A stretch of 64,000 nucleotides of DNA, taken from positions 62,001 through 126,000 of the forward strand of contig JBFMGG010000008.1 in assembly GCA_040752835.1 (NCBI GenBank), given 5' to 3'. The notes under the pieces are model-generated. The model made no database searches, was not told where the DNA came from, and saw nothing but the letters and a program-made list of their open reading frames with translations. Numbering within the stretch: the first letter of the stretch is position 1; each line of letters opens with the position of its first letter. Shown here one piece after another: positions 1 through 64,000 of this stretch. A program made the position numbers and the translations under genes. The DNA comes from Campylobacterota bacterium (GTDB lineage Bacteria > Campylobacterota > Campylobacteria > Campylobacterales > Sulfurimonadaceae).

Positions 1-909
1 TCTGAAATCGGTTCCCATATCGTGTTTGACTTTGGAGTGGTACGCTTCGATAAGCAGCTCATCCGAATAGCTGCCAAGGCCGAAGATCTGGTATTTGGCT
101 TTGAACATATCGGTATCGTCCATCAGCGCATCCATCGGATAGCGTGCATACAGGACGTTGTCCGCGCGGTCCCCGAAATAGCTGAGGGTGAGTTTCTGGT
201 TGTCGCCGATGTTGCCGACGATTTTGGTCCAGAAATTCTGACGCTCATAGGCATCGTCGTTTTTGTGCGCGGCCGAGTAACGCTGTCCGGCGGTAGTGGC
301 GCTGTCGGCCTGTTCCGCCATCGTTTTGCCGTCGCCGTCTTTGTACTGGCCGCTCGTTTCGCGGCTGTACCCGACCAGGGCCTGGACCGTATCGTTCCCC
401 GCTTCGAGGGTGGCGCCGACTTTGCGGTAGTCAAAGCTGCCCAGCGTTGCGGAGACTTCCCCGTGTACCCCTTTGGAAGGGTCTTTGGTCACGACGTTGA
501 TCGCTCCGCCGAGGCTGCCGAACTGGGTGACGTCGAACGGCCCTTCCTTGACTTCGACCGATGCGATCTGGCTGGAAGAGACGTGCATTGCCGGCGGGTC
601 CATCCGGTTGGGACAGGCGCCGCATACTTTGGCGTCGTCGATGGTGACGTTGAGGTTGTCGCGTTTAAAACCGCGCAGGACGATATCATTGCCGATGGCG
701 CTGGTCCGGACGTGGGTGATTTCGGGGAGGGCCCCCGAGAGCATTTCCCCCAGATCGCTCTGGCGTGAAAACTTGACGATTTCATCGGCGCTGATACTCT
801 GGGTATCACCTTTGGGCGCAGTCGCCTCGACGGTGATTTTCTGGATCGTGACGGGTTCGGTAGCCAGCGCAGCAACGGCCGCTACCGAAAGGAGGGTAAA
901 TTTCTTCAT
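1..909 (-). CDS. TonB-dependent outer-membrane receptor, OprC/NosA (copper) type, 5' part
   Basis: Reading the minus strand from the ATG at 909 gives an open frame of 303 codons that runs off the left edge, so the C-terminal barrel is missing. Residues 1-16 are a signal peptide (MKKFTLLSVAAVAALA). A TonB-box-like stretch and a plug domain follow, with the typical plug signatures VLRGFKRDNLNV (about 79-88) and GGAINVVTKDP (about 134-145). Residues 96-106 read CGACPNRMDPP. C99-x3-M103 matches the CxxxM half of the copper site described for Pseudomonas OprC, and that family (OprC/NosA) carries a similar (N)RMDPP segment. I infer a copper or similar metal receptor; the second half of the site would lie outside the window. 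A siderophore receptor is the alternative. The start follows a run of about 80 intergenic bases shared with a small plus-strand ORF. Confidence 0.85.
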   Translation of the reverse strand, partial: MKKFTLLSVAAVAALATEPVTIQKITVEATAPKGDTQSISADEIVKFSRQSDLGEMLSGALPEITHVRTSAIGNDIVLRGFKRDNLNVTIDDAKVCGACPNRMDPPAMHVSSSQIASVEVKEGPFDVTQFGSLGGAINVVTKDPSKGVHGEVSATLGSFDYRKVGATLEAGNDTVQALVGYSRETSGQYKDGDGKTMAEQADSATTAGQRYSAAHKNDDAYERQNFWTKIVGNIGDNQKLTLSYFGDRADNVLYARYPMDALMDDTDMFKAKYQIFGLGSYSDELLIEAYHSKVKHDMGTDFR

Positions 910-975
910 ACGCTAAATCCTTCAGTAAATAGGAAGACAGTGTAGGAAAGAAGTGTTACATTAGTGTTAAATTGC

Positions 976-981
976 TATACT
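976..981 (+). promoter_or_regulatory. Extended -10 promoter of the 31-residue ORF
   Basis: TATACT preceded by TGC forms an extended -10 box. The predicted start site, about 7 bases downstream, falls at or next to the ATG at 989, so the message would be nearly leaderless. No clear -35 box is visible, as is usual in this phylum. Confidence 0.4.
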
Positions 982-988
982 TGCGGCC

Positions 989-1084
989 ATGAAACCGACT
1001 TACAGACGTCTACTTTTTACCGTTTTACTCTTCGCCGCTTCGGGGTACTTCCTCTACACCGGCTTCAGCATCCTCTTTAAATAA
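989..1084 (+). CDS. Small single-pass membrane protein, 31 residues, unknown function
   Basis: ATG AAA CCG ... TTT AAA TAA encodes 31 residues: a basic N-terminus (KPTYRR), then one hydrophobic segment at about residues 8-30 that fits a single membrane helix with the N-terminus inside. There is no Shine-Dalgarno sequence, but an extended -10 box (TGCTATACT) sits 7 bases before the ATG, which would suit leaderless translation. It is divergent from the TonB receptor. I do not recognise a family. It could be spurious, although the promoter placement and membrane pattern favour a real small gene. Confidence 0.4.
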   Translation: MKPTYRRLLFTVLLFAASGYFLYTGFSILFK

Positions 1085-1134
1085 GCAATTCGGTCGATGA
1101 TTCCTCCCGCATCCGGAAGATGCGAGAAGCTTTA

Positions 1135-1144
1135 GGGGGGGGGG
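1135..1144 (+). repeat. Tract of ten G followed directly by TAAAAT
   Basis: A run of ten consecutive G lies between the small ORF and the 3' end of aguA and is followed without spacing by TAAAAT (1145-1150), which resembles the -10 boxes elsewhere in this window (for example before trpS). Tracts of this length are slippage-prone in Campylobacterota. A hairpin (CGCATC-cggaa-GATGCG, 1108-1124) precedes it. Confidence 0.6.
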
Positions 1145-1202
1145 TAAAATCGGGTTGAGAAAAAGCGACAGGATCGCGTGAGCCCTCGGCTGACGAGCTC
1201 AT

Positions 1203-1219
1203 TGCCGGCAAAGCCGGCA
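1203..1219. terminator. Short hairpin downstream of aguA
   Basis: TGCCGGC-AAA-GCCGGCA forms a 7-bp stem with a 3-base loop, 10 bases beyond the aguA stop codon on the minus strand. There is no T-run after it, so termination is uncertain. Confidence 0.3.
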
Positions 1220-1228
1220 GTGTGAGCA

Positions 1229-2239
1229 TCAAAAACGGAGTGAAACTTCTTCGGGAAACTGCATCGTGACGCAGTGGAGAGAGCCGTGCTGGCGGATCAG
1301 GATCGAACAGTCGATGGGGACGATGTCGCGCCCTTTGAATGCCTTGCGGCAGATTTCGACCGCTTCGGCGTCGTGCGGGTCGTTGTAGACCGGCAGCAGC
1401 ACGGCATCGTTGATAATGAGAAAATTCGCATAGGTTGCCGGCAGCCGCTCGCCCTCGTAATAGGCGGGCGTACACATCGGCAGTGCGATCAGATTGAACG
1501 GTTCGCCGTCCAAATCCCGCAGCGCCTTTAACTCTTCTTCCATTTTTTTCAGCGCTTCGTAGTGCTCGTCTTCGGTGTCGCCGCATTGGACGTAGAGGAT
1601 CGTATCGGTATCGATGAAGCGGGCGAGGGTATCGATGTGGCTGTCGGTGTCATCGCCTGCGAGGTAGCCGTGGTTCAGCCACAAAATCTGTTCAACACCG
1701 AACTCTTGCTTGAGGATCGCTTCGGTCTGCGTTTTGGAAAGATGGGCGTTGCGGTTGGGATTGAGGAGGCATTCGGAGGTGACCAGCAGCGATCCCGCGC
1801 CGTTGGATTCGACGCCGCCCCCTTCCAAAATCAGGTCGACCTTCTCCATCCGCGCGCCGTAAATCGGCGCAAGGGCCGCGCTCATCGCATTGTCGCGCGA
1901 CGCGTCGAATTTCCCGCCCCACCCGGTGAAGGTGAAGTCGAGCAGCAGCGGCTCGTCTTCCTCCTCGTCGATGACGGTGAGCGCGCTGCAGTCGCGCGCC
2001 CAGGTATCGTCGCTTTGGTAGGGGACGAAAATAAGGTTGGTCTGATCGGGAAAATACCCTTTAACCGTTTCGACGTCGTCGCAGACGACGAGACAGGGCT
2101 CGTAGCGGGCAACCGCGTTGGCGATGTTGACGAACGTCTGACGTGCCTCTTCGAGATACGGCGCCCAGTCGCTTTGGGGATGGGGAAAAATGAGCTGGAC
2201 AAAACTCTGGGGTTCGAATTCGGCCGGAAAATATCGCAT
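1229..2239 (-). CDS. aguA: Agmatine deiminase / peptidyl-arginine deiminase family protein
   Basis: The 336-residue product belongs to the agmatine/peptidyl-arginine deiminase family, which hydrolyses agmatine to N-carbamoylputrescine and ammonia on the way to putrescine. Visible signatures are the DDTWARD segment (substrate-binding Asp), EGGGVESNGAG, AGDDTDSHIDTLARF with the catalytic His/Asp, and the C-terminal GSLHC that carries the catalytic cysteine. The frame is open further upstream, but the ATG at 2239 starts the family's usual N-terminus (MRYFPAEFEPQ) and has AAGGTAG a few bases before it. It is divergent from alr, with about 50 bases between the starts. Context gives no further clue to regulation. 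Confidence 0.9.
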   Translation of the reverse strand: MRYFPAEFEPQSFVQLIFPHPQSDWAPYLEEARQTFVNIANAVARYEPCLVVCDDVETVKGYFPDQTNLIFVPYQSDDTWARDCSALTVIDEEEDEPLLLDFTFTGWGGKFDASRDNAMSAALAPIYGARMEKVDLILEGGGVESNGAGSLLVTSECLLNPNRNAHLSKTQTEAILKQEFGVEQILWLNHGYLAGDDTDSHIDTLARFIDTDTILYVQCGDTEDEHYEALKKMEEELKALRDLDGEPFNLIALPMCTPAYYEGERLPATYANFLIINDAVLLPVYNDPHDAEAVEICRKAFKGRDIVPIDCSILIRQHGSLHCVTMQFPEEVSLRF

Positions 2240-2254
2240 TAAACTACCTTGATC

Positions 2255-2260
2255 TATAAT
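2255..2260 (+). promoter_or_regulatory. -10 box of alr
   Basis: TATAAT sits 28 bases before the alr ATG in the short divergent gap between aguA and alr. No -35 consensus is seen. Confidence 0.5.
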
Positions 2261-2288
2261 TGCGCCATCTATCACCCGCAGGGATACC

Positions 2289-3305
2289 ATGGGATACATT
2301 ACGCTCAGCCGCGAGGCACTGATTCATAATCTTGACATTATCGCACAACAAGTTGGAGCCAAAGATAAAATCGCCGTCGTACTCAAAGACAACGCTTACG
2401 GACACGGTGCGGTCGCGGTTGCTGAAGCCGCCGCCGCGTACGGCGTCAACGATGCGGTCGTACGGACCGAAGCCGAGGCGTTGGAAATCGAACCGTTTTT
2501 CGAACGGATATTGATCCTTGCCGATACCGCAACCCGCCTGAACCCCAAATTCAGTTACGCACTCAATTCACTCGAAGAGATCGCACACTTCCTTCCCGGG
2601 ACACGGGTTGAACTGAAAATCGACACGGGGATGCACCGCAACGGCATTGCCCCTTCCCAGCTTGCCGAAGCGTTTGAAAAAATGGCTCTCGGGAAGCTCG
2701 AATGCGTCGGGGTGATGAGCCATCTGCGCAGCGCGGAGACCCTCAGCAGCGAATGGTTCTGGCAGCGGCGAACGTTCGATTCGCTCAAAGAAACGGCGCG
2801 TACCCTGGCGGCTTCCTACGGATGGAGCCCCCGATTTCATCTCTCCAATTCGGCCGGGACGTTCCGAAGTTCTGAATGTACCGATGATATGGCGCGGGTA
2901 GGGATCGCCCTTTACGGATGCCTGGAAATGGACAAAGGACTCGAAACGCCGCCGCTCAAACCGGTTTTGTCGCTGTGGGGAAAACGGATCGCGACGCGCG
3001 TGCTCAAAAAAGGGGAGCGAATCGGTTATAACGGGATATATGAAGCCGCGACGGATGAAGTGGTATCGACGTACGATCTGGGATACGCCAACGGGCTTGA
3101 CCGTCTGGCCTCGAACCGCTATACGACGCCGCAGGGGATCGCGCTGCGGGGACGCATTTCGATGGACAACGCAGTATTCGCCAGCGACGCCGAGGAGCTG
3201 CTGGTGTTTGACAACGCCAATGGCTATGCCCGCTCGGTGGGGACTATCGGATACGAAATCCTAGCCTGCCTCGACAAGAGTCTTGAACGCCGGTGGACTA
3301 AGTAG
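2289..3305 (+). CDS. alr: Alanine racemase
   Basis: This PLP enzyme interconverts L- and D-alanine for peptidoglycan. The 338 residues show the PLP-lysine motif AVVLKDNAYGHG (Lys at about 33), the HLSNSAGT and ARVGIALYG motifs of the TIM barrel, and the catalytic-tyrosine motif RIGYNG at about 240. The length is slightly shorter than the usual 350-370 residues. The start ATG at 2289 follows a weak ribosome site (CAGGGATACC). The last 8 bases overlap the convergent gene at 3298. Confidence 0.95.
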   Translation: MGYITLSREALIHNLDIIAQQVGAKDKIAVVLKDNAYGHGAVAVAEAAAAYGVNDAVVRTEAEALEIEPFFERILILADTATRLNPKFSYALNSLEEIAHFLPGTRVELKIDTGMHRNGIAPSQLAEAFEKMALGKLECVGVMSHLRSAETLSSEWFWQRRTFDSLKETARTLAASYGWSPRFHLSNSAGTFRSSECTDDMARVGIALYGCLEMDKGLETPPLKPVLSLWGKRIATRVLKKGERIGYNGIYEAATDEVVSTYDLGYANGLDRLASNRYTTPQGIALRGRISMDNAVFASDAEELLVFDNANGYARSVGTIGYEILACLDKSLERRWTK

Positions 3306-3690
3306 TCACCTTGATAATTGCTTCGGGGAAAATGGCTCCGTCAAGGCGGAGGTCGATCAGTTCTTCGAGCCTTTGGGGATCATCGATGTAGCCGAGTACT
3401 TTGGCGTCGAACAGGTAATGTTCGGCGACGCTCTGGATGGCCGATCCTGCTTTGGGATTGACGATGAGGTAGGAAGCCCGAAGGTTTTCGGCAATGACGG
3501 CATCGCCTTGATTGTCGACGAAAAGGGCGAAACGGACGCTGTTGTCTTTGAGATAGCGGATAATATCAAGATTTGCGGGGCTAAAAAAGAGTGCCACGAC
3601 CGAATTGGCCGGGGTATGCCGGACCGCTTCAATCGATTCGATGTGGTAAAAACGCTCCGAAGGGACGTGCGGGTGACCGAAGAGTACCAT
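3298..3690 (-). CDS. Conserved hypothetical protein, 130 residues
   Basis: I do not recognise a characterised family. The protein begins MVLFGHPHVPSERFYHI and looks soluble and mixed alpha/beta, with a pattern of short hydrophobic strands (SVVALFFSP, VRFALFVDN, ASYLIVNP, KVLGYIDD) suggestive of a Rossmann-like or response-regulator-like fold. The ATG at 3690 is chosen because GGAGGATTGACG precedes it; the preceding gene's stop lies 2 bases before it, so the two are translationally coupled. It is last in a ribA-rsmG-(PP0621-like)-this gene operon and overlaps the 3' end of alr by 8 bases. Confidence 0.75.
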   Translation of the reverse strand: MVLFGHPHVPSERFYHIESIEAVRHTPANSVVALFFSPANLDIIRYLKDNSVRFALFVDNQGDAVIAENLRASYLIVNPKAGSAIQSVAEHYLFDAKVLGYIDDPQRLEELIDLRLDGAIFPEAIIKVTT

Positions 3691-3692
3691 CG

Positions 3693-3899
3693 TCAATCCT
3701 CCATACACTCTCGGGAGCAATAGTATTTGCCCTCTTTCATAAAGGCCTCTTTGACCTGGACATAGGTGTCGCATTTGGCGCACGGAACCATCGCTTCATC
3801 CTGCATTTTGTCTGCGGGAGGCGGGGTCAGGCTCTTTTTTTTGAAAAAGATGAAATAAACGGCGGCGATGACACCGACGAGCAGCAACAGTTTGAGCAT
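3693..3899 (-). CDS. PP0621-type small protein with membrane anchor and four-cysteine knuckle
   Basis: This is a 68-residue protein. Residues 1-19 form a membrane helix (MLKLLLLVGVIAAVYFIFF) followed by KKK. The C-terminal half has two cysteine pairs, CAKC and YCSREC, a treble-clef or TRASH-like zinc knuckle. This arrangement matches small proteins annotated as the PP0621 family. The function is unknown. It starts 2 bases after the rsmG stop and is followed 2 bases later by the next gene, so it is surely part of the same transcript. Confidence 0.8.
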   Translation of the reverse strand: MLKLLLLVGVIAAVYFIFFKKKSLTPPPADKMQDEAMVPCAKCDTYVQVKEAFMKEGKYYCSRECMED

Positions 3900-3901
3900 A
3901 T

Positions 3902-4480
3902 TTATCTCTTTATCAGCAGGTAGTGGCGGTTTTCCGCTTCGATGACCTTGTAATCAAGCGTTTCATCGACTTCATCATACACTCTTTCCCCTTTGTAAAA
4001 GAGCAAAAGGGTTCCCGGAACGCAAAACGGCTCGGAAAGCTTCATCAGCATTTTGGTATCGGTAACGGCGCGCGAGGTGACCAGATCGTACGGAGCGCTC
4101 GGCAGCTGTTCGGCCCGTAGCGCCTTGACCTCGACGTTGGAGAGGCCCAGATCGGCTTTGACGAACTGCAGAAAACTGGCCCGCTTGCTCAGCGGTTCGA
4201 CGAGCGTGAACCGGGTGGCGGGGAGGGCGATAGCGAGCACCATTCCCGGAAAACCGGCCCCTGTTCCGATATCCATCGCAGTTTTAAGCGGGGGAAGAAA
4301 GGTGATCGGAAACAATGCGTCGACGATGAAGTCGTCGATCTGATCGGCCGATTTGGCCCCCGTGAGATTGTGGATTTTGTTCCATTTGGCCAGCAGCGCT
4401 TTGTACTGCTCGATTTTCTCGAAAAAGGATTCTTCGACCGGAATGGCGGCCCGTTCGATCAGGGTACGCAAACGGCTCAA
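3902..4480 (-). CDS. rsmG: 16S rRNA (guanine527-N7)-methyltransferase
   Basis: RsmG (GidB) methylates G527 of 16S rRNA with SAM. The 192-residue protein has the N-terminal helical part with WNKIHNLTGAKS (about 35-46), the SAM-binding loop DIGTGAGFPG (about 69-78), and VTSRAVTD characteristic of the family. Its start overlaps the ribA stop by 4 bases (ATGA), so translation is coupled. Length is a little short of the usual 200-210 residues but complete. Confidence 0.95.
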   Translation of the reverse strand: MSRLRTLIERAAIPVEESFFEKIEQYKALLAKWNKIHNLTGAKSADQIDDFIVDALFPITFLPPLKTAMDIGTGAGFPGMVLAIALPATRFTLVEPLSKRASFLQFVKADLGLSNVEVKALRAEQLPSAPYDLVTSRAVTDTKMLMKLSEPFCVPGTLLLFYKGERVYDEVDETLDYKVIEAENRHYLLIKR

Positions 4481-5064
4481 AACAGATGCCCCATTTGTTC
4501 TTTTTTCACTTTCAGATACCCCTCGTTGTGGGGATTGGGATCAATGACGACGGGGATCCGTTGAACGATCTCGACGTCGAGATTTTCGACGACGGAAACC
4601 TTGGCGGGGTTATTGGTCAGCAGGCGGATTCTGGTCAGACCGAAATCGTGAAAGATTTCGCGGACGACGTCGTAGGTACGCTGGTCGGGCTCAAACCCCA
4701 GTTCCACGTTCGCCTCGATGGTGTTGCGCCCCTGGTCTTGCAGTGCGTAGGCGTTGACCTTGTTGAGCAGACCGATGTTGCGCCCTTCCTGGCGGTGGTA
4801 GATAACCAGCCCCCCCTCTGCGGCGATCATTTTGAGGGCAATGTGAAGCTGGTTGTTGCAATCGCATTTGATGCTTCCGAGCGTATCGCCCGTGAGGCAC
4901 TCGGAGTGGATCCGCACGAGGGGGGCTTCTGAATTTTCGAACCCTTCGGTGAAAATGGCGAGGTGTTCTTGGATCCCCTCTTTGTAAACGCGGATTTTGA
5001 AGCGGCCGTATTTACTCGGCAGATTGGCGATCGATGATTTTTCAAATGTCGGTTGCATACTCAT
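4477..5064 (-). CDS. ribA: GTP cyclohydrolase II
   Basis: RibA opens GTP to the first pyrimidine of riboflavin synthesis. The 195 residues contain the zinc-ligand block HSECLTGDTLGSIKCDC, the RQEGRNIGLLNKVNAYALQD segment with the catalytic arginine, and NNPAKV near the C-terminus. There is no fused RibB domain. Two ATGs are possible, 5064 and 5058. A good AAGGAA lies 14 bases upstream of 5064, but a perfect TATAAT on the minus strand (5076-5071) ends only 6 bases before it, which would give a leaderless message. The gene is first in its operon and divergent from hemB across a conspicuous inverted repeat. Confidence 0.93.
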   Translation of the reverse strand: MSMQPTFEKSSIANLPSKYGRFKIRVYKEGIQEHLAIFTEGFENSEAPLVRIHSECLTGDTLGSIKCDCNNQLHIALKMIAAEGGLVIYHRQEGRNIGLLNKVNAYALQDQGRNTIEANVELGFEPDQRTYDVVREIFHDFGLTRIRLLTNNPAKVSVVENLDVEIVQRIPVVIDPNPHNEGYLKVKKEQMGHLF

Positions 5065-5090
5065 GGGGCAATTATAATTTCCTTTTCTTA

Positions 5091-5122
5091 ATCTAAGTAT
5101 CGATACACTTACCCACTTAGAT
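5091..5122. promoter_or_regulatory. Inverted repeat between ribA and hemB, possible operator
   Basis: ATCTAAGT (5091-5098) and ACTTAGAT (5115-5122) form a perfect 8-bp inverted repeat with 16 bases between the arms. Inside lies a second palindrome, GTATCGATAC (5097-5106). The repeat lies between the two divergent genes, upstream of hemB's start and of ribA's -10 box. The placement suits a regulator of one or both genes. Confidence 0.45.
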
Positions 5123-5140
5123 TTACACTGGAGCATTTTT

Positions 5141-6106
5141 ATGGAGCGTTTTCGCCGTACACGGCTTAATTCCCGCCTGCGGTCACTGGTCCGCGAAACC
5201 CATGTAAGCGTCGATGATTTCATCTATCCGCTGTTTGTCCGTCCGGGGGAAGGGATCAAAACCGAGGTTTCGTCGATGCCGGGCGTTTACCAGATGTCGC
5301 TGGACGAGATTTTAAAAGAGTGCGGGCTGCTGCAGTCGCTGGGAATTCACTCGATCATCCTCTTCGGGATTCCCGAGGTGAAAGATTCCGTCGGAAGCGA
5401 CGCGCTGTGCGACCACGGGATTATCGCCACCGCCGTGCGCGCGATCAAAAAAGCGTATCCGAAGATGTTCGTCGTTACCGACCTGTGCTTTTGCGAATAC
5501 ACCGACCACGGCCACTGCGGGATTCTCGACCACGTTCACGAGACGGTGGATAACGACGCGACCCTCTCGATTTCGGGACAGCAGGCGCTGGTACACGCCC
5601 GCGCCGGGGCGGATATGATCGCCCCTTCGGGGATGATGGACGGCATCATCACCACTCTGCGCGACGCGCTGGATGATGGGGGGTATGTCAATCTTCCCAT
5701 CATGAGCTATTCGACCAAGTTCGCCAGCGGCTATTACGGCCCTTTCCGCGACGTCGCCGAATCGACCCCCAGCTTCGGGGACCGTTCGACGTACCAGATG
5801 GATCCCGCCAACCGCCGCGAGGCGATCCGCGAAAGCCTCGCCGACGAAGCGCAGGGGGCCGATATCTTGATGGTCAAACCCGCCCTGGCCTATCTCGACG
5901 TCATCCGCGACATCCGCGAAGCCTCCTCGCTTCCGCTGGCGGTGTACAACGTCAGCGGCGAATACGCGATGCTCAAACACGCCGGCAACGCCGGACTGAT
6001 CGATTATAACCGGGTCATGATGGAGACGATGGTCGGATTCAAACGTGCGGGGGCCGACATCATCATCAGCTACCATGCTAAAGAAGTCGCCACACTTTTG
6101 AGTTAA
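5141..6106 (+). CDS. hemB: Delta-aminolevulinic acid dehydratase (porphobilinogen synthase)
   Basis: HemB condenses two 5-aminolevulinates to porphobilinogen for haem synthesis. The 321-residue sequence has the zinc-binding cysteines C116, C118 and C126 in [14 protein letters not shown], so this is the zinc-dependent form. It also has the Schiff-base lysines in [15 protein letters not shown] and [10 protein letters not shown] and the C-terminal YHAKEVA. GGAG precedes the ATG by 7 bases. It is divergent from ribA and followed 46 bases later by argF. Confidence 0.96.
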
Positions 6107-6152
6107 TGTATTTTATTTATGATATGATTGTTTTTTGTATCGAAGGATAGAC

Positions 6153-7073
6153 GTGAGACATTTTTTAACGCTAAAAGACTACACCAAAGAAGAGATCCTC
6201 GAGATTCTCGACCTGGGAGTACAGATTAAAAAAGAGGTGAAAGCCAGAAACTTCGTCCCCCGCCTCGCCAACCAGACGCTCGCCATGATCTTCGAAAAGA
6301 GTTCGACGCGTACCCGCGTGAGTTTTGAAGTCGGGATGTACCAGCTCGGCGGTCATGCGTTGTTTCTCTCCAACCGCGATATCCATCTCGGACGCGGCGA
6401 ACCGGTCAAAGATACCGCCCGGGTCATCTCCTCGATGTGCGACATGGTGATGATCCGTACCTATGAACAAAGCAAGCTCGAAGAGTTTTCGCGCTATTCG
6501 AAAGTTCCCGTCATCAACGGCCTCAGCGACAGCTATCATCCGGTACAGCTCCTCGCCGATTACATGACGATGATGGAATGCGGAAAAGACAAAAATCCGA
6601 TCGTCGCCTACGTCGGTGACGGCAACAACATGACCCACTCGTGGCTGATGCTCGCTTCCAAACTCGGGTTCGAACTCCGCGTCGCAACCCCCAAGGGGTA
6701 CGAGTGCGATCCGGCCATCATCGCCGATGCGATGGAGTTTGCCAAACAAAGCGGGGCGAAAATTTCGATCAGCAACGATCCCAAAGAGGCGGTCAAAGGG
6801 GCTACCGTCGTGACGACGGATACATGGATCTCGATGGGTCAGGAAGAAGAAAAAGCCCAGAGGCTCCGCGCGTTCGAAGGCTACATTGTCGACGAGGCGC
6901 TGATGGGGCTTGCCGACAAAGAGGCGATTTTCCTCCACTGCCTTCCCGCCTACCGCGGGGTCGAAGTGAGCGAGAACGTCCTTGAAGGAGAACAGAGTCT
7001 TATCTTCGAAGAGGCGGAAAACCGTCTCCATGCGCAGAAAGGATTGATGGTCTGGCTCGATAAACATCGTTAA
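6153..7073 (+). CDS. argF: Ornithine carbamoyltransferase
   Basis: ArgF makes citrulline from ornithine and carbamoyl phosphate. Starting at the GTG at 6153 (GAAGGA 5 bases upstream) gives 306 residues, the usual length; an earlier in-frame TTG at 6135 lacks a ribosome site. The carbamoyl-phosphate motif SSTRTR is at about residues 50-55, [11 protein letters not shown] follows, [10 protein letters not shown] gives the ornithine-binding region, and the catalytic HCLPAYRG is near the C-terminus. The multihaem cytochrome gene begins 10 bases after its stop. Confidence 0.95.
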
Positions 7074-7083
7074 AGGGGATAAT

Positions 7084-8274
7084 ATGCGCTGGTTGCTTTG
7101 CGTAGCCGTAGCGGTCTTCACTCTTCAAGGTGCCCAGGCGGTAGCCGTGGGCGAGAAATTTAAAGATTCCGGTAAATGCAAAGCGTGTCACAGCCATATT
7201 GTCAAAGAGTGGGAAAGCTCCTGGCATGCCAAATCCCATTATGCCAACGACGAATACTTCCGAAAAACGATCGATTACGTCGCCCGCAAACAGAGCGGAA
7301 AATCGCTCAATTCGATCAAAATCGAATGCGCCGCATGTCACAATCCCCGTATATCCGTCACCTCCACCAATGCCGAATACGAGGCGATCGCTTCCCTGAA
7401 CCTTGACCGAAATACGGCGGCCGCCTGTGCGACCCAAAGCGATGCGATCGCCGAGGGGATCAATTGCGTCGTCTGCCACAACATCGATCAGATCCATGAT
7501 GCCCTTCCCGATACCAAGCGGGGAATCCACCGTGTGAGCTGGATGAAAAGCGGGACCATGAGCGGACCGTATGCCGACGCCAAATCCCCCTACCACCGCG
7601 TCGAGCACCGTGATTTCATGGACCGTAATCCCGATCGTCTGTGTTTTGTGTGCCATGCGAACGATACTTCCGAAGAGGGACATCGTTTTACCGACATGGA
7701 GTCGGAGTATAAAAAAGGGGACAAATTCTGCGTCGACTGCCATATGGGGCCGCGTAAAGAGGGGGTGGCCGCAACGTTGCGCGACGCGCAGGGCAAACCG
7801 CACAAACGGCAGATCCGTTCCCACGGATTCATCGGTGCCCATACCGAAACGATGTGGAAAGACGCACTTGCGGTGAGTCTCAAACGCGCTTCGGGCGGAC
7901 TGGAAGTGACATTGAACAATCCCAACCCCCATCCGCTTCCCGGAGGGTTCGGCGCACGGGAAATTCTGATCGAAGTGGCGTATTTCCGAAAAGGCAAGGG
8001 GATGGGATCCCAAACCCGTTCGCTTACCTCCCGGTTCCTGAACAAGCGGGGCAAGCCGACCGTGCCGCATCTTGCGGCCAAAACGCTTGAAAACGTTTCC
8101 GTTCCGGCATACGGTTCAAAAAGCTTTACGTTCGGCATACTCAAGGGGGCGGATCAGGTGGCGGTAAGCGTTTCGTATCGGCTGGTGAATGAGGAGGTGC
8201 GAAAGATGCTGGGGCTTAAAGATCCGATCTGGTCGCGAAAAGCGGTGATTCAAAAAAAGGTGTTGAAGCTCTAA
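7084..8274 (+). CDS. Pentahaem c-type cytochrome, cytochrome c554-like
   Basis: This is an exported multihaem cytochrome of 396 residues. Residues 1-19 are a signal peptide. Five CxxCH haem sites are at C32-H36, C82-H86, C128-H132, C187-H191 and C216-H220, all in the first 220 residues. Residues 230-396 lack haem sites and look like a beta-rich domain. The spacing resembles the c554/multihaem group involved in periplasmic electron transfer with nitrogen or sulfur compounds, but the substrate cannot be assigned. CNHH-type extra histidines (HIVKEWESSWHAKSH) probably supply distal ligands. It starts 10 bases after argF and ends in a bidirectional terminator. Confidence 0.88.
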   Translation: MRWLLCVAVAVFTLQGAQAVAVGEKFKDSGKCKACHSHIVKEWESSWHAKSHYANDEYFRKTIDYVARKQSGKSLNSIKIECAACHNPRISVTSTNAEYEAIASLNLDRNTAAACATQSDAIAEGINCVVCHNIDQIHDALPDTKRGIHRVSWMKSGTMSGPYADAKSPYHRVEHRDFMDRNPDRLCFVCHANDTSEEGHRFTDMESEYKKGDKFCVDCHMGPRKEGVAATLRDAQGKPHKRQIRSHGFIGAHTETMWKDALAVSLKRASGGLEVTLNNPNPHPLPGGFGAREILIEVAYFRKGKGMGSQTRSLTSRFLNKRGKPTVPHLAAKTLENVSVPAYGSKSFTFGILKGADQVAVSVSYRLVNEEVRKMLGLKDPIWSRKAVIQKKVLKL

Positions 8275-8294
8275 AAGGCGGAGCCGCCTTTTAG
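8271..8294. terminator. Bidirectional terminator containing both stop codons
   Basis: CTAAAAGGCGG-AG-CCGCCTTTTAG is a 24-base perfect inverted repeat. The TAA of the cytochrome gene (8272-8274) and the TAA of the convergent small gene (8293-8291) lie in its two arms. A-rich and T-rich flanks make it a terminator in both directions. Confidence 0.8.
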
Positions 8295-8494
8295 TTCATT
8301 TCGACTTTGATAATGAGATCGTTGCCCTCTTCGACAACGGAAAAGTTGTGTTTCTGGCAAAACGTTTCGTTCATTTCGGCGGCCCATTCGCGGGCTTCGA
8401 TCATCGCGTCGTCTTTGTTGGTAAATGTTTTGCTGTTCTCCATGCCGCTGCGTTTGAAACAGCCGCACTCTTTTTCGACTTTCACGGTAAACAT
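8291..8494 (-). CDS. Small conserved hypothetical protein, 67 residues
   Basis: I do not recognise a characterised family. The sequence starts MFTVKVEKECGCFKRSGM and ends LIIKVEMN; it has a CGCF pair and a further cysteine in ETFCQKHNF, so metal binding is possible but not shown. The start is well supported by AAGGAGAA placed 8 bases before the ATG. It appears to be transcribed alone, convergent with the pentahaem cytochrome gene, with which it shares a terminator. Confidence 0.75.
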   Translation of the reverse strand: MFTVKVEKECGCFKRSGMENSKTFTNKDDAMIEAREWAAEMNETFCQKHNFSVVEEGNDLIIKVEMN

Positions 8495-8648
8495 TAAAAA
8501 ATTCTCCTTGCGTAGTGTTCTGATTTTTTGGAAGTATAGTTCGAAAAGATTATAAAAAATCGGACAAATTATAAACGATTCGAAACTAAAGGTTAACTTT
8601 AGCTTTTGTTAACACCGCTTTGTCAGGAGAACTTATGTTCTGATTAGG

Positions 8649-8654
8649 TACAAT
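8649..8654 (+). promoter_or_regulatory. Probable -10 box of the DEAD-box helicase leader
   Basis: TACAAT preceded by TTAGG resembles the phylum's -10 boxes. Transcription would start near 8661 and give a leader of roughly 215 bases. A mini-ORF (GGAG, then ATG TTC TGA at 8636-8644) lies just upstream of the box. The stretch 8495-8648 holds otherwise only AT-rich sequence with GTTAAC repeats. Confidence 0.4.
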
Positions 8655-8660
8655 TCGCTC

Positions 8661-8876
8661 AAATTTTTGGGTACCTTTGCAAACCTTCACCGCGTGAAGT
8701 TTTTCCAAGGTACCTTCCATGGTAGAGATGAATCTCTGAAAATTTAGCGCCCCGCAGGGGCAATACAGCGCCGCAGCCGCACAGTGTAGCAACATGGGCT
8801 TTTGAAGAAATATTTTCGCCGAGGCGGAAACAGGGTTCTTCTGTATGAGGGCATGGCGTAAACAAAAGGCAGTATT
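8661..8876 (+). promoter_or_regulatory. Long structured 5' leader of the DEAD-box helicase gene
   Basis: About 216 bases precede the helicase ATG without a coding frame. They contain an outer stem GGTACCTT/AAGGTACC (8670-8677 with 8707-8714) enclosing a perfect hairpin CTTCAC-CGC-GTGAAG (8685-8699), a hairpin AGAGA-tgaa-TCTCT near 8724-8737, a GC-rich hairpin GCCCC-GCA-GGGGC (8749-8761), and a bulged stem TTTCGCC/GGCgGAAA near 8815-8830. This density of stems suggests a regulatory leader or a separate small RNA. I do not recognise a known riboswitch. Confidence 0.5.
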
Positions 8877-10439
8877 ATGAGTAACACAGTAAACAACACG
8901 GAAAATGTCCAGACATTCGACGATTTCGGTCTCCGTTCCGAAATCATGCAGAGTATCAAATATGCGGGATTTACCCAGCCAAGCCCCATCCAGTCGATGG
9001 TCATCCCGGTCATCATGGAAGGGCGCGACGTTGTCGGGCAGGCCCATACCGGTACAGGGAAAACGGCGGCTTTCGGCCTTCCTACCCTCAACAAAATGCA
9101 TCTTAAAGGGGGGATCGAAACCCTTATCATCACCCCGACGCGCGAACTGGCCAACCAGGTCAGCGACGAGATCTACAAATTCGGACGTCACCTGGGCGTG
9201 CGCACTGTCACCATCTACGGCGGCAGTTCGTACAACCGCCAGATCGATCTGATCGAGCGCGGAGCGCAGGTTATCATCGCGACTCCGGGACGTCTTTTGG
9301 ACATGCTCAGCCGCGACATGCTCAAAGGGTTTGCCCCCTCGACGGTTATTCTCGATGAAGCCGACGAAATGCTCGATATGGGCTTTTTGGACGATATCAA
9401 CGAAATTTTCACCTTTTTGCCGACCGAGCGTCAGACGCTTCTTTTTTCGGCGACGATGCCGGCTCCGATCAAGCAGCTGGCCGAGCGTATCCTGGTGAAC
9501 CCGTTTTTTGCCTCAATCACTAAAGAAGAGACGACCAATACCGACATTACGCAGCAGTATTACGTCATCGAAGAATCTGAGCGCGACGATGCGATTATCC
9601 GTTTGATGGATGCCGAAGACGCGCAAAAAACGGTTGTATTCTGCCGCACTAAAAAAGAGGTTGACCGCCTCAGCAATGTCCTCTCCGCAGTCGGGTATTC
9701 GGCCAAGGGGCTTCACGGCGATATGGAGCAGCGCCAGCGTGAAAGCGTCATCAAAGGGCTCAAAACCGATGCGGTTGACGTCCTGATCGCAACCGACGTG
9801 GCGGCGCGGGGTCTTCACATCGACGGCGTTACCCACGTTTTCAACTACCATATTCCCTTCGACCCTGAAAGTTACGTTCACCGTATCGGCCGGACGGGAC
9901 GCGCGGGTAAAAAAGGGGTAGCCATCACTCTGGTAACCCCGCTTGAGTTTAAAGAGCTCCAGCGTATCCGGGCCAAAGTCGGTACAACGATGGAACACGC
10001 CTACATTCCGAGCAAACATGACGTCAAAGAAGCCCAGGTCAGCCGTCTTCTCTCCGAAATCGAGAAACAGCATATCTACGACGAAGCGCACAAAGTGCTC
10101 GATAAGCTCAAAGAAGATTATGATATGGAGCAGATCGCGTACAAGCTTATTTCGGTCCTCATGGAACAAAACAAAGTGCACGGCCCGAATCAGATCGGTA
10201 TTGCGGCGGAGCGCTTGGAGAAAATTCTTCACAACCTTGAGCGTCGCGGCGGTGATCGCGGCGGAAACCGTCGCGGCGGCGGATTTAACCGCAACCGTAG
10301 CAATCATCGTAGCGGCGGATACCGCGGTGACCGTGATCGTGGCGACCGTGGTGATCGCGGCGGCGACAGAGGCGGCGAGCGCGGCGAACGTTCACGCAGC
10401 TTCGGCGGCGCCAACCGTTCAAACAAGCCTAAATATTAA
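8877..10439 (+). CDS. DEAD-box ATP-dependent RNA helicase with RGG-rich tail
   Basis: This is an RNA helicase of the DeaD/CshA/RhlE group, 520 residues. In order it has the Q motif (FTQPSPIQS, about 33-41), Walker A AHTGTGKT, PTRELANQ, TPGRLLD, DEAD, SAT, and, in the second RecA domain, ATDVAARGLHI and HRIGRTGRAG. Residues from about 455 to the end form a low-complexity RGG/RGD tail (GGNRRGGGFNRNR, repeated RGDR), typical of RNA-binding extensions. The long leader is consistent with post-transcriptional or cold control as known for DEAD-box genes in other bacteria. It ends 4 bases into the convergent HIT-like gene. Confidence 0.92.
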   Translation: MSNTVNNTENVQTFDDFGLRSEIMQSIKYAGFTQPSPIQSMVIPVIMEGRDVVGQAHTGTGKTAAFGLPTLNKMHLKGGIETLIITPTRELANQVSDEIYKFGRHLGVRTVTIYGGSSYNRQIDLIERGAQVIIATPGRLLDMLSRDMLKGFAPSTVILDEADEMLDMGFLDDINEIFTFLPTERQTLLFSATMPAPIKQLAERILVNPFFASITKEETTNTDITQQYYVIEESERDDAIIRLMDAEDAQKTVVFCRTKKEVDRLSNVLSAVGYSAKGLHGDMEQRQRESVIKGLKTDAVDVLIATDVAARGLHIDGVTHVFNYHIPFDPESYVHRIGRTGRAGKKGVAITLVTPLEFKELQRIRAKVGTTMEHAYIPSKHDVKEAQVSRLLSEIEKQHIYDEAHKVLDKLKEDYDMEQIAYKLISVLMEQNKVHGPNQIGIAAERLEKILHNLERRGGDRGGNRRGGGFNRNRSNHRSGGYRGDRDRGDRGDRGGDRGGERGERSRSFGGANRSNKPKY

Positions 10440-10813
10440 TCAGCGGCCCTACGGCCGGAGAACTCCTCTTTCAGACGCTCCAAAAACGGCTCCATCGGGG
10501 CCGGAAGCACAAATCCCTCTCTTTGTTTCACTCCCCACATCGGTTCGGGAAAATAATCGTCGTTCCGAAATCGGGCCATGATGTGCCAATGAACGCGCGG
10601 AAGCATGTTTCCGAACGACGCGATGTTGATTTTGTCGGGGATGAAATAGGCCAGCATCGCTTTTTCGATGCGGTCAAGGGCGTCCCATATCGCTTTTTTT
10701 TCCTCGGCGGTACATTCGGAAAACTCTTTACGCGGCGTTTGGGTGAAAATCTTGAGCCAGGGGACGGAACTTTCGTGAAGTTCGATGGAAATGAGCGAAT
10801 CGGAGTAGAGCAT
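10436..10813 (-). CDS. HIT-like domain protein
   Basis: This is a 125-residue protein related to the histidine-triad fold. RVHWHIMARFRND (about 83-95) is the HxHxh-like active-site strand, and LKIFTQTPRKEFSEC matches the upstream part of such domains. The usual third histidine is not obvious (His-Trp-His-Ile-Met), so nucleotide hydrolase activity is uncertain. The ATG at 10813 is preferred over an upstream in-frame start at 10876 because AAGGT lies 6 bases before it and the upstream start would overlap fabH. It is the last gene of the ndk-to-fabH group. Confidence 0.75.
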   Translation of the reverse strand: MLYSDSLISIELHESSVPWLKIFTQTPRKEFSECTAEEKKAIWDALDRIEKAMLAYFIPDKINIASFGNMLPRVHWHIMARFRNDDYFPEPMWGVKQREGFVLPAPMEPFLERLKEEFSGRRAAD

Positions 10814-10856
10814 CGGCGACCTTGAAATGAAGTCGCCTATTGTAGCAAAAGGGTTC

Positions 10857-11855
10857 TTATTTGCCCTTTCCGGCAAACGGGACGAGGGCGCTTCCCCATG
10901 TCAGACCGCCGCCGAAGGCATCGAGGAGCATCAGTTCGCCGTTTTGAAGGCGACCGGACTCGTAGATGTCGTTGATAGCCATCGGGATCGATGCGCCTGA
11001 GGTATTGCCGTATTTGGCAACGGTGAGGACGACCTGATCGTCGGAGAGTTCCAGCGCATCGCCGACGGCTTTGATGATACGGTAGTTGGCCTGATGGGGA
11101 ACGAAATGTTTGATGGAGGACGATTCGATACCGTTTTGCTTGAGGATCTCAACAACGTCGCTGGTGAGGGTGCGGACGGCGACTTTAAAGGTTTCGTTCC
11201 CTTTCATTTTCATGAAGCATCCTGCCGCTTCGCGGTCAAGTTCGTCGTGCGCCGATCCGCTACCGCCGTTGGGAGTCATCAGAAGATCGGCATAATCGCC
11301 ATCCGCGCCGGTATGGATGTCGATAATCGCTTCTTCCTTGTTGTCCGTTGCGCTGATTATGGCGGCTCCCGCACCGTCGCCGAACAGGATACAGGTCCCC
11401 CGGTCGGTATAGTCGGTGATGGCGCTCAGGCGCTCCGCACCGACGATAAGGACATTTTTCTTCATACCCGATTCAATGAATGCTTTGGCGACGGAAAGGG
11501 CGTAGACAAATCCGGTGCAGGCAGCGGAAATATCGAACGCGGTGACTTTCGCAAGTCCCAGTTTCGAAGTGATCAGGGTAGCGGTCGAGGGCATACAGAA
11601 ATAATCGGGAGAGATCGTGGCGCACACAACCATGTCGATGGTGCTTTTATCGATGCCGGCACGCTCGATGGCCAGCTCGGCCGCTTTGACGCCCATGTCG
11701 CTGGTCGTTTCGCCTTCGGCGGCGATGTGACGTTCCTTGATCCCGGTCCGTTTGGTAATCCACTCGTCGGTGGTATCGACCATCGTCTCCAGATCGCTGT
11801 TGGTCAGGACTTTGGAGGGGACGTATGCTCCGATCGATCGAAATGCTGCGTACAT
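10857..11855 (-). CDS. fabH: 3-oxoacyl-ACP synthase III
   Basis: FabH starts fatty-acid synthesis by condensing acetyl-CoA with malonyl-ACP. The 332 residues have the catalytic cysteine in [12 protein letters not shown] (about 112), histidine in [10 protein letters not shown] and asparagine in [12 protein letters not shown], the complete Cys-His-Asn triad. [12 protein letters not shown] near residue 37 is also typical. It follows plsX by 26 bases, the plsX-fabH order common in bacteria. Confidence 0.96.
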
Positions 11856-11881
11856 GGGTTAACCTTTGAGAGGAATCGAAG

Positions 11882-12871
11882 TCAGCTTTTAAGCTCTTCG
11901 AGCCGTTTTTCGATATGTTCGTTGACGCCGGTGTTTACGTAACGGATCGCCTGAAATATTGCGTTTTTGATCGCTTTGGGATTGCTTTTGCCGTGGCTGA
12001 CGATGGCGCACCCTTTGATACCGATCAGCGGGGCTCCGCCGATTTCGGCGTAGTCGATCTCTTTTTTAAGGAGCTTGAACACTTTACGCATCAAAAGCGC
12101 ACCCGTGATCGCTACCGGCGATTTGCGGATGTACTCTTTGATAAAAAAGCTGATCGTAGAGGCAACCCCTTCGGAAGCTTTGAGGACGAGATTCCCGATA
12201 AAGCCGTCGCAGACGATGACGTCGCAGGAACCGTCGAAAATGTTGTTTCCTTCGACGTTGCCGATGAACCCTTTTTCGTTTTGAAGCATCCCGAAGGTCT
12301 CTTTGGTCACTTCGTTCCCTTTGGAACTCTCTTCGCCATTGGCGAGAAGGCCGACGCGCGGATGGGCGAGTCCAAGCATGTCCTGTGCGTAGTAATAGCC
12401 CATGATACCGAACTGGAAAAGGTGTTCGGCCTTGCAGTCGACGTTTGCTCCGACATCAAGCATGACACTGCGCTGGCCGTTTTTCGTCGGCATGAGCGTG
12501 ACCAGTGCAGGGCGCAGGACGTGTTTGAGACGCCCCAGACGCAGGGTCGCCAGCGACATCGTCGCACCGCTGTGACCGGCGCTCACAACGCCGTCGGCTT
12601 TCCCCTCGCGTACCAGTTCGATCGCTTTGTAGATCGAGCTCTCTTTTCGTTTCAGCGCATCGGTGGCCGCATCGCTCATGTCGATGACATCGTCCGCTTC
12701 GACGATTAAAATTTTATCTTTATAGCCCTTGGGTAATAAAGATAAAATCTCATCTTTTTTCCCAACCAGAATGGGTTCAAACTTTTTCTCCTTGAGCGCT
12801 TCAAGGGTCCCTTTGACAATCGGTTCGGGACCGAAGTCCCCTCCCATTGCATCAATTGCAATTCTAATCAT
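11882..12871 (-). CDS. plsX: Phosphate acyltransferase PlsX
   Basis: PlsX converts acyl-ACP to acyl-phosphate for phospholipid synthesis. The 329-residue protein begins [16 protein letters not shown], the family's nucleotide-binding N-terminus, and contains [23 protein letters not shown] and [19 protein letters not shown], all PlsX signatures. It starts 3 bases after the rpmF stop, an arrangement (rpmF-plsX-fabH) that links ribosomal protein L32 to lipid synthesis in many bacteria. Confidence 0.97.
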
Positions 12872-12874
12872 CGA

Positions 12875-13024
12875 TTATTTGTACTCACCGGTTGTCGGGT
12901 TGACATAGTGAGGCAATTTGTAGGTGCCGTCTTTGTCTTTGACCGGACGTGCAAGAGTGATTTTGTAGTGAGTTCTGCGTTTCGCGGCGCGAGTGTGACT
13001 CACTCTTCTTTTAGGTACTGCCAT
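12875..13024 (-). CDS. rpmF: 50S ribosomal protein L32
   Basis: This short gene encodes 49 residues beginning [19 protein letters not shown] and ending NPTTGEYK. The AVPKRRxSxxR start and basic composition identify bL32. The zinc-binding cysteines of some L32 proteins are absent, so this is the cysteine-free form. It lies between the DUF177 gene and plsX, in the standard yceD-rpmF-plsX order. Confidence 0.97.
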
Positions 13025-13069
13025 CGTTAGTCCTTTCTGTTTGGATTAAATTTTTTGATGCGGGGCGCG

Positions 13070-13441
13070 TCAGAACTCTGCGTCCAACGTTTTGCCTTCG
13101 CAATTGGAACAGCAATAATAATCGCTGCGGATCAGTTCGATTTCCGAACGGAAGAGTTCGTCCATATCGATGGTCGCCGTATCGATTTCCACGACGTCGA
13201 ACTCTTCCTCGTTTCCTTTGTAAATGCCATCGGAGAGGTAAAAACTCACCTCTTCGTTCAGAGGCGTTTCAATCGGCTCGGCGCAGATGTCGCACGGGAT
13301 TGAAATACTCCCCGTAATTGTACCGTTTAATTGCGCAAGATTACTTTTTTTCAGGAATATTTCTCCTGAAAAACGGGCGTTGTCACGATTTAGCTCAAAA
13401 TCGACAGGTACGGCGCCCAGGCGTCTAAACGGTATCAACAT
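13070..13441 (-). CDS. yceD: DUF177 / YceD family protein
   Basis: This 123-residue protein matches the YceD (DUF177) family, found upstream of rpmF and linked in other organisms to 23S rRNA or L32 processing. The visible family core is ARFSGEIFLKKSNLAQLNGTI followed by SISIPCDICAEPIETPL; a second pair, CCSNC, near the C-terminus probably completes a zinc site (CDIC plus CSNC). It starts 3 bases after ndk and ends 45 bases before rpmF. Confidence 0.85.
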   Translation of the reverse strand: MLIPFRRLGAVPVDFELNRDNARFSGEIFLKKSNLAQLNGTITGSISIPCDICAEPIETPLNEEVSFYLSDGIYKGNEEEFDVVEIDTATIDMDELFRSEIELIRSDYYCCSNCEGKTLDAEF

Positions 13442-13444
13442 GGT

Positions 13445-13858
13445 TTAGCTGATTTCGCGGCCCGAGAAGAAAAACGCGATTTCGATCGCGGCGTTCTCAA
13501 GAGAATCGCTGCCGTGAACGGCATTGGCATCAATGTTTTCGGCGAAATCGGCGCGGATTGTACCGGGCGCGGCTTCTTTAGGGTTGGTAGCGCCCATGAG
13601 GTCACGGTTTTTGAGAACCGCGTTTTCTCCTTCGAGGACGGAAACGACTACCGGACCGCTGACCATGAAATCAACCAGGTCGTTGAAGAACGGGCGCGCT
13701 TTGTGAACGGCGTAGAACGCTTCGGCGTCCTGACGGCTCAACTGTACTTTTTTGGTGGCTGCAATCCGCAGTCCGTTGCTTTCGAAACGGTCCAAGATTT
13801 TACCGATGACACCTTTTGCAACGGCGTCAGGCTTGATGATTGACAACGTTTGTTCCAT
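13445..13858 (-). CDS. ndk: Nucleoside diphosphate kinase
   Basis: Ndk equalises nucleoside triphosphate pools through a phosphohistidine. The 137-residue frame, the normal length, begins [16 protein letters not shown] and contains the active-site stretch [16 protein letters not shown] with the catalytic histidine. The open frame extends upstream, but the ATG at 13858 has CAGGAG 5 bases before it and matches the family start. It is first in the ndk-yceD-rpmF-plsX-fabH group. Confidence 0.97.
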
Positions 13859-13952
13859 CAATGCTCCTGTTTTATGTGTAAAAAATAGAGTGGGATTATA
13901 GCGGAACAATAATTTAAGTAAGATTAAAGATGAAAGGAATGGGAAAAGGAGA

Positions 13953-13980
13953 AAGAGGGAAGGGTGAAACCTTCCCTCTT
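13953..13980 (-). terminator. Terminator of the ferredoxin gene
   Basis: AAGAGGGAAGG and CCTTCCCTCTT form a perfect 11-bp stem with a 6-base loop, directly below the ferredoxin stop codon on the minus strand and followed by a pyrimidine-rich stretch. Confidence 0.75.
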
Positions 13981-13988
13981 TTGTCGTA

Positions 13989-14273
13989 TTAGTTGACGAC
14001 GTTTGCTTTGTTCGCGCGCATTTCTGCGGTGATGTCGTCGCGGTGAGCAGGGCTCGCACCGATTTCGTCCCAAGTGATACAACCTTCAGTGGGGCAGGCA
14101 GTCGCACAGGCGGGTTCGTCGTGGTGACCTACACACTCGACACATTTGTCAGCGTATACGTAGTAGATGTCTTCACCCGTTGGGTTATCGTCCTCGTCTA
14201 CGATCGCTTCTACCGGACACTCGTCGATGCAAGCGCCGCAGTTAATACAGGTATCATTAATGACTACTGCCAT
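13989..14273 (-). CDS. fdxA: 2[4Fe-4S] ferredoxin, Alvin type
   Basis: This is a low-potential electron carrier of 94 residues. Cluster 1 uses C9, C12 and C15 with C60, and cluster 2 uses C44, C47 and C56 with C19. The 8-residue insertion between C47 and C56 (VGHHDEPA) is the hallmark of the Allochromatium/Campylobacterota type. A further cysteine, C65, lies in PTEGC. It is monocistronic, with a hairpin on each side. In this phylum such ferredoxins typically serve 2-oxoacid oxidoreductases. Confidence 0.93.
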
Positions 14274-14320
14274 AGGATTCTCCTTGGTTGATTGTTATGG
14301 GGAAACTATAACAGAAGAAT

Positions 14321-14352
14321 TTTAAACCCACCTAAAAAGAGGGGGGTTTAAA
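14321..14352 (-). terminator. Terminator of metK
   Basis: TTTAAACCC and GGGTTTAAA form a 9-bp stem across a purine-rich loop, 35 bases below the metK stop on the minus strand, and T-rich sequence follows on that strand. Confidence 0.6.
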
Positions 14353-14386
14353 AAGGTTTGCAGAAAGAGTGTTACGGAGGGCCGTT

Positions 14387-15544
14387 TCAGAGCCCCAGAT
14401 AGGAGCGGATGGCATCCACCTTGTCGGTTTTTTCCCATGTAAAATCGGGAAGTTCGCGTCCGAAATGGCCGTATGCGGCACTCTGGCGATAGATCGGGCG
14501 GAGCAGGTCGAGTGACTCTATGATGCCGCGCGGGGTTAGATCGAAAAGTTCGTTGACGCAGGCTTCGATGTTGCTCTCTTCGACTCTGGCCGTTCCGTGG
14601 GTGTTGACCATGACCGAGACGGGTTTGACGACGCCGATCGCGTAAGCGACCTGAATCGTCGCGCGGTCGCACGCCCCTGAAGCGACAAGGTTTTTGGCGA
14701 CGTACCGGGCCGCATAGGCGGCCGAACGGTCCACCTTGGTCGGGTCTTTCCCGCTGAACGCGCCGCCGCCGTGGGGGCAGCTCCCGCCGTAGGTATCAAC
14801 GATGATTTTGCGTCCCGTCAGCCCCGCATCCCCCTGCGGTCCGCCGATGACGAATTTGCCCGTCGGATTGATGTGGTAGACGATCTCGGGGGAGAGCAGC
14901 TCTTCGGGGATGACGTGTCGGATCACTTCGGATATGACGTCGGCGCGGAGTTTTTCCTGCGAAATTTCGGGGGCGTGCTGGGTCGATACGACCACCGTTT
15001 CAACGGCAACGGGCTTGTCGTCGACGTAGCGGACGCTTACCTGTGCCTTGCCGTCGGGGCGGAGGTAGGGGAGGATACCCTCCTTGCGAACTTTTGCCAG
15101 ACGTTCTGTAATCCGGTGGGCGAGGTGGATCGGCAGCGGCATGAGGACGTCGGTCTCGCGGCACGCGTAGCCGAACATCAGCCCCTGGTCTCCCGCGCCG
15201 ATCTCTCCGCTTTCCTGGTCGACCCCCTGGTTGATGTCGGGGGATTGTTCACCCACACCGTTCAAGACGGCGGCGGAACGGTAGTCGAAACCGTAGGTCG
15301 CATCGGTGTAGCCGATTTCACGGACGATTTGGCGGGCAATCTCCTGCATCGGGGCGTAGGCGGATGTTTTGAGTTCTCCGGCGATGACGCAAAAACCGTT
15401 GGAAACCAGCGTTTCGCACGCGACACGCGCTTTGGGGTCTTCGGCGATGATGTAATCGAGGATCGCGTCGCTGATTTGGTCGGCCATCTTGTCCGGATGC
15501 CCCTCGGTGACCGATTCGGAGGTAAAAATGTATTCTTTCGGCAT
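14387..15544 (-). CDS. metK: S-adenosylmethionine synthase, Helicobacter-type
   Basis: MetK makes SAM from methionine and ATP. The 385-residue protein has the start [20 protein letters not shown], the loop [15 protein letters not shown], the phosphate-binding [19 protein letters not shown], and [15 protein letters not shown] at the C-terminus. It closely follows the form known from Helicobacter. The ATG at 15544 has AAGGAT before an eight-T run; an in-frame start 24 bases earlier lacks a ribosome site. A second, different metK lies at the right end of the window. Confidence 0.97.
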
Positions 15545-15596
15545 AAAAAAAATCCTTGATGTCGTCAAAATATAAAGAAGGGGTAGATGGAGGCGA

Positions 15597-16055
15597 TTAT
15601 ACCGAAACGGTTTTTAAAACAAAATCGCTTTCCCAGAAAAAATCGATCCAGTCGCGTGCTTCGTGGAGGGTGTAATCGGGACGGGCGGATGCGGTCGGTT
15701 TGTAGAACAGTGACGCGCTGCGAAATTCGATACCCGGATAGCGCCGGGAAAGCATCGGCAGGAGTGACGAGAGGGTCTGGCCGCTGTCGACGATGTCGTC
15801 CACGATCAAAACCCGGTGCGAATCGGAGAGATCGCAGAGGGTTTTGACCGTCACTTCCTCTCGGTGATGCGTACCGTCGTAGCTCTCGACGCGGATGCAC
15901 TGGAGATTGCGGATGTCGAGCGCCATGGTCAGCGCGTGCCCCAGCGTCACGCCGCCGCGCGCGATCGCCAGGACCGTATCGGGACGAAACGCTCCCATCT
16001 GCGCGATCAGTGCGGGGACATCACGTTTGAAGTCTTCGTAGCTGTAGTAGATCAT
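15597..16055 (-). CDS. Phosphoribosyltransferase, xanthine/guanine type
   Basis: This 152-residue protein is a purine phosphoribosyltransferase-fold enzyme. The PRPP-binding motif [14 protein letters not shown] is at about residues 83-96, and the pyrophosphate loop is [10 protein letters not shown] (about 30-39). Purine salvage from hypoxanthine, xanthine or guanine and PRPP is the likely role; the exact base is not readable. ATGs at 16067, 16064 and 16055 are all possible; 16055 begins the family-like MIYYSYEDF. It is divergent from der. Confidence 0.8.
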
Positions 16056-16086
16056 GGATGACATCATAGCATAAGGGGTTCTGCGC

Positions 16087-16092
16087 TATAAT
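16087..16092 (+). promoter_or_regulatory. -10 box of der
   Basis: A perfect TATAAT lies 35 bases before the TTG start of der, in the gap divergent from the phosphoribosyltransferase gene. Confidence 0.55.
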
Positions 16093-16126
16093 AAAAAACT
16101 TACAACTTTGCCAAAAGGTTTCCCTA

Positions 16127-17602
16127 TTGAAAAAACTAGCCATTATCGGCCGTCCGAACGTCGGCAAAAGCTCGCTCTTCAACCGGCTCCTCAAACAGCG
16201 TGACGCCATCACATCCGAAATGGCCGGAACGACCCGCGACGTTAAAAAACGTCCCGCCGTCATTCTCGACAAAGAGGTCGAGATCCTGGATACCGGAGGA
16301 CTCGACGAGGGGTGCGAACTCTACGAAAAAATCAAGGAAAAATCCCTTAAAGCCGCACATGAGGCCGACATTATCCTGTTCATGGTCGACGGTAAAAGCC
16401 TCCCCGAGGAAGAAGACAAAAAGCTGTTCTACGAACTCGAATCGATGGGTAAATCGGTCGCTCTCGTCGTCAACAAGATCGATAACGACAAGATGCAGGA
16501 GAAACTGTGGGAGTACTACGAATTCGGCACCGACCGGATTTTCGGGATCTCCGTCGCCCATAACCGCCACATCAACGCGCTTCTTGCGTGGATCGCCGCA
16601 CAGCTTCCCGAAAGCGACATGATCGTGATTCCCTCCGCCGAACCCGACGAAATGGATGCGTTTGATGCGTTTGTCGACGGGTTTGAGGACGAGGATGAGG
16701 AATTCGATTACGAGGATGAGGACGAAGAGGACGAGGGCGACGAATCGGAAGTGTTCGTCATCGACGAACCGATGCGCGAAATCGACGATAGCGAACTCAA
16801 CCGGATGAAAGTTGCGATCATCGGCCGCGTCAACGTCGGGAAAAGCTCCCTGCTCAACGCCCTGCTCGGAGAAGACCGTTCGGTTGTCAGCTCGGTTGCC
16901 GGGACGACGATCGACCCGATCGACGAAGAGATGGAATACGAAGGAAAAACGATTACGTTCGTCGATACCGCCGGTATCCGCAAGAGGGGAAAAATTCTGG
17001 GGATCGAGAAATATGCCCTGATGCGGACCGAAGAGATGCTCGATGCGGCTGATATTGCCTTGTTGGTGCTTGATGCCTCCGAGCCGTTCAAGGATCTGGA
17101 TGAAAAGATCGCCGGTTTCGTCGACAAAAACCGGCTGGCATGTCTGATCGTTCTCAACAAGTGGGATCTCGCCCCCAAAGAGGACTACGACAAGATCATC
17201 GCCGAAGTCCGCGACCGTTTCAAGTTTCTCAGCTACGCCCCCATCATCACGATTTCGGCGTTGACCAAACAGCGGGTTCACAAGATTTTCGAGATGCTGC
17301 TGAAAATCAACGACAATTATTCGCAGCGCATTCCGACCGCCCGGATCAACGAAGTGCTCGAGATGGCGCAGCGCAAGCACCCGATCCCCAGCATCAACGG
17401 GCAGACGATCCGCCTTTACTACGGGACGCAGTACGATATCCGACCGCCGCGTATCGCGCTGGTGATGAACAAACCGCAGGGGCTCCATTTCAGCTACCGC
17501 CGCTATTTGACCAACCAGTTTCGTGAGTTGTTCGATTTTGAAGGGACGCCGGTGTTGTTTAAAGCGAAGGCGAAGAATCAGAAGCGCAGACCGAAGAATT
17601 GA
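16127..17602 (+). CDS. der: Ribosome biogenesis GTPase Der, with IS-derived last codons
   Basis: Der (EngA) is a double GTPase needed for 50S assembly. The 491 residues start at a TTG with AAAAGG upstream. G domain 1 has GRPNVGKSS (8-16), DTGG and NKID; G domain 2 has GRVNVGKSS (about 233-241), DTAG and NKWD; a KH-like domain closes the protein. The linker, residues 173-222, is strikingly acidic, with about 20 Asp/Glu packed into 184-208. The final codon AAT and the TGA stop overlap the last four bases of the IS element that follows: precise removal of the element would restore AAG TAA. So the tail PKN replaces an ancestral PKK. Confidence 0.96.
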   Translation: MKKLAIIGRPNVGKSSLFNRLLKQRDAITSEMAGTTRDVKKRPAVILDKEVEILDTGGLDEGCELYEKIKEKSLKAAHEADIILFMVDGKSLPEEEDKKLFYELESMGKSVALVVNKIDNDKMQEKLWEYYEFGTDRIFGISVAHNRHINALLAWIAAQLPESDMIVIPSAEPDEMDAFDAFVDGFEDEDEEFDYEDEDEEDEGDESEVFVIDEPMREIDDSELNRMKVAIIGRVNVGKSSLLNALLGEDRSVVSSVAGTTIDPIDEEMEYEGKTITFVDTAGIRKRGKILGIEKYALMRTEEMLDAADIALLVLDASEPFKDLDEKIAGFVDKNRLACLIVLNKWDLAPKEDYDKIIAEVRDRFKFLSYAPIITISALTKQRVHKIFEMLLKINDNYSQRIPTARINEVLEMAQRKHPIPSINGQTIRLYYGTQYDIRPPRIALVMNKPQGLHFSYRRYLTNQFRELFDFEGTPVLFKAKAKNQKRRPKN

Positions 17603-17630
17603 TACTCCACCTCGCAAGCGAGGTGGATTC
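17599..17630 (-). repeat. Right end of the IS: cleavage tetranucleotide, hairpin, guide
   Basis: On the plus strand TTGA (17599-17602) is the complement of the terminal TCAA. TCCACCTCGC-AA-GCGAGGTGGA (17606-17627) is a perfect hairpin, and ATTC (17627-17630) is the complement of the guide GAAT. Confidence 0.8.
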
Positions 17631-17745
17631 TTCCTCCACAGCTCTTAGGCAGCTGTTTGATGGGAAGCATTGGAGCCGTGTATCCCACGGTCTCGTATGT
17701 TTTTGGCGGCATTGACATCTGCGTTGTCTTTATGGCCGCAAGCTT
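17599..17745 (-). ncRNA. Probable omega RNA (TnpB guide RNA scaffold), copy 1
   Basis: TnpB nucleases use an RNA made from the 3' end of tnpB and the right end, with the guide taken from the flank. Here the 3' end of tnpB can fold (GAG-A-CCGTG/CACGG-CTC at 17673-17694, and ACAGCT/AGCTGT around the stop codon) and is nearly identical at the DNA level to the second copy: three differences in the last 86 bases of the gene. The upstream limit is a guess. The guide following the end would match the 3' end of der. Confidence 0.55.
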
Positions 17746-18796
17746 TACATACAAACTTCTCTTGTTTCAATCGATTCTCTTTGGAGACATGACCGCATAC
17801 GTTGCACGTTTGGCTCGTATGCTGAGGATCGACCTTGATGAACCGTCCACCCCGTGCAATTACTTTGTATTCAAGCAGTTCGAAAAACAGCCCCCACGAT
17901 TGTTGAGTGATCGATCGGTTTAATCCCTGTTTTTGTTTGACGTTCTTGCCGGGCTTCTCTTCCGTTCCCTTGGCCGATTTGGTCATGTTCTTGATTTTCA
18001 AATCCTCTACCACTACAATGCCTTGGTTCTCGGCGTATTGCAGTGAGAGTTTATGCAGAAAATCCTTACGCATATTCGCGATACGGAGATTCTGTTTGGC
18101 CAAACGTGATTTGGCTTTCGCACGGTTCTTTGAACCTTTGCTCTTGCGTGAAAGCTGCTGCGCTCTGAGGCGAAGTTTTGTAAGTTCACGTACAAGATCA
18201 AGAGGTTTGATCTGACCGCCGTTGCTGTCCGCCGCGACCAGTGATACACCTACGTCGATACCGATTGCTTCGGTTGAAGTGCATACCGGAAGGGTATTCA
18301 CGCCATCATCAAGCAAGATGGCAGCGTGATAGAGATTGGCTTCGCGTGATACCGTGACAGTCTTGATCTTGCCGACGACATCCTCACGAAGACCTTTACA
18401 TTTGACCCATCCCACTTTGGGAAGGTAGATCTTAGAGTTTTCAATTTTAACCCGCTGTGGGTATTGAATACTCTGGCAGCTGTGATGTTTGGATTTAAAC
18501 TTTGGATATCCGCCACCTTTGAAAAAATGCTGATATGCTTTATCCATATTGGAGATCGATTGTTGCAGCACTTGGGAATCGGCTTTTTTAAGCCAAGCAG
18601 TTTTTTCTCTATCTTTGAGGGTTACGACCCGTTTTTGCAAGTCAAACTTCCCGACTTTAATGCCGAACTTGGTATAGGCAAACTTTCGCAAAGCGAGAGA
18701 TCGGTTATACACATACCGTGCCGCATCTATCTGATCGGCGATGATGGAACATTGTTCGTTTGATGGATACAAACGGACTTTTACTGCTTTTAACAT
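17645..18796 (-). CDS. tnpB: TnpB, IS200/IS605-family RNA-guided nuclease
   Basis: The 383-residue protein begins MLKAVKVRLYPSNEQ and has the N-terminal helix-turn-helix-like part, the OrfB core and a C-terminal zinc ribbon (CNVCG about 335-339, CKACG about 353-357). The RuvC residues are all present: Asp in IGIDVGVSL (about 196), Glu in VVVEDLKIKNM (about 271), and Asp in KDNADVNAAKN (about 361). It should therefore be an active nuclease. The stop codon lies inside the predicted guide-RNA scaffold. It is divergent from tnpA. Confidence 0.93.
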   Translation of the reverse strand: MLKAVKVRLYPSNEQCSIIADQIDAARYVYNRSLALRKFAYTKFGIKVGKFDLQKRVVTLKDREKTAWLKKADSQVLQQSISNMDKAYQHFFKGGGYPKFKSKHHSCQSIQYPQRVKIENSKIYLPKVGWVKCKGLREDVVGKIKTVTVSREANLYHAAILLDDGVNTLPVCTSTEAIGIDVGVSLVAADSNGGQIKPLDLVRELTKLRLRAQQLSRKSKGSKNRAKAKSRLAKQNLRIANMRKDFLHKLSLQYAENQGIVVVEDLKIKNMTKSAKGTEEKPGKNVKQKQGLNRSITQQSWGLFFELLEYKVIARGGRFIKVDPQHTSQTCNVCGHVSKENRLKQEKFVCKACGHKDNADVNAAKNIRDRGIHGSNASHQTAA

Positions 18797-18876
18797 CGCC
18801 TCTCCTTTATATGGTTTGCATATTGATATTATGCCGATTGTAGGTTACATGTCAAGATATTAAAGGTGTGTATCCC

Positions 18877-19311
18877 ATGGAAGTCCGGAAAAGCCGACAC
18901 GCAACCCATCTTCTCCATGCTCATTTGGTGTTCGTTACGAAGTATCGGTACAAGGTTATCAAAGGGGACCATATCGAACACCTCAGAGAGGTATTCAAAG
19001 AGACGATGGAAGAGATGGGAGGAACGCTCGAAGAGTTTGACGGGGAAGACAATCACATTCACCTCCTTATCCTCTATCCTCCGAAGTGGTCGATTGCCGC
19101 CATCGTCAACAATCTCAAGGGAAGATCGAGCCGGCTGATTCGACGGGATATGCCTGACATCAAGAAACGGTATTGGGGGAAGTTGGCATTATGGAGTAGG
19201 AGTTACTTTGCGGGAAGTGTCGGCGGTGCGCCGCTCTCTATCGTGAAACAATACCTTGAAAAGGTTCTCGTCCCCGAAGGGGATATTCAGCAGCAAGATA
19301 CTCCTGATTGA
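18877..19311 (+). CDS. tnpA: Y1 (HUH) transposase TnpA, IS200/IS605 family
   Basis: This 144-residue single-strand transposase carries the HUH motif in DNHIHLLILYPP (His-Ile-His) and the catalytic tyrosine in SIVKQYLEKV, the two active-site elements of the family. The ATG at 18877 is chosen because AAAGG lies about 10 bases before it; an in-frame GTG at 18868 would leave no spacing. The C-terminal tail (PEGDIQQQDTPD) is short. No frameshift or truncation is seen, so the element should be autonomous. Confidence 0.93.
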   Translation: MEVRKSRHATHLLHAHLVFVTKYRYKVIKGDHIEHLREVFKETMEEMGGTLEEFDGEDNHIHLLILYPPKWSIAAIVNNLKGRSSRLIRRDMPDIKKRYWGKLALWSRSYFAGSVGGAPLSIVKQYLEKVLVPEGDIQQQDTPD

Positions 19312-19321
19312 TCGCTTATAT

Positions 19322-19360
19322 CCACCCCATCGAATGAGGTGGCTTTACGCTCTAACTTCG
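19322..19360 (-). repeat. Left end of the IS: hairpin and guide
   Basis: CCACCcCAT-cga-ATGaGGTGG (19322-19342) is a hairpin with one C-A mismatch. CTTT (19343-19346), the complement of AAAG, lies at its foot. The element ends at 19360, next to the target GTAA (19361-19364). Confidence 0.8.
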
Positions 19361-19371
19361 GTAATTCAGAT

Positions 19372-19400
19372 GCCCCTTGCCGTTCTGAAAAGCAAGGGGC
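19372..19400. terminator. Hairpin shared by hemJ and, before the insertion, der
   Basis: GCCCCTTGC and GCAAGGGGC form a perfect 9-bp stem with an 11-base loop. It lies 12 bases beyond the hemJ stop and, if the IS is removed, about 8 bases beyond the reconstructed der stop, a typical convergent-gene terminator. Confidence 0.6.
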
Positions 19401-19412
19401 TTGAAGAAAAGA

Positions 19413-19856
19413 TTAAAACGGTTTGACGATCACGAGGGCGACGATGAGGATCAGCAGAATTGTCGGCACTTCGTTATACATCCGGAAAAACTTCCCGCTT
19501 TTGTAGGCGGTGTTCTCTTTGAGACGCAGGCGCATCCGTCCGAGCGAAAAGAAATAGGCGATGAGCAGTACCACAAGCACCGCTTTGGCGTGCATCCACC
19601 CCCCCATACCGAATACATTGACCCCGTACTGGCTCGTGGACATCGCGATCAACGCGATTCCCGAGAGAAACGTCGCCCAGAAAGCGGGGACGCCGATGTA
19701 GCGGTAGATTTTCATCTCCATCACTTCGACCACTTCGACGAAGCCGTTGTTGGTTCCGTTTTCGGCATGGTAGACAAACAGACGCGGCAGGTAAAAGAGT
19801 ACCGCAAACCAGGAGACCATCGAGATGATGTGAAACCATAAAACCCAGTTGTACAT
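19413..19856 (-). CDS. hemJ: Protoporphyrinogen oxidase HemJ
   Basis: HemJ oxidises protoporphyrinogen IX in the inner membrane, one of the last steps of haem synthesis. The 147-residue protein has four hydrophobic segments. The family histidine lies in the first (MYNWVLWFHIISMVSWFAVL), RLFVYHAE follows, and GWMHAKAVLVVLL and PTILLILIVALVIVKPF close it. The ATG at 19856 has GAGGA 7 bases upstream; 14 further in-frame codons upstream lack a ribosome site. It is the last gene of the hpf-trx-hemJ group. Confidence 0.93.
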   Translation of the reverse strand: MYNWVLWFHIISMVSWFAVLFYLPRLFVYHAENGTNNGFVEVVEVMEMKIYRYIGVPAFWATFLSGIALIAMSTSQYGVNVFGMGGWMHAKAVLVVLLIAYFFSLGRMRLRLKENTAYKSGKFFRMYNEVPTILLILIVALVIVKPF

Positions 19857-19917
19857 GTGTGGTGTCCTCGAATAAAGAAAGTTAGGAAGGATAGCCAAAA
19901 ATGGTTAACGACGCCTC

Positions 19918-20349
19918 TTAGAGATGGCGCCGTACCCATTGGATGATTTCAGCCGCGCTGCGGGCGCCGCTGAACTGGTCGACGATGCGGTTGTTTTTGA
20001 AAGCGATGACGGTAGGGATCGAGCGGATGCCGAAGCGGGCTCCCAGATGCTGCTGCTCTTCGGTGTTGATTTTGACAAACTGCGCTTTGAGTGCGAAGGC
20101 ACGGGCCGCTTCTTCGAAAGAGGGGGCCATGCTCCGGCAGGGGCCGCACCACGGTGCCCAGAAATCGGCGACGATGAGCCGTTCGTCATTGATGAGGAGC
20201 CGATCGAAGGATGCCGCATCGACGCTGAGAGGTTTGGTGTCGAGCAACGACGCTTTGCAGTGCCCGCATGCGGCTTTCGCGTAACTCTCTTTAACGGGGA
20301 TCGCGTTGACGCCCCCGCAATGGGGGCAAACCACATTGATCTTCGCCAT
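19918..20349 (-). CDS. trxC: Thioredoxin 2 with zinc ribbon
   Basis: This 143-residue thiol-disulfide reductase has an N-terminal zinc ribbon (C8, C11, C28, C31) followed by a thioredoxin domain with the redox motif WCGPC (C68, C71). SIPTVIAFKNN carries the cis-proline. The ribbon-thioredoxin order identifies the TrxC (thioredoxin 2) type. It starts 5 bases after hpf. Confidence 0.94.
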   Translation of the reverse strand: MAKINVVCPHCGGVNAIPVKESYAKAACGHCKASLLDTKPLSVDAASFDRLLINDERLIVADFWAPWCGPCRSMAPSFEEAARAFALKAQFVKINTEEQQHLGARFGIRSIPTVIAFKNNRIVDQFSGARSAAEIIQWVRRHL

Positions 20350-20354
20350 CGGGA

Positions 20355-20687
20355 TTACTCGGTTTCGGCCACTTCCATATCCCGGATGGAGGAAGTGTGA
20401 TGGTCTTTGACTTTGTCGTGAAGGCGGCGGAGCGCTTTGTTGGCCCGCTCGATCGCCATATCGATCGCGGTATCGAGGTCTTCGTCCGTATCGCTGATCA
20501 CGACGGGCTGCGCATGGGCGATGTGGATGTCGAACTCGACGCCGACCCCTTTTTTCTCTTTGGAGATCATCACGTTGACGGTCGTGATATCAAGATGATA
20601 GCGTTTGAAATTTTCAATGGCGGCGGCAATATGATCGTTCAGATGTTGGGTAAGTTTGATCTCTTTGGAGCGAATTTGTACGTTCAT
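20355..20687 (-). CDS. hpf: Ribosome hibernation promoting factor, short form
   Basis: This 110-residue protein of the HPF/YfiA family binds the 30S decoding region in slow growth. It starts MNVQIRSKEIKLTQHLNDHI and has VEFDIHIAHAQPVVISDTDEDLDTAIDMA typical of the S30AE domain, with no long C-terminal dimerisation domain. The ATG at 20687 has AAGGAT 6 bases before it, better than an in-frame TTG at 20693. It is divergent from trpS. Confidence 0.92.
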   Translation of the reverse strand: MNVQIRSKEIKLTQHLNDHIAAAIENFKRYHLDITTVNVMISKEKKGVGVEFDIHIAHAQPVVISDTDEDLDTAIDMAIERANKALRRLHDKVKDHHTSSIRDMEVAETE

Positions 20688-20763
20688 GGTCAATCCTTTT
20701 TTCGTTGAACTCCAAAAAATATAACATAGATAATCTTAAGACGAAGCTTAAGGCGTCGTTGGG

Positions 20764-20769
20764 TAAAAT
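20764..20769 (+). promoter_or_regulatory. -10 box of the trpS operon
   Basis: GGGTAAAAT, 24 bases before the GTG start of trpS, is a TAAAAT -10 box in the gap divergent from hpf. Confidence 0.45.
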
Positions 20770-20792
20770 TGTCCCTATTCAAGGAGTTTTAC

Positions 20793-21758
20793 GTGCGTGT
20801 TTTAACAGGTATCCAGCCCTCCGGTGATCTGCACATCGGAAATTATTTCGGCTCCATCAAGCCGATGGTCGAATCTCAAAAAGACAATGAGGTGTTTGCG
20901 TTCATCGCCAATTACCATGCAATGACGAGTCTGGGGGACGGAGAACGTCTGGCACGGCTGACGATGCAGGCGGCCACCGATTTCCTCGCACTGGGGATGG
21001 ACCCGCAGAAAAGTACCTTCTGGGTCCAGTCGGATGTCAAAGAGGTCCTTGAACTCTATTGGGTTCTCTCCTCTTTCACTCCGATGGGACTGCTTGAGCG
21101 GGCTCACAGCTACAAGGACAAAGTCGCCAAAGGGATCGCGTCCAACCACAGCCTCTTTTCGTATCCCGTTTTGATGGCGGCCGATATTTTGCTGTTTAAT
21201 TCGCAGGTGGTTCCGGTCGGGAAAGACCAGATCCAGCACGTCGAGATCGCCCGCGACATCGCGCTGAAATTCAACAACGAGTACGGCGAGATTTTCGTCC
21301 TTCCCGAATTCAAGGTGGACGAGAACGTTGCGACCGTTCCGGGTATCGACGGACAGAAGATGTCCAAAAGCTACGGTAATACCATCCCCATTTTCTCCGA
21401 AGAGAAAGTGCAGTCGAAGATCATCAAAAAGATCGTGACCGAACCCGTTCCGATGGAAGAGCCCAAAGAATTTGAAAACTGCAACGTCTACAATATTGCC
21501 AAACTCTTCCTCGACTACGAAGAACGTCTTGCCCTTCAAAACCGTTACAAAGCGGGGGGAGAGGGGCATGGCCACTTCAAACTCTACGCCCATGACGTCA
21601 TCTGGGAGTATTTCCGTCCTTACCGTGAACGAAGGGCCTATTATGAGGCCCATCAGGACGAAGTGCGCGATATACTGAAAATGGGAGCGGCCAAAGCGAG
21701 CGCGGTCGCCGCCGAAACGATCGAAAAAATCCGTAGCGTTACGGGTATCCGTTATTAA
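20793..21758 (+). CDS. trpS: Tryptophanyl-tRNA synthetase
   Basis: This class I synthetase charges tRNA-Trp. The GTG at 20793 is preceded by AAGGAG with 6 bases spacing and gives 321 residues. TGIQPSGDLHIGNYFG carries the HIGH-type motif (HIGN), and GQKMSKSYGN carries KMSKS. PVGKDQIQHVEIARDIA is typical of the TrpS Rossmann fold. It heads a plus-strand operon running to ccoS. Confidence 0.96.
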   Translation: MRVLTGIQPSGDLHIGNYFGSIKPMVESQKDNEVFAFIANYHAMTSLGDGERLARLTMQAATDFLALGMDPQKSTFWVQSDVKEVLELYWVLSSFTPMGLLERAHSYKDKVAKGIASNHSLFSYPVLMAADILLFNSQVVPVGKDQIQHVEIARDIALKFNNEYGEIFVLPEFKVDENVATVPGIDGQKMSKSYGNTIPIFSEEKVQSKIIKKIVTEPVPMEEPKEFENCNVYNIAKLFLDYEERLALQNRYKAGGEGHGHFKLYAHDVIWEYFRPYRERRAYYEAHQDEVRDILKMGAAKASAVAAETIEKIRSVTGIRY

Positions 21759-21770
21759 AAGGAAAAAGCA

Positions 21771-22358
21771 ATGAAAAATTATATTATCAAGCAAATCGCC
21801 GACTCGGCGGCGACCAAACAGGCGATTTTGGAAAACGATGAGCTGGTGGAGCGTTTGGTTTCGGTGGCTCAGGCCTGCGTCGACGTGTATAAAAACGGCA
21901 AAAAGATTCTGATCGCGGGCAACGGCGGTTCGGCCGCCGACGCGCAGCATTTTGCCGCCGAACTCGTCGGACGTTACGGTTTCGACCGCCCCTCGCTCCC
22001 CTCGATTGCCCTGACGACGGACAGTTCTAACCTTACCGCGATCGGAAACGATTACGGCTACGAGTACGTTTTCTCCCGTCAGCTTGAAGGGTTGGCCCAG
22101 GAGGGGGACCTTTTTATCGGGATTTCGACGTCGGGGAATTCCCAAAACGTCATCAACGCATTTGAATCGGCCAAACAACGCGGCGTAACCACCGTGGCGC
22201 TGGTCGGACGCGACGGCGGAAAAATGGCCGCGATGGCCGACTTCGCGATCGTGATCCCCTCCAACGCGACGCCGCGTATCCAGGAATCGCACCTGCTGAT
22301 CGAGCACATGATTTGCGACATTATCGAAAAAGAGATGTTCGGCGGCGGAGTAGCGTAA
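21771..22358 (+). CDS. gmhA: Sedoheptulose-7-phosphate isomerase
   Basis: GmhA makes D-glycero-D-manno-heptose 7-phosphate, the first step of ADP-heptose synthesis for the lipopolysaccharide core. The 195-residue SIS-domain protein has AGNGGSAADAQHFAAELVGR, ALTTDSSNLTAIGNDYG, GISTSGNSQNV and the C-terminal EHMICDIIE, all GmhA signatures. GGAAA precedes the ATG. gmhB starts on the next base after its stop; hldD and hldE lie 4 kb downstream. Confidence 0.96.
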   Translation: MKNYIIKQIADSAATKQAILENDELVERLVSVAQACVDVYKNGKKILIAGNGGSAADAQHFAAELVGRYGFDRPSLPSIALTTDSSNLTAIGNDYGYEYVFSRQLEGLAQEGDLFIGISTSGNSQNVINAFESAKQRGVTTVALVGRDGGKMAAMADFAIVIPSNATPRIQESHLLIEHMICDIIEKEMFGGGVA

Positions 22359-22862
22359 GTGGTCAAAGCCCTTTTCCTCGATCGTGACGGCGTCGTCAAC
22401 GTCGAAAAGAACTACCTTCATAAAATCGAGGATTTCGAACTGCTCGAAGGGATCGTCGAGGTGTGCCGCGCGTACCAGCAAAAGGGGTACCGGATCATCA
22501 TCGTCACGAACCAATCGGGTATTGCGCGCGGTTATTACACCGACGAAGATTTTCATCGTCTCAGCGAGTGGATGAAAGGGCATTTTGCTTCTATGGGGGT
22601 CGATATCACCGATATTTTTTATTGCCCCCATCACGAGGAGATCAGCGGCCATTGTGATTGCCGCAAGCCGAGTCCGGGGATGTTTCTTGACGCACAGCGC
22701 CGATACGGTATCGATATGGCCGCTTCGGTGATGATCGGCGACAACGAACGTGATATCACGGCGGCAAAACGGGCGGGGGTGGGGACGAATATCCTCCTCT
22801 CCGAAACGGCGGAAAAATCCGAAGCGGATCGAATCATCCGCTCACTCAGGGAATTGCTGTGA
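22359..22862 (+). CDS. gmhB: D,D-heptose 1,7-bisphosphate phosphatase
   Basis: GmhB removes the C7 phosphate in ADP-heptose synthesis. The 167 residues start at a GTG abutting the gmhA stop. The HAD motif FLDRDGVVN is at about 5-13, IIVTNQSGIARGYYT follows, and the zinc-binding CPHHEEISGHCDCRKPSPGM has the family's Cys/His set. GDNERDITAAKRAG carries the motif-III/IV aspartates. The stop overlaps the next gene's GTG. Confidence 0.95.
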   Translation: MVKALFLDRDGVVNVEKNYLHKIEDFELLEGIVEVCRAYQQKGYRIIIVTNQSGIARGYYTDEDFHRLSEWMKGHFASMGVDITDIFYCPHHEEISGHCDCRKPSPGMFLDAQRRYGIDMAASVMIGDNERDITAAKRAGVGTNILLSETAEKSEADRIIRSLRELL

Positions 22863-23341
22863 TAGCGATCTACAATACCGGCGGAACGTTCAACAAGCGC
22901 TATGATCCTCTCAAAGGGGAACTTTTCGTACCGCACGACAACACCGCGATCGAAGCGGTTGTAGCTACTTTTGCCGAAGCTGTGGAGATCAAAGGGGCGA
23001 TTTATAAAGATTCGCTGGAGATGGACGATGCGGACCGCTCGCTGTTGTGCGAGCGGATCGCTTCGGATCAGGCCGATCGGATCGTTGTGGTCCACGGGAC
23101 CGATACGATGGATCAAAGCGCCTCGGCTGTCGCAACGCTGAAGCTGGACAAAACGGTCGTTTTTACCGGAGCCATGGTCCCTTTTTGGATCGATACGATC
23201 GAAGCGACGGCAAACCTGGCGATGGCACTGGGCTATGCCCGCAATGCCGAGGCGGGGGTCTACATCGTGATGCAGGGGGTCTGCGGAACGTACGATACGG
23301 TCGTGAAAAATCGGGAAGTGGGGAAATTCGAACATGTCTAA
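22859..23341 (+). CDS. Asparaginase N-domain-only protein
   Basis: The 160 residues correspond to the N-terminal domain of L-asparaginase I/II. IYNTGGTFNKRYD carries the first catalytic threonine, VVHGTDTMDQSA the second Thr-Asp pair, and VVFTGAMVPFW the following strand. The whole C-terminal domain is absent, so substrate hydrolysis cannot be assumed. There is no sign of a recent truncation: it starts at a GTG overlapping gmhB and ends overlapping ccoI by 8 bases, so it looks like a maintained short form. Confidence 0.75.
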   Translation: MIAIYNTGGTFNKRYDPLKGELFVPHDNTAIEAVVATFAEAVEIKGAIYKDSLEMDDADRSLLCERIASDQADRIVVVHGTDTMDQSASAVATLKLDKTVVFTGAMVPFWIDTIEATANLAMALGYARNAEAGVYIVMQGVCGTYDTVVKNREVGKFEHV

Positions 23342-25727
23342 AGTCAAATGCGACCACTGTCACCTGGAGTTTGGCGACAACGTGATGATCCATGACGGCG
23401 AATACCGTTTTTGTTGCAAGGGATGCCAGGGGATTTTCCATCTTCTCAAGGACGAAGGGCTGGACAGCTTTTACGCCAAAATGGGGGATACGACCCTCTC
23501 CCCCCCCACCGAGCAGTTCGAAGCCAGCACCAATTTCGACACCCCCGCATTCGCCGAGCGTTTCATCACGCGGACCAAAGAGGGGTTCAGCCAGGTATCG
23601 CTGATCATCGAGGGGATCCACTGCGCCGCGTGCGTCTGGCTCAACGAAAAAGCGCTCCACAAAATGGACGGGGTTGTTGAAGCCCACATCAACTATACCA
23701 ACAATAAAGCCCGCATCACCTGGGACGCGGGGAGCGTTAAGCTCTCCTCGATCATCGACATGATCCGGGCGATCGGGTACAACGCGTTCCCTTACGATGC
23801 GACGCTGCAGGAAGAGCGCGCCAACAAGGAGCGCAAAGACTATTATCTCCGGATGGCGGTCGCGACGTTTGCGACGATGAATATGATGTGGGTCGCAATC
23901 GCCCAGTATGCAGGCTATTTTACCGGGATTACCCAGGAGATCAAAACCATCCTCAACGTTGCCGAGTGGTTTCTCGCGACCCCCGTGCTCTTTTACAGCG
24001 GATGGGTTTTTTACCGCGGCGCCTACTACGGGCTCAAAAACAAAGCGGTCAACATGGACCTGCTCGTCGTGACCGGATCGAGCCTGGCGTATCTGTATTC
24101 CATTTATATCACCCTTACCGAAAGCGGGGAAGCCTATTTCGATTCAGTATCGATGATTATCACGTTTGTCTTGTTCGGGAAATTTCTCGAAGTGCTGAGC
24201 CGTAAAAACGCCGCCGATACCCTCGACGTCATCGGCAGGCATATCCCGCGCGAAGTAAGCGTCGTGGAGGGGGACAGCGTCCGGGAGGTGAACGTCAATG
24301 AGGTCAAAATCGGCGACTTGATCCGGATCCGCACGGGAGAAAAAGCGGCGATTGACGGCGAGGTGGTTCACGGTGAGGGGAATTTCGACGAGAGCAGCCT
24401 GACCGGCGAATCCGATCCCGTGTTCAAGCGTCCGGGCTCCTCGATTATCAGCGGGACGACGAGCATCGATGCCCTCTTGACCTACCGCGCGACAAAAGAT
24501 TTTGCCCATTCGACCCTCTCAAACCTGGTCAATCTCCTCGAAAACGCGATGAGCAACAAGCCGCGGATCGAGCAGCTCGCCAACCGTCTCTCCCAGCACT
24601 TTTCGTCGACGATATTGTTCTTGGCGATCGCTACGTTCTGGAGCTGGTATTTCTGGCCCCATACGTTCGACCGCGCATTGATGGTAGGGATCTCGGTTAT
24701 TATCATCGCCTGCCCGTGCGCACTGGCACTGGCAACGCCCGTTGCAACCCTGGTGGGGCTTTCTTTGGGAGCGAAACGGGGGATTCTGTTCAAATCGGCT
24801 TCGATGATCGAAACGATGGCCCACGCCGATACGGTGGTCCTGGATAAAACCGGAACGATTACCCAGGGACGTCCCGAAGTCGTTTACGCGACCGTGCATG
24901 AGAGTTTTGAACGGTCGCTGCTGTATGCGCTGGTTTCGGCGTCCAAGCATCCCATCAGCCGGGGGATCGCCGAATACCTCGAGAGGACCGAAACCCTCGG
25001 CGCACTTCCCGCATTCGAAGAGATCCGCGAGATCCCCGCACGCGGGATCGTCGCGCGCAGCGGCGGGATGATGGTTGCCGGCGGGAATGCGCTGCTCATG
25101 AGCGAAGCGGGGATCGAAATCGATTCGCACAGCGATAAGAGCCTCTTTTACTACGCGGTGAACAACCGCCTCGTCGCCGTGTTCGAACTGCGCGATCTCC
25201 CGAAAGAAAGAGCGGCCGAATCGGTCGAATCACTCAAAAAAGCGGGACTTCGGGTAATCATGCTCACCGGAGACCACGAAGCCTCGGCGCGTCGGGTTGC
25301 GGCCGAAGTGGGGATCGATGAGGTGTATGCCCATTTGACCCCGCAGGAAAAAGCCGATTTTATCGCCCGTGAGCATGCAACAGGACACGTCGTCGTGATG
25401 GCCGGGGACGGCGTCAACGACCTGCTCGCGCTGGCCAATGCCGATATCGGGATCGCGATGGGCAGCGGCAGCGACATCGCGATCGAGGTGAGCGACGTCG
25501 TACTGCTGAACGATTCGCTCGCATCATTGGCCGAAGCACACGCGATCAGCCGTCGCACCTACCGGCTGATCAAACAAAACCTCGGGATTTCACTGGTGTA
25601 CAATTCGATCACCATCCCGCTTGCGATGGCAGGGTACGTGATTCCCCTGATCGCGGCGATTTCAATGTCGTTTAGCTCGCTGCTCGTCGTCGGGAACTCG
25701 ATGCGGGTACGATGGCTCTACAAATAG
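23334..25727 (+). CDS. ccoI: Copper-translocating P-type ATPase, CcoI/FixI type
   Basis: This inner-membrane ATPase delivers copper for cbb3 cytochrome oxidase assembly. In order the 797 residues have a cysteine-rich N-terminal module (CDHC at 6-9, CCKGC at 27-31), an HMA domain with GIHCAACVWL (about 95-103), membrane helices, the phosphatase TGES loop, the ion-binding CPC (C460-P461-C462), the phosphorylated Asp in DKTGT (D504), SKHPIS and GDGVND (about 692). This architecture matches CcoI. ccoS follows 9 bases later, which supports it. A run of eight C (23500-23507, codons about 56-58) sits between the first two modules. Confidence 0.94.
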   Translation: MSKVKCDHCHLEFGDNVMIHDGEYRFCCKGCQGIFHLLKDEGLDSFYAKMGDTTLSPPTEQFEASTNFDTPAFAERFITRTKEGFSQVSLIIEGIHCAACVWLNEKALHKMDGVVEAHINYTNNKARITWDAGSVKLSSIIDMIRAIGYNAFPYDATLQEERANKERKDYYLRMAVATFATMNMMWVAIAQYAGYFTGITQEIKTILNVAEWFLATPVLFYSGWVFYRGAYYGLKNKAVNMDLLVVTGSSLAYLYSIYITLTESGEAYFDSVSMIITFVLFGKFLEVLSRKNAADTLDVIGRHIPREVSVVEGDSVREVNVNEVKIGDLIRIRTGEKAAIDGEVVHGEGNFDESSLTGESDPVFKRPGSSIISGTTSIDALLTYRATKDFAHSTLSNLVNLLENAMSNKPRIEQLANRLSQHFSSTILFLAIATFWSWYFWPHTFDRALMVGISVIIIACPCALALATPVATLVGLSLGAKRGILFKSASMIETMAHADTVVLDKTGTITQGRPEVVYATVHESFERSLLYALVSASKHPISRGIAEYLERTETLGALPAFEEIREIPARGIVARSGGMMVAGGNALLMSEAGIEIDSHSDKSLFYYAVNNRLVAVFELRDLPKERAAESVESLKKAGLRVIMLTGDHEASARRVAAEVGIDEVYAHLTPQEKADFIAREHATGHVVVMAGDGVNDLLALANADIGIAMGSGSDIAIEVSDVVLLNDSLASLAEAHAISRRTYRLIKQNLGISLVYNSITIPLAMAGYVIPLIAAISMSFSSLLVVGNSMRVRWLYK
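23500..23507 (+). repeat. Tract of eight C inside ccoI
   Basis: Eight consecutive C fall within codons for Ser-Pro-Pro-Thr in the linker between the cysteine-rich module and the HMA domain of ccoI. Slippage would truncate the protein. Confidence 0.6.
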
Positions 25728-25736
25728 GAGATATTC

Positions 25737-25955
25737 ATGGACAGTTGGGTTATAGCAATGATGCTCGGAGCATCGCTGGTATTGGGTGCCGTTGCGTTGG
25801 GGGCTTTTTTGTGGGGCATCAAAAACGGTCAGTTCGACGATGAGAAAAAGATGATGAACCAGGTTCTTTACGACGATGAGGGAGAACTCAACGATGCGGC
25901 CAATCAGCAGCGCAAACGCGAGGAACTGCAAAAGAAAGAGTATCGTCCCGAATAA
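25737..25955 (+). CDS. ccoS: Cbb3 oxidase maturation protein CcoS/FixS
   Basis: This is a small 72-residue membrane protein with one hydrophobic helix (about 5-27) ending in FLWGIKNGQFDDEKKMMNQVLYDD, the CcoS signature (WxxxxGQFDD). The charged C-terminal tail is cytoplasmic. It is needed for haem and copper insertion into cbb3 oxidase in other bacteria. GGAG lies 7 bases upstream of the ATG, and it follows ccoI directly. Confidence 0.92.
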   Translation: MDSWVIAMMLGASLVLGAVALGAFLWGIKNGQFDDEKKMMNQVLYDDEGELNDAANQQRKREELQKKEYRPE

Positions 25956-26019
25956 AGAGCGTTCGGATCAAATGGCGAAAAAAGGTCGGATTTTACAAAA
26001 GGGGAAAAGAGAAGAAAGA

Positions 26020-26040
26020 CTCACCGCCGGAGGCGGCGAG
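26020..26040 (-). terminator. Terminator of the cytochrome c553-like gene
   Basis: CTCaCCGCC-GGA-GGCGGcGAG forms a 9-position stem with one mismatch just below the stop codon on the minus strand, followed on that strand by a T-rich run. Confidence 0.6.
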
Positions 26041-26047
26041 AGCGGAA

Positions 26048-26344
26048 TTATTTGATTCCTGCGATGTAAGAAGCAAGCGCTTTGATGTCAGCATCGGACA
26101 TAGAAGCAACTTGACCTTTCATCAGGGCACCCATACCGTTTTTGTTCAGAGTACCGGCTTTGTAACCGTGAAGAGATTTTTCGATAGCGGCAGCAGACTG
26201 ACCTTTAACGATCGCAGATTTACCCAGAGCGGCTTTCTCGAAAGAAGCACCGTGACAGGCAGCACATTTACCGGCAAGAGCTTTACCGTCAGCAGCCATC
26301 AAAGACACACCGGCGAACAACATTGCAAGAGCAATTTTTTTCAT
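26048..26344 (-). CDS. Small periplasmic cytochrome c (c553 type)
   Basis: This 98-residue monohaem cytochrome has a signal peptide at residues 1-18 (MKKIALAMLFAGVSLMAA), one haem site CAACH at about 27-31, and the sixth-ligand methionine probably in KNGMGALMKGQV. The C-terminal helix is MSDADIKALASYIAGIK. Proteins like this carry electrons from the bc1 complex to cbb3 oxidase in Campylobacterota, which suits its position beside ccoI-ccoS, although it is on the opposite strand and transcribed alone. Confidence 0.92.
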   Translation of the reverse strand: MKKIALAMLFAGVSLMAADGKALAGKCAACHGASFEKAALGKSAIVKGQSAAAIEKSLHGYKAGTLNKNGMGALMKGQVASMSDADIKALASYIAGIK

Positions 26345-26469
26345 TTCATTTCTCCATAAAAAATTTGAGCGCTATTATATTCCTATGAATCTTAAATCAC
26401 TCTAACTATTTAAGCTTTAATGTAGAGTTTGTTACAATATGACACTACCTGAATTCTCAAGGATAAAGT

Positions 26470-27480
26470 ATGCGCTACAGCGACGTCGATTTGAACCGAA
26501 AAACAATTTTGATTACAGGGGGGGCGGGATTTATCGGCTCGAACCTCGCGTTTTATTTCCAGGAACATTACCCCGATGCGCATGTGGTCGTCCTCGATCT
26601 TTTCCGCTCCAACCTCACTCTCTCCAACGGCAACCTGAAAAGCTTCGGCCATTTCAAAAACCTGCTCGGATTCCGGGGGGAAGTGATCAGCGGCGACATC
26701 AACGACAAAGTGTTGCTCGATACACTTAAAGAACAGTATCGCTTCGATTATATTTTTCACGAAGCGGCCATTTCCGATACGACGGCGCTCGAACAGGATC
26801 TGATGATCCAGACCAACGTCAACGCGTTCAAAGATCTCCTCGACATCGCCGTGGCGCATGGAGCCAATATGATCTATGCCTCTTCGGGCGCGACGTACGG
26901 GGATGCCCCCTCGCCGCAGCGGGTCGGACGGGAAGCGCCGCAGAACGTGTACGGATTCTCGAAACTGATGATGGATCATCTCGCCCGCCAGTATTCTCAA
27001 AAACACACCAACATCTCGATCGTTGGACTGCGCTATTTCAACGTGTACGGGCCCAGGGAGTTTTTCAAAAATAAAACGGCGTCGATGGTCGTGCAGTTCG
27101 GCCATCAGCTCCTCGCAGGGAAAAATCCCCGCCTGTTCGAAGGCTCGGACAAAATCGTCCGCGATTTCATTTACGTCGAGGACATCGTACAAGCGAATGT
27201 TTTGGCGATGCATCCCAAAGAGTCGGGGGTGTTCAATGTCGGTACCGGGAAAGCGCGGTCGTTCCAGTCGATCGTCGATATTCTCCAGCAGGAGCTGGGA
27301 ACGGTGCTTCCGTGCGAATACATCCCCAATCCTTTCGTCGGGCGTTACCAGTTTCATACCGAAGCCGATATCCAAAGCACCCGCGACGTGCTGGGGTATG
27401 CTCCCCGTTATGAGCTCGAAGACGGGATCCGGGCTTACGTAGGTGAAATCAAACGTCTGTTCGAAGAGGAGGTTCGATGA
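26470..27480 (+). CDS. hldD: ADP-L-glycero-D-manno-heptose 6-epimerase
   Basis: HldD epimerises ADP-D,D-heptose to the L,D form for the lipopolysaccharide core. The 336-residue SDR protein has the NAD(P)-binding GGAGFIGSN (about 17-25), IFHEAAISDTT, the catalytic YGFSK and LRYFNVYGPRE. CAAGGA lies 7 bases before the ATG. It overlaps hldE by 4 bases. Confidence 0.95.
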   Translation: MRYSDVDLNRKTILITGGAGFIGSNLAFYFQEHYPDAHVVVLDLFRSNLTLSNGNLKSFGHFKNLLGFRGEVISGDINDKVLLDTLKEQYRFDYIFHEAAISDTTALEQDLMIQTNVNAFKDLLDIAVAHGANMIYASSGATYGDAPSPQRVGREAPQNVYGFSKLMMDHLARQYSQKHTNISIVGLRYFNVYGPREFFKNKTASMVVQFGHQLLAGKNPRLFEGSDKIVRDFIYVEDIVQANVLAMHPKESGVFNVGTGKARSFQSIVDILQQELGTVLPCEYIPNPFVGRYQFHTEADIQSTRDVLGYAPRYELEDGIRAYVGEIKRLFEEEVR

Positions 27481-28910
27481 ACCGGCTGAAAAACGCTTCT
27501 CCCCGCATCCTGGCCATCGGGGATTTGATGATTGACCATTACCTGTGGGGAGGATGTGAGCGAATCTCTCCCGAAGCGCCGGTACAGGTTGTCGACATCG
27601 CGCGTGAAACGACGGTTCTCGGCGGGGCCGGAAACGTCATCAACAACTTGGTTGCCCTGGGGGCGCAGGTTCGCGTCGGCGGAGTGATCGGAGACGACGA
27701 AAACGGGGCGGAACTCAAATCGATGCTCCGCGCCATCAACGTCGATGGCGAAGGGCTGAGTCTTCAGGCGGGGCGCAAAACGTCGAAAAAAAGCCGTATC
27801 ATCGCTTCGAACCAGCAGATCCTTCGCTATGACCGCGAATCCAAAGATCCGATCGCATCACAGAGCGAAGAGGCGTTGCTATCCTACGTCGCGCGTGTTA
27901 TCGGCGAATGCGACATCGTGATCCTCTCCGATTACGGCAAAGGGGTCATCACCGAGCGGGTGGCGCAGGGGGTGATCGCATCGGCCAAAGCGTCGGGCAA
28001 AAAAGTGCTCGTCGATCCCAAGGGAAAAGATTATTCCAAATACCGGGGCGCCTATCTGCTCACCCCGAACCGTAAAGAGGCTTCGGAGGCGACGGGTATT
28101 TCGATCCGTGACGACGAATCGTTGCGCCGGGCGCTTCTCATGCTCAAAGAGACCTGCGACCTGGAGTGCTCGATGATCACCCTCTCCGAGGACGGGATCG
28201 CCGTTTATGATGAGAATATGCGCCGATTTCCGACGGTGGCCAAAGAGGTTTACGACGTAACGGGGGCGGGGGATACGGTGATCGCATCGCTTTCGTATGC
28301 CCTGGCGTGCGGTCTCTCCATCGATGAAGCGGCACCGTTTGCGAACCATGCGGCCGCGGTCGTCGTCGGTAAAATCGGTTCGGCTACGGTGACCCTCGAT
28401 GAGATCGACGCGTACGAATCGAGTCTCCGCCAAAGCACTTCGGATGCCCATATCAAAACAGCCGGGGAGATCGCGCAGATCGCGGCTCGGCTTAAATCGG
28501 AAGGTAAAAAAGTCGTTTTCACCAACGGCTGCTTCGACATCCTTCACGTCGGCCACGTCAAATATCTGCAGGAAGCCAAAAGCTACGGGGACGTTTTGAT
28601 CGTAGGGCTTAATTCGGACAGTTCGGTCCGTGCGCTCAAGGGCCCCAGCCGCCCGGTGAACGTCGAAGCCGACCGCGCCTACATTTTAGCGGCGCTCGAA
28701 TCGGTCGATTATGTGGTTATGTTCAGCGACGAAACACCCTACGACCTGATCAAAAATGTTGCGCCTGATATCCTCGTCAAAGGGGGGGATTATGAGGGGA
28801 AAACGGTCGTCGGAGCCGAATTTGCCGGCGAGCTGCGGCTGGTGAATTTCGTCGACGGCAAAAGTACGACGGCGACCATCGAGAGAATCAACAAAGGATC
28901 AGCATGCTAA
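27477..28910 (+). CDS. hldE: Bifunctional heptose-7-phosphate kinase / heptose-1-phosphate adenylyltransferase
   Basis: HldE phosphorylates heptose 7-phosphate at C1 and later transfers AMP. Residues 1 to about 320 are a PfkB-type kinase with GGAGNVINNL and DVTGAGDTVIASL. Residues from about 340 are a nucleotidyltransferase with TNGCFDILHVGHVKYL (HxGH) and GLNSDSSVR. Both halves are intact, for a length of 477 residues. It overlaps hldD by 4 bases and the next gene by 7. Confidence 0.96.
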   Translation: MNRLKNASPRILAIGDLMIDHYLWGGCERISPEAPVQVVDIARETTVLGGAGNVINNLVALGAQVRVGGVIGDDENGAELKSMLRAINVDGEGLSLQAGRKTSKKSRIIASNQQILRYDRESKDPIASQSEEALLSYVARVIGECDIVILSDYGKGVITERVAQGVIASAKASGKKVLVDPKGKDYSKYRGAYLLTPNRKEASEATGISIRDDESLRRALLMLKETCDLECSMITLSEDGIAVYDENMRRFPTVAKEVYDVTGAGDTVIASLSYALACGLSIDEAAPFANHAAAVVVGKIGSATVTLDEIDAYESSLRQSTSDAHIKTAGEIAQIAARLKSEGKKVVFTNGCFDILHVGHVKYLQEAKSYGDVLIVGLNSDSSVRALKGPSRPVNVEADRAYILAALESVDYVVMFSDETPYDLIKNVAPDILVKGGDYEGKTVVGAEFAGELRLVNFVDGKSTTATIERINKGSAC

Positions 28911-29491
28911 AAACGATTATGATGTTACTGGCGATGGGTGCGAGCGCGTTCGCGGCCCATCAGATCGAAGCAAACGTCAACAACCGCGACGTCGAAGGAC
29001 AGATCCGCCTGGATATGGGACGGATGGGGAATGCGATGAGCAATACCTACATCGGGGCCCGTTTTCTCAACGGCGACAACAACAACAGCGAAACCGCCCG
29101 CGATCTCGATCCGCTGGCGGAGGTTTCATTTATGGTGGAACAGTATGTTCGCGGCGTTCCGGGATTGAAAGTGGGCCTTGGGATCAAAGGGGAATACACG
29201 CAGATTGACGGCAGACGATACGCGGCCATCCCGCTGGGGGTCGAAGCCGAGCTTCGGCTGCCGCTCAATACGCCGTTTCCGTTCTACCTGGGGGGAGCCC
29301 TTTATTATGCCCCTTCGGTACTGAGTTTCAAGGAAGGGGACGGATATCTCGAAACCCGCATCCATCTTGATGCCGCGGTGATCGACAACGGCCGCCTTGA
29401 AGTGGGGTACCGAAACATCGATACCGACCTTGAAAACCGCAACGTCACTTATAACGATTCGTGGTATTTCGGTCTTAGATTAGACTTTTAA
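28904..29491 (+). CDS. YfaZ-type outer-membrane protein
   Basis: The 195-residue protein has a signal peptide (MLKTIMMLLAMGASAFA) and an alternating hydrophobic beta-barrel pattern ending in an aromatic (WYFGLRLDF), as outer-membrane proteins do. Segments such as YIGARFLNGDNNN and LEVGYRNIDTD resemble the YfaZ family. The function is unknown. It overlaps the end of hldE by 7 bases and the convergent waaF by 17. Confidence 0.75.
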   Translation: MLKTIMMLLAMGASAFAAHQIEANVNNRDVEGQIRLDMGRMGNAMSNTYIGARFLNGDNNNSETARDLDPLAEVSFMVEQYVRGVPGLKVGLGIKGEYTQIDGRRYAAIPLGVEAELRLPLNTPFPFYLGGALYYAPSVLSFKEGDGYLETRIHLDAAVIDNGRLEVGYRNIDTDLENRNVTYNDSWYFGLRLDF

Positions 29492-30434
29492 CCGCTTCGA
29501 TCACTTCGGCGGCCGTGATACCCTTCATGCATTCGTGATGCCCCAGCGGGCATTCGCGCTTCATGCACGGCGCACACTCCATCTCGTGACGTACAATCAC
29601 GCTTTTTTCATTTTTCCATTGCGATGTTTCAAGATGCCGGGTCGGGCCGAAGACGGCCACTGTCGGAACCTGGTAGGCCGCGGCGACGTGCATCGGTCCG
29701 CTGTCGTTGGTAATAAACAGATCCAACCCCCCGATCATGGCGCAAAGTTCGTTTACCGACGTTTTGCCCGCCAGGTTCGTGACGCTGATGCCGTCCAGGC
29801 GCGTTTCGATGTCCTCGGCCATCTGCGTTTCGTTCGGTCCGCCGAAGATCACGATGTCGTAGCGGTCGCTGAACGCTCTGGCGACGTCGGCGAATTTTTC
29901 GGGATACCACCGTTTGGCACTGCCATACGTCGCCCCGGGATTGATCCCCAGGGTCGCTCGGGCGTAACGATGCGCCCGAATGTGAAGTTGCAGCGGACCG
30001 GTTTCGAGGGGTTGCGGGCTCAGTGTTTGGGCGATGTCGAGGTATTGTTCGACAAGATGGGTGTTTGGGCGCGTTCTGATGGGATGCGACACCAGCGCGC
30101 GGGAATGCCAGCTCGAGCGGGCGGCGGTGATCGGGGTTCCGCTGAGGCGCAGCAGCAGCGAGGAGTGAAGTTGGTTGCGAAAGGTGATCGCCATATCGTG
30201 TGGTCCCAGAAGGCGGGCGAAACGGTATGTGTTGAGAAAGCGGTTCCCCCCTTTTTTCGTTTCGTCGACGTAGGCCCGTGTGCATTGCGGGTGGTGTTTG
30301 AGCGCTTCGAGGCTCACGTACGATCCGACCAGGGTCAGTTCCGCACTTGGATAAATCTTGCAGAGCGCTTCGATGGCGGGAGTGGCCATGAGCGCGTCGC
30401 CCAGCCAGTTGGGAAGGATAATCAGGAGTTTCAT
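29475..30434 (-). CDS. waaF: ADP-heptose:LPS heptosyltransferase II
   Basis: This 319-residue GT9 enzyme adds the second heptose to the lipopolysaccharide inner core. It begins MKLLIILPNWLGDALMATPA, the WaaF N-terminus, and has GINPGATYGSAKRWYPEKFA, VIFGGPNETQMAE and TNDSGPMHVAAAYQVPTVAVFGPT for ADP-heptose binding. The ATG at 30434 overlaps the stop of the upstream gene by 4 bases, which fixes the start. Confidence 0.95.
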   Translation of the reverse strand: MKLLIILPNWLGDALMATPAIEALCKIYPSAELTLVGSYVSLEALKHHPQCTRAYVDETKKGGNRFLNTYRFARLLGPHDMAITFRNQLHSSLLLRLSGTPITAARSSWHSRALVSHPIRTRPNTHLVEQYLDIAQTLSPQPLETGPLQLHIRAHRYARATLGINPGATYGSAKRWYPEKFADVARAFSDRYDIVIFGGPNETQMAEDIETRLDGISVTNLAGKTSVNELCAMIGGLDLFITNDSGPMHVAAAYQVPTVAVFGPTRHLETSQWKNEKSVIVRHEMECAPCMKRECPLGHHECMKGITAAEVIEAVKSLI

Positions 30435-31696
30435 TCGTTTTCCAGCGGAGTGGTGTAGTAAATCGGCGATTCGCCCAGCAACAGTGTATCGGTATCCATG
30501 CTGATGCCGTCTCGGGTTGTGACGGTGACCGTTTGGGTGAGGGCTATTTCCATCGATCCTTCTTCCAGCCACTCGACATGGAGCACTCCTCGAAGTGTTT
30601 CGCACAGCAGGGTGTGCCGACCCCTTTTGACCCCGTAGCCGACGAACGAGGCATCCGCCATCTGAGAAAGCATCGTGCGATAGGCGTCAAATGCGCTTCG
30701 TTTGCGAATCCCATCCCGGTTGTCGATAAGGCCGTAACCCGGAGCGACCAGCTGGTGCCAGAACACGGAATTCACGCTTTGCGAAGCGAAGGCGAGGAGA
30801 TGGTAACGGACCATATACGACGCGTAGGACTCTTCGTCGACGCACTCGGTTTCACTGGTAGGAGCATAAGGAGCCGTCCCCGTGATGGGCCAGTTCGTTT
30901 CGGTGATGACGATTTCTCCGTCGCATTTGGGGCTAAGACGCGCAAGTGACGCCAAGAGGCGGATCTTTTCGATGAGGTTGAACCCCATTTGGGTGTTTTC
31001 GGGGGCGCCCCGGCGGTCCACATAGAGGAGGCTTCCTACCGCATCGTAACGGATGTTTTTGAAATTGAAAAGGGTATGGGCGCTATAGTGGTATTCGAAA
31101 TCGATGACGTTCGAGCCGATCAGTTTGAGATGGGGAAAACAGGTTTTTTTGAGATCGAAAGCGATGCCGTAGAAGTCTAGATACTCGTTGACGCTGAAAA
31201 ACCCCCATTTCGCGCGGTTGATCGTGCTGCCGATCACGTAGGTGTCGCAGATTCCCGAGAGGGCGGTAAAAATCGCCTTGAAATGTTCGCGGGTCATGGG
31301 GAGGTCGGTGATGTGCTCGCGGTCTTGCAATAGGGCGATCGTTACCGTGCACCCCTCGAAGCTCCGGACAAACGCGACGTATTCGTCGAGTCTGTCGATT
31401 TCCCACAGAGGGATCCGGATCAGAAGGTTTTTTACGCCGAGTTCGCGGACGAGCCCGGGCGAGAGGGAAGGCTCTTTGTCGAGGTTGACCCCCATTCCGA
31501 AAAAGCGGTCGCCGTCGATGCGGCGGTGGGGGAGATAGGGGATGGTCAAAACCGAGAAAGGAAGGGTCACCGCCGCGATCAGGAATGTTTTGATCAGGGA
31601 TGGGAGGGCCGAGAGGCGCATTTTACGCTTGAGCTTCTTATCGCGGATAATGGCGGGCTGGTCGGAATAATAGTCCCATGCAAACGGTGTTTTCAT
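30431..31696 (-). CDS. Membrane-anchored glycoside-hydrolase-like protein
   Basis: The 421-residue protein has a hydrophobic helix at about 34-55 and then a (beta/alpha)8-like domain. VITETNWP (Glu266) looks like the nucleophile strand of clan GH-A hydrolases. At the place where the acid/base Glu is expected, GSTINRAKWG (156-165) has Thr158 instead, so hydrolysis is doubtful. A C-terminal beta domain follows about residue 350. It overlaps waaF by 4 bases, so a role in lipopolysaccharide core or surface-glycan handling is inferred. I do not recognise a characterised relative. Confidence 0.65.
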   Translation of the reverse strand: MKTPFAWDYYSDQPAIIRDKKLKRKMRLSALPSLIKTFLIAAVTLPFSVLTIPYLPHRRIDGDRFFGMGVNLDKEPSLSPGLVRELGVKNLLIRIPLWEIDRLDEYVAFVRSFEGCTVTIALLQDREHITDLPMTREHFKAIFTALSGICDTYVIGSTINRAKWGFFSVNEYLDFYGIAFDLKKTCFPHLKLIGSNVIDFEYHYSAHTLFNFKNIRYDAVGSLLYVDRRGAPENTQMGFNLIEKIRLLASLARLSPKCDGEIVITETNWPITGTAPYAPTSETECVDEESYASYMVRYHLLAFASQSVNSVFWHQLVAPGYGLIDNRDGIRKRSAFDAYRTMLSQMADASFVGYGVKRGRHTLLCETLRGVLHVEWLEEGSMEIALTQTVTVTTRDGISMDTDTLLLGESPIYYTTPLENE

Positions 31697-31730
31697 GGCC
31701 GTATTGTATCCTCTTCTTACCTTGGATCGG

Positions 31731-31762
31731 CTGATACTCTACCTTGGAAGCAAGGTGGATTC
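31731..31762 (-). repeat. Right end of the TnpB-only element
   Basis: CTACCTTG-GAAG-CAAGGTGG (31739-31758) is an 8-bp hairpin with one G-T pair. ATTC (31759-31762) is the guide complement. CTGA (31731-31734) stands where the first copy has TTGA. Confidence 0.65.
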
Positions 31763-31880
31763 TTCCTCCACAGCGCTTAAGCAGCTGTTTGATGGGAAGC
31801 ATTAGAGCCGTGTATCCCACGGTCTCGTATGTTTTTAGCGGCATTGACATCTGCGTTGTCTTTGTGTCCGCACGCTTTAC
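31731..31880 (-). ncRNA. Probable omega RNA, copy 2
   Basis: The 3' end of this tnpB is almost identical in DNA to copy 1 over the last 86 bases and keeps the GAG-A-CCGTG/CACGG-CTC stem (around 31806-31827). Near the stop codon the stem reads ACAGC/GCTGT enclosing GCTTAAGC. The guide would be taken from the flank below 31731, in the gap beyond the glycoside-hydrolase-like gene. Confidence 0.5.
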
Positions 31881-32937
31881 ACACAAATTTTTTTTGCGTT
31901 TTACGATTCTTTTTCGAAATGTGACCGCATGCATTACACGTCTGGCTTGTATATTCGGGAGTAACCTTCACAAGCCGACCACCGCGTCGGGCAGTCTTGT
32001 ATGCCAGCATCTCGAAGAACATACCCCATCCATTTTTCAGTATGGATCGGTTCAAACCGGACTTCGCTCTGACATTCTTCCCCGGCTTTTCTTTGGTTCC
32101 TTTCGCAGATTTTGTCATGTTTTTCACATTTAATTCCTCAACGACGACCACTTGGTTTTCGCTATATCGTGCTGAGAGCTTGTGAAGGAAATCCTTGCGT
32201 ATGTTGGCGATACGAAAGTTCTGTTTTGCAAGACGCATCTTCGCCTTAAGGTGGTTATTCGAGCCTTTTTGTTTTCGGGAGAGCTGTTGGTGGCGCTTGC
32301 GCAGCTTTACCAACTCCCGTTCAAAGTCGAGTGGAGTGACGAGGTTTCCATTCGAATCTGCAACAACCGCTGCGACACCCATGTCAAGTCCGATAGTCTG
32401 CGCGTTGTGAGATGGCGTAAAGGCTTCGATACCGTCCTCGGTTAGGATTGCAGCGTGATATTGACAAGCTTCCATCGAGACCGTGACGGTCTTGATCTTC
32501 CCAGAATTCACCGCTCTTAAACCTTTGGCTTTTACCCACCCGACTTTTGGAAGGTAGACTTTCCCGTTATCGATCTTAACCCGTTGAGGGTACTGGTAAC
32601 TTTGACGGGAATGGTGTTTAGATTTAAAGTGAGGGAATCCGGGCGTTTCACCTTGCTTGATGCGGCGGAAGAAATGTTTATACGCTTCGTCCATGTGGCG
32701 AATACTTTGCTGTAATGCCTGCGAATCCGCATTCTTGAGCCACGGGTGGCGTTCTTTCAAAATGGCAATCCGTTTATCAAGAATGTTTTTAGAGATTGTT
32801 ACACCCCACTTTTTATAAGCGTACTTGCGAAGCGCGAGGGAACGGTTATAGATGTATCGACACGCACCGAACTGGAAGGCAATAATCTCTTCTTGTGCAC
32901 TAGTCGGGTAGAGTCGGACTTTCACAGTTTTGAGCAT
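31777..32937 (-). CDS. tnpB: TnpB, second copy
   Basis: The 386-residue protein starts MLKTVKVRLYPTSAQ. The RuvC residues are intact: Asp in IGLDMGVAAV, Glu in VVVEELNVKNM, Asp in KDNADVNAAKN, with the zinc ribbon CNACG/CKACG. The last 37 residues are identical to copy 1, while the rest is clearly diverged, so this is an old paralogue and not a recent duplicate. The frame is intact although the element lacks tnpA, which suggests the nuclease is under selection or was lost from mobility recently. ATG 32937 is preferred to 32946 by alignment with copy 1. Confidence 0.92.
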   Translation of the reverse strand: MLKTVKVRLYPTSAQEEIIAFQFGACRYIYNRSLALRKYAYKKWGVTISKNILDKRIAILKERHPWLKNADSQALQQSIRHMDEAYKHFFRRIKQGETPGFPHFKSKHHSRQSYQYPQRVKIDNGKVYLPKVGWVKAKGLRAVNSGKIKTVTVSMEACQYHAAILTEDGIEAFTPSHNAQTIGLDMGVAAVVADSNGNLVTPLDFERELVKLRKRHQQLSRKQKGSNNHLKAKMRLAKQNFRIANIRKDFLHKLSARYSENQVVVVEELNVKNMTKSAKGTKEKPGKNVRAKSGLNRSILKNGWGMFFEMLAYKTARRGGRLVKVTPEYTSQTCNACGHISKKNRKTQKKFVCKACGHKDNADVNAAKNIRDRGIHGSNASHQTAA

Positions 32938-33076
32938 CGCTTTCACTTTGTAACGGTGTGTATTGTATGGTACTGAAATATCGACTAATGCTGGGAATAA
33001 TATGTTGATATGACATGCATAGGATTGGAATTTAAAAAGTCATTATCCGTCCACTCATTATTTATGAGCTGATACG

Positions 33077-33117
33077 CATCCCTTAAAGAGAGGTAGCTTT
33101 TCGCTTGCGTTTGGTAA
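33077..33117 (-). repeat. Left end of the TnpB-only element and its target
   Basis: CATCCcTT-aaag-AGaGGTAG keeps the C-A mismatch of the first copy but has two further unpaired positions near its foot. CTTT (33097-33100) is the guide complement, and GTAA (33114-33117) the target complement. Confidence 0.5.
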
Positions 33118-33120
33118 AAT
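33115..33120 (+). promoter_or_regulatory. -10 box of the GT9 gene, adjacent to the TnpB element
   Basis: TAAAAT in GGTAAAATGG lies 28 bases before the ATG at 33149. Its first bases are part of the GTAA target, so the element replaced everything upstream of the -10 box. Confidence 0.45.
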
Positions 33121-33148
33121 GGCATAAAACACATATAAAGGCGAAGCG

Positions 33149-34123
33149 ATGAACATACTGGTGGTGCGTAATGACAAACTCGGGGATTTCATCACCGCTT
33201 TGCCGACGCTGTACGTTCTAAAACGCCATGACCCTTGCAACCGCATCGTCGCTCTTGTCGCCCCGCTCAACCGCTCGCTGGCTGAATCGTGCGATTTTAT
33301 CGACGAGGTGATCGTCGACGGCGGAGGGGACATTCTTGAGCTCGCTTTCAAAATCCGCGAGGCGAAAATCGACGCGTCAATTACCCTGTTTTCCAATACC
33401 CGCGTCGCGATCGCCCAGTTCCTGGCGCGGATACCCATCCGGATCGCCCCGGCGACGAAGATCGCCCAGATTTTTTACAACCGTCGCATCCAACAGCGCC
33501 GAAGCCGGGTGGAGATGGCCGAATTCGAATACAATCTGCAGCTAGCGCGCGCGCTGTTTGCGCAGATCGACCTTGATTTCCCCAAACCGCTGCTGCGTTT
33601 TGATGATACCGCTTATCGGGTTTTTTGCGCCGAGTACGGCATCACCCGTCCCGTCGTGGCGTTTCACCCTGGATTCGGAGGGTCTTCGGATGCAAACTGG
33701 ACACTGGGCGAATACGTCGAACTCGTACGGATCGCCGAAGCATGCGGGGCGGTGGACGTTGTGATGACGTTCGGCCCCGACGAGGAAGCGCTTTGCGAGG
33801 AAGCCGCGGCGTTACTGGGCACACAGAGCCGTACGCATCTGTACCGTTCGCGCGGAAGCGTCGTCGATTTTGCACATGTATTAAGCAGTTTTAAACTGTT
33901 TATAAGTACATCGACCGGGACCTATCACCTCGCGAGCGCGTGCGGTTGCGAGACGTTTACTTTTTTCGCCGATACGCTCTTTGCTTCGGCTTCGCGCTGG
34001 AAAAGTATCGGGGATGAAGCCGGGCAGCACCATTACATGATTCCTCAGAACCCGCAAGGCAGAGAAGCGATGTTCGAGAGGGTCAAGCGGGAGTTGAAAA
34101 GTCGCCTCGAAGCAGGGCTTTGA
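33149..34123 (+). CDS. GT9-family glycosyltransferase (heptosyltransferase-like)
   Basis: The 324-residue protein begins MNILVVRNDKLGDFITALPT, the classic GT9 N-terminus shared with WaaC/WaaF/WaaQ. It contains VAFHPGFGGSSDANW and, in place of the usual NDSGxxHxA, STSTGTYHLASACG, with TFFADTLFASASRW after it. An ADP-heptose or related donor is probable, and transfer to the lipopolysaccharide core is inferred from the neighbours. It overlaps the convergent kinase gene by 41 bases. Confidence 0.88.
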   Translation: MNILVVRNDKLGDFITALPTLYVLKRHDPCNRIVALVAPLNRSLAESCDFIDEVIVDGGGDILELAFKIREAKIDASITLFSNTRVAIAQFLARIPIRIAPATKIAQIFYNRRIQQRRSRVEMAEFEYNLQLARALFAQIDLDFPKPLLRFDDTAYRVFCAEYGITRPVVAFHPGFGGSSDANWTLGEYVELVRIAEACGAVDVVMTFGPDEEALCEEAAALLGTQSRTHLYRSRGSVVDFAHVLSSFKLFISTSTGTYHLASACGCETFTFFADTLFASASRWKSIGDEAGQHHYMIPQNPQGREAMFERVKRELKSRLEAGL

Positions 34124-34853
34124 TCCGTTTTTTGAAGTTTTTGGAACGTTTGTTGGCATTGTTGTGCCGTTGCATCTCCGAAACGATCAGCGCTTCGTCC
34201 ATCCCGCACAGCCGTGCGTATTCGCGCCCCATGATCTCTAAATCCGCATCGGATGCCCACAGTTTGTTGAAATTTTCGCACCCTTCCAGCGGAGCGATCG
34301 AATCACGAAACTCCATCCGGTTGATATCGACGATGGCAAACGCATACCCTTCTACGGTCCGTTTGACGAGAATGTTTCCGGGCGAGTAATCGAGGTGCCA
34401 TACCCCTTTGCGATGGAGGTCGCAGGTGTAGGCGGCGAATGCTCTAAAGATTTCTTCGCGCTCGTCTGTGGGCTCAAGCAGCGGGGTACGGATCGTGAAA
34501 TCGTATTCAAAGCATTCCGCAATGAAATAGCTCTCTCCCAGCAGCCCCGATTCGAAAAATTCGATTAGCGCTACGGGCGCGGGCGTTGATATCGAAAGAT
34601 CGATCAGTTTCAGGGCGTTATGGTAGGATTTGTACGCTTTGCTTTTGCGAAAAAAAGTATAGACGATCCGGTTGAACAGGTGGGGAACCTTGAACGATTT
34701 AACGACGGTTTTAAGGCCTCCGAGATCGATGGTTTTGAGTTCGTTGCGGGCTTTGTGGATCGTATGGGTATCGGCATGGAATATTTCGCGTATCGCTTCG
34801 AACGACGGTTTGAAAAATGCGTATTCGGATCGGTATTCGTAACGGGCGTGCAT
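34083..34853 (-). CDS. Lipopolysaccharide core kinase-like protein (WaaP/InaA/Kdo kinase superfamily)
   Basis: The 256 residues have a small protein-kinase-like fold. LKTVVKSFKVP carries the candidate ATP-binding lysine, HRKGVWHLDYSPGNILVKR (about 147-165) is the catalytic loop with the Asp and Asn, and AFAIVDINRMEF (about 171-182) the DFG-like metal site. Such kinases phosphorylate heptose or Kdo of the lipopolysaccharide core. The position beside heptosyltransferases supports this; the sugar acceptor is unknown. Confidence 0.82.
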   Translation of the reverse strand: MHARYEYRSEYAFFKPSFEAIREIFHADTHTIHKARNELKTIDLGGLKTVVKSFKVPHLFNRIVYTFFRKSKAYKSYHNALKLIDLSISTPAPVALIEFFESGLLGESYFIAECFEYDFTIRTPLLEPTDEREEIFRAFAAYTCDLHRKGVWHLDYSPGNILVKRTVEGYAFAIVDINRMEFRDSIAPLEGCENFNKLWASDADLEIMGREYARLCGMDEALIVSEMQRHNNANKRSKNFKKRIKALLRGDFSTPA

Positions 34854-34917
34854 GGTTACCTTTTGCCTAAGTCATCGTGTGGTATGATACTTTATTATTG
34901 CTGAAAAGAGAGGTGCC

Positions 34918-35658
34918 ATGCTGCGGGTCGTCATGTATCATCACATCAACAGCGACGACCTTCCTCTCTCGAATACCGATGCGATGATGGAAGCGCATCT
35001 GCGCCAGGTGGCCGAGCACTACACCTCCGTTTTCCCGGGGGAGGAAGCCGCCGACGCCATTTGTCTGACGTTCGACGACGCGTATTACGATTTTTACCAT
35101 TATGTTTTCCCCCTCCTCAAACGTTACGGCCTCAAAGCGCTCCTTGCCGTGCCGGCCGCGTATATTCTCGATGATACCGCCGTCGCTCCCCACGAACGCC
35201 TTTCGCTCAAACACCGCGAGATTTACGAAGGGGAGAATTATCGCACCCACGCGCCGTTTTGCACCTATGCCGAACTGCGCGAAATGATCCGAAGCGGTCA
35301 CGTTGCCGTGGCCTCTCATTCGATGAATCACGTCAATCTGGCCGAGTCGGGAGTCGATCTTGGCGAAGAGATCGCAGCTTCCAAACGGCTCCTCGAAGAG
35401 AAACTGGGATGCCGGATCGATTCGTTCGTGCTGCCGTTTGGGAAATACAGTGACGCATCTGTTGATTTTGCTCGTGAATATTATCGGTATGTTTTCAGGA
35501 TCGGCAACGCCTTCAACCCTTCGTGGGAAGGGATCGGCGGATTGATCTACCGTATCAAAGGGGACGGGCTGAGAAACCCCGGCGAGTTGTTTACACCGTG
35601 GAAACAACTCGGTTTTGGACTGAAAACACTTGTTAAAACGCTCAAAGGAGAGAGATGA
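34918..35658 (+). CDS. Polysaccharide deacetylase (NodB-like)
   Basis: The 246-residue protein is a carbohydrate esterase 4 fold. LTFDDAYYDFYHYVFP (about 49-64) carries the catalytic and metal Asp pair, VASHSMNHVNLAES (about 131-144) the two metal histidines, and VLPFGKYSDAS the third motif. There is no signal peptide, so action on a cytoplasmic lipid-linked or nucleotide-linked glycan is likely. It overlaps the next glycosyltransferase by 4 bases. Confidence 0.88.
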   Translation: MLRVVMYHHINSDDLPLSNTDAMMEAHLRQVAEHYTSVFPGEEAADAICLTFDDAYYDFYHYVFPLLKRYGLKALLAVPAAYILDDTAVAPHERLSLKHREIYEGENYRTHAPFCTYAELREMIRSGHVAVASHSMNHVNLAESGVDLGEEIAASKRLLEEKLGCRIDSFVLPFGKYSDASVDFAREYYRYVFRIGNAFNPSWEGIGGLIYRIKGDGLRNPGELFTPWKQLGFGLKTLVKTLKGER

Positions 35659-36401
35659 ACGTATCGGCGGTGATGATAGTCAAAAACGGGGTGCGGACCA
35701 TCCGAAGGTCGCTTGAAAGCCTGCGCGAGTTCGACGATGTCGTCGTTTATGACAACGGTTCGACTGACGGGACGCAGAACATCGCGCGCGAGTTCCCTAA
35801 CGTCCGTCTCATCGAAGGGGAATTCGACGGCTTTGGGACAACGAAAAACCGTGCCGCATCTTTTGCCCTTCACGAATGGATCCTCATCATCGACAGCGAC
35901 GAAGTGGTCGACGAAGAACTCCTGCGTGCGCTTAAAACCAAGCCGCTCGATCCGCGAACGATCTACATCGTCAATTTCCTGGCCTATTACAAAGAGATCC
36001 AGATCCGCCACTGCGGTTGGAACAACCAGAAAATCCGCCGTCTCTACAACAAAAGCGTCACCCGTTTCAATGACAACGCGGTGCATGAGAACATTATCGA
36101 CGAGGGGATGAAAAAAGAGAACATCGAGGGGAACATGAAGCACTACAGCTACATGAGCATCTCCGATTTCATCGTGAAAGTGGACCGCTATTCCACCCTT
36201 TTTGCGCAAGGTAACGTCGGCAAAAAATTTCCGACCCCAGCCAAGGCGTTTTTCAACGGCCTTTACTCATTTTTCCGCACCTATGTTCTCAAACGGGGAT
36301 TCCTGGACGGGTATGCTGGGCTCATCATCGCTTTTTCGCACATGGCCACTAATTTTTACAAATACATGAAACTTTATGAAATTAATCAAAGAGATGAATA
36401 A
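35655..36401 (+). CDS. GT2 glycosyltransferase, WaaE/KdtX-like
   Basis: The 248-residue protein begins VSAVMIVKNGVRTIRRSLES, with VVYDNGSTDGT (about 30-40) and the metal-binding ILIIDSDEVVDEE (about 76-88), a GT-A fold. The run CGWNNQKIRRLYNKS followed by NAVHENI matches lipopolysaccharide core beta-1,4-glucosyltransferases of the WaaE group. The C-terminal part carries an amphipathic segment (GLYSFFRTYVLKRGF). It is the last gene before the base composition drops. Confidence 0.88.
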   Translation: MNVSAVMIVKNGVRTIRRSLESLREFDDVVVYDNGSTDGTQNIAREFPNVRLIEGEFDGFGTTKNRAASFALHEWILIIDSDEVVDEELLRALKTKPLDPRTIYIVNFLAYYKEIQIRHCGWNNQKIRRLYNKSVTRFNDNAVHENIIDEGMKKENIEGNMKHYSYMSISDFIVKVDRYSTLFAQGNVGKKFPTPAKAFFNGLYSFFRTYVLKRGFLDGYAGLIIAFSHMATNFYKYMKLYEINQRDE

Positions 36402-36531
36402 ATATGCAAGTTGAGCACTAGAAGTTTATAGATAGTTAAGCAGGGAAAAAAGTTATGAAAACAGTTTTTTTTAATTTCGAATATGATACGATAAAGCATT
36501 GGTAAATTAAATATTATCTGGATGGTATTGT
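36402..36531 (+). other. AT-rich gap before the polysaccharide operon
   Basis: These 130 bases have no credible gene. They are visibly richer in A and T than the core region to the left and probably hold the operon promoter: several AT-rich -10-like strings lie between 36480 and 36520 (for example in TGATACGATAAAG), but none stands out. GGATGG lies 6 bases before the rfbF ATG. Confidence 0.4.
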
Positions 36532-37305
36532 ATGAAAGTATTGTTATTGGCTGGTGGATATGGAACTCGGTTATCTGAAGAAACTGATATCCGTCCCAAA
36601 CCAATGGTAGAAATTGGGGGGAAACCAATTCTTTGGCATATTATGAAAATATATAGCCATTATGGTTTTAATGATTTCGTAATTTTGCTAGGTTACAAAG
36701 GGTATTATATAAAAGAATATTTCGCCAATTATTTTTTGCATCAAAGCGATGTCACCATTGACATGCAAAATGGCAAGATGGAAATTTTAAATAATTCTAG
36801 TGAACCGTGGAAGGTCACCTTACTTGATACAGGCTTGGAAACAATGACCGGCGGACGTGTAAAGCGGGCAGAAGAGTTTATTGGAAATGAACCTTTTATG
36901 CTCACTTATGGCGATGGTGTGAGTGACATTGATATTAATAAATTAGTGACATTTCATAAATCGCACGGGAAAGCGATGACAATGTCTTCTACTCAGCCGG
37001 AAGGGCGTTTTGGTGCTTTAAACATTGAACCAAATGGTCAAGTGACTCATTTTTTGGAAAAGCCAAAAGGAGATGGTGGTTGGATCAATATTGGTTTTTT
37101 TGTTTGTGAACCAAAAGTTTTTGATTATATTTTAGAGGGAGATAGTACGGTATTCGAACAGGCTCCGCTTCAGACTTTGGCGCAAGAAGGTGAGATCATG
37201 ACCTTTAAACATTACGGCTTTTGGAAGCCGATGGATAGTTTAAAAGATAAAACCGATTTGAATAAATTATGGGACACTAAAAAAGCTCCATGGAAAGTAT
37301 GGTAA
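36532..37305 (+). CDS. rfbF: Glucose-1-phosphate cytidylyltransferase
   Basis: RfbF makes CDP-glucose from glucose 1-phosphate and CTP, the entry to CDP-3,6-dideoxyhexoses. The 257 residues start MKVLLLAGGYGTRLSEETD, the nucleotidyltransferase signature; PKPMVEIGGKPILWHIM and EPFMLTYGDGVSDI (metal Asp) follow, and EKPKGDGGWINIGFFV is typical. It is first in the run of 27 genes; its stop overlaps the ATG of rfbG (TAATG). Confidence 0.96.
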   Translation: MKVLLLAGGYGTRLSEETDIRPKPMVEIGGKPILWHIMKIYSHYGFNDFVILLGYKGYYIKEYFANYFLHQSDVTIDMQNGKMEILNNSSEPWKVTLLDTGLETMTGGRVKRAEEFIGNEPFMLTYGDGVSDIDINKLVTFHKSHGKAMTMSSTQPEGRFGALNIEPNGQVTHFLEKPKGDGGWINIGFFVCEPKVFDYILEGDSTVFEQAPLQTLAQEGEIMTFKHYGFWKPMDSLKDKTDLNKLWDTKKAPWKVW

Positions 37306-38402
37306 TGCAAACTCTCTTTGGTGGAGTGTACAAAAATAAAACAGTTCTAGTGACTGGACATACGGGATTTAAAGGCTCATGGCTCGCTCTTTGGCTACAT
37401 CAAATGGGAGCAAAAGTGATAGGTTATTCTCTTCCTCCGCCTAGTGAACCAAACCACTATTCACTTTTGAACCTTGACATCGTCTCTGTTATTGGAGACA
37501 TTCGGGATTTGGGCACACTCAATCAGACGTTTGCTGAGTATCAGCCTGATATAGTTTTTCATCTTGCAGCTCAACCGTTGGTGCGTCTATCGTATGAAAA
37601 TCCAATCGAGACTTATGAGACGAATGTTATTGGAACCCTCAAAGTCTTTGAAGCCTGTCGTGCACACAAGGTAAAAGCGATTGTTAATATAACCAGTGAC
37701 AAAGCTTATGAAAATCGTGAATGGGTATGGGGATATCGCGAAAACGACCCAATGGGAGGATATGATCCCTACAGTTCTTCTAAAGGGTGTGCGGATCTGC
37801 TAGCCAATTCGTACAGGAACTCTTATTTTAATCCTACAGAATACAAAAAATCACACAATACTCTCTTAGGATCTTGCCGTGCAGGTAACGTAATCGGCGG
37901 CGGTGATTGGGCGAAAGATCGTTTAATGACGGATATCATGCTTTCTGTATCGGAGGGGAAAAAAGTGAGTATCCGTAATCCGTATGCAACCCGTCCGTGG
38001 CAGCATGTCCTTGAGCCCCTCAGCGGATACCTTGCCATTGGACAGAAACTTCTGGAAGAAAAAGCAGGATTTGGAGACGCATGGAACTTCGGACCAAGCG
38101 ACGAGGGGAGCATAACGGTCGAAGAGGTCGTGAACCACGTCAAAAAGCATTGGGACAAAATCGATTATGAAATCAATCGTGATCCCCACCAGCTGCATGA
38201 AGCGAATTTGTTAAAATTGGATTGTTCCAAAGCACATATTCTTCTCAAATGGAAGGACGTGTGGAACAGTGAAACGACTTTCGAAAAAACTGTACTTTGG
38301 TACAAGGGGTATTATGAAACCGGGACGGTTTCAACGGAACAAAATCTACAAGATTACATCAGTGATGCTAAAAAGAAAAAATTAGAATGGACGAGAGGAT
38401 AA
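37305..38402 (+). CDS. rfbG: CDP-glucose 4,6-dehydratase
   Basis: RfbG converts CDP-glucose to CDP-4-keto-6-deoxyglucose. From the ATG at 37305 it has 365 residues. VLVTGHTGFKGSWLALWL (about 14-31) is the NAD-binding motif, VFHLAAQPLVRLSYENP follows, and YDPYSSSKGCADLL carries the catalytic Tyr and Lys. Two in-frame ATGs upstream (37290, 37299) overlap rfbF more; TAATG coupling at 37305 is preferred. Confidence 0.95.
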   Translation: MQTLFGGVYKNKTVLVTGHTGFKGSWLALWLHQMGAKVIGYSLPPPSEPNHYSLLNLDIVSVIGDIRDLGTLNQTFAEYQPDIVFHLAAQPLVRLSYENPIETYETNVIGTLKVFEACRAHKVKAIVNITSDKAYENREWVWGYRENDPMGGYDPYSSSKGCADLLANSYRNSYFNPTEYKKSHNTLLGSCRAGNVIGGGDWAKDRLMTDIMLSVSEGKKVSIRNPYATRPWQHVLEPLSGYLAIGQKLLEEKAGFGDAWNFGPSDEGSITVEEVVNHVKKHWDKIDYEINRDPHQLHEANLLKLDCSKAHILLKWKDVWNSETTFEKTVLWYKGYYETGTVSTEQNLQDYISDAKKKKLEWTRG

Positions 38403-38403
38403 A

Positions 38404-39729
38404 ATGGCCACCGCAGAACAACTTAAGCAAGAAATCCTGAATAAAACCAAAGAATATTATGAGTTAGTGCATAAACCGGTACAAGAGAAAGAATTCGTAG
38501 CGGGGAAAAGCCGTGTGAACTATGCAGGGCGTGTATTCGATGAACGTGAAATGGTCAATCTCGTCGATAGTTCGCTCGATTTTTGGCTGACATACGGCGA
38601 TTATTCGAAACAATTTGAGAAAAAACTTGCAGATTATCTTGGTGTAAGATGGGCCTTTTTGGTAAACAGCGGCAGTTCAGCCAACCTGCTTGCATTTTAT
38701 ACATTGACTTCACCGTTACTCGGAGATCGACAGGTAAAACGGGGGGACGAAGTGATCACTGTTGCCGCAGGTTTTCCGACCACTGTCGCACCAGTCGTCC
38801 AGTACGGCGCTGTTCCTGTTTTTGTCGATATGGAGCTGACTCATTTCAATATTGATGTTAACGAATTAGAAAAAGCACTTAGCCCAAAAACCAAGGCGGT
38901 GATGATTGCACACACACTAGGCAACCCTTTTAATCTTCGTGCCGTCAAAGAGTTTTGCGATAACCATAACCTCTGGTTGATCGAGGATAACTGCGATGCT
39001 CTGGGCTCTACCTATGAAGGAAAACCGACAGGAACCTGGGGTGATATCGGAACCAGCAGTTTTTACCCTCCGCATCATATGACGATGGGAGAGGGGGGCG
39101 CGACTTATACGGATAACCCGTTGCTTAAAAAAATCATGCTCAGTATGCGTGATTGGGGACGTGACTGTTGGTGCGAAAGCGGTATAGACAACACCTGCGG
39201 ATGCCGTTTCTCTCAAAGCTTCGGAACTTTGCCGAAAGGGTATGACCATAAATACGTTTACAGTCATTTTGGCTTTAATCTCAAAGTCTCCGATATGCAA
39301 GCAGCCGTGGGGTGCGCCCAGCTCGAAAAATTCCCTATGTTTGTTGAAAAGCGTAAAGAGAATTTTGCGAAACTGTACGAAGGGCTCAAGGATATCGATA
39401 GCCTGATCCTTAACGCGGCGACTCCAAAGAGTGATCCGAGCTGGTTCGGTTTTATGATTACCCTCAAAGAGGGCGTCGAATTCAGCCGTAATGAACTGGT
39501 CGAACACCTCGAAAACGCCAATATCCAAACCCGTAACCTTTTCGCGGGAAATATGCTTCGCCATCCAATGTTTGATAGTATGATAGAGGGGCATGATTAT
39601 CGCGTTATCGGTGAACTTCCTAACACTGACAAGATCATGAATGACAGTTTCTGGATTGGACTGTATCCGGGAATGGGTGATGAGGCGATCGGATACATGG
39701 TTGCCAAGATTCGGGAGTTCGTTAAATGA
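38404..39729 (+). CDS. rfbH: CDP-4-keto-6-deoxyglucose 3-dehydratase (E1)
   Basis: RfbH removes the C3 hydroxyl with PMP and an iron-sulfur cluster. In the 441 residues the internal-aldimine lysine of aminotransferases is replaced by histidine in FYPPHHMTMGEGG (about 219-231), the hallmark of E1. The cluster cysteines are in RDCWCESG and TCGCRF (about 256-272). The product is made together with an electron-donating reductase E3 (AscD/RfbI), but no such gene is present in the window. It overlaps the following thiamine-diphosphate enzyme by 4 bases. Confidence 0.95.
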   Translation: MATAEQLKQEILNKTKEYYELVHKPVQEKEFVAGKSRVNYAGRVFDEREMVNLVDSSLDFWLTYGDYSKQFEKKLADYLGVRWAFLVNSGSSANLLAFYTLTSPLLGDRQVKRGDEVITVAAGFPTTVAPVVQYGAVPVFVDMELTHFNIDVNELEKALSPKTKAVMIAHTLGNPFNLRAVKEFCDNHNLWLIEDNCDALGSTYEGKPTGTWGDIGTSSFYPPHHMTMGEGGATYTDNPLLKKIMLSMRDWGRDCWCESGIDNTCGCRFSQSFGTLPKGYDHKYVYSHFGFNLKVSDMQAAVGCAQLEKFPMFVEKRKENFAKLYEGLKDIDSLILNAATPKSDPSWFGFMITLKEGVEFSRNELVEHLENANIQTRNLFAGNMLRHPMFDSMIEGHDYRVIGELPNTDKIMNDSFWIGLYPGMGDEAIGYMVAKIREFVK

Positions 39730-41528
39730 TGATACGGGTAGCCGATTACATTGCCAAATTTTTAGCCGAACATAACGATACGGCGAAAACCGTTTTTTTG
39801 GTTTCCGGCGGCGGAAACATGCACATGATCGACGGGATTGGTAAAAACAGCAATTTAACCTATGTGTGTAATCACCATGAGCAGGCATGTGCCATCGCTG
39901 CGGAGGGGTATGCTCGCGTCAGCAACAAAATCGGTGTTGCCGTGGTCACAACCGGTCCGGGGGGGACCAATGCCATTACGGGCGTTATGGGGGGATGGGT
40001 CGATTCGATCCCCATGCTCATCCTGTCTGGGCAGGTGAAGTTTGTGACGACGATTGCTTCCCAGCCGGAGCTCAATCTCCGTCAGATCGGCGATCAGGAG
40101 ATCAATATCGTCGACATCGTCAAACCGATTACCAAATACGCCGTGATGGTGACCGATAAAAATAAAATCCGTGCCCATTTGGAAGAGGCGGTTTATGTGG
40201 CAAAACACGGTCGTCCCGGTCCCGTATGGATCGATGTGCCGCTCGATATCCAGGGAGCCATGGTCGAAGAAGATCAGCTCGTCGGTTTCACCCCTCCCGA
40301 AGAACCGGCTTATGATTGTAAGATCCCAGCGGTTATCGATGCATTGAAAAATGCACAACGTCCGGTCATCATTGCCGGGAACGGGATTGCACTGGCTGAT
40401 GGCGTCGAAACATTTCGAAAACTGGCGGCTGTCCTCAATATCCCCGTTATCAGTACGTTTGCGCGTTATGATATTGTCAAAGATGATGATCCGTATTGTT
40501 TCGGAAGATCAGGTTCATTGGGGAATCGTGCCGGAAACTTTGTGGTTCAAAACAGCGATTTGATGATTGCAATCGGCGCAAGACTGAACATTCGCGTTGT
40601 CAGTTACAACTGGGAGTATTTCGCTCGCGAGGCGAAAAAGATCGTTGTCGATATCGACCCCGCCGAACTTAAAAAGCATACAGTGGAAATCGATATTCCA
40701 ATCGAGTCGGATGCAAAAATATTCTGCGCCGAGCTTTTGACTGCACTTTCAACTTCAGAATTGCCTTCGTACAGTGCATGGATTGAACGATGCAAAGGGT
40801 ACCGTAACGACTTCCCGACGATTACGCAGGAACGGCAGGCTGTCACGGAATGGGTCGACTCGTATAATTTTTACGATGTTTTTTCGAATGTGTCGCGTGA
40901 CAATGATATCTTCGTCTTTGGAAACGGTACTGCGTGTGTCGCATCGTACCAGAGCCTTCGCCTGCGTAAAAATCAGAAGGTTGTCGTCAATTCGGGCTGT
41001 GCGTCAATGGGATATGATCTTCCCGCTGCCATCGGAGCGTGTTATGCAAACGACCGTAAAGACGTCATATGTGTGACCGGAGATGGCAGTCTTCAGATGA
41101 ATATCCAGGAATTTCAAACGATCATTCATAATCAGCTTCCGATTAAATTATTTGTTCTCAACAACGACGGCTATATCTCTATCCGAAACACTCAGGGGGG
41201 GTTTTTCAAAGGGCACTATGTCGGTTCTACCCATGAGAGCGGAGTAAGCTGTCCCGATACGATCAAAATCGCACAGGCATACGGTTTCGCAACGTATAAA
41301 ATCGACAATCAAAACGATCTTGCCAACGATATAACCAAAGTCCTTGCGATGAAAGGTCCCGTGGTGTGTGAAGTGATGCTCAGTCCGACCGAGAAGATGG
41401 AACCCAAACTCTCCTCCGAAGCAAAACCGGACGGCCGTATTGTTTCGAAGCCGCTGGAAGACATGTTTCCGTTTCTGGATCGGGAAACCTTTAAAGCCAA
41501 CATGATTGTAAAGACGATTGATGAATAG
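39726..41528 (+). CDS. Thiamine-diphosphate enzyme, acetolactate-synthase / YerE-like
   Basis: The 600 residues have the three-domain architecture of the acetolactate synthase family: N-terminal Pyr domain with the cofactor-activating Glu52 in CNHHEQACAIAAEGYAR, a middle domain (HGRPGPVWIDVPLDIQG onwards) and a C-terminal PP domain with the metal and diphosphate motif CVTGDGSLQMNIQEFQ. It directly follows rfbH, as YerE does in the yersiniose clusters of Yersinia, where it attaches an acetyl unit from pyruvate to the 4-keto sugar. A branched-chain CDP-sugar is therefore inferred. It is not a housekeeping IlvB: no ilvN is near and the C-terminus differs. Confidence 0.85.
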   Translation: MMIRVADYIAKFLAEHNDTAKTVFLVSGGGNMHMIDGIGKNSNLTYVCNHHEQACAIAAEGYARVSNKIGVAVVTTGPGGTNAITGVMGGWVDSIPMLILSGQVKFVTTIASQPELNLRQIGDQEINIVDIVKPITKYAVMVTDKNKIRAHLEEAVYVAKHGRPGPVWIDVPLDIQGAMVEEDQLVGFTPPEEPAYDCKIPAVIDALKNAQRPVIIAGNGIALADGVETFRKLAAVLNIPVISTFARYDIVKDDDPYCFGRSGSLGNRAGNFVVQNSDLMIAIGARLNIRVVSYNWEYFAREAKKIVVDIDPAELKKHTVEIDIPIESDAKIFCAELLTALSTSELPSYSAWIERCKGYRNDFPTITQERQAVTEWVDSYNFYDVFSNVSRDNDIFVFGNGTACVASYQSLRLRKNQKVVVNSGCASMGYDLPAAIGACYANDRKDVICVTGDGSLQMNIQEFQTIIHNQLPIKLFVLNNDGYISIRNTQGGFFKGHYVGSTHESGVSCPDTIKIAQAYGFATYKIDNQNDLANDITKVLAMKGPVVCEVMLSPTEKMEPKLSSEAKPDGRIVSKPLEDMFPFLDRETFKANMIVKTIDE

Positions 41529-42186
41529 GCAAACCGTTCTTATTACCGGGGCATCCAAGGGGATAGGCAAAGCGATTGCCGATCTATTAAGAGAACAAAA
41601 TATTTATGAGCTCTTAACCCCTTCCCACCATGATCTTGATCTTTCAAACAGAGAGTCCATCAAAAATTATTGCGCGCGACACTCCAATATTGATATTTTG
41701 ATTAATAATGCCGGAATCAATATTCTCGGAGCGGTGGATAGTATCGGCGATGGTGATATGGATACGATGTTAGGGACGAATTTAATGGGTCCGATTGCAT
41801 TGATTCGAGAAGTAGTTCCTTCTATGAAAGCTGCCGGTTCAGGAAAAATAATCAATATCAGTTCGATTTGGGGAATACGGTCGAAAGAGAACCGGACATT
41901 GTACTCAGCAACGAAATTTGCCCTGAATGGGGTGACCAAAGCCTTGTCGCGAGAATTGGGAGCGCACAATATCCTTGTGAATTCTGTATGTCCCGGATAT
42001 GTTAATACGGAGTTGACGCAGAAAAACGTTCCACCCGAAGAACAAAAGAAAATCCAAGCGACCATTCCTTTGGGGCGTTTCGCCGAGCCCGGAGAAATTG
42101 CGAAAACAGTCGCTTTTTTGATCTCTTCGGACAATACCTACATAACGGGTCAGACAATAATTATTGATGGAGGCTTCCTGGCATGA
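41521..42186 (+). CDS. Short-chain dehydrogenase/reductase
   Basis: The 221-residue protein is a classical SDR: TGASKGIGKAIA (about 9-20) for NAD(P) binding, NNAGINILG, the catalytic Ser in NISSIWG, and YSATKFALNG with Tyr and Lys. It ends GQTIIIDGGFLA, as classical SDRs do. It resembles FabG-like reductases. The substrate is probably the keto sugar formed by the preceding enzyme. It overlaps that gene by 8 bases and the next by 4. Confidence 0.88.
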   Translation: MNRQTVLITGASKGIGKAIADLLREQNIYELLTPSHHDLDLSNRESIKNYCARHSNIDILINNAGINILGAVDSIGDGDMDTMLGTNLMGPIALIREVVPSMKAAGSGKIINISSIWGIRSKENRTLYSATKFALNGVTKALSRELGAHNILVNSVCPGYVNTELTQKNVPPEEQKKIQATIPLGRFAEPGEIAKTVAFLISSDNTYITGQTIIIDGGFLA

Positions 42187-43268
42187 CACAACTTCAGATC
42201 CATTCCAATCTCAGAGATTATACGGTCTCATTTGAAGACAATTTTGATTTTTTACAATCATTTGCAGAGATTCAACACAAGTGTGTCATGATTGATCGCA
42301 ATGTCGCAGCACTGTATCGTGATCAGTTTGATGCAGTATTTAAACCCGATGAAGTGATTTTGTTTGATGCTGTCGAGGAGAACAAGACACTGGATTATGC
42401 GGGTGTATTGGTCGAAAAAATCATTGCACAGGCAGCGAAAAAGAATCTGACAATAATTTCAATCGGTGGCGGAATTACGCAGGACCTGACGGGTTTCATC
42501 GCTTCGACACTCTATCGCGGGGTCAACTGGATTTTTGTCCCGACTACGTTTTTGGCGCAGACAGACAGCTGTATCGGCAGCAAGACATCAATCAATTTTA
42601 AATCCTTTAAAAACCTGTTGGGAACATTTTACCCGCCGTCCAGAATTTACATAAATCCCGCTTTTTTACAGACACTGACTCCACTTGATTTCTACAGCGG
42701 AATCGGCGAAACGATCAAATTCCAGCTGATGAAAGAAGAAGAAAGCAAAAACTTTGACCGGATCATCGAAACAATCGAGAAAGCGAAGCAGGACCGTACC
42801 ACATTGCTGCCGCTGATCGAAGACAACATGCGGGTGAAGCTCTCGTACATGGAAGGGGATGAATTCGATCAGGGACGGCGAAACCTGCTTAATTACGGTC
42901 ACTGTCTTGGGCATGCACTGGAAACGGTGACCGATTATTATGTTCCGCACGGCATCGCCGTGACAGTGGGAATGGTTTTCGCCAATGCGGTTTCTCTGGG
43001 ACGGGGATGGATGGATGAAGCGTTTTTCAATCATCTCAATGAGAAGTTATTTGTACCTAATATACCGTTGGTTCTTGAAGAGAGCCATTTCGACCGAGAG
43101 CGCTTGTTACAGGCGATAAAAAATGACAAAAAAAGGATCGGCAAAGCATTGACCGCCATCATTCCGGACCGTCATTTCGTCATGCAAAAAATGGATGATG
43201 TGAGCGAAGAAGAATTTGACGGTGCGTTGGATTTGACGAGAAAAATTTTAGTGGGGAGAACAAAATGA
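42183..43268 (+). CDS. Dehydroquinate-synthase-like sugar-phosphate cyclase family enzyme
   Basis: The 361 residues follow the AroB fold. IISIGGGITQDLTGFIAS (about 92-109) binds NAD, VPTTFLAQTDSCIGSKTSIN corresponds to the AroB VPTTLLAQVDSSVGGKTGVN region but with GSKTS in place of GGKTG, GIGETIKFQLM holds Glu and Lys, and NYGHCLGHALE with VPHGIAVTVGM holds the zinc ligands. All metal positions look present, so it should be a working enzyme. AroB itself, 2-deoxy-scyllo-inosose synthase and valiolone synthases are in this superfamily; subfamily cannot be read by eye. The operon suggests a carbohydrate substrate. Confidence 0.82.
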   Translation: MTQLQIHSNLRDYTVSFEDNFDFLQSFAEIQHKCVMIDRNVAALYRDQFDAVFKPDEVILFDAVEENKTLDYAGVLVEKIIAQAAKKNLTIISIGGGITQDLTGFIASTLYRGVNWIFVPTTFLAQTDSCIGSKTSINFKSFKNLLGTFYPPSRIYINPAFLQTLTPLDFYSGIGETIKFQLMKEEESKNFDRIIETIEKAKQDRTTLLPLIEDNMRVKLSYMEGDEFDQGRRNLLNYGHCLGHALETVTDYYVPHGIAVTVGMVFANAVSLGRGWMDEAFFNHLNEKLFVPNIPLVLEESHFDRERLLQAIKNDKKRIGKALTAIIPDRHFVMQKMDDVSEEEFDGALDLTRKILVGRTK

Positions 43269-44053
43269 ACAGTATCGAACGGGAGATGGTTGAGGTCTTG
43301 AAAACACTCCGGGAAGATTATGGGGTATTTGAGATCAAAGCAGAGTTTGAAGCTGAAGGAAGCCGCATCGAAGAGATGATGCGTCTGAAAGACATCACTT
43401 CAACGGTGGATTTGCCGATCATTCTCAAAATCGGTGGTGTAGAAGCAATCACGGACATTTACAATGGTCTTTCGATCGGGGTTAAGGGAATCATCGCTCC
43501 AATGGCAGAGACGGCATTTGCCGTGTCGAAATTTCTAAGTTCGATCGAAACCTTTGTTGCTGAAGACAACCGTGAGGATGTTGATTTCGCGATCAACGTC
43601 GAAACCAAAACGGCGTATGAGAATCTGGATGAGATTTTTGCCCTTGAAAAGCTTCCACTTTTGTACGGGGTTACAATCGGTCGAGTGGATATGGTCGGTT
43701 CGATGGGTTATGATCGCGGCAGTGTGGATGGAGAAGAGATTTCTGCGATGTGCCGGGCGATTTTTCAAAAAGCGCGTGAAAAGAATCTTAAAACGGGCCT
43801 TGGCGGAGCGATCTCTACCGGATCGATTCCGCTGATACGGTCCCTGGCCGATGATGGTTTGATCGATAAATATGAAACGCGCAAGGTGGTTTTTTCCGCG
43901 GATGCCATTCGTAAAGACCCGGAAGCAGGGATCCTGAAAGCGATTGAATTTGAACTCCTTTGGCTGAAGAGCAAGCGCCGCTACTATTCGCGCATCAAAG
44001 CAGAGGATGATCAGCGTATCGAAATGCTTGAAAAGCGGCTTGGGCAGCGATGA
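43265..44053 (+). CDS. HpcH/HpaI aldolase / citrate lyase family protein
   Basis: The 262-residue protein is a class II, metal-dependent aldolase fold. VDFAINVETKTAYENLDEI (about 113-131) carries the metal Glu, and GVTIGRVDMVGSMG (about 140-153) the metal Asp. ILKIGGVEAITD near residue 57 and GVKGIIAPMAET are also typical. Such enzymes add or split pyruvate, acetyl or oxaloacetate units. It overlaps its neighbours by 4 bases on both sides, so it belongs to the sugar pathway in this operon. Its substrate is unknown. Confidence 0.82.
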   Translation: MNSIEREMVEVLKTLREDYGVFEIKAEFEAEGSRIEEMMRLKDITSTVDLPIILKIGGVEAITDIYNGLSIGVKGIIAPMAETAFAVSKFLSSIETFVAEDNREDVDFAINVETKTAYENLDEIFALEKLPLLYGVTIGRVDMVGSMGYDRGSVDGEEISAMCRAIFQKAREKNLKTGLGGAISTGSIPLIRSLADDGLIDKYETRKVVFSADAIRKDPEAGILKAIEFELLWLKSKRRYYSRIKAEDDQRIEMLEKRLGQR

Positions 44054-44964
44054 ATATTTTCATCACCGGAGCGCATGGGTTTGTTGGCCGCAATTTAACG
44101 GAATATTTGACCCGGACAACAGATCATACGCTCTTTACGCCCAAAAGCAGTGAACTGGATCTGCAGAATGAGAATGCCGTCGATGACTATGTCGCCCGAA
44201 ATAACATCGAAGTGATTATCCATGGAGCCAACCGTGGCGGTGGGCGGGATACGGCAGAAATGAATGATGTCGTCCATACCAATCTTCGGATGTTTTTCAA
44301 TATTGCCAAACAGTCGTCGAAAGTGCAGAAAATCATCCATCTGGGCTCCGGCGCCGAATACGGCAAACACAAACCGATAGTCGATGCAGCAGAAGAAGAT
44401 GCACTCGAAGCGCTACCCAGGGACGATTACGGTTTTTACAAATCGGTCTGCTCCCGATACATAGACCGATGCGATAACATTTACAACCTCCGGATTTTCG
44501 GTGCCTATGGAAAATACGAGAACTATCGGTTCAAATTTATCTCCAACGCGATCGTCAAAAATCTTTTGGGCCTTCCGATCGAGATTATGCAGAATGTCTT
44601 TTTTGATTACATCGATATCGACGATATGGTTCCTATGATTGCCTACTTTGTCGAAAATGACGGAAAACACCGTACCTATAACATCTCCAAAGGAGAAAAA
44701 GTCGACTTGGTCAGCCTGGCGGAGACGATCAATGCTGTAAGTGATTTTCGATCCGATATTATCGTAAAAAATCCGGGGCTGAATCTCGAATATACCTCAT
44801 GTAATGACCGTGTCATGGGTGAGCACCCTTTTCATTTATCAACCCATCGTGAAACGATTACTCGTCTCATGGAGTATTATCGCACTGTGTTGCCGCAGAT
44901 TGACGCGGATGAGATCCGGGGCGATGCACTGGCAAAAAAAATCGTTGTTGCAAAAGAGTCATGA
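44050..44964 (+). CDS. NAD-dependent epimerase/dehydratase
   Basis: The 304-residue extended SDR starts MNIFITGAHGFVGRNLTEYL (Gly-rich NAD site), with IIHGANRGGGRD, IIHLGSGAEYGKH and the catalytic YGFYKSVCSRY. It is similar in outline to sugar-4-ketoreductases and epimerases such as Fcl, RmlD or YerF. In yersiniose synthesis a reductase of this general kind (YerF) follows YerE, so reduction of a branched keto sugar is one possibility. I cannot assign the exact reaction. Confidence 0.85.
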   Translation: MNIFITGAHGFVGRNLTEYLTRTTDHTLFTPKSSELDLQNENAVDDYVARNNIEVIIHGANRGGGRDTAEMNDVVHTNLRMFFNIAKQSSKVQKIIHLGSGAEYGKHKPIVDAAEEDALEALPRDDYGFYKSVCSRYIDRCDNIYNLRIFGAYGKYENYRFKFISNAIVKNLLGLPIEIMQNVFFDYIDIDDMVPMIAYFVENDGKHRTYNISKGEKVDLVSLAETINAVSDFRSDIIVKNPGLNLEYTSCNDRVMGEHPFHLSTHRETITRLMEYYRTVLPQIDADEIRGDALAKKIVVAKES

Positions 44965-45362
44965 AACAGTTTTTGATCAACCACGAACAAAAACTCCGTT
45001 ACCTCATGATCGGAGGATGGAATACCGTTTTTGGATACGGGGTGTTTGCGGCATTGTATTTTTGGCTTGAGGGGGTGATCCACTATCTGATCATCCTGTC
45101 GATCAGTTACGTGGTCAGTATTACCAACGCGTATGTCGGATACAAATTGTTTGTTTTTAGAACGCGTGGCAATATCCTGCGGGAGTATTTTCGCTTTTAC
45201 ATCGTTTATGGGGCGTCGTTCATTTTTAATGTGCTGTCGCTTCCTGTATTTGTCGAGATGTTAGAGTTTAATATGTATGTGGCGCAGGCTATCGTGACGG
45301 TCATTACCATAGTAGGGAGCTATGTGCTCCATAAAAATTTTTCTTTTCGAGCTAAAACGTGA
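44961..45362 (+). CDS. GtrA-family membrane protein
   Basis: The 133-residue protein has four hydrophobic segments and the family's outline: RYLMIGGWNTVFGYGVFAAL at the start, SYVVSITNAYVGYKLFVFR in the middle, and VGSYVLHKNFSFR at the end. GtrA proteins are thought to flip undecaprenyl-phosphate-linked sugars across the inner membrane for O-antigen modification. It is coupled by 4-base overlaps with the genes on both sides. Confidence 0.88.
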   Translation: MKQFLINHEQKLRYLMIGGWNTVFGYGVFAALYFWLEGVIHYLIILSISYVVSITNAYVGYKLFVFRTRGNILREYFRFYIVYGASFIFNVLSLPVFVEMLEFNMYVAQAIVTVITIVGSYVLHKNFSFRAKT

Positions 45363-47848
45363 ATTTTTTACGAAAAAATATCGGGCTGATATATATCTTT
45401 TTGCTTGCAATACAAGTAGTGCTTATTGCCTATTATGCTGTCAAATCATTTCAGTTGTCGGTGCCGAATTATTTTTATTTTGAAAGCGTTGCCCTGTATT
45501 TCAATGACCAAAAGCGTGTAGAACTTCTCTCGTACGTTATTGGCATCGTATTGCTTGGTGTATATTTTTTGGGAATTATGATATTGGAAAATATGGTCAG
45601 TTTAAAGGCCAAACGCTATTCCAAAACTGTCTTGTCCGGAGCATTGAATCCAAAAAACAAAAAACTAATGGGCATTACAGGCTTATTTCTTGTGGTATTG
45701 CCTTTGTTGATTCATTTTGTGGGTAAATCATTTTCAGGTAAATTAGTATTCCAGATGGTAGTTTTACTACTTGGTATAGCTTTACCGTTTTGGCACTACT
45801 TCGCACTCTATCATAAGCGGACAACAGTTGAATGGTTTTATAGCAAATTCAAAAACCATGCAAACAATGAACCGTTTTTTACAAAAAACTATTTTTTTGC
45901 GGCTGTTTTATTCGTTGCATTTTTGCAACTGCTGTATTTATTTTATGATCCGATCGCGAACCGCCCAAAAATTATCAATGAGTATTTCAATATCCCGGAA
46001 TCCACCGTTTTAAAAGATGGAAAAAATTATGACAACACCGTCTACTGGCAGGCCAATTTTCCTTCAGCGATGACATTTAAAAATGACATTGGCACTGAGC
46101 AAAGTATTTCCAACTGTGTATTTAAAAGTCCAGAAGAGCTCGGTGTGCTTGAGCCGTCATTATTGGATGGCAACATATCCTATGATCAGCGCCATAATTT
46201 ATTTTGCGTGAATGGATTACTGGATTTGAATGCTTTCGGTAGCGTACAGGATTCGCAGCTATATCACATTCTTCAGCGGGGACATTACAAAGCACGTGAT
46301 CTTGAGATGTTGTCCCTCTCGGAGAACGACAAAGATTGGTTGTCTTACAACAAGTTTGAAATTCACTGGCAGATTTTGAGCCGATTTATGATTCACCATA
46401 ACAGTTTTTTATTTATTCCGATCGCTGATTTTGCGCAGGATAAAAATATCAGCACGATTAATGCGCAATACGGTTTGGGAAGTGCATGGGTCTTTCATAA
46501 ATTATTGGCCGCTTTAAATTCGATTTCTTTGGATGGATGGCTTAAAGTATCGTACCTGGTTTACTATGTTTATTTTGCAATTTTCATAGGGGTGGTTTTT
46601 GCAATTACCCGTAATATTGCATGGACAGCCATTATCTTTTTACTCTCGCTGAGTGTTATCAACTATCGCGGATACGATTTTTTACTGCTTCCTCCGGGAG
46701 AGTCTCCGTGGCGTCATTTTTTCGACATTCTTATTGTGTATCTCCTGTTCGCCTATGCTAACTACAAACGGATTATTTTTTATGCGGCTGCGCTGCTTTT
46801 CGGTCTTGGCTCAATTGTATTAAATCCTCAGATAGGGCTGATGATTTTCCTGGCTGCGCTTGTATCCGGGGTATTGTATGCTTATCGAGAACGATATCGG
46901 CTCAAGACTACCCTCATATTGTCCTTGATTGCTTTGCCGGTTGCGGGAACTATTTTTGTATTGACATCGAGTGCCAATGACCTGGCAAGCTATTACCTGG
47001 ATGGGGTGATAGGTTTTCCGATCTCATTTTCCCAAATATTCAAAATTTTTCTCATGATTATCGTAGGTTATGTTGTTTTGTGGAAGATTTTAAAAGATCG
47101 GCTAACAACGAATTATGCGCATTTAGTATTTTTATTTTTATATGTTCAAGCACTACTTTTGTATGTTGTATGGCATTATAATACTGAAGGATTTAAGGCC
47201 AGAGCATTTATTTATATTTTAACAGCTGGTTTATTTGCATTTCATTTCCGCAGCATGATTAGTCAGCGCTATAAGAACTACATAGCTGGGGTAATTGTTG
47301 CTATCACTGTGACTGTTTATGTCGATAGTGTGTCGGATGTATTGAAAAGCAAACGGCAATATGAGAAAATTTTTGATCGGCATGTCACTTATGAATGGAA
47401 TATGGATCGTGCTCATATCGTCTCGACGATGAATCCGGTTTACTTCCAAAACGGTGTCGATTTGATCCAAAAGTACAGTAAAGGTCAAAACGGGATTTAC
47501 ATTGTCTCTGAATACGATAACTTTTTGCCATTCTTGGCCCATAAATACAGCCTGATGCCGTTTTTTGATATGAAGTGGTATCTAATCACTCCGAAAGAAT
47601 TAAATAAAAGCATACAAGTATTGCAAAAAAACAAACCGGAGTATCTGTTTGTCGATACGGGAATAGATCGAAATCTCAATAACGAGATTATCGATCCAAA
47701 ATTTCCGGAAATTGGATATCTGAATCAAGAATCTATTTGGCGGGTACAACGACTCAAACTGATGAACCAGATTTTTCAGAGTGTTGCTGATGACTATGAA
47801 TTGGTGGAGCAAGGGTATTTGATTTCAGTTTATAAGAGAAAAAAATGA
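45359..47848 (+). CDS. Large polytopic membrane protein, possible GT-C glycosyltransferase
   Basis: The 829 residues begin at a GTG overlapping gtrA. Hydrophobic helices cluster at about 8-30, 55-80, 115-165, 180-200 and 400-660, around a soluble part of about 200 residues (about 205-400) and a C-terminal soluble tail (about 670-829). I see no firm family signature; the layout, beside gtrA and GtrB-like genes, suggests a GtrC-like or other GT-C transferase that uses a lipid-phosphate sugar. It is AT-rich. An O-antigen polymerase is the alternative. Confidence 0.6.
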   Translation: MNFLRKNIGLIYIFLLAIQVVLIAYYAVKSFQLSVPNYFYFESVALYFNDQKRVELLSYVIGIVLLGVYFLGIMILENMVSLKAKRYSKTVLSGALNPKNKKLMGITGLFLVVLPLLIHFVGKSFSGKLVFQMVVLLLGIALPFWHYFALYHKRTTVEWFYSKFKNHANNEPFFTKNYFFAAVLFVAFLQLLYLFYDPIANRPKIINEYFNIPESTVLKDGKNYDNTVYWQANFPSAMTFKNDIGTEQSISNCVFKSPEELGVLEPSLLDGNISYDQRHNLFCVNGLLDLNAFGSVQDSQLYHILQRGHYKARDLEMLSLSENDKDWLSYNKFEIHWQILSRFMIHHNSFLFIPIADFAQDKNISTINAQYGLGSAWVFHKLLAALNSISLDGWLKVSYLVYYVYFAIFIGVVFAITRNIAWTAIIFLLSLSVINYRGYDFLLLPPGESPWRHFFDILIVYLLFAYANYKRIIFYAAALLFGLGSIVLNPQIGLMIFLAALVSGVLYAYRERYRLKTTLILSLIALPVAGTIFVLTSSANDLASYYLDGVIGFPISFSQIFKIFLMIIVGYVVLWKILKDRLTTNYAHLVFLFLYVQALLLYVVWHYNTEGFKARAFIYILTAGLFAFHFRSMISQRYKNYIAGVIVAITVTVYVDSVSDVLKSKRQYEKIFDRHVTYEWNMDRAHIVSTMNPVYFQNGVDLIQKYSKGQNGIYIVSEYDNFLPFLAHKYSLMPFFDMKWYLITPKELNKSIQVLQKNKPEYLFVDTGIDRNLNNEIIDPKFPEIGYLNQESIWRVQRLKLMNQIFQSVADDYELVEQGYLISVYKRKK

Positions 47849-49842
47849 AATTAAAAGTATGGGTCGTACTAATTTTTCTTTTGTTATCTATCAGTATATT
47901 TATTGATTGGAGCAGAGAAACAATTCAAGAGCAAACTATTTTAGTTAAAACATATACTAGTCATGTTCAATCTCCAATCCGGTATAACGTTTTAAAAGAT
48001 GTAAATTCATCACTTGAGGTGAATATTCGAGGAAGTTTCAAACTTGATAAACTAAAAAATTATGAAAATATTTTTCAGACATCAGATATCAATCAAGGCT
48101 TTCGAATTGAAATTGATGAACTTGGTTCTATAACCTTAGTCTTTCCAACAAAGACCGGATTGCAGGGAATTCCAATGGGGCAGAATATTCAAGAGAATGT
48201 ATGGCACGCTTTTGCTTTGTCTTTCAATAATGAAAAAATTTTGAGTATTTCAATGGATAATAAGCAGCTTTATAATCAATCACGTCCGGATATTGTCTCG
48301 GTAGTCGATAATATTGTTATAGGTGGAGGTTTTGATTCGACAAGACCATTTTTGGGTGAGATTAAAGACTTTAAGTTGGAATATAAAACTTATAAGGAAT
48401 GGAAGTTTGCCCATTTTTACATAGGCTTGATTCAATTTTTACTTGTCATATCAATCATTTTGCTTTTAACGAACAATTTTATGCGCTCACCGCAGGGGAA
48501 TTCGTATATCCAAAAGATGTTTTCAGACCGCACTGTTTTTCTGACCTTCTTGGGAATCGGAACACTTGCTCTGATTGGTATTAATGCATTGTATTGTAAT
48601 TTGCTTGGGGCATTGGGATATACAGGGTTCGCTTATACAAACTTCCTATTCCCGCCAGAAGACCGCTTCGCGGATCTGATCAAAATTGCCCTCTCTTTTA
48701 CCAAACCCCTCGCCGGCGTCATCGACACTGCAAAAATCAACACATGGCCCGAAATCTTCCAGAATTACTTCTATCATAACCCGTACGGGGGGGTGGAAGC
48801 ATTACAACACGGCCAATTCAGTCATCTAGCCGGAACTCCGCTGGGAAAACTTTACGGAATGATGAACGGTTATATAGCCTTTACCCTGTCTCCCACATTG
48901 TTATACGGTCTCTATCTCACTCTCTATGCCTGCGCTATCGGATTTATGATTCATATGCTTAAGAACAAAAACAAGCGCGAGTGGATCTTTATCGTCTTGA
49001 CAATACTTTCCTATCCCGGTTTAATTATCCTTTTCCGGGGGCACTTTTTTTCAGCCTTTGCCGTCATGATCCTTGCCACTGCTCTGATTGCTCTGATCAA
49101 AGACAAACAGCGCCTCAGCTGGATTGCTTTTGGCATCGCGATGAATATGCGGCCAAATTTCGTTTTTTTCGCTCCCTTGATTTATTCCGCATTCCGTTCA
49201 CCCAAGCCGTTCTTGCTTTATTGCTTAAAATTGGCGATATGGAGTATTGCCCTTTTTCTAACCCTTTACTGGGCTGTACATACCCTATACCCCGATTATA
49301 CGTTCGCCAGATCGGTTGAAGCGACACGGATTTACAATACCTTATATAATTACGGCAATCTTGGGCTCGCCTTTGGTTCTTCGTTCTACGGTGCCTTGTA
49401 TGCGGCAGCCAAACTTTATGGCATCGATCCGCATAGAGTATCCATTGTCGGGCATCTGATTGCCGGAGTGAGTATCGTGTCGGTCGGTATCGGAATATTA
49501 TTAAGAATTTTCAGTGCGACGGAAATCATTTTTTTGCTTGCCGCTCTTTATTCCTTGTTCACACCGGTCCTTGGGGATTATCAACTCATTCTTTTTATTC
49601 TGCCGATTATTGTTTTTCTCGTCGCAAAAGACGAATACCGTGACGATTCACCCAAACACATCTTTATTATCGCGCTAGCATCCATGCTTTTGCTTTCTCC
49701 GAAAAATTATGTTTACATTGAAAGTTTAGGCGCATACAGCCAGGTATTTATGAATCCGGCTATTTTAATGGCTGCATTATCATATCTCTTATGGCAACGG
49801 AGCACACTTATTAACGGACGAGTCAAACATGCAGTACCCTAA
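47845..49842 (+). CDS. Polytopic membrane protein with N-terminal lectin-like domain
   Basis: The 665 residues start with a membrane helix (about 4-20), then an extracytoplasmic jelly-roll of about 140 residues (42-182) that resembles LamG/concanavalin-like domains ([47 protein letters not shown]). From about residue 190 it is a many-helix domain that resembles GT87-type GT-C transferases. The DNA is AT-rich up to about 48,650 and clearly less so afterwards, so the gene may be a recombinant. It overlaps the previous gene by 4 bases and cysD by 14. Confidence 0.6.
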
Positions 49843-50740
49843 AATGATGACCCATCTCAAAGCGCTTGAGGCTGAATCCATCCATATCATCCGCGAAGTA
49901 GTCGCCGAATTTGAAAACCCCGCGATGCTTTACAGCATCGGAAAAGACTCCTCGGTGATGCTGCACCTGGCACAAAAAGCGTTTTACCCAGCTCCACCTC
50001 CCTTTCCGCTGGTCCACGTCGATACGATGTGGAAATTCAAAGAGATGATCGAATTCAGGGACCACCGAGCTAAAGAAGTGGGAATGGATTTGATCGTTCA
50101 TGTAAATCCCAAAGGGGTTGAAATGAACATAAGCCCTTTTGAACACGGTTCAGCATTGCATACCGACATCATGAAGACCGAAGGACTCAAACAGATGCTC
50201 GAACATTACCGGTTCGATGCCGTATTCGGCGGCGCACGCCGGGATGAAGAAAAAAGCCGCGCCAAGGAACGGATCTATTCGTTCCGCGACAGAAACCACC
50301 GCTGGGATCCAAAAAATCAGCGTCCCGAACTGTGGAATCTCTACAACGGCCGCCATAATGCGGGAGAAAGTATCCGGGTATTTCCCCTATCAAACTGGAC
50401 AGAGCTTGATATCTGGCAGTACATTTATCTCGAGAGCATCCCTATCGTTCCGCTCTATTTCGCGGCTAAACGTCCCGTTGTCGAAACGGGAGGAACGCTG
50501 ATCATGGTGGATGACGACCGGATGCCCGAAGCGTTGCGCAAAACGGCGCGTGAAGAGACGGTCCGCTTTCGGACATTGGGATGCTATCCGCTGACAGGAG
50601 CAATCAAATCCGAAGCATCTACCCTGCCCGATATTATCCGGGAAATGCTGCTGACCAAAACTTCCGAGCGCCAGGGACGACTGATCGACAGCGACTCGTC
50701 CGCTTCAATGGAGAAAAAAAAGATCGAGGGGTATTTTTAA
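49829..50740 (+). CDS. cysD: Sulfate adenylyltransferase subunit 2
   Basis: CysD, with CysN, makes APS from sulfate and ATP. The 303-residue N-type ATP pyrophosphatase has the PP-loop [16 protein letters not shown] (about 36-51), [32 protein letters not shown] and the C-terminal [20 protein letters not shown]. The start overlaps the preceding membrane-protein gene by 14 bases. Its stop overlaps the cysN ATG (TAATG). Confidence 0.95.
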
Positions 50741-52206
50741 TGGCACACCAGTCCGATATGATCGCCCATGATATCGAACGATACCTCAAAGACCACGAAA
50801 ACAAGGAACTGCTCCGTTTCATCACCTGCGGCAGTGTCGATGATGGCAAAAGCACCCTGATCGGGCGGCTGCTGCACGATTCGAAAATGATCTTCGAAGA
50901 CCAGCTCGCCGCGATCGAGAAAGATTCCAAAAAAATGGGAACGCAGGGGGGAGCACTTGATCTCGCACTCCTCGTTGACGGATTGCAAAGCGAACGGGAA
51001 CAGGGGATTACGATTGACGTCGCCTACCGCTTTTTTTCGACCGACAAACGCAAATTCATTATCGCCGACACCCCGGGCCACGAACAATATACCCGGAATA
51101 TGGCGACCGGTGCTTCCACCGCCGATCTGGCGATCATTCTCATCGACGCGCGTCACGGCGTACAGACCCAAACCCGTCGCCATTCCTATATCGTTTCGCT
51201 TCTGGGGATCAAACATCTGATCGTCGCGATCAACAAAATGGACCTGGTTGACTTTTCGCAGGAACGGTTCAATGCAATCAAAGCCGACTATGCCGCATTA
51301 ATTCCCGGGCTTCCCAACCACGAGCAAATCGACTTCACCTATATTCCCCTCTCCGCTCTTGAGGGGGATAATGTTGTACATGCAAGCGCACAAACAAAAT
51401 GGTACGATGGCAATCCGTTGATGGAGTTGCTTGATACGATCCCTCTTCACCAAAAAAACGACGATACGGCTCCTTTGCGCTTTCCGGTGCAATACGTCAA
51501 TCGCCCCCACCTCGATTTTCGCGGATTTTGCGGTACGATCGCTTCGGGAAACGTCAAGATCGGCGATTCGGTAACGGTATTGCCATCGGGCAAAACAACG
51601 CGGATCAAATCGATCGTGTTACCCTCGGTCAGTGATTTTTCAGCCCCGTTGGATCGGCTGTCACTCAATTATGCCAAAGAAGCATATGCACCGATGGCCG
51701 TTACGCTGATGACCGAAGATGAAGTCGACATCAGCCGCGGAGACATGATCGTCCACAGTGATCATCTTCCCCGGGTCTCCAATAGCCTCAAAGTGATGGT
51801 TGTCTGGATGTCGGACGAGGCGATGAAACCTCACCAAAACTACCTCTTCAAATCGGGAACAACTACGGTTGGCGGAAATTTTGCACATATCAATTACAAA
51901 GTCAACGTCAATACGTTTGAAAGGCTCCCGGTCGACGAGCTTCTGCTCAACGACATCGCTTCGTGCAAACTGGTCCTTAACCGCCCCATTGCGGCCGATC
52001 CTTACATACAAAACCGTTCGACAGGTAGCTTTATCATTATCGATCGCACTGCGAACGCTACCGTAGGAGCCGGGATGATCGTCGACGTCAGCCGCCGTGA
52101 TCAGGATAAAGTCCCCTCAACCCACCGCGAATATACCCAAGCAGAAATCGAATTAAATGCTTACATCCGCAAAAACTTCCCCGAATGGGGCTGCAAGGCG
52201 ATTTAA
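50740..52206 (+). CDS. cysN: Sulfate adenylyltransferase subunit 1 (GTPase)
   Basis: CysN is the GTPase half of ATP sulfurylase. The 488 residues have GSVDDGKSTLIGRLL (about 31-45), the ADTPGHEQYTRNM motif (about 109-121) and NKMD. Elongation-factor-like beta domains follow. There is no fused APS kinase: that activity is supplied by the next two genes. The ATG at 50740 matches the family N-terminus; earlier in-frame codons lie inside cysD. Confidence 0.95.
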   Translation: MAHQSDMIAHDIERYLKDHENKELLRFITCGSVDDGKSTLIGRLLHDSKMIFEDQLAAIEKDSKKMGTQGGALDLALLVDGLQSEREQGITIDVAYRFFSTDKRKFIIADTPGHEQYTRNMATGASTADLAIILIDARHGVQTQTRRHSYIVSLLGIKHLIVAINKMDLVDFSQERFNAIKADYAALIPGLPNHEQIDFTYIPLSALEGDNVVHASAQTKWYDGNPLMELLDTIPLHQKNDDTAPLRFPVQYVNRPHLDFRGFCGTIASGNVKIGDSVTVLPSGKTTRIKSIVLPSVSDFSAPLDRLSLNYAKEAYAPMAVTLMTEDEVDISRGDMIVHSDHLPRVSNSLKVMVVWMSDEAMKPHQNYLFKSGTTTVGGNFAHINYKVNVNTFERLPVDELLLNDIASCKLVLNRPIAADPYIQNRSTGSFIIIDRTANATVGAGMIVDVSRRDQDKVPSTHREYTQAEIELNAYIRKNFPEWGCKAI

Positions 52207-52935
52207 ATGTATAGAGAAACCAATACCCGTTCCATTACCAAAGGCCTTAGCTGGCGTTTTTTCGCTACAGGGACAACCGTTATCATCGTCTATATTTTTT
52301 TTAAACGGCTTGATCTTGCGATCGCTGCAGGAATCGTGGAAACCGCTTCAAAAGTATTCTTGTTTTACCTCCATGAAAAAATCTGGCAGCGGATTCGATG
52401 GGGCAAGAAAAAAATCGAACCGTTCAACCTTTGGTTTACCGGACTTCCCCTCTCCGGCAAAACCACGATCGCCGATCTGGTATACGAGAAACTCAAAAAA
52501 TACCAGATCCCCCTTGAGCGGATCGATTCCAAAGATATACGTGAACTGATCCCCGATATCGGTTACAGCCGCGAAGAGCGCAACCGTCACATGCGGCGCA
52601 TCGGCCACCTGATCAAAACGCTGCAAAACAACTCGATTTCAACCGTAGCCTCATTCGTCTCCCCTTACCGCGAATCGCGCAAAGCAATCCGCGAAATGGT
52701 GCAAAACAATGTCGTCGTTTACGTCAAAGCCGACATCGATACCTGCATAGCTAGGGATTACAAAGGAGTATACGCTAAAGCTCTGAACGGCGAACTTCAC
52801 AATTTTTCAGGGGTCAATGATGTTTACGAAGAGCCTCAACATGCGGAAATCGTCATCGATACGACCACCACGGATCCCGAAATGGCCGCGGAGGAGATTG
52901 TCAACTATCTGAGAAAAAGGTACATACGTCTATGA
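52207..52935 (+). CDS. DUF2061 membrane domain fused to an APS-kinase-like domain
   Basis: Residues 1 to about 62 ([20 protein letters not shown] ... [16 protein letters not shown]) match DUF2061, a two-helix membrane domain. Residues from about 72 are a CysC-type kinase: P-loop [35 protein letters not shown] and a [18 protein letters not shown] segment. The usual DGDN(V/I)R is IDSKDIR here, so APS binding may differ. No stop or frameshift separates the two parts (242 residues). It is sandwiched between cysN and a canonical cysC. Confidence 0.85.
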
Positions 52936-53531
52936 CCCCTCATATCGTCTGGCATTCCCACACCGTTACCAAAGAGGACCGAATTGAGCATAACGGCTTC
53001 AAACCTGCTATTTTATGGTTTACCGGGCTTAGCGGTTCGGGCAAATCGACCATCGCCAATGCGGTAGAAAAAGCCCTCTTCGAAAAGGGTATCCATACCT
53101 ATCTACTGGATGGGGACAATATCCGCCACGGCCTCAACCGTGATCTGGGGTTCAGCGATGCGGAACGGATCGAAAACATCCGCAGAATCGGTGAGGTCTC
53201 TAAACTTTTTGTTGATGCCGGCATCCTGGTCCTATCGGCTTTTATTTCGCCGTTTGAGCAGGATCGCCGCCTAATCCGAGACATGGTCGAAGCCGGAGAA
53301 TTCATCGAAGTTTTTATCGACGCCCCGCTGGAAATCTGTGAACAGCGTGATCCTAAAGGGCTATACCATAAAGCCCGAATCGGCGAGATCAAACATTTCA
53401 CCGGAATCGACTCTCCTTATGAGGTTCCGAAAAATCCTGAATTACGGATACGAACCGATCTTACGGATATCGAGGCCGCTGTCGGAGAAATCATCGGCTA
53501 TCTTGACACGAAAGGATACTTTCATGCTTGA
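52932..53531 (+). CDS. cysC: Adenylylsulfate kinase
   Basis: CysC phosphorylates APS to PAPS. The 199-residue protein is canonical: [18 protein letters not shown] (P-loop), [49 protein letters not shown] and [20 protein letters not shown] with PYE. It overlaps its neighbours by 4 and 8 bases. PAPS in this operon most likely serves the sulfotransferase at 57,494, since no PAPS or APS reductase is present here. Confidence 0.95.
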
Positions 53532-54288
53532 TCGTATCAATATCGGCGAGATCATCGCCATTGCTAAAGAAGCGGGACATGCGATCATGGAGGTATACGA
53601 AAAAGATTTTATAGTCGAATTCAAAGCAGATCAAAGCCCGCTGACCGAGGCAGACAAAAAAGCGCATGATATTATCACCAAAGGGATTGAGGCCCTCGGT
53701 CTTGGGTTGCCGATACTCTCCGAAGAGGGACGGGAAATCCCTTATGAAGAGCGCAAAACTTGGGAATACTTTTGGATGGTAGATCCCCTGGACGGTACGA
53801 AAGAGTTCATCAAAAAAAATGGGGAGTTCACCGTCAATATTGCACTTATCCATGACGGCACCCCTGTATTAGGGGTCGTTTACGCTCCGGTTCTTGGCGA
53901 AATGTATTGGGCCAAACAAGGCTTCGGAGCCTATAAAAACGGCGAAAAGCTCCCTCTTTTCAAGACAGACACCTCAAAGCCATTACGCATCGTTGCCAGT
54001 AAATCGCATTTATCCGCTGAAACCAAGGCCTATATCGACGAACTTTCCAAAACTGCAGGATCGATTGAATGCATCAGCCGAGGAAGCTCTTTAAAGCTCT
54101 GCATGGTCGCAGAAGGAAGTGCGGATATCTATCCCCGTCTTGGTCCCACGATGGAATGGGACACGGCAGCAGCGGACGCGATTGTCAAAGAAAGTGGCAA
54201 AAGCGTTATTGAATTTAGAAATGGGTATCCTATTTTTTACAACAAACAAAATTTACTCAATCCATCATTTATTGTGAAAAAAACATGA
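53524..54288 (+). CDS. cysQ: 3'(2'),5'-bisphosphate nucleotidase CysQ
   Basis: CysQ clears the PAP released by sulfotransferases. The 254-residue inositol-phosphatase-family protein has [14 protein letters not shown] (about 36-49), [12 protein letters not shown], the metal motif [19 protein letters not shown] (about 85-103) and [12 protein letters not shown] (about 210-221). The ATG at 53524 overlaps the cysC stop by 8 bases and matches the family start. It completes a PAPS-use module. Confidence 0.95.
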
Positions 54289-54995
54289 CCCATACTAAAA
54301 AAATAGCTATTCTACAATCAAACTATATTCCATGGAAAGGATACTTCGATCTGATCAACATGGTCGATGAATTTATTCTATACGATGATATGCAATACAC
54401 CCGTAGGGATTGGCGCAATCGCAACAAGATCAAAACCCCCCAAGGGCTCCAATGGCTAACTATACCCGTTGAGGTGAAAGGGAAATACTATCAGGCGATC
54501 AAAGACACCAAAATCAGTGAAGCCGACTGGGGGAAAAAACATTGGCAGAGTATTCGTCTCAACTATTCAAAAACACCTTATTTCCAGCACTATAAAGATA
54601 TATTTGAGCCATTGTATCTGGATAATGACCTGCTATATCTCAGTGAAATCAATTATTGCTTTCTCCAAACCATCAATAAGACTCTTGGAATCGCAACCCC
54701 TCTTCGTTGGTCAAGCGAATTCGACCTAATTGATGGTAAAAGCGAACGCTTGCTCGGACTTTGTAAAGATTGCAATGCTGCCGAATACATTAGCGGCCCT
54801 GCAGCCAAAGACTACCTGGATGAAACGCTTTTTGAACAAGAAAATATCCGCGTCAGCTGGATGGATTATACAGGCTATCCGGAGTATCATCAATCATTTC
54901 CTCCATTTGAGCACGGTGTTAGTGTTTTGGATCTTATCTTCAACGAAGGGCCTAATGCACCAAAATTTATGAAAAGTTTTGAAAGGACAGAATAA
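54285..54995 (+). CDS. WbqC-family protein
   Basis: The 236-residue protein starts KIAILQSNYIPWKGYFDLIN, with FILYDDMQYTRRDWRNRNKI and LTIPVEVKGKYYQAI, and has YISGPAAKDYLDETLFEQ, the WbqC signature. WbqC proteins occur in O-antigen and N-acyl-sugar clusters and are thought to take part in acylation or amide formation on amino sugars, though the chemistry is not settled. It overlaps cysQ by 4 bases and the next gene by 1. Confidence 0.88.
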   Translation: MTHTKKIAILQSNYIPWKGYFDLINMVDEFILYDDMQYTRRDWRNRNKIKTPQGLQWLTIPVEVKGKYYQAIKDTKISEADWGKKHWQSIRLNYSKTPYFQHYKDIFEPLYLDNDLLYLSEINYCFLQTINKTLGIATPLRWSSEFDLIDGKSERLLGLCKDCNAAEYISGPAAKDYLDETLFEQENIRVSWMDYTGYPEYHQSFPPFEHGVSVLDLIFNEGPNAPKFMKSFERTE

Positions 54996-55927
54996 TGGTA
55001 TTATCGATTGTCACGACCCTCTACCGTTCTGCCGAGTACATAGAAGATTTTTATCGTCGCATCAGGGTTGAAGCGCAAAAGATTACGACTGATTACGAAA
55101 TTATTTTTGTCAATGACGGTTCTCCGGATGATTCTTTGGAACGTTCTGTAAATTTATATGAAAAAGATGCGAAGGTAAAAGTTATCGATTTATCACGCAA
55201 TTTTGGACACCATAAAGCGATTATGACCGGGCTTGCTCATGCAAACGGCGACTACATATTCCTAATCGACAGCGATCTGGAAGAAGAACCTGAGTTATTA
55301 GGAGAATTCTGGCAAGAACTACACAATGATCCTCGAATAGATATGGTCTACGGGATTCAGGCTAAACGCAAGGGGGGATGGTTCGAACGGTGGAGCGGTA
55401 ATCTGTTTTATAATACGATGAATCTACTTTCGAATGTCGAACTGCCAAGAAACTTTTTAACTGTGCGTTTAATGACATCACGTTATGTTAACAGTTTGAC
55501 TCGATTCGGTGAACGTGAAATGACACTGATAAATATAATCGCCATGAACGGTTACAGACAAAAAGCCATCGTCGTAAAAAAACATTCCCATAGTCCGACT
55601 ACCTACTCGTTAATGCAAAAATTATCCATTGTTTTTAACGTCACGACATCCTCAAGTGCAAAACCGCTTTATATGATTTTTTACTCAGGCATGATAATAA
55701 CTCTGCTATCTGCCCTTTACATCTTTGTCTTGATTTTCAATAAACTCGTTTCAAATGTTGCTTTTCACGGATGGACCTCTCTGATGGTTTCCGTATGGTT
55801 TTTAGGCGGAATGATTATCATGTTTTTGGGGATAATTGGCATCTATATTTCAAAAATTTTTGTTGAAACAAAACAACGCCCCTATACAATTATTCGAAAC
55901 CTATATGAACAAAAGAAGGAACAATAA
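54995..55927 (+). CDS. GT2 polyprenyl-phosphate glycosyltransferase, GtrB/ArnC-like
   Basis: The 310 residues have an N-terminal GT-A domain (VLSIVTTLYRSAEYIEDFYR, IIFVNDGSPDDSLE, FLIDSDLEEEPELL) and two C-terminal helices (about 225-250 and 260-290). This is the layout of GtrB, ArnC and DPM1-type enzymes that load a sugar on undecaprenyl phosphate. It overlaps WbqC by 1 base (TAATG). It could be the partner of GtrA. Confidence 0.88.
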   Translation: MVLSIVTTLYRSAEYIEDFYRRIRVEAQKITTDYEIIFVNDGSPDDSLERSVNLYEKDAKVKVIDLSRNFGHHKAIMTGLAHANGDYIFLIDSDLEEEPELLGEFWQELHNDPRIDMVYGIQAKRKGGWFERWSGNLFYNTMNLLSNVELPRNFLTVRLMTSRYVNSLTRFGEREMTLINIIAMNGYRQKAIVVKKHSHSPTTYSLMQKLSIVFNVTTSSSAKPLYMIFYSGMIITLLSALYIFVLIFNKLVSNVAFHGWTSLMVSVWFLGGMIIMFLGIIGIYISKIFVETKQRPYTIIRNLYEQKKEQ

Positions 55928-55930
55928 TCA

Positions 55931-56593
55931 ATGGAAAAAATTGTAATTTTTGGAATTGGTGAAATCGCCGAAATGGCTTGGTACTATTTTGGGCAAACCG
56001 ATTCTCAACAGATTGTTGCATTTACAGCAGATCGGGAATATTGTCTTAACAATGATTTCAAGGGTCTTCCTTTAATTCCTTTTGACGAAATTACAACACA
56101 TTTTTCGCCAACTGAATACAAAATGTTTATCGCGGTTGGCTATACAAAAGTTAATAAAATTCGAACTGAAAAATATAAACTTGCGAAAACAATGGGCTAT
56201 TCTCTGACTTCCTACATCAGTCCAAATGCCACCATTGCTAATAATGTTTCCATTGGAGATAACTGTTTTGTTTTCGAAGACAATACACTCCAACCCTTTA
56301 CCAAAATCGGCAATAACTGTGTATTATGGAGTGGGAATCATATCGGTCATCATTCACTCCTCGAAGACAACTGTTTTATTACATCCCATGTTGTTGTCTC
56401 CGGAGGATGCGTTATCGGTGAATCTACTTTCATAGGCGTCAATGCAACATTACGAGACCATATTAAAATAGGCAAATCCAATGTTATAGGGGCCGGTGCG
56501 TTAATTTTGGGAGATACGGAAGATAACAAGGTTTATATGGCTACACCCACGGAACCATCTAAAGTGCCTAGCAACCGTCTTAGAGGAATTTAA
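55931..56593 (+). CDS. NeuD/PglD-type acyltransferase (left-handed beta-helix)
   Basis: The 220 residues have an N-terminal sugar-binding Rossmann-like part (IVIFGIGEIAEMAWYYF) and a hexapeptide-repeat domain from about residue 90 (ISPNATIANNVSIGDNCFVF, IGNNCVLWSGNHIGHHSLLE, VVVSGGCVIGESTFIGV). The layout is that of sugar O- or N-acetyltransferases such as NeuD and PglD. WecE, which makes a 4-amino sugar, is downstream, so acetylation of that amino group is an attractive role; WbqC is also nearby. Confidence 0.85.
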   Translation: MEKIVIFGIGEIAEMAWYYFGQTDSQQIVAFTADREYCLNNDFKGLPLIPFDEITTHFSPTEYKMFIAVGYTKVNKIRTEKYKLAKTMGYSLTSYISPNATIANNVSIGDNCFVFEDNTLQPFTKIGNNCVLWSGNHIGHHSLLEDNCFITSHVVVSGGCVIGESTFIGVNATLRDHIKIGKSNVIGAGALILGDTEDNKVYMATPTEPSKVPSNRLRGI

Positions 56594-56594
56594 T

Positions 56595-57497
56595 TTGCGT
56601 TGGACAAAAATCGGACAAATATACCAGTTTAAATCCATAGATGAATTTTGCATATCACATGCGTCAAATCCCCTGGCCATTCATCTGCATGATGATCTTT
56701 ACCGAGTCTTTTTCAGTGGCCGAGACAGGGAAAATAAATCATCCGTAGCCTATGTCGATATCGATATCGAAACGCTCAAAGTAGTCGGTGAAGCCGATCA
56801 GACCCTATTTTTGCACGGAGCGGACGATAGTTTTTATTCTCATGGCGTCAGCATCGGTAATATGTATGAAGCAAATGGTCAAAACTATATCCTCTTTATG
56901 GGATGGCAAATACGCAATGGTGGACATTGGAGGGGTGACATCGGAAGACTTCGGTTGGATAAAAGCAACATGTTGGTGCTCGATCCGGCAACTCCGTTTA
57001 TGAGCAGCGACGAAGAAGACCCCATCAGCCTTTCCTACCCTTGGGTTATGCAAGATGACGGTATCTACAAAATGTGGTATGGTTCCACTATCACATGGGA
57101 TGCCGGAAACAATGAAATGCTCCATGTCATCAAATATGCTACTTCCCCGGATGGAGAAAAATGGGAAAAACACGGCATTGCAATCCCTTATGCCCTCGGA
57201 ACGGCACAGGCATTTTCGAGACCAAGTGTCATACGCGACGATCAGGGATATCATATGTGGTTTTCATATCGTTCCGGAGATGGAACAAGATACCGTATCG
57301 GATACGCACACAGCATTGACGGCCAGCTTTGGAAAAACAGGTTGGATGACGTGGGAATCGATGTCAGTCCGGAAGGATGGGATAGTGAAATGATTTGCTA
57401 CCCGTTCGTATTTGACCATAAAGGAAAACGCTATATGTTGTACAATGGAAATCAATATGGCAAAGAAGGCTTTGGCCTAGCTATTAAAAAGGAATGA
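56595..57497 (+). CDS. Glycosidase-like five-bladed beta-propeller protein
   Basis: The 300-residue protein, starting at a TTG, reads as repeated propeller strands (LYRVFFSGRDRENKSSVAYV, ILFMGWQIRNGGHWRGDIG, YKMWYGSTITWDAGNNE, YHMWFSYRSGDGTRYRIG, RYMLYNGNQYGKEGFGLAI) like GH43/GH32-type or GH130-like folds. There is no signal peptide, so it is cytoplasmic. Catalytic residues cannot be assigned. A role in glycan assembly or quality control is inferred only from the operon. Confidence 0.7.
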   Translation: MRWTKIGQIYQFKSIDEFCISHASNPLAIHLHDDLYRVFFSGRDRENKSSVAYVDIDIETLKVVGEADQTLFLHGADDSFYSHGVSIGNMYEANGQNYILFMGWQIRNGGHWRGDIGRLRLDKSNMLVLDPATPFMSSDEEDPISLSYPWVMQDDGIYKMWYGSTITWDAGNNEMLHVIKYATSPDGEKWEKHGIAIPYALGTAQAFSRPSVIRDDQGYHMWFSYRSGDGTRYRIGYAHSIDGQLWKNRLDDVGIDVSPEGWDSEMICYPFVFDHKGKRYMLYNGNQYGKEGFGLAIKKE

Positions 57498-58324
57498 ATT
57501 TGCATAAAGACCATTTGGTAATTATTGCTGGTATGCCTCGTGCCGGAACAACATATATGTATAAAACCCTAGCACTACACCCTGACATGTATATGCCAGA
57601 AATCAAAGAAACCAACTATTTTTCTTACAACCATACAAAAGGCGAAGAATGGTTTGAGAAAATATACCAAAAAGCGCAGAATGAGCAAAAATACTTTGAT
57701 GTTAGTCCTTTTTATTTTTTAGACCCTAATGCTATTGAGCGAATAAAAAGTTTTAACAGCAACCAAAAAGTTATTTTATTACTACGTAATCCTAATGACT
57801 GGATAAAATCATTTTACAAACAAATTCTTACTCAATCTTACAGTATAGGAACTTTTGAAACATTTGCAAAGAAATATGAAATTAAATTTGAAAGTAGCAT
57901 ATTGTCAATTGACTTTAAAAATTTTGATTTTATCGTCAAAGTAGAACAATTCAAACAAGCTTTCTCTGGTAATCTTATGCTGATTGATTTTACCCATTTT
58001 GAAAATAACAAACTCAATGTATTGCAAGAGATAGAAAAATTTATCGGAGTGACTTCTTTTTTTAATGATGGAAATGTTATACAGGAAAAAATTAATGCTG
58101 GTAATCGCAAGAACAATAAATTTATAACATATCTCTCTACTCTATCCATATTACGAACAATTGCTTTTACCTGCTTACCAAAGTCATTTATACATTATAT
58201 CCGCAATAAATATATATTGGGCAAGCCAAATATAACAGAAGAGCTGCCACTTCCAGATATCTATCCTCAAAAAAATATATTTCTTGAAAGTTATTTCCAA
58301 AAATCTGGAATCGTATATTGCTGA
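57494..58324 (+). CDS. PAPS-dependent sulfotransferase
   Basis: The 276 residues contain the 5'-phosphosulfate-binding loop AGMPRAGTTYMYKTLALHP (about 12-30) and the 3'-phosphate motif VILLLRNPNDWIKSFYKQ (about 92-109), as in Sulfotransfer_1-type enzymes and heparan-type sulfotransferases. It should transfer sulfate from PAPS to a sugar hydroxyl. The gene is much more AT-rich than cysD-cysQ. It overlaps the preceding gene by 4 bases. The acceptor, a cytoplasmic lipid-linked glycan, is inferred. Confidence 0.85.
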   Translation: MNLHKDHLVIIAGMPRAGTTYMYKTLALHPDMYMPEIKETNYFSYNHTKGEEWFEKIYQKAQNEQKYFDVSPFYFLDPNAIERIKSFNSNQKVILLLRNPNDWIKSFYKQILTQSYSIGTFETFAKKYEIKFESSILSIDFKNFDFIVKVEQFKQAFSGNLMLIDFTHFENNKLNVLQEIEKFIGVTSFFNDGNVIQEKINAGNRKNNKFITYLSTLSILRTIAFTCLPKSFIHYIRNKYILGKPNITEELPLPDIYPQKNIFLESYFQKSGIVYC

Positions 58325-58656
58325 TGCAAAAAGGGATTGTCTTAGTATTATTATCGGTGTTTTTACAGTCATTCACTTTTTTGTGTATCAAAATATCAAC
58401 AACTTCATCAGAACTATTTCAAGCAATTTGGCTCGGGAGCGCATTTATATTAATTGCTAATCGTGCTTTCATTTGGCAATATGTGTTAAAATACATGCCA
58501 TTGTCCAAAGCTTACCCGTATAATTCACTGGTTCAAATATTGATTTTTGTTTATGCTGTTGTTTTTTTTCATGAAAAATTTGAGGTTAACCATCTATTTG
58601 GTTTGATACTCATGGTATTTGGTATTTATATACTTTCTCAAAGTAAAAAACCATGA
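58324..58656 (+). CDS. EamA/SMR-type half transporter, ArnE/F-like, first subunit
   Basis: The 110 residues form four predicted helices (GIVLVLLSVFLQSFTFLCIK, FQAIWLGSAFILIANRAFIW, AYPYNSLVQILIFVYAVVFF, HLFGLILMVFGIYILSQ). ArnE and ArnF are paired proteins of this kind that flip undecaprenyl-phosphate aminoarabinose. The ATG at 58324 overlaps the sulfotransferase stop (TGATG). The next gene encodes a partner of the same size. Confidence 0.8.
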   Translation: MQKGIVLVLLSVFLQSFTFLCIKISTTSSELFQAIWLGSAFILIANRAFIWQYVLKYMPLSKAYPYNSLVQILIFVYAVVFFHEKFEVNHLFGLILMVFGIYILSQSKKP

Positions 58657-58973
58657 TTCCTCTCTATATTGTTCTAGCTGTTTTTCTTACTGTTACAGGA
58701 CAAATACTCTTAAAAAAAGCTGCTATTAAGTATCATATAGTCGATTTTTTTAATGCTTATATTATTACTGGGTATTTGTTTTTTGCAATCACAGTAATAA
58801 TCTCATATCACTTAATGACTTTAATTGATATGAAATATTTCACTGCTATCATGAGTGTTAATTATATATTTACCGTATTGGCATCTACACTGTTTTTAGA
58901 AGAGTCAATGGATCGTTACAAACTGTTTGGAACACTTTTGATTAGTATTGGTGTAATTATTTTTGTGTTATAA
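58653..58973 (+). CDS. EamA/SMR-type half transporter, ArnE/F-like, second subunit
   Basis: The 106 residues again form four helices; TVTGQILLKKAAIKYHIVDF, SYHLMTLIDMKYFTAIMSVNYIFTV-like and LFGTLLISIGVIIFVL follow the SMR/EamA pattern. It overlaps its partner by 4 bases. A heterodimeric flippase for a lipid-phosphate sugar is the natural reading; a drug-efflux function is less likely in this operon. Confidence 0.8.
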   Translation: MIPLYIVLAVFLTVTGQILLKKAAIKYHIVDFFNAYIITGYLFFAITVIISYHLMTLIDMKYFTAIMSVNYIFTVLASTLFLEESMDRYKLFGTLLISIGVIIFVL

Positions 58974-58981
58974 GGAAAGAT

Positions 58982-59794
58982 ATGATTACACGTGAATATC
59001 AAGTTATCGATGATATCAAAGTTTTTGACAATAATATTATCGAAGAACATCGCGATTATAATGCACAAGGCTTAGATAATCTTTATCAGGCTGAGGAATA
59101 TCATTTTTGGTTTATTGCAAGAAAAGAGTTTATTTTTTCTCAAATTAAAAATATAATCGAAATGACATCAAATATCATTGAAATAGGTGCTGGAACTGGT
59201 AATGTTTCACGATATTTGCAATCTCATGGCTGTCAAAACCTTTGTGTTGGTGAGCTGCATTTAAATGGGCTTAAATATGCTAAAAGCTATGGAATTGAAA
59301 CATGTTATCAATTTGACTTGTTGAAATCACCTTTTCAAGAAGAATTTGACGGTGTATGTATGTTTGATGTATTAGAACATATTGAAAACAATACCTTGGC
59401 ATTACAAAATGTTCATACTATGTTAAAAAGTAATGGCAAAATAATTTTGACTGTTCCTGCACACATGTGGCTTTGGAATAGAGATGATGCCATAGCCGGG
59501 CACAAAACAAGATACACAAAAAAAAGACTAAATAAAATTTTAGAAGAAGCTGGATTTGAAATTATTATATCTCGCTATTTTTTTATTTTCATCGTTCCTC
59601 TACTTTGGTTAAGAAGATTACTAAATCGAGATCATCACAAACAAGTCATTAAAGAAGAATATACTCAAAAAATTTCTATTAACCCAATTATTAATACTAT
59701 TTTACTTTTTATTACACGTATTGAAAACAAACTAAACAATTTTTTACCGAATATGTTTGGTGGAAGTCTATTAATAATTGCGAGAAAAAAATGA
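58982..59794 (+). CDS. Class I SAM-dependent methyltransferase
   Basis: The 270-residue protein has the SAM motif IIEIGAGTGNVSRYL (about 61-75), the acidic motif GVCMFDVLEHIENN (about 122-135) and ILTVPAHMWLWNRDD. The C-terminal third has a hydrophobic stretch (YFFIFIVPLLWLRRLL) that may associate with the membrane. Methylation of a sugar or a lipid-linked intermediate is inferred. The DNA is very AT-rich. Confidence 0.85.
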   Translation: MITREYQVIDDIKVFDNNIIEEHRDYNAQGLDNLYQAEEYHFWFIARKEFIFSQIKNIIEMTSNIIEIGAGTGNVSRYLQSHGCQNLCVGELHLNGLKYAKSYGIETCYQFDLLKSPFQEEFDGVCMFDVLEHIENNTLALQNVHTMLKSNGKIILTVPAHMWLWNRDDAIAGHKTRYTKKRLNKILEEAGFEIIISRYFFIFIVPLLWLRRLLNRDHHKQVIKEEYTQKISINPIINTILLFITRIENKLNNFLPNMFGGSLLIIARKK

Positions 59795-60921
59795 TCCCAT
59801 TTAATAAACCACCATTTACCGGGAATGAAGAGCGTCACGTTCTAGCTTCAATGAAGAGCGCGAAAATATCCGGAGATGGCGAATTTACCCGAAAATGTCA
59901 CCAGTGGTTTGAAGAACAGCTTCAATGTTCAAAAGCTCTCTTGACAACTTCCTGTACCCATGCCCTGGAAATGGCAGCCATTCTGATTGGTATCGAACCC
60001 GGTGACGAAGTCATCATGCCGAGCTATACCTTCGTGTCTACCGCAAATGCATTTGTGCTAAGAGGAGCAAAAATCATTTTTGTCGATATTCGTCCAGATA
60101 CCATGAATATCGATGAAACGCTAATCGAAGCCGCTATAACTCCTCGTACCAAAGCAATCGTACCGGTGCATTATGCCGGCATAGGATGCGAAATGGATAC
60201 CATAATGGAAATCGCCGAGCGCAACAATCTGTTCGTCATAGAAGACGCTGCCCAGGGGATGATGTCTGAATATCGAGGAAAGCCTCTTGGTACAATCGGC
60301 CATTTGGGAGCATATAGCTTCCATGAAACCAAAAACTATACCAGCGGGGGAGAAGGCGGACTGCTCATCATCAATGACCCTCATTTTATAGAACGGGCAG
60401 AAATCATCCGTGAAAAAGGGACGAACCGAAGCCAGTTCTTCCGGGGTATGGTCGATAAATACAGCTGGGTCGATATTGGAAGCAGTTACTTACCCAATGA
60501 TATCAGTGCCGCATATTTATGGGGGCAGCTTGAAGAAGCTGAAACGATCCGGACTGATCGCTTGCAAAGCTGGCAAACCTATTGGGATAATCTCATCCGG
60601 CTTGGCCTCGAAACATGGCTAGAATTGCCTACCATACCGGAGCATACGCGCCATAATGCTCACATGTTTTATATCAAAACAGCCAATTTAACGGAACGGA
60701 CAGCCTTATTGTCATATTTGGGAGAACATGGCATCAATGCCGTATTCCATTATGTGCCACTCCACAGTGCGACAGCAGGGATAGCATATGGCCACTTTTT
60801 TGGAGAAGATCTTTTTACCACTTCTCAAAGCGAACGGCTTATCCGCCTGCCAATGTATTTTGGGATACGGAAAGAAGAAATTGAGTATGTTGCAAATACA
60901 ATTGCAAAATTTTATCAGTGA
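59791..60921 (+). CDS. wecE: dTDP-4-amino-4,6-dideoxygalactose transaminase
   Basis: WecE aminates dTDP-4-keto-6-deoxyglucose. The 376 residues follow E. coli WecE closely: PGDEVIMPSYTFVSTANAFV, DIRPDTMNIDETLIEAAIT, VIEDAAQGMMS, the PLP-lysine in FHETKNYTSGGEGG (about 175-188) and EKGTNRSQFFRG. The dTDP-glucose genes rmlA and rmlB are not in the window and must lie elsewhere. Base composition is higher in G and C again here than in the four genes before. Confidence 0.93.
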   Translation: MIPFNKPPFTGNEERHVLASMKSAKISGDGEFTRKCHQWFEEQLQCSKALLTTSCTHALEMAAILIGIEPGDEVIMPSYTFVSTANAFVLRGAKIIFVDIRPDTMNIDETLIEAAITPRTKAIVPVHYAGIGCEMDTIMEIAERNNLFVIEDAAQGMMSEYRGKPLGTIGHLGAYSFHETKNYTSGGEGGLLIINDPHFIERAEIIREKGTNRSQFFRGMVDKYSWVDIGSSYLPNDISAAYLWGQLEEAETIRTDRLQSWQTYWDNLIRLGLETWLELPTIPEHTRHNAHMFYIKTANLTERTALLSYLGEHGINAVFHYVPLHSATAGIAYGHFFGEDLFTTSQSERLIRLPMYFGIRKEEIEYVANTIAKFYQ

Positions 60922-60935
60922 TTGGAGCAAGCCAT

Positions 60936-61880
60936 TTGAAAAAAATTAGCATTATGACGGCATGTTATAACGAAGAAGAGAATATTGCCGAAGTTTATAA
61001 ACAAGTCAAACGTGTTTTTGAATCCAAGTTGTCAGAATACCGATACGAGCATGTGTTTATCGACAACGCATCCGAAGATCGAACGGTTGAAATTTTGCGG
61101 GGCATCGCAGCGAATGATCTGAATGTAAAAGTGATTGTCAATGCGCGTAACTTCGGGCACATACGATCGCCGTTCCATGGCATCATGCAGTGTAACGGGG
61201 ATGCTGTCATTTCCATCGTCGCCGATTTACAGGATCCACCGGAGATGATTGTCGATTTTGTCCGCCAGTGGGAACAGGGATATAAAGTGGTTATCGGTGT
61301 TAAAGAACAAAGCTATGAAAAAAAGTGGATGTTCAAATTGCGGGAAGCATATTACAATCTGCTGTACCGTCTTTCGGAAGTTGAAATATTCAAGGGGTTC
61401 ACGGGATTCGGCTTGTATGACAAAAAGATCATTGACTTTTTGCGTGAATTCGATGATCCGTATCCGTTTTTTCGGGGGATGATCGCCGAGATTGGTTTCA
61501 AAGTGGCGAAAATTCCCTACACTCAACCCGCACGCCCGCGCGGTATTTCGAAAAACAATTTTTACACCCTATACGATATGGGAATACTGGGGATTATCAA
61601 TAACTCCAAGGTCCCGCTTCGCATCGCGACGCTGCTGGGATTTGCACTTGCCTTGATCAGTTTTGTCACGGCGATAGGGTATACCGTGGTGAAATTGTTG
61701 AACTGGGACAGTATGCCGCTGGGGATTGCTCCGCTGATTATCGGCACCTCGTTTATGTTCGGCGTTGTCCTGTTTTTTTTGGGAATCATTGGCGAATACA
61801 TCGGTGCGATTTACACTCAGGTGTTAAAACGTCCGCGCGTGTTTGAGCAAGAGCGGATCAATTTTATCAAGGAAGATTAA
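60936..61880 (+). CDS. GT2 polyprenyl-phosphate glycosyltransferase, GtrB-like, second copy
   Basis: Starting at the TTG at 60936 (GGAG 8 bases upstream) gives 314 residues; an in-frame GTG at 60918 overlaps wecE. The GT-A domain has ISIMTACYNEEENIAEVY, HVFIDNASEDRTVEIL and ISIVADLQDPPEMI. Two C-terminal helices (about 230-260, 265-290) give the GtrB layout. It is clearly different from the copy at 54,995, so two distinct lipid-linked sugars may be made. Confidence 0.88.
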   Translation: MKKISIMTACYNEEENIAEVYKQVKRVFESKLSEYRYEHVFIDNASEDRTVEILRGIAANDLNVKVIVNARNFGHIRSPFHGIMQCNGDAVISIVADLQDPPEMIVDFVRQWEQGYKVVIGVKEQSYEKKWMFKLREAYYNLLYRLSEVEIFKGFTGFGLYDKKIIDFLREFDDPYPFFRGMIAEIGFKVAKIPYTQPARPRGISKNNFYTLYDMGILGIINNSKVPLRIATLLGFALALISFVTAIGYTVVKLLNWDSMPLGIAPLIIGTSFMFGVVLFFLGIIGEYIGAIYTQVLKRPRVFEQERINFIKED

Positions 61881-62888
61881 GTGAACTCCTATCCAGAACT
61901 ACTAAGCTTTACCATTCCAACCTATAATCGTTCGGATTTTTTGGAAGAATGTCTCGATGCACATATCCCGGTCGCGCGCAAATACAATCTCGAATTCATC
62001 GTTTTAGACAATGCTTCGACAGACGACACTCCAATCATTGTTCAAAAAAAACAGGCTGAATACCCACATATACGCTACTATCGGAACGAAACGACCATTG
62101 ATCCCGACAGCAATTTCAAAAAGGCATTGGAACTTTCAACAACCAAGTATACATGGCTACTTGGCGACAGCTATAGATTGCCGGATGCCGGAATTGAATT
62201 TTTGCTCCCCTTGTTATCTTCCGAAGAGAAAAAGTTTGATGCAATCGTTTTTAACCTTATTTCTTCTCGACGAAATAAAAGTCAAATATATACTGATGCC
62301 AATTTGATGTTTAAAGACTTGGGAGCCATAATGACTTCTATCAGCAGTCTCATTTTCTCCAAAAAGTTGATTCAGAATGCTGATTTTGAGCGCTATAAAG
62401 ATACCAATTTTCTCCAAACGGGCATTATTTTCGATTACATCGCAAAGCATCCGTTTAGAATTAAATGGATTCAAGAATACTCTGTCGAAAGTCTGAATTA
62501 CCAGAAAAAAAAGAAGATTGCATGGAGCAATCAGCCTGTAGTTTTTGAAATTGCATGTAAACGATGGCAAAACTTTATTTTCAGCCTCCCGGATGTTTAT
62601 TCAGAAGAATCGAAATTGAAAGTGATCCGTGACTTTGGTGCACTTTCGGGGATTTTCTCTTTTCGAAATCTTTTAAATCTTCGAAAGAAAAAAATTCTTA
62701 CCTATGATATTTATTTAAAATATCAGCCATATTTTCAACGTGCCACCACTTTCCCGGAATCTATCGTTAAAATTATTGCCTTTTTACCGATCCCCGTGAT
62801 ACTGGTGATACGTTTTTTGGCCAAAGTTTATGCCAAGTCTGGTCAGTTCGAAAAATACTGGAAACGTTTTAAAAATCGGTTCAGTTAG
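61881..62888 (+). CDS. GT2 glycosyltransferase
   Basis: The 335-residue protein starts at a GTG directly after the previous stop. LLSFTIPTYNRSDFLEECLD, FIVLDNASTDDTPIIV and the metal motif YTWLLGDSYRLPD (about 93-105) mark the GT-A domain. The C-terminal half is basic and lacks clear membrane helices apart from FLPIPVILVIRFL near the end. It is the last gene of the run and converges on metK2. Donor and acceptor are unknown. Confidence 0.85.
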   Translation: MNSYPELLSFTIPTYNRSDFLEECLDAHIPVARKYNLEFIVLDNASTDDTPIIVQKKQAEYPHIRYYRNETTIDPDSNFKKALELSTTKYTWLLGDSYRLPDAGIEFLLPLLSSEEKKFDAIVFNLISSRRNKSQIYTDANLMFKDLGAIMTSISSLIFSKKLIQNADFERYKDTNFLQTGIIFDYIAKHPFRIKWIQEYSVESLNYQKKKKIAWSNQPVVFEIACKRWQNFIFSLPDVYSEESKLKVIRDFGALSGIFSFRNLLNLRKKKILTYDIYLKYQPYFQRATTFPESIVKIIAFLPIPVILVIRFLAKVYAKSGQFEKYWKRFKNRFS

Positions 62889-62901
62889 AAATCCGACTTT
62901 A

Positions 62902-64000
62902 TTACAACGTTGATTTTAACTGTTCGAATTTTTTCAATTCGTCCAGTTTTTCCCACGGATAGTCGCTTTGTCCTACCTGTCCGCGGCTGGCGACGTCGGC
63001 GTAGAGAAACGTCTCTTCGCTGGGGTGGTCAAGATCGAATTTGCGGGTAATCCAGTTTGGTGTCAGCGGGAAATTGTCCATTACGAATTGAGAAAGAGTA
63101 TCGTCGTTTAGCCCTTCGACTACGGTTCCGTAGGTGTCGACCGCAACCGAAGTCGGTTTGGCGACGCCGATCGCGTAGCTGATCTGTACGACGCATTTTT
63201 TTGCCAGACCGGCTGCAACGATGTGTTTGGCCAGCCAGCGGCCGGCATACAATCCTGAACGGTCGACTTTCGTATAGTCTTTCGAACTTTGTGCACCCCC
63301 GCCGATAGGAGCGTATCCGCCGAAACTGTCGACGATGAGTTTACGCCCGGTCAGGCCGCTGTCGTGCAGGCTCGAATGGGAAACGTATTTACCTGTCGGA
63401 TTAATGTGGATAATACAGTCCTTCGGATCGAAAAGCTGCGTCGGAAGACCGGTGTCGAGAATCAGTTCCATGATCAGCTCGCGGACCTGCTCGATGTTCA
63501 TTGTGTTGACGCACGGTGCTGATACGACGATGGTGTGAATTTTCTGCGGTTGGCAGTTTTCGAAATTCTCTTTTTTGCCGTAGTCCATCGTCACCTGGGT
63601 TTTGATGTCGACACCCAGCTTGTGCGGATGGGCGAGGGCATAGTGGTAGACTTTTTCCATCAGCATGCGGGCATAGGTAATAGCGCTGGGCATGTAGTTG
63701 GCGGTTTCACTGTCGGCGTAGCCGAACATGATCCCCTGGTCCCCGGCACCCGTTTCGCCGTCTGCCTGGTCGACACCCTGATTGATGTCGGGGCTCTGGC
63801 GGTTGAGGAGAACCTGTACCTGTACGTCATCAGGATGGAGGCACTCTTCCCGGGTAAAATGGGGATGGCCGTTGTAACCGATTTTTTTGAGGGCATCAAG
63901 GGCGATTTGTTTGTACTCTTTAGTGCTAAGTTCGACTTTGGAGGTTACTTCTCCGCCGATAATGACGTGTTTTCCGGCCACGAAGACTTCGCTGGCCACC
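62902..64000 (-). CDS. metK: S-adenosylmethionine synthase, Campylobacter-type, 3' part
   Basis: The frame runs off the right edge. The visible 366 codons begin in VASEVFVAGKHVIIGGEV, internal sequence, so roughly the first 45 residues are missing. [53 protein letters not shown] and GQVGQSDYPWEKLD follow the MetK form known from Campylobacter jejuni, unlike the Helicobacter-type copy at 14,387. The GGGAQSSKD loop replaces GGGAFSGKD of the other. It appears functional: no stops or lost motifs are seen. Confidence 0.93.
   Translation of the reverse strand, partial: VASEVFVAGKHVIIGGEVTSKVELSTKEYKQIALDALKKIGYNGHPHFTREECLHPDDVQVQVLLNRQSPDINQGVDQADGETGAGDQGIMFGYADSETANYMPSAITYARMLMEKVYHYALAHPHKLGVDIKTQVTMDYGKKENFENCQPQKIHTIVVSAPCVNTMNIEQVRELIMELILDTGLPTQLFDPKDCIIHINPTGKYVSHSSLHDSGLTGRKLIVDSFGGYAPIGGGAQSSKDYTKVDRSGLYAGRWLAKHIVAAGLAKKCVVQISYAIGVAKPTSVAVDTYGTVVEGLNDDTLSQFVMDNFPLTPNWITRKFDLDHPSEETFLYADVASRGQVGQSDYPWEKLDELKKFEQLKSTL

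What the first reader, a model, noticed from the sequence alone, without database searches (positions are those of the whole stretch)
31731..33117. TnpB-only element with worn ends but an intact nuclease, at the promoter of a core glycosyltransferase
tnpA is missing, the terminal tetranucleotide is TCAG and the left hairpin has extra mismatches, yet TnpB keeps all catalytic residues. The target GTAA overlaps the -10 box (GGTAAAATGG) of the GT9 gene, so any native upstream region was displaced. This may be a retained or co-opted TnpB, or an element moved in trans by the first copy.
Basis: partly seen in the sequence, partly recalled or inferred. Interest (0 to 1): 0.55.

Follow-up and report, generated by a model that had tools for sequence, protein, structure and literature searches.

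The report
Hybrid, stranded TnpB jumping element
A small bacterial jumping element that lacks its own mover gene landed just ahead of a sugar-transferase gene in this lineage; its right end looks borrowed from the kind of complete element that sits elsewhere in the same genome, so it is most likely an ordinary hitch-hiking element rather than a gene the cell has adopted.

Summary
The element is 31731-33113 (1,383 bp, minus strand): open tnpB with RuvC D185/E267/D363 and two CxxC pairs, no tnpA, right end ending TCAG, weakened left hairpin, next to TTAC. That TTAC (GTAA on +) overlaps the -10-like box of a GT9 gene. In a sister genome (GT9 98% identical) the site is empty and collinear, without target duplication; none of 29 other genus loci read carries the element there. 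It is thus best read as a lineage-specific insertion that moved everything native upstream of the -10 box 1.38 kb away. With about 5% synonymous divergence since the split, an open frame does not require selection; nothing found supports co-option.

New here: the element is a hybrid. Its tnpB body groups with an element from another family of the order (75% nt, against 62% to copy 1). Its last ~160 bp (TnpB C-terminus, predicted omegaRNA scaffold, right end) is 91% identical to copy 1 and 70% to that relative. The hybrid probably formed before the insertion and moved in trans on a copy-1-type TnpA; tnpA-less relatives are common, and one genome holds three. It is a new member of a known kind, with a mosaic right end.

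The parts
31731..33113 (-). whole element (copy 2), 1,383 bp, tnpB-only
   Evidence: collinear empty site in sister G006 and in L032
31777..32937 (-). tnpB, 386 aa, RuvC D185/E267/D363 and CxxC pairs in place
31731..31892 (-). segment of copy-1 type (last 38 tnpB codons + omegaRNA scaffold + right end); the tnpB body upstream is of L035 type
   Evidence: max-chi2 60.4, 0 of 20000 permutations; 0 of 2000 simulations reach the observed copy1-copy2 identity; topology test alone not significant
31731..31850 (-). predicted omegaRNA scaffold (three helices, 98.2% of cells paired across 11 elements)
31711..31730 (-). predicted omegaRNA guide, copied from the flank of the insertion
   Evidence: position just after the right end, by analogy with ISDra2 (passages); inference
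31739..31758 (-). right-end hairpin, 7 of 8 pairs, one C-G of copy 1 read as T-A here
31759..31762 (-). right guide GAAT (same letters as IS608 GR)
31731..31734 (-). right cleavage tetranucleotide TCAG (TCAA in the compared relatives)
33076..33096 (-). left-end hairpin, 6 of 8 pairs
33097..33100 (-). left guide AAAG (same letters as IS608 GL)
33114..33117 (-). retained target TTAC (left cleavage site)
33115..33120 (+). GT9 -10-like hexamer TAAAAT, left intact by the insertion
   Evidence: box present in 28 of 29 other genus loci
33149..34123 (+). GT9 (Glyco_transf_9) gene
17599..19360 (-). copy 1: complete element with tnpB 17645-18796 (-), tnpA 18877-19311 (+), TCAA right end, TTAC left flank

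Best explanation
Copy 2 is a non-autonomous, tnpB-only derivative of an IS608-like IS200/IS605 element. Shown: it lies 3' of a TTAC (minus strand) in the GT9 promoter, where the sister species and outgroups have an uninterrupted site, with no target duplication; it carries an open TnpB frame, an IS608-type left guide (AAAG) and right guide (GAAT), and no transposase; its right ~160 bp resembles copy 1 far more than its tnpB body does. Inferred: an L035-like element lost tnpA and exchanged its omegaRNA/right-end block with a copy-1-type element before arriving here; a copy-1-type TnpA then peeled and pasted it in trans as single-stranded DNA; TnpB, with an omegaRNA whose guide is the insertion flank, would cut the resealed donor site and help retain the element. 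The right cleavage site (TCAG), left hairpin and tnpB ribosome-binding site look worn, so it is probably poorly mobile now. The GT9 gene keeps its -10 box but receives new upstream sequence from the left end.
For: Empty collinear site in G006 and outgroups. No tnpA in the element, one Y1 transposase in the genome, with HIH and QYLEK motifs. Guides and left site match IS608 GL AAAG, GR GAAT, CL TTAC. Mosaic: body 75.1% to L035 and 62.3% to copy 1; 3' part 69.6% and 90.6%; max-chi2 60.4, 0 of 20000 permutations; body tree joins copy 2 with L035 at 100%, alternative rejected p-AU 4e-5; 0 of 2000 simulated 3' segments reach the observed identity. Copy1-copy2 pS in the block is 0.36 (38 codons) against about 0.05 between the host species, so the hybrid is probably older than the insertion. 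tnpA-less forms are common in the family: of 11 elements with a readable left end, 3 (copy 1, L037, L058) have a complete tnpA and 541-564 nt between target and tnpB; the 7 others besides copy 2 have 117-281 nt, copy 2 has 176. One genome (G354) holds three compact copies about 93% alike at different places, as spread in trans would give. 21 of 22 IS605 tnpA copies in Halanaerobium are broken (PMC7290912 results). omegaRNA structure conserved, 9 of 25 pairs with double changes.
Against: The 3' segment alone does not reject grouping copy 2 with L035 by topology (p-AU 0.121); the case rests on identities, site patterns and branch lengths. No other copy of the same hybrid was found in the 41 genus genomes, so repeated movement of this very element is not seen. 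Loss of tnpA after insertion is not excluded. TCAG may be a variant that TnpA still cuts. Precise excision from G006 cannot be strictly told from absence, though outgroups are empty too.
Confidence: 0.75

Rival explanations
1. Post-insertion gene conversion: copy 2 arrived with its own right end and was later overwritten by resident copy 1, about 12 kb away.
For: Both copies lie in the same genome and the similar block is short and terminal.
Against: The block differs at 15 of 159 aligned sites and pS is 0.36 over 38 codons, about seven times the divergence since the split from G006, where the site is empty; copy 1's right end is unchanged between the species over 122 nt. A conversion after insertion should be nearly identical.
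Confidence: 0.12
2. Retained or co-opted TnpB: the host keeps it as an RNA-guided regulator of GT9 or other genes.
For: Frame open and catalytic residues intact although the ends are worn; it sits at a promoter and is transcribed away from it. If all of the divergence fell on this lineage the neutral chance of no stop is only 0.05-0.12.
Against: Lineage-specific insertion; nuclease residues intact, unlike TldR (recalled); no second target of TTAC plus 11 guide bases at up to one mismatch in G000 or G006; with divergence shared evenly the neutral chance of no stop is 0.23-0.34; the AAAGGAG of copy 1 and L035 ahead of tnpB reads AAAGTGA here.
Confidence: 0.06
3. The element inserted complete with its own tnpA and lost tnpA in place.
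For: About 100 bp of unplaced AT-rich sequence lies where tnpA should be; several relatives keep tnpA fragments (L036, L047, L061).
Against: The left guide is AAAG and the target TTAC, as in copy 1, whereas L035 has AAAA and TTAT; little time since insertion; compact tnpB-only copies spread in relatives.
Confidence: 0.25
4. No recombination: the uneven identity is only strong constraint on the omegaRNA/right end.
For: The 3' segment is more conserved in most pairs (mean excess 10.2 points); topology test on it not significant (p-AU 0.121).
Against: Copy 1-copy 2 excess is 28.2 points (others mean 10.2, sd 4.9, n = 54) while copy 2-L035 falls by 5.5; 0 of 2000 simulations on the scaled body tree reach it.
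Confidence: 0.07

Closest known systems
IS608 of Helicobacter pylori (IS200/IS605 family)
   Same: TTAC target retained on the left, left guide AAAG, right guide GAAT, subterminal hairpins (PMC5934647 passages); no target duplication here
   Different: no tnpA; right cleavage site TCAG instead of TCAA; left hairpin weakened
tnpA-deleted IS605 elements of Halanaerobium hydrogeniformans (PMC7290912)
   Same: tnpA decayed beside tnpB in many copies; shuffling among tnpBs proposed (results and discussion sections read)
   Different: there near-identical inserts within one family; here a ~160 bp right-end block shared between elements whose TnpBs are 69% identical
ISDra2 TnpB (PDB 8bf8; PMC8612924)
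   Same: same protein family, E 2.6e-56 over residues 4-376; RNA guide from right end and flank (passages)
   Different: TAM there is TTGAT; here TTAC is predicted, untested
Element L035 (PWVP01000220.1, Epsilonproteobacteria MAG CSSed11_302)
   Same: closest tnpB body (78% aa); no tnpA match by tblastn, fragments seen by eye
   Different: left guide AAAA with TTAT flank, right end of another type ending TCAA
Copy 1 in this window (17599-19360)
   Same: right end and guides, TTAC target
   Different: has tnpA, TCAA, full hairpins; tnpB body 62% identical in DNA
Compact tnpB-only elements in G354 and G438 (L064, L080, L085, L063)
   Same: no tnpA, short leader (117-137 nt where the left end was read)
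   Different: TTAT targets and AAAA guides; TnpB about 60-62% identical to copy 2

Membership tests
IS200/IS605, IS608 type, autonomous element | insertion 3' of TTAC, retained on the left, no target duplication | tested here: met
   empty site in G006 and L032
IS200/IS605, IS608 type, autonomous element | left guide AAAG and right guide GAAT 5' of the hairpins | tested here: met
IS200/IS605, IS608 type, autonomous element | right cleavage site TCAA | tested here: not met
   TCAG
IS200/IS605, IS608 type, autonomous element | subterminal hairpins at both ends | tested here: inconclusive
   right 7 of 8 pairs, left 6 of 8; left not the predicted fold
IS200/IS605, IS608 type, autonomous element | own Y1 HUH transposase TnpA | tested here: not met
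   only copy 1 has one
tnpB-only (IS1341-type) derivative of IS200/IS605 | IS200/IS605-like ends flanking tnpB without tnpA | tested here: met
TnpB RNA-guided nuclease | RuvC D/E/D and zinc ribbon | tested here: met
TnpB RNA-guided nuclease | omegaRNA from the right end | tested here: inconclusive
   conserved, covarying structure by computation; no Rfam family matched; no RNA data
TnpB RNA-guided nuclease | RNA-guided DNA cutting | not testable with these tools
   needs an assay
TldR-type co-opted TnpB | inactivated RuvC (recalled) | tested here: not met
   triad intact
TldR-type co-opted TnpB | guide matching a host site other than its own insertion (recalled) | tested here: not met
   no match to TTAC plus 11 guide bases with up to 1 mismatch in G000 or G006; shorter or other-TAM matches not tested
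TldR-type co-opted TnpB | conserved position in relatives | tested here: not met

The most novel reading that the evidence does not exclude
TnpB elements swap their omegaRNA/right-end block as a module: by taking that block (and the matching left guide) from a resident autonomous type, a foreign tnpB becomes a passenger of that type's transposase while keeping its own nuclease, i.e. parasitism by end exchange.
Probability: 0.3. Interest if true: 0.5.

Novelty: new member of a known kind. Interest (0 to 1): 0.3.

Why it matters
The site gives a clean before/after pair for an IS608-type insertion in a promoter, showing how the retained TTAC leaves a -10 box intact while replacing what lies upstream. 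The mosaic right end suggests that omegaRNA and transposase recognition sequences, which share the same DNA, can be exchanged as one block between diverged TnpB elements, a testable route by which tnpB-only elements stay mobile.

Tried and rejected
Rfam search of the element: one match at E 0.37, far below the family's gathering score, taken as chance. IMG/VR scan for close TnpB relatives: none. Placing the ~100 bp between left end and tnpB: a 174-base query covering it (32940-33113) matched only itself in the 41 genus genomes. Promoter scan: none of its 5 promoter-like sites lies at the GT9 start. A similarity of copy 2's left end (GTATCAGC) to its right end was seen and not pursued. The pairwise alignment used near-free gaps and was uninformative; the empty site was read from the G006 text it printed and. 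A wrong reading frame of copy 1 TnpA was the tblastn query; its tnpA rows are not used, and the search was redone with the right frame. The topology test on the 3' segment did not reject the non-recombinant tree. Beside copy 2, 10 elements were aligned (copy 1, L035, L036, L037, L047, L058, L060, L061, L063, L080); left out of those at about 57% or more were L059 (identical to L035), L062 (same element as L058), L064, L065, L066, L081, L085 and one place without a locus in G438 (cut or partial), and the short sister-genome ends. More distant hits (52% or less) were not aligned. GT9 was found in 38 of 41 genus genomes; 29 loci besides the window's own were held and read. Order and class searches were samples (398 and 397 genomes) with strict limits (1e-40, 1e-80).

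Full report
What is there. The element spans 31731-33113. Read on the minus strand it is TTAC (33117-33114, retained target), left end with guide AAAG and a weak hairpin, a leader (176 nt from target to ATG), tnpB (ATG 32937, stop at 31777), right guide GAAT, right hairpin, and TCAG at 31734-31731. The right end overlaps the end of the tnpB frame's neighbourhood as usual for this family. The protein is a full TnpB (Pfam; NCBIfam guided_TnpB 297.9 bits; ISDra2 TnpB chains E 2.6e-56), with D185, E267, D363 and the CxxC pairs (334, 353) in place (D191 and E278 of ISDra2 are from PMC8612924 passages, the third aspartate is recalled). The genome holds two TnpBs, this one and copy 1 at 17645-18796, 69% identical, and one Y1 transposase, copy 1's, whose frame contains HIH and QYLEK.

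The empty site. In G006, whose GT9 is 98% identical, the two divergent genes are joined on the minus strand by GCCATTTTAC directly followed by ACGATTGAAGGTAAG; the window has GCCATTTTAC, the element, then CCGATCCAAGGTAAG. L032 reads CTTACCTTCAATCGG-GTAAAAT on the plus strand; the window reads CTTACCTTGGATCGG, the element, GTAAAAT. So 1,383 bp were inserted with no duplication; two bases of the left flank differ from L032. Of 29 other GT9 loci read, none carries the element there, and 28 have a [GT]GTA[AG]AAT box 32-137 bp upstream of GT9 (L017 is the exception). TnpB of this type is found in no other genus genome except as two 23-residue right-end pieces in G006. The window keeps TAAAAT at 33115-33120; everything upstream of the GTAA was moved away. 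The left end supplies TTTGG before TAAAAT, which forms a TGn (extended -10) motif not present in G006, L007, L008 or L032; that this matters for expression is inference, and the promoter scan lists no site there.

Age. GT9 and the divergent neighbour differ from G006 by dS 0.058 and 0.049. If copy 2 inserted right after the split and changes were shared evenly, about 29-34 neutral changes would have hit tnpB and the chance of no stop would be 0.23-0.34, indels not counted; if all of the divergence fell on this lineage it would be 0.05-0.12. An intact frame is weak evidence at best for retention.

The family moves. G006 holds two copy-1-type right ends and two left ends, all at contig ends. One pair lies at the orthologous site of copy 1 (flanks). 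The other pair (L003, L053) lies at a place where this genome has no element (its sequence there reads TTTC, not TTAC). No copy-2-type left end was found in the other 40 genus genomes. Further out, tnpA-less forms prevail: with the right TnpA frame, full-length matches occur in L037 and L058/L062, fragments in L036, L047 and L061, none in L035, L060, L063 or L080 (L060 has only 954 bp before tnpB; L035 shows two tnpA-like fragments by eye). Distance from target to tnpB start is 541-564 nt in copy 1, L037 and L058, and 117-281 nt in L035, L036, L061, L063, L065, L080 and L085. In G354 three copies (L064, L080, L085) at different places are about 93% alike.

The hybrid. Copy 1 and copy 2 are 62.3% identical (640 of 1027) over the tnpB body but 90.6% (144 of 159) over the last part of tnpB plus the right end; copy 2 and L035 are 75.1% (785 of 1045) and 69.6% (110 of 158). 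Among 359 sites that separate the three, the best split gives 93:227 before and 36:3 after (copy 2 = copy 1: copy 2 = L035), max-chi2 60.4, 0 of 20000 permutations (largest 28.5). Trees of 11 elements: the 5' part joins copy 2 with L035 at 100%, and the copy 1-copy 2 alternative is rejected (p-AU 4e-5); the 3' part joins copy 2 with copy 1, but the alternative is not rejected (p-AU 0.121). When the 5' tree is scaled to the 3' segment and 2000 segments are simulated, copy 1-copy 2 identity is 70.1% on average and 80.5% at most, against 90.6% observed. In the 54 other pairs the 3' excess is 10.2 points (sd 4.9); here it is 28.2. So simple conservation is not enough. The block includes the predicted omegaRNA: three helices, 25 pairs, 98.2% of cells paired, 9 pairs with changes on both sides, slid versions 40-51% (the pair-type count is not unusual, 51 of 500 shuffles). 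The copy1-copy2 synonymous difference in the block (pS 0.36 over 38 codons, so few sites) is well above the 0.05 between host species, so the exchange probably came before the insertion.

Left guides and targets. Read: guide AAAG with TTAC in copy 1, copy 2 and the second G006 copy; guide AAAA with TTAT in L035, L058/L062, L061, L063, L065, L080, L085; exceptions L037 (AAAA, TTAC) and L036 (AAGA, TTAT). In IS608 the guide pairs with the target (PMC5934647 passages). Copy 2 thus has the body of an AAAA/TTAT relative but the guide and target of copy 1.

Wear. TCAG against TCAA in the 10 other elements of A1 and in both G006 right ends; left hairpin with two mismatches, right hairpin with one; the single-strand fold of the left end prefers other pairs; AAAGGAG ahead of tnpB in copy 1 and L035 reads AAAGTGA. 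How far this hinders TnpA is untested.

Mechanism. Best account: a tnpA-less element with a copy-1-type right end was moved by a copy-1-type TnpA as single-stranded DNA into TTAC of the GT9 promoter (precise insertion shown; the enzyme and route inferred). tnpB-only and tnpA-deleted derivatives are well known: isolated tnpB genes in IS200/IS605 elements are mentioned in PMC8612924 (passage), and in Halanaerobium 17 of 22 IS605 tnpA copies share one internal deletion while tnpB shuffling is proposed (PMC7290912, results and discussion). Searches for standalone, trans-moved, mosaic or gene-converted tnpB elements listed, besides PMC7290912, no paper that I recognised from titles and abstract openings as describing such a right-end exchange; subscription papers are not held.

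Verdict. Kind: known. Twist: mosaic right end.

Noticed in passing
G006 loci L003 and L053; G000 locus L087: A second copy-1-type element in the sister genome has no counterpart in this genome, so the complete type differs in occupancy between the two species.
   Followed up: yes
upstream of GT9, window 31700-33120; L006-L034: TTAC-N8/9-box arrangement (TTACCTTCAATCAGGTAAAAT in several) in 12 of 29 relatives, an inverted repeat overlapping the -10 box, possibly an operator between the two divergent genes; the insertion splits it.
   Followed up: partly
left ends of L035, L036, L037, L058, L061, L063, L065, L080, L085: Left guide and target tetranucleotide mostly covary (AAAG-TTAC, AAAA-TTAT), with L037 and L036 exceptions.
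   Followed up: partly
L064, L080, L085 (G354): Three compact tnpB-only copies about 93% alike at different places in one genome: a natural case for trans mobilisation.
   Followed up: partly
L058 (NZ_AP027371.1, Hydrogenimonas cancrithermarum plasmid pISO32_1): A complete tnpA-tnpB relative (TnpB 62% identical) sits on a plasmid, a possible vehicle between genera.
   Followed up: no
window about 40000-64000: GC falls from about 0.52-0.55 (first 32 kb) to 0.40-0.45 where surface polysaccharide-type genes lie (glycosyltransferase, WbqC, DHQ synthase-like, APS kinase).
   Followed up: no
window 32958-33055: About 100 bp of AT-rich sequence of unknown origin where tnpA should be, with a short CTCAT/ATGAG hairpin.
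   Followed up: partly
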